In this document: positions 1-22,500 of the stretch, piece by piece
Position numbering within the stretch: position 1 is the stretch's first letter
How the letters are laid out: the number at the start of each line of letters is the position of its first letter
From: Chromera velia
Taxonomy: Eukaryota > Sar > Chromeraceae
Direction of reading: 5' to 3'
Assembly: GCA_018398765.1 (NCBI GenBank)
Contig: JAHBMJ010001644.1
Location: 1-22,500 of the forward strand
DNA length: 22,500 nt
Position numbers and translations under genes: made by a program
Notes under the pieces: generated by a model
The model's input: only the letters and a program-made list of their open reading frames with translations
Database searches by the model: none
What the model was told of the DNA's origin: nothing

Positions 1-486
1 TAGGTTATAAGTTCAAGTTCTGTCATGCAAGGTTCGTACTTCTCTCTAAAGCAATGCTCTATTGCTTTCAGACTGACTGATCTGCATAGACTTGCATTGC
101 ATGTGTATTGACTCATAGACGGCGCGACGCCATGCATGCGGCTAGGCTCGGCATGCGCGCGGCTCATTCCATTCTGACATATGGAACCACTTATTGTCAC
201 TCAGACGCTCACATCGTTACGCACGTTGGAGAGCGGCAGTTAGTTGGCTAGCATAACGGAGCTCATAGGTCGTAAGTTCAAGTTCTGTCATGCAAGGTTC
301 GTACTTCTCTCTAAAGCAATGCTCTATTGCTTTCAGACTGACTGACCTGCATAGACTTGCATTGCATGTGTATTGACTCATAGACAGCGCGACGCCATAC
401 ATGTGGCTAGGCTCGGCATGCGCGCGGCTCATTCCATTCTGACACATGGAACCACTTATTGTCACTCAGACGCTCACATCGTTACG
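1..486. repeat. 265-bp tandem duplication (about 1.8 copies)
   Basis: The sequence from 1 recurs from 266 with a constant offset of 265 bases. The second copy runs to 486, where it breaks off abruptly into unrelated sequence (a C-run and an A-run). I count under ten substitutions over 221 aligned bases, so the duplication is fairly recent. The unit contains several near-palindromic words (GCATGC, GCATTGC, CATATG). The array may continue to the left of the window. No convincing coding potential is seen; the short open frames on both strands are not supported by anything else. Confidence 0.9.
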
Positions 487-1250
487 GGAACTTTCCCCCC
501 CCGCGCGGAAAAAAAGCCCAGAGGAAAGCGCCCATCTGAACCCCATCTGACGCACGCATGGCGCAACATTCAGCCTTTCGGGGCCGGGTTTTTGCCGAAA
601 GACAGCGTGCATGCACGTGGGCTGGGGTATTTTTGTTTTCTAAGTGCCCCCCGCTTCGCTTTCCGGGGCCATTCCAAAATATGCCCCTCAAGCAAGTCGC
701 ACGGAGTAGCGATCACATTATAATATATAATTACCTCGCTTCTCATGATACGTGCCCCTCAAATAACTCACACGGAGTTGCATATGCGCAGTCCTGAAAA
801 ACATATTTTGCATACATTGCTATGGCCCCCGCCACTTTGCACAGGCAACACATGCTCAAATCGTCAATCAAATTATGGCCGACCCCCTAAATAGCCCCCT
901 GAGGCACTCACCCAACTGGTTGAGATTGATTGGGTGTATCCTGTACGTAGATGTACCGCCGCAATGGTGCAAGAAGAGAATCATAGCAGAAGTGCGCGGG
1001 CCTCTGCAGGGGTCTTTGGCCGGGGTCTGAACTGAACTGCCCTCCGCGGGGCGTTAAAATTAAGTGCCCCCGGCGTGTCCCTGATCTATTGTCTTTCCGA
1101 GAAACTCGCACGGAGTGAATGACCAAAAGTTTTTCCGGGGCCAATTGTGGCGCACGCGACCTCGGATGGCAGACCGCAACACTCCACGCGCGGAGCACAC
1201 CAGCAAACGTTTTGATCACACCATGATCACACCAATGTTGTTTTTTCTGC
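487..1250. repeat. Degenerate interspersed-repeat zone with CGCACGGAGT motif
   Basis: No gene is seen here. The stretch has patches of shared words: TAAGTGCCCCC at 641 and 1061; TGCCCCTCAA at 682 and 753; and CRCACGGAGT at about 698, 769 and 1107, flanked by a small inverted repeat (AACTC...GAGTT at about 765-779). CCGGGGCC recurs at about 663 and 1135. This looks like fragments of an old repeat family rather than unique DNA. A short AT-rich patch (TATAATATATAAT, about 719-731) lies between two motif copies. Confidence 0.5.
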
Positions 1251-1395
1251 AGATCGACAAACAGATCATGCAGCCAGTGAATAATCGACAAGACCTCTGT
1301 TCTGCGACAGTGAACTAAAGAGTACGCAAAAGCGGGAGAACACTGAGTGATTGAGAAAGAGTAAGAAGAGACGTTTGGAAAGATCTAAAGAAGAA

Positions 1396-1769
1396 GTAAG
1401 TTGAACGCGAAAGACCAAACGACGAGAGACAAAAATACTTTCAGAAAAAACCTGATTGGAGAGGAAACAGTTTTTAAAAGAGGGTATTCGCTCAGAACCT
1501 GTCTTCCTCCAGTCGGAGAGCAAGCAAAGTCAGTGTTTCTCCTGCCTTTATTTTCACTTTTCCGTTCCGAATTCTGGTTCCTTCACGTTGTTTCTTTCAT
1601 TCGTGACATTCCACTGTCTCCTCCTTCCAGCCTATCTTCTCTTGTTTTCTCTTGCCTTGTGCTCGCTCGGTTGTGCCTCTTCTTCTGTTTCCTGTTAGCT
1701 TTCTCTGCTTTCTGTTTCTTGCTCAACACGCACACCATCCACGACGTTGTTTTGCGTCCCCGCCTGCAG
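1396..1769 (+). other. Probable 5'-UTR intron of the downstream 613-codon gene
   Basis: A textbook donor (GTAAGT at 1396-1401) follows a purine-rich stretch. About 370 bases later the acceptor CTGCAG ends at 1769, after a long pyrimidine-rich tract (about 1540-1735) that includes CTCAAC as a possible branch region. The next exon would start at 1770, 41 bases before the ATG at 1811. Upstream open frames close before the donor (stop at 1316-1318), so the first exon would be noncoding. A second possible acceptor, CAG ending at 1798, lies even closer to the ATG. The intron is inferred from splice signals only. Confidence 0.55.
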
Positions 1770-1810
1770 AGGCTTGAAGGAAACAGACGACAACTCAGGT
1801 GAAGGTCGAT

Positions 1811-3652
1811 ATGCCTTGGGACGAAAACGTCGCCGATCGGGGCGGCGGAGTGCAGCTTCCTCCGCATCCCCAAACACAGTCGCAACAGTCCTTTCCCGAC
1901 ATGCAGCAGCCGCACCTTCAGCATCAGACCCCACCCCAACAGCAGCCGGCTTTTTTCCCCGCGCTGCCCCTCGAAAATGGACGTCACGTGCAGCTGGCTA
2001 TCGCCTCCAACTTTTACCTTCCCGAAGGATGCATAGGGCAGTACACATGCACAGTCCATCCCTTCGAGGGTTTGTGTTGGGGGGAGGGGAAGTATGAGTT
2101 GGCGGTTTGCCGAAGCCCCAAGGGTGTGCCCTTCATTCATCTGATCAAAGCAGGCACTTTCGACAGATCCCAGACTTTCATTTCCTCCTGCGCAGGTGAG
2201 AGCTATGCAGTCGGGTCGGGAGAAGACGCCCGTCCGTCTTCCTCCACTCGTGACGAGAGTGATGACAAAACTGTCGTCAGTGTGAGTGACGAGAGTTCGC
2301 GCAGTGAGACGAGTGACGCGGGGTCGGTCCAGGACACCTTGGATGAGTTGACAATCCGCCAACTCTCCAGCTCCCATGAAGAGGAGACTAGAGCCTCCCG
2401 CCGTGCCGTGGCACGTTCCTACCTCACAGCAACAGAAGCAGCGTGCCTGGCAGGAAACGTACAAGAGTTTCTCAGAATAGCCGTACGCATGGGTGCAGCC
2501 GATCCCTCGAACGACTCCCCTCAGCCCTCCTCTGACAGTCAGAAAGGTCACACTAGGGAGGGAAACTCAGGTGGGGGGTCGGGGGGAGGTTGGCGGCCTG
2601 TTGACTCCGATCGGCGTTCGTGGAGGGCCGCCAAGAGAAAGCGGCTCCGTCTGAAGTTGGCATCCATTGCCACCGTTTCAGACAATGTCCGCATCTTCAA
2701 CGCCCTCGAAAGGTTGGGAGTTGAGCTCTCCTCCAAGCGCGTGATCGCCGCAGTGCGACGTGCTGCGACCCGTCATGACCACACCCGCGTCTGGGATTCT
2801 TTGTTTACCGCCGGGCGTCTGCAACACAGATGCGTGGAGAGATTTGTGGTAGCAGCGATTGAGCATCGAGCCTGGCGGTGTGTGTTTTGGGCAGCTATGA
2901 AGGGCGCGGTTGGGCGTCGGTGGTTGGTGCATCGGTTGGTGCAGAGGGGGGATCTGACCCTTCTGTCCCGCCTGCAGCGGGCAGGGTGGCCGTTGAAGTG
3001 GAGGGGAAGGGAAGATCTCAGAGATATTGCTCTGTCCTCTCGCGCCGCCCACGTTGCGCTGTGGGCGAATGAAGTCGCTGCGGTCGAGGCGTCCACGAAG
3101 CGACGCGGAAGGCACGACAGGTTGTGTGCTGACGCACGCATCAGTAGATCCTCGTCCCCCTGTCTGCGTACCGCCGCCATGGGGTCGCTGCACGGGAGCA
3201 CGATGGGGGTTGGGGGAGACAGGGGGGCTGCCTCTGCCCTCCACCACCACCACCATGCGCAACCCGATCATCAGCATCACCACACCTCCCCCCCCGCCCC
3301 CGGCTCCTCAGGCTTTGGCCTCACGGCTCAGCAGAGAGCGTCCCCTCCCTCGGGGGCCCGGCAGCAGTTCTCAGCGGCAGGCCGGGGGGGCGCGGGGGTT
3401 CGGGCGAGAGAGCGGGGTGAGGATTCATCTGGTGGGACAGACGAAGAGAGAGAGAGGCGGGTGGGCATAGGGCGGGAAGGCAAGGGAGATCACACAGACG
3501 CCAGAGGGCGTCTCCATGCGGGAGGTGAAGGAAGAGTGCCGAGCCACAGACAGGCAGGAGCACCCCCCACTCCGAGCAGCAGCCGTTTCCTTCTTCCCTC
3601 GTTGCCCTACGTACCTGCAGACGCCCACTCCAGCTTCCGGGTTGGGCGGTAG
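1811..3652 (+). CDS. Hypothetical 613-aa protein with degenerate ankyrin-like helical hairpins
   Basis: This is the longest open frame in the window and has no stop for 1.84 kb. I take the ATG at 1811; the frame is open four codons further up, but only to a GTG. Residues 1-47 are Gln/Pro-rich. Residues 48-128 form a compact, hydrophobic, Cys-containing block. Residues 136-200 are Ser/Asp/Glu-rich and probably disordered. Residues 206-229 resemble an ankyrin hairpin (AACLAGNVQEF...GA). A Gly-rich linker (253-260) and a basic NLS-like patch, AAKRKRLRLK (273-282), follow. Between about 310 and 425 are four further helix-pair segments spaced about 30 residues apart, which look like degenerate ankyrin repeats. 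The C-terminal third is low complexity, with two His runs (478-482, 489-491) and Ser/Gly/Arg-rich sequence. I do not recognise the family. The NLS-like patch hints at a nuclear protein, but that is inference. Long antisense frames opposite it are treated as shadows. Confidence 0.72.
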   Translation: MPWDENVADRGGGVQLPPHPQTQSQQSFPDMQQPHLQHQTPPQQQPAFFPALPLENGRHVQLAIASNFYLPEGCIGQYTCTVHPFEGLCWGEGKYELAVCRSPKGVPFIHLIKAGTFDRSQTFISSCAGESYAVGSGEDARPSSSTRDESDDKTVVSVSDESSRSETSDAGSVQDTLDELTIRQLSSSHEEETRASRRAVARSYLTATEAACLAGNVQEFLRIAVRMGAADPSNDSPQPSSDSQKGHTREGNSGGGSGGGWRPVDSDRRSWRAAKRKRLRLKLASIATVSDNVRIFNALERLGVELSSKRVIAAVRRAATRHDHTRVWDSLFTAGRLQHRCVERFVVAAIEHRAWRCVFWAAMKGAVGRRWLVHRLVQRGDLTLLSRLQRAGWPLKWRGREDLRDIALSSRAAHVALWANEVAAVEASTKRRGRHDRLCADARISRSSSPCLRTAAMGSLHGSTMGVGGDRGAASALHHHHHAQPDHQHHHTSPPAPGSSGFGLTAQQRASPPSGARQQFSAAGRGGAGVRARERGEDSSGGTDEERERRVGIGREGKGDHTDARGRLHAGGEGRVPSHRQAGAPPTPSSSRFLLPSLPYVPADAHSSFRVGR

Positions 3653-4802
3653 GCAGACAGATAGACAAAAGGTAATGGACAGACTGAGGGAGGACGGGAG
3701 GGAATTGAAGTTGAAGAATGGGGTGGGATTGGTTGGTCTCAGTTTCTTTTATTTTCTTTTGATGTTTCTGTCAGTCCGTCATATGGTCTGTCTGGCTTCA
3801 TCTTTTTGTTTCTTTCGGAAATGCTGAAAGAAAGAAAACGAGAGGAAAAAAAAATTTATTTTAAAAAGAAGTGACGAACGAAGCAAAGCAAACCGGAAAG
3901 ATCAGATGGATTCCTCTGGGAAAAACCCCGCCTGCCCGCCCGTCCTCCTTTTCTGTCTTCTGTCGTATCCTTGTTTTTCTATCTGTCTTCTGCCTGCGAC
4001 TGTCCGCTCGTCATGCCTCTCTCTCCCCCCCTTCCACCTACTCGGTTTCGACCTTAAGGAAGGAAGAGAGGGGGGCGGGTGAGGGTGTACGTCCGTCCAA
4101 TGAGAGCTGTGATTGTTGTGTGCTGTGGCTTAAAAAAAGTTGCGTGTCGTTTCTGACCCTCTCTTCACTCCTGTCCCCGGCTGCCTGTACGCCAAGGACA
4201 AACGGTTGCGATGTGTTTCTTCTTCTCTTCTCTTCTGTTTCCTGTCCTCTTTTTGCCAACAAGACAAGACAAGGCAAAGAGAAGAGGGGGCAAGGCAAAG
4301 ACAGCAAACACGGCCGATTGAGCAGAGCAAGACCGAAGGGAGGGAATCTGTGAAATGTTCTGTCGACTCATTCAGCTCAAGGAATTCAGTTGACTCTTCT
4401 GGTAAAAATCGCTCCACACACATGACATGCCAATATTTCTTCGTCTGTTTGTTTGTTCTTGCTTGGTTGCTTGCTTACTTGCCGGAAAGGAACGAAGAAG
4501 GAATGAGTGGAAGAACAAAGAGAGAATCCAACCAAACAGGTATAAGCATGTATTAGAAATCTATCTTGTATTCTTGCTCCCTTTCTTCTCTTTCTCCCCC
4601 TCTCCTTCCTCCTCCCCTGTCACCCATCCCATCTGTTTGCTCTTCATCCCATCCTCTTTGCGTGTTTGTGACAAGAAGAAGACTAGGAAGAAAATGAAAG
4701 AGAACTCTCTCTCTCTCTCTTTCGAACTTACGGCTCGGTTTTCAAGAGGAAGAAAAAAAAGGGAGACGCAAAAAGAAAATGAAACATCGAGAAATGAAAC
4801 TC
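3653..4802. other. Noncoding stretch after the 613-codon gene
   Basis: It begins with the likely 3' UTR; an AT-rich patch at about 3846-3866 could hold a poly(A) signal variant, but no perfect AATAAA is seen there. From about 3900 it becomes alternating pyrimidine-rich (about 3920-4040, 4140-4260, 4560-4670) and purine-rich (about 4045-4110, 4260-4340) blocks. A (CT)8 tract lies at 4705-4720. Open frames here are biased products of the purine/pyrimidine runs (Ser/Phe/Leu or Lys/Glu/Arg) and show no domain. Confidence 0.6.
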
Positions 4803-4882
4803 AGAAAGAAAGAAAGAAAGAAAGAAAGAGAAGAAAGAAAGAAAGAGAAGAAAGAAAGAAAGAAAGAAAGAAAAAAAGAAAG
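4803..4882. repeat. (GAAA)n / (AAAG)n microsatellite, imperfect
   Basis: About 80 bases of tetranucleotide GAAA repeats interrupted by AGAAG units and one A-run. It sits in a longer purine-rich block (about 4670-5240). The opposite-strand motif TTTC recurs at 11937-11973 and 13599-13740. Confidence 0.95.
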
Positions 4883-5241
4883 TGCATGGAAGGAAGGGAA
4901 GTCGGTCATCTATCTGCAAGTCTAGAGAGAGAAGCGCACGCGAGGAATTTTGAATCGATCGAGAGTTGAGAGAAAGAAGGAAAGAAAAAATGAAAGACAG
5001 ATCGATCGGTCGTTTTCGAAGGAACAGGAGACCCGAAAAGGGGAAAGCTAAGCAAAGTGACCGTCGAAGGAAGGGGGAAAAAGCCATACAATGCGGAAGG
5101 AATGAGGAAGACCCTTTCGATTTTATCGACTAAGTGAAGGAGGGACGATACACAGACAAGAACCAAAGAGAGGGAGAGAGATGAGGAATAGGGTGAGTAT
5201 TCATGGAAGAGAGGGAGGGTGGGGAAGGTGGGACGTGGTGC

Positions 5242-5268
5242 GGTGCATTGCAGAAGCAAGTGCATAGC
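5242..5268. repeat. 27-bp dispersed repeat, copy 1
   Basis: GGTGCATTGCA, four variable bases, then CAAGTGCATAGC. It matches the segment at 5561-5587 at 24 of 27 positions, in the same orientation and 319 bases apart. It stands out because the surrounding sequence is low complexity and shares nothing else. Confidence 0.7.
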
Positions 5269-5560
5269 CTATGTTTCTTTCTCCCTTTCCTCCTTCCTTC
5301 CTTCCTTCGAGCGTCTTGCTTCGTGTCCTTTGGTCTCCTGCTTGCCTGCCGATCTCTCTGTCTTCCCTCCGTTCCCTTTCCTTCCATCCATTCTTCATTC
5401 CGAGCAATTCCCCGGTGGGTGGTGGAGGGAGGGAGGAACGTGAGGAAAAGGGAGACATGAAGAAGAGAGTAAAAAGCGGGCGATAGATGTGGATAGACAG
5501 AAAGAAAGAGCGAGCAAGAAAGGGAGGCAATCTGTCTGATGGTCAGTCTCAAGGCGTTGT

Positions 5561-5587
5561 GGTGCATTGCATAGTCAAGTGCATAGC
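5561..5587. repeat. 27-bp dispersed repeat, copy 2
   Basis: Second copy of the 5242-5268 segment. The three differences all fall in the central four bases (GAAG versus TAGT), so both arms are conserved. Confidence 0.7.
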
Positions 5588-6249
5588 AGCTCCTTCGATC
5601 GATCGAACCGGACGGTTGGGTGGACGAATCTCCTACCCCCCCTCCTCTCTCCTTTCCCTCCCCTCCCCCCCGGGTTCCTTTTCTTTTCTTGGTTTCCAGC
5701 GAGGGCAATGAACAGATGAACGAAGAGAAAGGGTCACGAAGGCGCCGTCCTTCAACCAGTGACGTCAAAAAAAAATTCTCGGAAACCGCTCCCATCTCTC
5801 TTGTCCTCACTGTCTGTCTGCTTTTCTCTTCTTCTGCTCTCTACTCATTCATACTTGCAAGAAAAAGAAGCGGGGTGGGGGGACCGTCGCTGACTTCTTT
5901 CGAGAGGGCTCGCGGCAAGGGTTCATGCAACAAACCCGCCGATAACACACACACAAATCACGAAGAACAATGCAAGACAGAAGGAAAAAGAGAGAGAGAG
6001 AGATTCGTCCTGCCTCGATGAGCCCAGCCCAGCCCCTCCATCCATTCCCCGGTCTTCCCTCGATTGCATGCGCTCGATCGACCCGTTGTACATTTGACAG
6101 AGGACATTCATTCGACTCTTCTCACTTAATTGTTTTGTCTCTACCGATCTCTGGCGTAATCCTCGGCAAAAATATTTTCCTTTCCGAAGCCGGTTCCAGG
6201 GATTCAACTTCAGTCGAATCCTCTCCACCCGACTTTCTCTTTTTCGCAG

Positions 6250-6358
6250 AGACGGAGCGAAGAGACAGGCACCGACGACGTACGGGGGAAGAAAGAAGAG
6301 AGATCGAGCGAAAAAGACGCGAGGCATGCTTCGGAGGAGAGAGGGAAGGAAAAAAAGA
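6250..6358 (+). other. Weak candidate internal exon (Arg/Glu-rich)
   Basis: A pyrimidine-rich acceptor (TTTTTCGCAG ending at 6249) and a strong donor (GTGAGT at 6359-6364) bracket 109 bases with one open frame. That frame encodes a charged Arg/Glu-rich peptide. The purine-rich composition alone would produce such a peptide, and there is no partner exon that I can identify, so this is recorded only as a possibility. Confidence 0.15.
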
Positions 6359-7381
6359 GTGAGTGCACTGAGGGCAGAAGAGGGGCTTACCAAATGGAAG
6401 GAAGTGAGAGGGCAAGAAACAAGGCGGCCGGAGGAGATGGCAAGAAGAAAGGAAAAACAGAGACAAGAACAGGATGAAATAAACAAACACCGTGTGCGAG
6501 AGAAAGAGAGACGGTAGAAGAGGCCGAGAAAGAAAGACCCGCAAAAATGTAAACGGGGAAAGTTCAAGGGCAAAAATTTTAACGGAGAACGAGAAAAGTA
6601 CGGAGATCGCAATTGGAGATCCCTCACGCTTCTTAAAGTGAGATGAGAGATCGAAGAAAGAAATGCAAGACTGACCGACTCTCTTCCTGCACTTATTGTA
6701 CTTACCCGAATTATTTGAATGAATAAATGTGCTGCTCTCTCTTTCCCTTTCCTTCCTATGCGTATGGTTCTCTTTCCTTCTTTCATTCATGTTTTTCTTC
6801 TCTCCTCCTCTCTTCTCTCTTGCATGGCTAATCGAAGTGTTCGTGCTGCTCTCTTCTCTTCGCTCCTCTTTTCTTCTCTTCGTGGTTCCTTTCGCTCCTT
6901 TCTTCGTGCTTTGTCTTCTTTGGCCCCTTCTCCTTAAGTGTCGTGTCTGCTCTCTCTCCCTTGTGAACTCCTCTCTCTGTGTTTACAGTGAGTGAATGTC
7001 TCTCTCTTTCTCTCTTTCTTTGCCGACAAAAATTCTTCCGCTGAATGCTTGCTCAAAGCGAGCCTCTCCTCCGTTTAAGTGCATGAAGTGTCGTTGATCG
7101 ATTGTCTTCTTTCTACCTCTCTTTCTTTCTTTCGCCCCCTCGTTCTCTCTCTCTTTGTCTCTCAAGTCTTCATCTCTTTCTTCAAGGACTTCCTTTCTGC
7201 TTCCGTGCACTTTTTCTCTCTCACCTGTCTGAGTTTCTCTTTTAAAAATCCCTTCCATTCTACTTTCCTCCCCCTCTTCCTTCTTCTTTTCTTGCATGAA
7301 TTTCTTCTTTGCCGTGTTTCTCGTGTTTCTCCTCTCGAAATGGATGGATGGATGATGATTAATGGACAGACAAATGATGTG

Positions 7382-7411
7382 CCTTCCCTTCCCTTCCCTT
7401 CCCTTCCCTTC
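7382..7411. repeat. (TTCCC)6 pentanucleotide microsatellite
   Basis: Six perfect tandem copies of a CCTTC-type unit inside a pyrimidine-rich block. A different pentanucleotide (GGAAA) occurs at 12216-12247. Confidence 0.95.
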
Positions 7412-9065
7412 TGTCTTTCTACTCTTTCTTTCTTTCTTTCTTCTCTTCCCCTTCTCGCACGCTTCTTTCTGCATGTTTACCTGGTGTGCGCAGACTCTCT
7501 CCCTTCTTCTTTCTTTCAGTCCTTCAGTCAAAAATGCCTTCGCCCCCTGCCTCTTTCCTTCTCTGCCCCCCTCTTGAACTCCCTCTTTCTGGCACCCTCC
7601 TTAATACTCTGTTGCTGAATGGTCTCTTCTCTCTCTTCTTTTGTTTTGTTTTGAAGAGAAGATCAGACAGACAGAGAGAGAGAGAGACGGGGAGGCCCCC
7701 CCCCCGGCCGAATCCTTCCTTCCGACATGCATATCCATGCATCCATGCATGTGTGAGATGGTCGACGAGCAAGAGCAACAGGGGAGAGGTCGACAGAAGA
7801 GGCGGCAAGCAAGACGAAAAGGAAAAGGAACGAGCGAGGAGAGAATCGTGTCTGCCTGCCTGTCTCAACCATCCCCCCAACCAGAAGAAGAAGAAGAAGA
7901 GTGAGTGCCAGAGAGAGGGAGGGAGAATCCAATCTCTTGTCTGCCTCTTGCATGCATGCGTGCATGTGTGCGAGCGCGATTATTCTGTCTGTCCGACATG
8001 CATGGTCTTCTTCTTTTCTTTCTTCCTTTCTTTGTTTGTGTTGTGTTCCTTTCTTGGCTTCTTCGCTTCCCCCGTCACCCCCTCTTCATCAGTTCCACGT
8101 TTGCTTCCCTCCCTCAACATTTCTCCCTCCGGATGCCTCCTTCTGACCCGTCTCCTGCCCCCCTCTCTTTTTCTCCTACATCTTTGTTACATTTGTCTCT
8201 CTCTGTCGTGCCTTTTTCTCTCGTCACGTCTTCGTCTTCCCTGAATAGATGGAGTGCTTCCCTATTTCTAGCTTTCTCCCCCCCCCTCCCCGTGTGTGTC
8301 GACCAAAAGTGTTCGTTCGCTCCTCCATACTCACGTCGTCAGACGGACGGACAAAATGTTTAGGAAAAATGATTTGACGCGAAGACAACAAAAGTGAAAG
8401 CACGCGAGCATTTCAGAGAGGCAAAGCTACCACAACAGAACGAAGGGTCTAGTCATCATCAGTCAAATCGATGTGAAGAGCCGAGGGATGATAAATGCGT
8501 TTTCTCGACAAGACAAAACCTGCATGGAGGGAAAGAAGAGGAAGAGGAGGAGAAATGAAAGGAAAAGGGGAGAAGGAATAAAGTGGACGGACAGACAAAG
8601 AAAGCATGGCAGACAGAAAGGGGAAGAAAAGTCGGTAACGACAATTCAGCTGTCTGACCGTCTGTCCGTCTGCTCGATCGTCTTTCTTTCCTTCCTTCCT
8701 TTCTTCTTCACGTCTGTCTATCTATCTATCAAGAGAGACTGACGGACTTTTTATTCCATTCATCGCCTGTATCTCTGTACAAATAAGTGCTTTGACTCTT
8801 TCTTCATTTATTTGTTCACTGTTGAAAAGGGGAAGGGAAGGGTAAGCTCAGCCAGTCGGCTTTCTCCGCTCTCTCTTTTTATTTTGTCATTCATCGCTCC
8901 TTCCTTCGCTCCCGTTTTTTCTCTCTCTCTCTCGTTTCTTCCCACGTCAAGTGCCCAAGGGTCGCTTCACTCCCAGCCGAGCAAAAGTTAATTGCGTCTG
9001 TGTGTGCGTGTGCGTGTGTGAGTGCGTCTTTTGGCTGTGAGTGCCCGTTGATTTGTTTGTTGTAT

Positions 9066-9123
9066 GATGTCTTGGATCTTTGGTTGCTGCTGAGGATGTC
9101 TTGGATCTTTGGTTGCTGCTGAG
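9066..9123. repeat. Perfect 29-bp tandem duplication
   Basis: The 29 bases from 9066 (starting GATGTCTTGG, ending TTGCTGCTGAG) are repeated exactly and immediately from 9095. Because the unit is complex sequence and not a microsatellite, perfect identity points to a recent event. Confidence 0.95.
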
Positions 9124-11243
9124 GAATGGGAAGGGGGGGATGGAAGGAAAAGCAGAACAAGGGAGGGAGGGAGGAAGGGAGGTTAAGAAGAGGGCCCCCC
9201 CTCCCCTCCCTGCCCACCAAAGAAAAGGAAAGAAAAACCACACAACCAACCTCTCCGTCCGTCCGTCTCTGCTTTGTTTCTTTCCCTCTTTCTTTCCTGT
9301 CGTTTTTTCTCTTCGTCCTGTTTTGTCTCCTCATTGTGACATTGCAAACGCAAGCGACGCGGTGAGAGACGAGAAAAGACGTCTAGACAAAGGGAGACAG
9401 GCAAAGAGACAGAGAGAGGTAATGAAGCTACTTCCTTCCCTGTTTACTTCGCCCCGCCTCAATCAAAAGTCCGTCAATCCAACAATGATATCAACCACCC
9501 TGTGTCGCGCTCCATTTCTTTCCAAAACATCCCATTTCTTTCCAATACAACGGTCCATCGTCTATTTGTCTGTCTTTCAGATTCCTCCTGCTGGCTGCAC
9601 TCCACCCATCCATCCATCCGTCCATCTGTTGTGCGGGCTATCAGAAAGAAAGAAACGAAAGGAAGAAAAGGTTTTCGTCTTGCGCCCTGTCGGTTTTCTA
9701 ATAGTGGCCTAATTGAGACTAATTGGCCGTCCCACGGAAGAGAAAGAGGGAGGCGGGAAGAGAGAGAGAGAGAGGGAGAGAGGGAGACTAGATGGTTGAG
9801 CTGGCAAATGCATTCGCTTGGCTTGGCTTGACTTGACGTGACAGACTGACTGGGAGGGAAAGGAAGGGAAGGATGCTGCCATGCAGGGATCGATCGAGGA
9901 GACAGACAGACAAACGAAGGAACCTGTCAGACGCACTTTTTTTTTTTTTTTGGTCAACGTGCTTTCCTTCCTTCCCCTTCCCATTTTCTTGATGGCGTCC
10001 GTGCCTTTTTTTCAAAACAGGTTGTGGTCTGCATGAGTGGAGAACTGTGTGAATGTGGAAGAAAGTCGAAATGCCTGCATTTACACCGCTCGTATTTCCG
10101 GAAGTCTTAGTCACATGTTCTCTCCATTCGATCCTTTTCCTCGTGATCTTTGCTGGCAATCAGCACGAGCAAAAAAAAATAAATAGTCAGTCAGTCAGCC
10201 GCTCATTGATAAAGGAAAGAGGACGGGTGCTGGAAGGGAGGGGCTTTGCTTGACTGATTGCTTTCCTCTGCCGCCCATTCCCCCCTGCACCCACCCGTCT
10301 CTTCTCTTATCAATAGGCTTGCCGTGGCTTGGCTTGCATGGAAAGCGGGCCGTTGCTTGCTTCTTCTTTTCTTTTCTCTGTCTGTGTATGTTTTGTTGTT
10401 TGTGGGCGGACTGCCTGACTGACTGACTGAGACACGGAAAACAAAACGAAGTGTGACCCCAAGTTGAGCTGAGGAATCAGTCGGTAAGTCTCCGTCCGTC
10501 CGTCCTGTCGAGGGCGGATAAGACAGGGGGGGGCGCAGGTGAGGAAAGGTGCGGGGGGGATCTGACTGACCGTATGAAGGAAGGAAGGAGAGGGGGGAAG
10601 AGTTCGCTCACCCACTCACTCCCTCCCTCTCTCACCGACAGATCGAGGGATCGATCGACGAATCAAACGAAAAAGAAAGAAAGAAAGAGAGAACGAACGA
10701 ACCGATCGACTCCGACAGACGGACAGAACAGTCAGGTGGCAGGAGAAAATATGACTGCATGACCATCGAGTGGCAATGACCGTTTGTTTGTCTTTTGACT
10801 GGCTGGCTGAGTGTGTGATTGACTGGCTGGATAGCGAGGCTGCCAGCTTGCTGAGGCTGGGTGCATGGATGGATGGATGGAGACTTGACTGAGTGACAAG
10901 AAATAAACGGAAAGAGGCGGGAAGCAATGAACTGACCGGCAACGGGACTCCGATCCATTTTTTACTCGGGTGAGGATTTATTTCTGGGCTTTGAATTCAT
11001 TTGACTGCCTCATTGCAGCGTTGGCGGCTGATTGTTCGTTTTTTCTTTCTTTTTTTTGCTTCACGGCGGGCATCTGTGCATGAGTCCATTTACTTCCCTC
11101 CCTCCTATTGTTCGAACGGCCTTCTGACCGTGGGGGGGCGGGGAATAATGTTTCGCCACCAGAAACACACAGAGAGAGGGGGGGGCAAAGACAGTAGAAC
11201 GAAAAAATAAGAGAGAAAGAAAGAAATCCATCCGCTTAGTTGC
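9124..11243. other. Gene-poor patchwork with short tetranucleotide runs
   Basis: No gene is supported. The stretch has purine blocks (9124-9240, 9640-9800, 10560-10760), pyrimidine blocks (9250-9330, 9430-9600), GA runs (about 9757-9785), CATC/GGAT runs (9601-9615, 10865-10880) and CAGT/GACT runs (10183-10200, 10412-10430). A 15-base T homopolymer lies at 9937-9951, and CTTGGCTTG-type words occur near 9820 and 10327. AATAAA occurs within AAAAAAAATAAATAG near 10173-10185, but no gene can be attached to it. Confidence 0.55.
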
Positions 11244-11273
11244 TGGATGGATGGATGGATGGATGGATGGATG
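11244..11273. repeat. (TGGA)7 tetranucleotide microsatellite
   Basis: A perfect GGAT-type repeat of about 30 bases, followed by ATGATG. Shorter copies of the same motif occur near 7339 and 10865, and its complement (ATCC) near 9603, 12530 and 14258. Confidence 0.95.
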
Positions 11274-11936
11274 ATGAGACAGAGACATGCGAACGTAAAG
11301 AAGGATACCCACACGATGAGGCGACCCAAAGCGCCCGCGCCACAGACAGAAAGGTGGACCAGACATGCAGGAAAAGACAAAACATCAAAAAGCACAAATG
11401 TCGTCTGTCAGCGCGCCAATCCAAAGAATCTCTGACCCAGCCTGCCTCTTTCCCTCTCTGCTCTTCCTCTTTGTTTAGCACATGGATAGGGTGTTTCTGA
11501 GTCGATCAGCTCTTCATTGAGAAAAGAAAGAAGGTATTCGAACGAACATTCGGCCGGCTGCGTTACTTGTTCGTCGTCGTATAAGTCTTTTCTTCTTTCT
11601 CTTTTCTCCTCCGCCCCCTTTCTTCTTTCTTTCTCGGTTTAAGCCTCGACCTTTCTTTTTTACTCATTTTCTTCCGTCTCCCTTCAACTGTCTGCAGTCC
11701 CACGTCCCTCCCTCTCTCCCTCAGTTTCTTTTCCTTTCCTGCCCTCGAGCCATTCATGCAGCAGCCTTCTTTCTTAGCTCCCGCCTCTTTGCCACCTCCC
11801 TCCTCACAGGGAGCTAGCTGAGGGGCCGAGGGGAGGGGAGGGATGGAGCGGTTGATATATATGTTTCTTTGTCTTTCTTTTCTTTTGCCCAATGACTGAC
11901 TGCATGATCTCTCATGCATGCATGTATCCACATTCC

Positions 11937-11971
<35 letters not shown>

Positions 11972-11973
11972 TC
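11937..11973. repeat. (TTTC)9 microsatellite
   Basis: An almost perfect TTTC tetranucleotide tract of about 37 bases, just after a TGCATGCATG run (about 11914-11923). Confidence 0.95.
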
Positions 11974-12215
11974 CTTGTCTTAGTTGCCTCCTTCCTGCAT
12001 GAATGAATTAATGAATGAATGGGAGTCTCGATCGCACTCTCTCTCTTCTTTCTCTCCCTCTCTTTCTCTGCGTGTCTATGTATGTTTCTGCATGCTCTCT
12101 CTCATGTACCCCACCCTCCCTCCCTTCCCCTCCCTGAACCTCCGTTCCCTTGGTGATTCTTTTCCTCTTCTTTTCTTCTCTTTCTGGCTCGGTGAGTGTC
12201 GTTAGACGAAAGGAG

Positions 12216-12247
12216 AAAAGGAAAGGAAAGGAAAGGAAAGGAAAGGA
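12216..12247. repeat. (GGAAA)n pentanucleotide microsatellite
   Basis: About six copies of GGAAA lie at a sharp switch from a pyrimidine-rich block (to about 12190) to a purine-rich block. Confidence 0.93.
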
Positions 12248-13170
12248 GGAGGCGGAGAAAGAGATTTCGTTCATTCAAAACAAAATTGGAGGGAGAAGGG
12301 AGGACTTTCCTCTCTGTCTCTTTCTCGTGTTCGGCTGACCGCATGAGAGCGTCTTGCGGGGTTCCTGTCTCTCCCTCTGTGTGTGGGTGTGTCCTGTCCT
12401 GTCCTGGCTGGGGTCTTTGTATCAATTCCGATTTTAAGATCGTCGCCCTCCCCTGTTCTCACCTAATCCGCACACCACCCGTTTTTGTTCAAATCATCCT
12501 TCCCCTTCGTCCCTTCCTCCCCTCATCCATTCATCCATCCATCCGTGTAGTCACACGATCGGTTTGTTGGTTGGGTCGGTCTGAGCTGTTTTTGCTTTGC
12601 TTTGCTGGTCTGGTCTCGACGTTGCGCGTTAGGACTGGAGAGAGGCCTGAGTGACGCACGCGTGACCTGATTTTTAATGAAGGAGGTAGAAGGACGGACC
12701 GTGAGGACAAAAAGGAATCAACGGGGCGAAAGGAGTGGGTGGGATGGAGAGAGGGGAAAATCGAAAAGAGAGATGGATGGAAAAAGGTCGAGTCCTCTGC
12801 ACAAAAGGGGCGGTGGGTGGGTTCGGCCTTGTTCCTTGTCTGTCTGTCTGTCTGGTTAATTCATTCGCTCTTTGTCTCTCTCTCGCTGTGTGTGGCCCTG
12901 CCCTACTCCTCTTTTTGTTCTCGCGACCTTCCTTTCTTCTCGCTCGCTTGCCGTCCCGCACCAAAAAGCTGGTCCCCCCCTCCTTCCCCCGGCCACTCTC
13001 TCTCTCTGATCGTTTCTCTTTCCTCCTTCCTCCCTTCTTTCCTTCCTTGTGCCTGCGGAGGGTGAGTCTTCCTCGACTCGGCTCGTCTATCGTTCTTTGT
13101 GTTTGTGTGAGAAGAGAGAGACGATCGAAGAAGGTTTAAAGAACGAACGAACAAAAAGCGGAAGATCAAA

Positions 13171-13211
13171 GTCTGTCTGTCTGTGTCTGTCTGTGTGTCT
13201 GTCTGTCTGTC
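13171..13211. repeat. (GTCT)n microsatellite
   Basis: About 41 bases of GTCT repeats interrupted by GTGTCT. A related run lies at about 12837-12854. The complementary motif (ACAG) forms the large array near 19.8 kb. Confidence 0.93.
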
Positions 13212-13598
13212 GGGCTGATCGATTTGACTGAAAGACTGTCTGACGCTGGTGTGTGAAGGCTTCTGTGTGTGGCAGTTGATGCGTCTTTTTCACTTATTCC
13301 TTCATCTGTCCTCATCTTAATTGTGTCACATGCATCTTTTTCTTGGTTTAATTTCTTTTCTTCCTTCGTCCCTCTCTGTGACACTCCCTGTCACCCTTTC
13401 CCGCTCTCTTCCTTTTCTTTGGGCTTTCTTCTTCTTTCACCCGTTCATTCTTCTTACCTTTTAGAGAGAGCAAACAAGCAAGCAAGAGATGAAAGGGGGA
13501 CAAACGAAACTGGTGCGCCTAGTAGCTGGCTGCCCCGTGAGAAAATGATTGGGGGGGTGGGGTGTCGTCGCGTCAAATCTGTCTTCTTCTGCTCTTTC

Positions 13599-13670
13599 TC
13601 TTTTTTTTCTTTCTTTCTTTCGTTCTTTTCTTTCTTTCTTTCTTTCTTTCTTTCCTTCTTTCTTTCTTTT

Positions 13671-13702
<32 letters not shown>

Positions 13703-13740
13703 TTCTTTCTCTTCTTTCTTTCTTTCTTTTCTTTCTTTTG
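13599..13740. repeat. Long imperfect (TTTC)n microsatellite
   Basis: About 140 bases of TTTC-type repeats with small interruptions (CGTTC, TTTTC, CCTTC). It is the longest simple repeat in the window and lies in a pyrimidine-rich block reaching about 13910. Confidence 0.95.
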
Positions 13741-14547
13741 TTTGTTTCGATCGCGCGATTTCTGCCTTCCTCCAACTCATCCCCCATCGTTTCTTTGTGA
13801 CTGCATTTCTGTCTCTCTTGTTTGCTGTTTGCAACAAACGATTCCATTCCCCTCTTCTTTTTCTTTTCTTTTTTCGCACCGGTCCCTCCCGCCTTCCTCC
13901 TCCACGTGTGAGTAGGCAGGCAGACAGAGAGATCACCCGCCGTTCCTTCCTTCTTATTCTTTTCTGCATTCGTTCTGCCATTCGGCCATTCGACCGACCA
14001 GTTTTAATCAACTTCCATTCACTCATTCCAGCCGCATTCATTCCTTCCCAAGGTACGCCTTCGTCCAACACGAATCGATCGAACGATGAATTCCATTGAA
14101 CGAATCAGCAGGAACGAACTGGCGAACGGTGGCGGGAGAGGAGAGGCAGGGGGGAATATTTGCCTTCCTGCCTGCCTGCCTGCCTGACTGAGTCTCCCTC
14201 TCTTCTTTCCTTCCACCACCTTTACCTGCATGCCAGTCGATTGATCAACCGACGCATCCATCCATTCATTCATTCATTGGGATGCCTGGAGGGAGGGTGT
14301 CGGAGGGGCAGGCAAAGAAAGAGAAGATCAAGACAGCGAGGAGGGCATGAATGCATGCGGTGGCACACACAAACAACTCATCCCAGGCATGGAGCAGACA
14401 TGCAGTGTTGGTGCAAGGGGGAGAGGAAAGCACAACAAAAACAGCAGAATGCATAGCGATGGAATGCACGCACAACCAACCGAAACGACGACCGAAAGGA
14501 AAGACCTGGACAGCAGCTGGAGGGAGGGGGCCTGCATGAGCTTCCTC

Positions 14548-14566
14548 GCTGCTGCTGCTGCTGCTG
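14548..14566. repeat. (GCT)6 trinucleotide run
   Basis: Six GCT units. A trinucleotide run can be kept in coding DNA, but no convincing gene surrounds it. Confidence 0.9.
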
Positions 14567-15651
14567 AAAGCAGGTAGAGTCTTTTCAGATAAGTGACGCA
14601 ATACACACGTAGACGTGTACTCAACTGCACTGCCGGAAGGAATGCGCATGCACGACACTGTCGATCAAGCGATGGGTCAATGAATGAATGACAGACAGCA
14701 CCTCGACCGATCAGAGAGACAAGACCCATGCAGCCATCCAGCAGAAACTCATTTGAAGGTTCTCTTCGTCCCTCCCTCCCTTCTGTCCTCACTTGACAAA
14801 TTAAGAGATTCCTTCCACCCATCGGTCGGCTTCGCAACTCACACGTAGCGTGCTTGTGTTCCATCCATGCATCCATCTACTTGACTGACTCGAACAAGCA
14901 ACCCCCCTCTGCACCCGCCCTGAATTCCCTTTTGTTCCTGGATGGACGGCAGCTATGCAGTTAGATCGCTGGAGTCAGTGCATGACCTCTTTTCTTTTCA
15001 ATCAAAAAGAGATACAGACCGGAAAGAAAGGGACGATCGAGTCTGCTGTCGGTATTTCCATCTCGGCTCTCCCATACAGGCCGTCTCCTACCGTCTTCCC
15101 TCCTCCCCTGAGTCCCCTCCTCAAACCGTTCATGCAGTTGGTGAATTCCGTTTTGAAGGCATGGATCGATGGAAGGAGCCTGCGGACATGCAGAGAAGCA
15201 ATGTTATGAAACGATACGCGCACGCAGCTTGATTTCAAAGTCTCATAACGAAGAGAATGTGAAGCAACAGTTGCATGCATGAGCGATTTAAAAACATTAA
15301 TGTGCAAGATGGAGTATAAAAGCAAAAGACTTGCGAATCACTGTCGATTCGATCGTTTAAAACTTTGATGTGCATATGAATAATATATTGAATATTGCGT
15401 CACTTTGCGTGAATAACATATCTAAGGATATTTATAATAACTAATAACAACTAGAGATTTAGGTTACGCATGCCGGGGGCGAGTAGGGTGCTTTTTGCCC
15501 CCCTAAAGCGGCGCATTTCCACAAAAAACTCGTTCTCATAATTGGTAAAGAGTTAGAAGCTGAAACTTTGTGTAAGAAGACGTTGTAATGATAGAAAAAG
15601 AACTATGGAACAGATTTTTTATACTACTATCATTTTTAGAAATATACGCTG

Positions 15652-15735
15652 CCATACAAATTTTATGAGTGTTGGGCCATTTTTTAACGGTTTTCAACAA
15701 TAAGAAAAACGGTATAAAACTCACAAAATTTGTAT
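15652..15735. repeat. Inverted repeat (hairpin-forming), about 17-bp arms
   Basis: The left arm at about 15653-15670 (ATACAAATTTTATGAGT) is complementary to the right arm at about 15717-15735 (ACTCACAAAATTTGTAT), with one mismatch. The loop is about 46 bases and contains AACGGTTTT and AAAACGG words. It may be a structural part of the element upstream of the recombinase frame. Confidence 0.7.
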
Positions 15736-15988
15736 CACGACGGTCGGGACTGCCTGTACATATACCTGGGGTCACGCGCAGCCGGACCCCGGAGCCAACC
15801 ACTGAATCCCATGCGGTATCCGGGTCCAAAGCATGTGGTACCGATACCCAGAACTTCCGATGCCCTTGTCCAAAATCTACAATCACCAAAGCCAGTGTCT
15901 GTACCCGTATCCAGGAGAAGCTGTCCTTAGCAGTGTTCCAGTAGCGAAAATCAGTAGCGCGACCCATCAATATCGATCGAACGAAGCA

Positions 15989-15998
15989 TATATAAAGG
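15989..15998 (+). promoter_or_regulatory. Possible TATA box for the 16036 reading frame
   Basis: TATATAAAGG lies about 40 bases upstream of the ATG at 16036, and transcription starting about 30 bases downstream would leave a very short leader. The match to a TATA consensus is good. Function is inferred from sequence and position only. Confidence 0.35.
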
Positions 15999-16035
15999 TA
16001 AAGGCCGGAAATTCCGATCGTCTGTCTATCTCAAC

Positions 16036-16317
16036 ATGTCAGGCGGCCTTCAGAATTTTGACTTTTCGAGTCTAATACAAGATCAGGCAGTCACGCTTGA
16101 CAGACGTACGGCAGCAAGCAAAGGGAAGACTCCCTTTGGAGATCATATAATTAATTTCGAGGGACCGCAAAACGACAGGAACCGCAAAACGCTGCTGCTT
16201 CACAGAGAGCGTCAACTTGTTGCTTCGAAAGTTAATCAGGCGCATTTCACCTTTCATAAGTATGTTGTCTCTCTCAATCTTCTCTACAACTCGACAAGCA
16301 TGACGGCACGCCGATAG
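16036..16317 (+). pseudogene. Element-associated 93-codon open frame, unrecognised
   Basis: An ATG (16036) in an AACATGTCAG context opens 93 codons that end at a TAG (16315-16317), just where the tyrosine-recombinase frame takes over in another phase. The peptide starts MSGGLQNFDF and is basic in the middle. I find no known motif. The abutting frames suggest it was once the N-terminal part of the recombinase protein, separated by a frameshift or deletion. A GTATGT donor-like site at 16260 is present, but none of the nearby AG sites would restore the downstream phase, so an intron does not easily explain the break. It could instead be an unrelated short frame. Confidence 0.35.
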
Positions 16318-16934
16318 GGGAAGCTGTGCTGGAGTTCCTAGATATAGCACCTGTGGACGAACCCCTGTTTAAAACTACAAAGGCACATGAAAACCAGTGG
16401 ACCGAGAAACCGCTGGGGAGAGATGCGTTTCAAACTGCGCTGCAGAAAGCAATCGCAGCAGCAGCACCAGAAGCAGCAGCAGAGCTCAAGGAATACACCA
16501 CCCACTCATTGCGCCGAAGCGGGTTCTGCGCAGCAAAGAAGGCTGCAATCCCATATGAGTTGGCAATCAATATTTTGGGGTACAATAGCTCCGATGTATG
16601 ACTGTCATATTTCCCGCCCGAGCTCCCTAACATTGCAACCGCTGTAGCCTCCATTTATAAGTTGTGCAGGACCAGTGTGGACCAGACCGACACGCAGTCC
16701 ATGCGCGGCCCTCAGCGATTCGGAAGGCTCCCAGTCACACCAGATGGGGTGGGGTTTGTGGGGGAACAACAGAGGCATCAGCGAAAGGGCGGCAGAGTGG
16801 GTGAGACGCGAGCCAAAGCCCAAGAGCGCGAAACGTCCGATAGCCGGAGGTCCGGAAGGGCGGATGCCCCGAGCGAACACGGAACACTGAAAGTCGGCCG
16901 TGGGCCCAGAGTGAGCGAGTGTACTAAAAGATGA
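16260..16934 (+). pseudogene. Tyrosine recombinase C-terminal domain relic (transposon-derived), with internal TGA
   Basis: The frame reads through the catalytic half of a tyrosine recombinase, the enzyme class that cuts and rejoins DNA through a 3'-phosphotyrosine. THSLRRSG at 16500-16523 is the HxxR box (His 16503, Arg 16512). LGYNSSDV follows, then LSY with the likely nucleophile Tyr at 16608. The Arg-to-Tyr distance is 32 residues, the same as between Arg292 and Tyr324 of Cre, and Gly-Tyr of LGYN sits where GH/GW is usual (aromatic 9 residues before the nucleophile). A TGA at 16599-16601 lies three codons before that Tyr, where relatives often have an aromatic residue. After it the frame stays open to 16932-16934. 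An in-frame TAA at 16257 and the missing first catalytic Arg region show loss of the 5' half. A GCA-rich run encodes Ala (about 16455-16490). A DIRS- or Crypton-like source is likely but unproven. Confidence 0.75.
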
Positions 16935-16982
16935 GTAGGTAGAACTAGGATTCAACGGAGTGAGAGGCTGTGAAGTCTGAAG
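16778..16982. repeat. 205-bp GC-rich repeat, copy A
   Basis: It matches 17426-17630 over the full 205 bases with scattered substitutions. The shared sequence starts at TCAGCGAAA and ends at GAAGTCTGAAG. It overlaps the 3' end of the open frame that continues from the recombinase, so the repeat may be the 3' end of that element. Weaker similarity extends about 18 bases further left (GGGGGAACAACAGAGGCA versus GGGGGGACAATAAAGGCA near 17333). Confidence 0.9.
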
Positions 16983-17332
16983 TGTTGGTTCAGCTGGAGC
17001 GATTAGCGGAAGCGTGAACCCTGGTTCAGACAGAACGAAGGATGAACGAAGGTAATGATGCCGTCTCCGGCGCGTGCATATTTTTTTTTTTCCTTAGAAA
17101 AACCAGAATTTTGATAGCCCCTAGAAAAAGGGTATAATCACGATTATTTTAATTCGGCTGCGAAGTCTCCGCACCAAAATAAATTTCCCACCCACCCATC
17201 CCGACGCTGGGAGTGAGAGGCCCCGTCACAGCGATGGCACCACTAGTCCGCAAGGGCATTACCGGAGACGGGGAAGGAAACGGCCTAGAAATCTGGTCCA
17301 TTATAGTGTTCGCCTAGAGTAGAATTAGAGCG
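16983..17332. other. Spacer between the 205-bp repeats
   Basis: No gene is seen. It contains a T-run (about 17081-17091), an AT-rich patch (17095-17190) and an exact inverted pair, CCGTCTCCGG at 17061-17070 and CCGGAGACGG at 17262-17271. GGTAATG (17051) and CATTACC (17257-17263) lie beside the pair but in permuted order. It may be a small inserted element. Confidence 0.45.
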
Positions 17333-17350
17333 GGGGGGACAATAAAGGCA

Positions 17351-17425
17351 TCAGCAAAAGGGCGGCAGAGCGGGTCAGACGCGAGCTAAAGCCCGAGGGC
17401 GCGAAGCACCTGATAGCCGGAGGTC
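17351..17425. repeat. 75-bp partial repeat unit, copy B
   Basis: The first 75 bases of the 205-bp repeat are duplicated in tandem immediately before copy C (TCAGC at 17351 and again at 17426). The offset of 75 is a multiple of three, so a minus-strand frame stays open across both. Confidence 0.9.
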
Positions 17426-17630
17426 TCAGCGAAACGGTGGCAGAGCGGGTGAGACGCGAGCCAAAGCCCGAGAGCGCGAAGCGCCCGATAGCCGGAGGTC
17501 CGGAAGGGCGGATCCCCCAAGGGAACATGAAACACCGAAAGTGGGCCATGGGTGCAGAGTGAGCGAGTGTGCTAAAAGATGAGTAGGTAGAACTAGGATT
17601 GAACGGACTGAGAGGCTGTGAAGTCTGAAG
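17426..17630. repeat. 205-bp GC-rich repeat, copy C
   Basis: Direct repeat of 16778-16982, 648 bases downstream, in the same orientation. The match stops within a base or two of the same sequence (GAAGTCTGAAG), which helps define the right edge of the repeat family. Confidence 0.9.
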
Positions 17631-17639
17631 GGATGATAA

Positions 17640-18281
17640 GAGAGGGCTCACTGACAGATCCGAGAGAGTTGGAGAGACGGAAGAGACGGTGGAGACACTG
17701 AGTGCATGGAGGGATGAGGTGCACGTGTACGGCCAGCGGATCCATGCACCTAGCCATGCACGCGCATGCATCCAGTGGCCTGGCCTCACCGCACTGCACC
17801 AGAAGGAGACGGCATGATGGTATGTCTCAGTAGCAGATAGTGGCAGCTCATAGCAGCTCGGATCATGCAGTAAGTATCAGGCGTCGAGCTAGAGCTTTGC
17901 CTGAGAGACGCCCTGGAACATCGGTTACTACAGATTTGTATTTGTGCCTCAGGGGACTTTCCCGCGTGTTGGTTCACCGGCTCCGCCTCTATACTACACT
18001 TTCAGAATTTTCTGGCCGCCTTTAAAACATTTGTTTGTTCTCTTCGATGGTGGTTGCTCCTTTGAGCTCGTCTCGTCTCGTTTTGGTGGACTAACTCCGC
18101 CTTACGACTGTCTGACGTTGTCTGATTTCCCTTGACTCGTACCTATTACTTGCATTCAAAACGTTTTTCCTTTTTTTTGCAGCTTCTAAGCTGTGAGGCC
18201 CTGTTTTCAAGTGATCTTCAATTGGATACTTTGTTCGTCCGTCTCGTCGGTTGTTTTGGCCTGTGGACAGGTGTGTTCATA
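17640..18281. other. Upstream region of the coiled-coil frame
   Basis: No gene is called. A palindrome-rich patch (CATGCACGCGCATGCATCC, about 17754-17772) is followed by mixed sequence. A pyrimidine-rich run ending in TTTTTTTTGCAG at about 18180 is a strong splice acceptor, so a 5' exon probably lies to the left and the coiled-coil exon may begin at 18181. No clear TATA box is seen. Confidence 0.45.
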
Positions 18282-18563
18282 ATGGCAGCGGAATTTTTGA
18301 GTCAGGTGTCTCCTTCTCAAGCCGAACGCAATAGGGATACCGGCAGTAATCGAGAGAAAGAACTCGAAAGCCGTGTTGCCGAGGTAGAGGCCGAAAGAGA
18401 CGCCATCATTAGTTGGAACAAGGAGCTGGAGACCTGTCTTGCTGAGGCCGAAGCTGCGAGAGAGGTCGCTACCAACCGCATGAAAGAGTTCGAGACCCGT
18501 CTCACCAGAGATGCGGTAGTTTATGAAGATACTGGTAGTCGCAATACTGCGGCGGGTACATAG
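18282..18563 (+). CDS. Coiled-coil protein or exon with three 21-residue repeats
   Basis: The ATG at 18282 opens 93 codons. The frame is also open upstream to about 18132, but a likely acceptor ends at 18180 and that upstream peptide looks noncoding. Residues 23-75 contain three copies of a 21-residue (three-heptad) repeat marked by KELES, KELET and KEFET at residues 26, 47 and 68, rich in Glu, Ala, Arg and Lys, as expected for a coiled coil. The frame ends at TAG 18561, but a GT at 18556 inside GGGTACAT may be a donor, so this may be one exon of a longer protein. It lies about 310 bases upstream of the AP2 domain on the same strand. I could not find a phase-correct join between them, so they may be separate genes. 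I recognise no function beyond the coiled coil. Confidence 0.55.
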   Translation: MAAEFLSQVSPSQAERNRDTGSNREKELESRVAEVEAERDAIISWNKELETCLAEAEAAREVATNRMKEFETRLTRDAVVYEDTGSRNTAAGT

Positions 18564-18656
18564 GGCCGTATGCCCTTTCCTCCCTTCCGCTTCCTCAGCG
18601 TTTTGAAGTATTCAATGCCTCTGCTCTGGAACTTCCCTGTCTGTCTTGCAGATTGA

Positions 18657-18873
18657 ATTTCCGCAAACTTGAAAACCAAAAAGAGATGGAAAGCAATTTT
18701 CAAACCTCCCGGAGATGGAGACGGCCATGAGCAAGCTGCAGCAGCGAAAGATCTGCCTCAAAAAAAGAGAAGACGTCAGTCTGTATCAAATCTGTTGCAT
18801 GCAGTGGGATGGAAAGAGCATCATCTCTTCGAGGCTGAGTTACATCATCTATCTTTCTATTCTCCTTGCAGAG
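18657..18873 (+). other. Probable basic (NLS-like) exon before the AP2 domain, with a possible intron 18783-18873
   Basis: An acceptor (CTGTCTTGCAG) ends at 18651. One downstream frame encodes a basic stretch with TKKRWK (18672-18689) and PQKKRRRQS, ending at 18782. A donor-like GTATCA at 18783 and an acceptor TTGCAGAG ending at 18873 would join this frame in phase to the AP2 frame. Using the CAG that ends at 18871 instead breaks the phase. In another phase the AP2 frame runs unspliced from about 18715, so splicing here is uncertain. Confidence 0.35.
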
Positions 18874-19301
18874 ACTCAAAATGGACTGTTCCCTTACACA
18901 CGTGAGGGCAAGGAAGTTGGGTTTAAGGTGAGATGGAGGGACGAGAAGAATGTAGAAAGGGCGCGGACGTTCACCTTTGCCCAGTACGGTGACAAAGCTG
19001 AGGAGGAGGCTACAAAATTGAGAGACGAGAAGGTGAGCAAAGAAAACAGCTGCCACTGGGCGGTTCGTCTGCCTGAGGGTCAGTCAGAGAGCGACGGAGG
19101 GCGAGAGGCGGCCATCCCAAGGGGAGAGGGAGAGAAGCCTCCTGGCCCCTACAAAGACTGCCTAAAGGGGATATCGGCCTCAGACCTGAAGACGGGACCT
19201 CAGTCGAAAGCGGACGTAGCTGCAATTCCAGCGTCGGAGAAACAGAGACCGAGAAAGGGCATGACATGGCGAGAAAGCAACCAGACTTAGAATTTTACAT
19301 G
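18874..19301 (+). CDS. ApiAP2-like transcription factor: AP2 domain I and the start of AP2 domain II
   Basis: AP2 domains bind DNA with three beta-strands packed on a helix, and alveolates use them as transcription factors. Here 18874-19035 shows the whole pattern: NGLFPYTRE (strand 1), VGFKVRWRD (strand 2), ARTFTFAQYG (strand 3), then a helix with A..A..R spacing ending in KLRDEKV. A hydrophilic linker follows. A second domain starts with GMTWRESNQT at about 19258-19287 and NFTW after it, but the codon between them (19288-19290) is TAG. In AP2 domains that position is usually Trp, so a TGG-to-TAG change is the simplest explanation. A strong donor-like GTGAGC at 19033 could also end the exon after domain I. 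The frame is open and unspliced from about 18715 to 19290. The gene is either a pseudogene or makes a one-domain protein. Confidence 0.65.
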
Positions 19302-19304
19302 GTG

Positions 19305-19521
19305 GTCAGTTGGAGGAGGAAGGCGGTCCAACGTAGCTTTAGCTTGTCCCTTCAAATCCTTCACTCCTAGTTCTCTGGGCGCCAAGTGTGAGCAAGCAGA
19401 GGTCGCTCCGTTTCTTTTACGTCTGATTGAGTAATGAGTTACATTGCGGGACCCTTCATGTTTTATGATCGACAAAGAGTCCTTTTGTTTTTTCTTTCGT
19501 GGCCTACGTCTGTTCCTGCAG
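19305..19521 (+). other. Predicted intron splitting AP2 domain II
   Basis: The donor GTCAGT (19305-19310) and the acceptor TGTTCCTGCAG (ending at 19521, after a T-rich tract) join the two halves of AP2 domain II in phase (two bases plus one). The alternative donor GTGGTC at 19302 is also in phase. The same GTCAGT donor appears at two introns of the SET gene (21263 and 21726), which supports the choice. Confidence 0.55.
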
Positions 19522-19729
19522 GGATTCGAACCTGAGCAAGCATCAGCGGAAGATATTTAAGGCGACTCGCTACGGCTTTGTAGATGCAAAGAAACTTGCC
19601 CTCATACAAAGGCAGCACTTCCTGAAAAATGGAATCTGTGCTGAGAGACGAAAAAAATGTCTGAAGAAGACGCCTCCGACTGCTGACCACTTCCCTTTGC
19701 GGTCAGCCAATTTTTTGACAGAACCCTGA
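19522..19729 (+). CDS. ApiAP2-like protein: second half of AP2 domain II and C-terminus
   Basis: After the acceptor at 19521, the phase-2 frame reads DSNLSKHQRK, IFKATRYGF and VDAKKLALIQRQHFL. This is the third strand and helix of an AP2 domain, with the hallmark F.....YGF..A..LA...R. The first strands lie upstream of the predicted intron, so this exon by itself is half a domain. A Lys/Arg/Cys-rich tail follows, ending at TGA 19727. A donor-like GTCAGC at 19702 lies before that stop and is in phase 2, matching the phase needed at the acceptor ending at 20763 in the SET region, so the exon may continue into a longer protein. Domain II as a whole is broken by the TAG at 19288. Confidence 0.6.
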
Positions 19730-19778
19730 TCCCACTAGTTTGGAGATCCATGCTAGCAAACTACAGAGAGGAAGACAC

Positions 19779-19836
19779 ACAGACAGACACAACGACAGAC
19801 AGACACACAGACAGTCTGAAACAGATACACAGATCA

Positions 19837-19873
<37 letters not shown>

Positions 19874-19880
19874 GACAGAC
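19779..19880. repeat. (ACAG)n microsatellite
   Basis: About 100 bases of imperfect ACAG repeats with ACAC and GAAACAG interruptions, leading into the 239-bp minisatellite. Confidence 0.93.
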
Positions 19881-20341
19881 ATGCATGAACACACACATAC
19901 GCACCCCTATGCAATTGAAGTGAGGAGAGAGAGGCGAGTGCACACACACCCGGATCCCTAAGGTAAGTCAAAGCTGACCGCTTCATGCGCAGCCGGGCGA
20001 TCTCGCGTGCGAACCGGTCCCCGACGCTGCTGCACTGTCGGAAAAGCAACGAGACGAAAGCTGCAAGGCAGGTGGGCAGACCGACAGACAGACAGACAGA
20101 CAGACAGAGACAGACAGACATGCACGAACACACACATACGCACCCCTATGCAATTGAAGTGAGGAGAGAGAGGCGAGTGCACGCACACCTGGATCCCTAA
20201 GGTAGGTTGAGGCCGACTGCTTCATGCGCAGCCGGGCGATCTCATGCGCGAACCGGTCCCCAACGCTGCTGCACTGTCGGAAGAGCGACGAGACGAAAGC
20301 TGCGAGGTAGGTGGGCAGACAGACAGACAGACAGACAGACT
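19849..20341. repeat. 239-bp minisatellite, about two copies, starting and ending in ACAG runs
   Basis: Words such as GCACCCCTATGCAATTG (19901 and 20140) and CTTCATGCGCAGCCGGGC (19981 and 20220) recur at exactly 239 bases. Each unit runs from an ACAG run through a CACACATACGC segment to a GC-rich segment, and ends in another ACAG run. A third unit starts at about 20317 but diverges at CTAAGG (20340). Copy 1 contains a consensus-perfect splice donor, AAG/GTAAGT, at about 19961; the second copy has GTAGGT there. Confidence 0.92.
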
Positions 20342-20344
20342 AAG

Positions 20345-20764
20345 GGATAGAAAGAGAGAGGATGCCCAAGGCAGACAGAGTGAGATGAGCAGAAGAGCAC
20401 AGGTAGAGATAAGAGGGGAGAAAAGAGTGGAGGGGGATCGAGAGCGAAAAGGGGGGAGAGGTGAAGGAAGAGAGAAACTGAGACCATCGAAGGGGACTGT
20501 TGAAGGCTCTTCGCGGGAAACTCTCCTGGAAGCTTTGAGAAAGTGTCTTCGAAGCTTGGCCGGCACCCACATATAGCGACGAGCAAAGGTGGAAAGCAAA
20601 AGTGAAAAGACAGGACACTATTATTTGGGCAAAATCGGACGGGGAGATGCGGCAATAGCAAACGCATACATAGATAGTCGTAGGCAGACAGAAAACAAAA
20701 CGGATACAAAGACAGAGGAAGGCCACTTTTGCGCAATAAATGATTCCCTCTCAAATGTTGCAGG
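20345..20764 (+). other. Uncharacterised open stretch between minisatellite and SET exons
   Basis: One plus-strand frame is open from within the minisatellite to a TAG at 20574 and then again from 20577 to a stop at 20793. The part from about 20505 to 20760 has mixed, protein-like composition (for example GHYYLGKIGRGDAAIAN). Before that it is purine-rich and compositional. An acceptor-like CACATATAG ends at 20576. I recognise no domain. It may hold an upstream exon of the SET gene or simply be intronic. Confidence 0.25.
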
Positions 20765-20914
20765 GTGGTACCTCTTGAGGAGACTGAATGATTGAAGGAG
20801 GCTCTCAAGTCGTACGTGCGGATTGAGAAAAATATGTGTGTTCCAAATAAGAAGACTGTGCAAGCCAGGCTTCCAAAAATATATGCGGAAAGCATGCAGG
20901 ACATGCTTTATCAG
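20765..20914 (+). pseudogene. AWS-SET methyltransferase: predicted exon upstream of AWS
   Basis: The frame leads in phase into the AWS exon: it ends at TATCAG/GTGGGG (20914) in phase 0, and the AWS exon starts in phase 0. It encodes LKEALKSYVRIEKNM and then a basic stretch. Y..I..N patterns are common just before AWS domains in ASH1-type enzymes. The acceptor ATGTTGCAG ends at 20763. An in-frame TGA at 20789-20791 lies between EETE and LKEAL, so either the real exon starts later, the codon was once TGG, or the copy is dead. Confidence is lower than for the next two exons because the motif match is loose. Confidence 0.45.
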
Positions 20915-21194
20915 GTGGGGAGCGTTGTTCATTTACTTTCCCCTTGTTCGCTTTCTTGCTTGCCGATTTTCTCTTTCATTCAGTCTGTCTCTTTTCTCTA
21001 AGTTCCGATTCGTCAAGCCAATCTTACTTTTTGATGCCGGATCTTTGACATTCAAGTGAAGCTACTCTGCCCATGATCATTCTTTATGGAGTGACAGTAA
21101 GGAAAGGGTACAGGTCGTGTAGGCGGCCAAATTTAATGATCCACCACGATCTTCTGCCTTTTTCTTTGGTTTGGTGCATATTTAAGTCTTGCAG
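20915..21194 (+). other. Predicted intron before the AWS exon
   Basis: Donor GTGGGG at 20915 and acceptor AAGTCTTGCAG ending at 21194, with pyrimidine-rich stretches at about 20936-21000. Both ends are phase 0. Confidence 0.45.
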
Positions 21195-21262
21195 TGCAAA
21201 CTTCTGAACGCAAAGTGCGACGAAGGCTGCTTGAACAGCGCGGCCTCGGTCGAGTGCACCCC
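21195..21262 (+). pseudogene. AWS-SET methyltransferase: first AWS exon (68 bp)
   Basis: Twenty-two codons plus two bases encode a Cys-rich peptide with AKCDEGCLN and VECTP. This is the start of an AWS (associated-with-SET) zinc-binding domain, which in ASH1, NSD and SETD2 enzymes reads C..(D/E).C.N......EC. The acceptor TCTTGCAG is strong and the donor is GTCAGT (21263). Joined to the next exon, the cysteine pattern continues with EC-TPKT-C, the spacing seen in ASH1-like proteins. Another frame over the same bases is open from 21194 but encodes no domain. Confidence 0.65.
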
Positions 21263-21484
21263 GTCAGTCTCCCTCCCGCAGACCCGCTCGCGCTTAATTG
21301 TCTACAGCTTGCTTACCTAGCTGCCTTCTCCTTTTACATTTGTTTTCCACTTTCATTTTCTTATTCTGCAACTTGCCCGCGGCTCTCTGTAAAGCACTGT
21401 TTCTGCTTTCTCCTCTCTTTTGTTTTTGTGCGCTGCGTGGTTGTGAACAGTTAATGCTTATACCCTGTCTTTATCTCGTTGCAG
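21263..21484 (+). other. Predicted intron inside the AWS domain
   Basis: Donor GTCAGT (21263) and acceptor TCGTTGCAG ending at 21484, with a T/C-rich body (about 21315-21480). The phase is 2 plus 1 (CC/G) and gives an in-frame Pro in the AWS motif. Confidence 0.6.
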
Positions 21485-21725
21485 GAAGACATGTTCGTGG
21501 GAAGCCTGCGAAGAGCACTGTGCGAACAGGCGTTTCTACCAGGTGCCCCGTCAGGTCAAAGTGATGGACAAAACATTCGTCGGCCAGAAGGACCAGGGAC
21601 TTAGGTTGTTCACTGCCTAGTTCACTGCAGAGCCCGTTGAGGAGGGACAGCCGGTGATCGAGTTTCTTGGGGAGATGCTTCTGGAGAAGTCGTACCAGTG
21701 GAAGAAGCGGCTGGATACCTGTATG
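21485..21725 (+). pseudogene. AWS-SET methyltransferase: end of AWS and first half of SET, with in-frame TAG
   Basis: SET enzymes move methyl groups from S-adenosylmethionine to histone lysines; the ASH1/NSD/SETD2 group with an AWS domain modifies H3K36. The frame opens with KTCSWEAC and HCANRRFYQ, the end of an AWS domain. It continues through VKVM to QGLRLFTA (the GxGL motif that opens SET) and VIEFLGEML (the conserved E-Y/F-x-G-E block). Between LFTA and EPVEEGQ stands a four-codon insert containing TAG (21618-21620), which ends translation. The exon closes at GTCAGT (21726) or possibly GTATGG (21721). The catalytic NHSC block is not found downstream in the window. The family call is strong; the product is almost certainly not made full length from this copy. 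Confidence 0.75.
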
Positions 21726-22500
21726 GTCAGTTATCTACTTGCACATGAGCCCCTCTGTTCATGCAACTCTGCCCTCGCTGTTGCTTCTCCTGATCCTTGC
21801 CTCTTTATCCAGCTGCCCTCCAGTGAGCCTGCGTCTCTTTTTCTTGATCCTTCCGCTGGCTTTAGACTGTCTCTGTGTCTTTGTGCGTGGCGTTCTCTGT
21901 GTCTTCGCACATCTCTGTCTGGTCACGTATGTGTTCCTCTCTGCCTTTGTCTCCTCCCGTTTTGTCTTTTTCCGGCCCTGTCGGCGCCCTCCTATGCATC
22001 ACTTAGTACATAGAGATGCATGTGCTTACGAACAAGAAACGGCTCCAGCACAATTGTGTGTCTTCATTCGTCAGCACATGGATGATTTAGAGGGGACGGT
22101 CCAACAAAACATGAACAGAGAAGTGAAAAACGTGTGGGCCTTTTTCTGCTTTTCGTGCCTGTCTTTTTGCCGAATCCTTCGTGTTCCATTGCCTTTTTTG
22201 TTCTTGTCTCTTTTTTCTCAAAGTCTCTTACTCACTCTCTTCTAGCGATCTCGCTCTGTGGAATGTCTAATTTGGCAGAAAAGAACTGAGCGAGCGTAAC
22301 GCACCGTCCATCTCTGAGCCGCTCATGGCCATCCCGATTCGTGAGGGAAAGGCTTGTCATCATCTGCTTCTCTGGAAACAGGATGAGAGAAAAAACTACT
22401 AATTCGTCTGTCGGTTATCAAAGGAGAACAAAAAGAATTACATGTCTGTCTATGTATCTGTGCCTCCTTCCGTCAGTCAGTCGCGAAATCAGGAAATAAA
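21726..22500 (+). other. Downstream region of the SET gene; no certain exon
   Basis: Mostly pyrimidine-rich intron-like sequence (21740-21990 and 22140-22245), with a more mixed patch at 22007-22130. An exon starting at 22007 after ATCACTTAG would be phase 0, matching the donor at 21726, and reads YIEMHVLTNKKR, but the resemblance to SET is weak. In another frame the patch is open through DACAYEQETA to about 22130, where GTGTGG could be a donor. A further acceptor-like CTCTTCTAG ends at 22245. I could not find the SET NHSC or post-SET Cys motifs, so the gene is truncated, decayed or continues past the window. Confidence 0.35.

Follow-up and report, generated by a model that had tools for sequence, protein, structure and literature searches.

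The locus considered here raises the question of whether three short coding pieces close to the end of a Chromera velia contig are the remains of an AWS-SET histone methyltransferase gene and, if so, what became of that gene. The window, by which is meant the entire stretch of DNA analysed, coincides with contig C1642 (22,500 bases), and the genome searched comprises 177.8 Mb in 4040 contigs. The three pieces lie on the forward strand, and each has an AG just upstream and a GT just downstream. Exon 1 (20764–20914) encodes a region N-terminal of the AWS domain. Exon 2 (21195–21262), followed by GTCAGT, encodes the first half of the AWS domain (CDEGCLN to VEC), which Pfam recognises on the joined product, and exon 3 (21485–21725) encodes the second half (HCANRRF) together with the N-terminal part of the SET domain (GLRLF to EFLGE). 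Introns 1 and 2 are 280 and 222 bases long. The initial annotation had placed exons 2 and 3 and the 20914 end of exon 1 exactly as found here, whereas the start of exon 1 is 20764 rather than 20765; its five motifs, CDEGCLN, ECTPKTC, HCANRRF, GLRLF and EFLGE, are reproduced in order and in the claimed frames. The two stops that it had read as signs of decay are both present and in frame: a TGA at 20789–20791, close to the 5′ edge of exon 1, and a TAG at 21618–21620 in exon 3. The latter is brought in by a 12-base insertion (21608–21619, forward strand), the placement of which is ambiguous by approximately 10 bases.

A second copy of these exons is found on contig C2934. As visualized by blastn and by DNA searches of the genome, positions 17853–22500 of the window (forward strand) correspond to 8090–3789 of C2934 on its minus strand, with approximately 92% identity running to the end of the window contig. 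The shared block spans approximately 4.65 kb and includes introns and flanks. Local blastn alignments cover 17853–19807 and 20083–22500, and the tandem-repeat stretch between them also matches, with fewer repeat units in C2934. Genome DNA searches with 20400–22500 and with 17853–19750, which skip simple repeats and very common words, each returned two matches, the query itself and C2934, at 92%. Similarly, searching the genome at the protein level with an E limit of 1 returned six exon matches, three in the window and three in C2934, in the same order. When the whole genome was searched with ASH1L without joining of exons, the C2934 copy ranked second (E 0.004) and the window fifth (E 0.12) of six matches, both weakly. 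The intact paralogue for which a search had been suggested was not found among close relatives; the only close relative found is the C2934 copy, which, as described below, is itself dead.

Comparison with protein families identifies the feature in both copies. Window exons 2 and 3, joined and read to the TAG, score 32.8 bits against Pfam AWS (PF17907), all three pieces joined score 30.7 bits, and the C2934 product scores 25.9 bits, each above the curated cut-off of 23.3 bits. Of the two profiles proposed in the initial annotation, only AWS is thus recovered for the window; its product has no match to Pfam SET at E up to 1, and the C2934 product reaches 13.3 bits over positions 1–29 of 105, below the SET cut-off of 22.4 bits. 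In phmmer searches of the PDB, the best solved relative of window exons 2 and 3 is ASH1L (E 3e-7, 33.7 bits), with NSD2 at 19.4 bits and SETD2 at 17.4 bits. The best match of the C2934 fragment is also ASH1L (1.6e-7, 34.6 bits), followed at 20–22 bits by an H3K36-specific chain and SETD2, EZH2-type and NSD2 chains. The EZH2-type chain nearly equals SETD2 on this fragment (20.8 versus 21.8 bits), and therefore only the ASH1L match stands out. NCBIfam has no match for either copy. Judged by these similarities, the feature is the AWS domain and the start of the SET domain of a methyltransferase of the H3K36 group, as had been claimed. The more specific ASH1-type label is likely rather than proven: ASH1L leads the best NSD and SETD2 chains by 14–16 bits in the window and by about 12–16 bits across both copies, in a comparison of a fragment that lacks the catalytic half with solved structures only.

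In a complete enzyme of this kind, the AWS domain binds zinc and the SET domain transfers methyl groups to histone H3. The window resembles ASH1 and ASH1L, which are H3K36 enzymes of AWS-SET architecture, in its pattern of AWS cysteines and in the start of its SET domain. The main differences are that neither an NHSC half nor a post-SET region was found with the window pieces, that the frame is broken by two stops, and that the window has four inserted residues in SET and additional ones in AWS. Animal ASH1L has a bromodomain, a PHD and a BAH domain downstream of SET. The SETD2/Set2 and NSD proteins share the AWS-SET order but give weaker matches (best chains 17–22 bits). In the part of the published account consulted, an H3K36-type SET gene of the ASHR3 type is described in apicomplexans and plants, with a PHD region upstream of its C-terminal SET domain (PMC3598677); it is alike in being an H3K36-type SET gene. 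A literature search returned nothing on the present locus, from which absence from print is not claimed.

The two copies carry different lesions. C2934 has neither the TGA nor the 12-base insertion of the window, and its exon 1 is stop-free; instead, its exon 3 contains a TAG of its own, at a site different from the window stops. The four residues inserted in the window are also absent from ASH1L, NSD2 and SETD2 in an alignment with fragments of these proteins. Since no lesion is shared by the two copies, the duplication probably took place while the frame was open at all three sites. A motif of the GWG type at the start of SET is important. The human proteins have GWG at this place, the window GLR and C2934 GLG. 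In addition, one AWS cysteine of the window is a tyrosine in C2934.

Divergence between the copies has the character expected in the absence of selection. Of the 284 differences counted over 4282 aligned sites, 247 are transitions and 37 are transversions, with transitions prevailing in exonic, intronic and flanking sequence alike. The proportion of changed sites is 26/448 for exons and 24/500 for introns (Fisher P 0.56), and a comparison of exons with all other non-tandem sites gives P 0.68. The coding differences comprise 19 non-synonymous changes, two stops included, and seven synonymous ones. Under equal weighting pN/pS comes to 0.70 (Fisher P 0.45), and it becomes 1.17 (P 0.83) when transitions are given a 13-fold weight; neither value differs from 1, although tests on so short a fragment have little power and weak constraint is compatible with them. 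Exon divergence thus looks neutral, being like that of the introns and mostly protein-altering. Two upstream stop-to-stop reading frames, 18126–18563 and 18673–19290, are open in the window and have one and two internal stops, respectively, in C2934. The decay originally read from two stops is accordingly supported by further evidence: the different stop in C2934, the similar divergence of exons and introns, and the predominance of non-synonymous changes.

The best explanation, to which we assign a probability of roughly 0.9, is that the feature is a pseudogene within a segmentally duplicated block, namely the 5′ portion of a gene for an AWS-SET histone-lysine methyltransferase that belongs to the H3K36 group and resembles ASH1 most closely. 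A block of at least 4.65 kb would have been duplicated within the genome before the frame was interrupted at any of the three lesion sites, and both copies would then have drifted without selection, mostly through transitions. The locus would make no working enzyme. Like other segmentally duplicated pseudogenes, from which it does not differ notably, it has kept its introns, shows neutral-looking divergence and bears different lesions in each copy. Beyond the initial annotation, the present analysis adds a second dead copy and evidence that the decay was neutral.

The ancestor of this pseudogene may have been an entire gene or the 5′ portion alone. It is close to an even call, leaning slightly against, that the duplicated block never held the whole gene and that copying involved a 5′ fragment that lacked the catalytic exons and was non-functional from the start. 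Such a history would be a form of the best explanation and does not exclude it. An NHSC block or a post-SET region was found neither in the 775 bases of the window after exon 3 (21726–22500, forward strand) nor in the 4.55 kb after exon 3 of C2934, where both contigs end; 3,788 bases of the latter fall outside the block that C2934 has in common with the window. With the C-terminal half of ASH1L as a tblastn query, the best E values were 15 in the window remainder and 0.96, on the opposite strand, downstream in C2934, both at chance level. A scan for NHxC over both whole contigs gave one match in each, at the same antisense place and with a stop after it. The earlier statement that no catalytic NHSC block lies nearby is thus true, although within the window it is weak evidence, the contig ending 775 bases past exon 3. 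A missing second half of SET in the 4.55 kb of C2934 is more telling beside introns 1 and 2 of only 280 and 222 bases, and both copies lie near multi-copy repeats, a setting that may favour partial copying. However, a long third intron or a later loss of the 3′ end would account equally well for the missing half, and the frame was apparently open at the lesion sites at the time of duplication, so that the visible decay is no older than the duplication.

The mutation spectrum may offer a different account of how the copies died. CpG sites contribute 90 of the 247 transitions, yet constitute only 19–20% of cytosine positions. When 27 loci were compared with one another and with the window, some repeat pairs were as biased, with transition to transversion counts of 33:3, 21:1 and 17:3, and others less so (55:35 and 15:28). 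The transition bias and the CpG excess suggest decay of methylated cytosines, perhaps targeted to repeats, and two copies give no direction of change. It is unlikely that both copies were killed by a C-to-T process that targets duplicated DNA, resembling either repeat-induced point mutation or heavy methylation of cytosines with subsequent deamination.

A slightly smaller chance is given to there being a single locus, of which the two contigs would represent divergent haplotypes. The recovery of only two copies, approximately 92% identical with their introns, is what haplotypes would give. The left boundary of the similarity speaks against this: a weak match extends leftward to approximately position 17762 of the window and 8161 of C2934, and upstream of these positions blastn finds no match between the two contigs.

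It is very improbable that the gene is functional and that its stops are avoided through alternative splicing or read-through. The GT and AG signals around all three exons, and the position of the TGA near the 5′ edge of exon 1, would suit such a gene. Mini-introns that might remove the TAG (16 or 26 bases, identified by eye) break the frame, however, and were rejected, and read-through was rejected on the neutral-looking divergence and the different stops of the two copies.

Because the joins had been freely chosen in the initial annotation, the resemblance was also set against a chance control. All GT-AG joins with introns of 60–400 bases and at most one stop were tested on both strands against an AWS-SET fragment of ASH1L. 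Among the 40,603 joins of the window, the 21262/21485 join of the initial annotation comes second with 38.5 bits, and only a version of it displaced by four bases scores higher, at 39.1 bits. Of these two, the annotated join would have the better splice consensus, with GTCAGT after exon 2 and TTGCAG before exon 3. Eighteen of 20 dinucleotide-shuffled windows, which offered 16,626–21,129 joins each, about half the number in the window, gave no match, and the remaining two gave 12.5 and 14.5 bits. That the AWS-SET resemblance is a product of exon choice is next to impossible given this gap, and C2934 repeats both the encoded features and their arrangement over the exons, although a 92% identical copy is no independent sample.

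The remainder of the genome was examined for other SET genes. Pfam SET gives 22 matches, and none of the 22 surrounding stretches clearly shows an upstream AWS domain. Searching these stretches with the exon pieces by tblastn returned two matches (best E 0.55), and AWS-like text patterns occur in two of the 22, neither convincing. Weak candidates are found on two contigs. An exon on C3461 matches ASH1L at E 0.0026 and SETD2 at E 0.0096, the longer SETD2 match including a TGA, and on its own it passes the SET cut-off (23.1 versus 22.4 bits, match at 44553–44645). On C3064, a SET-start match at 71895–72005 (SETD2 query, E 0.08) and a SET-end match at 70131–70271 (ASH1L query, E 0.03) are both weak, and lie in order on the minus strand without stops. 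These C3461 and C3064 matches could be living relatives. Among the 22 Pfam SET matches, a SET-type gene on C156 (113604–114275, minus strand; L037) contains ANHSCNPNC and a GCLNQQIQ stretch, and its SET match spans several stops, probably through crossing of introns.

A scan of the genome for the AWS family gave no matches, the window included, with 11 candidates scored; the controls were silent as well, which makes the scan uninformative, and the blank at the window probably arises because an intron splits the AWS domain. A splice-aware and stop-tolerant reading can thus recover a real relic of a chromatin enzyme that a six-frame domain scan misses. The window and C2934 also provide two copies of the same age from which the mutation spectrum of this genome can be measured. 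The locus is otherwise a fairly ordinary gene fossil that leaves knowledge of histone methylation unchanged.

The left flanks of both copies are rich in repeats. Positions 15500–17425 of the window have at least 82 matches in the genome, self included (best 40 of 352 candidates scored), and C2934 from about 9200 onward matches at least 39 other places at 90–94% (best 40 of 471 candidates scored). A repeat of approximately 230 bases at 15500–15735 has dozens of matches, on many contigs on both strands at nearly one place, and is perhaps an inverted repeat or MITE-like; self-comparison of this copy gives only short inverted matches. An open reading frame at 16260–16601 contains a stretch judged by eye to be like a tyrosine recombinase (THSLRRSG), without a Pfam recombinase match, and partly overlaps a repeat at 16303–17425 that has copies on C62, C1401 and C2732. 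Tandem repeats occupy 19838–20340 (239-base units) and 1–486 (265-base units).

Elsewhere in the window, the frame at 18673–19290 (205 codons) had been guessed by eye to encode an AP2 domain, which Pfam does not support; in addition to its stops, the C2934 counterpart has lost six bases. Scans of the window with Rfam and for tRNA genes were negative, and Pfam, searched at E up to 1, recognises nothing in an open frame of 624 codons at 1778–3652. The stretch L016 (600–1700, minus strand) is interrupted by stops and matches a PPPDE peptidase at 20.7 bits, below the cut-off of 29.2 bits; it is perhaps a pseudogene. Suggestive of a chromerid alga such as Chromera velia are the GC content of the window, approximately 50%, and the presence in the genome of two exon matches to PsbO and 56 matches to the AP2 domain.
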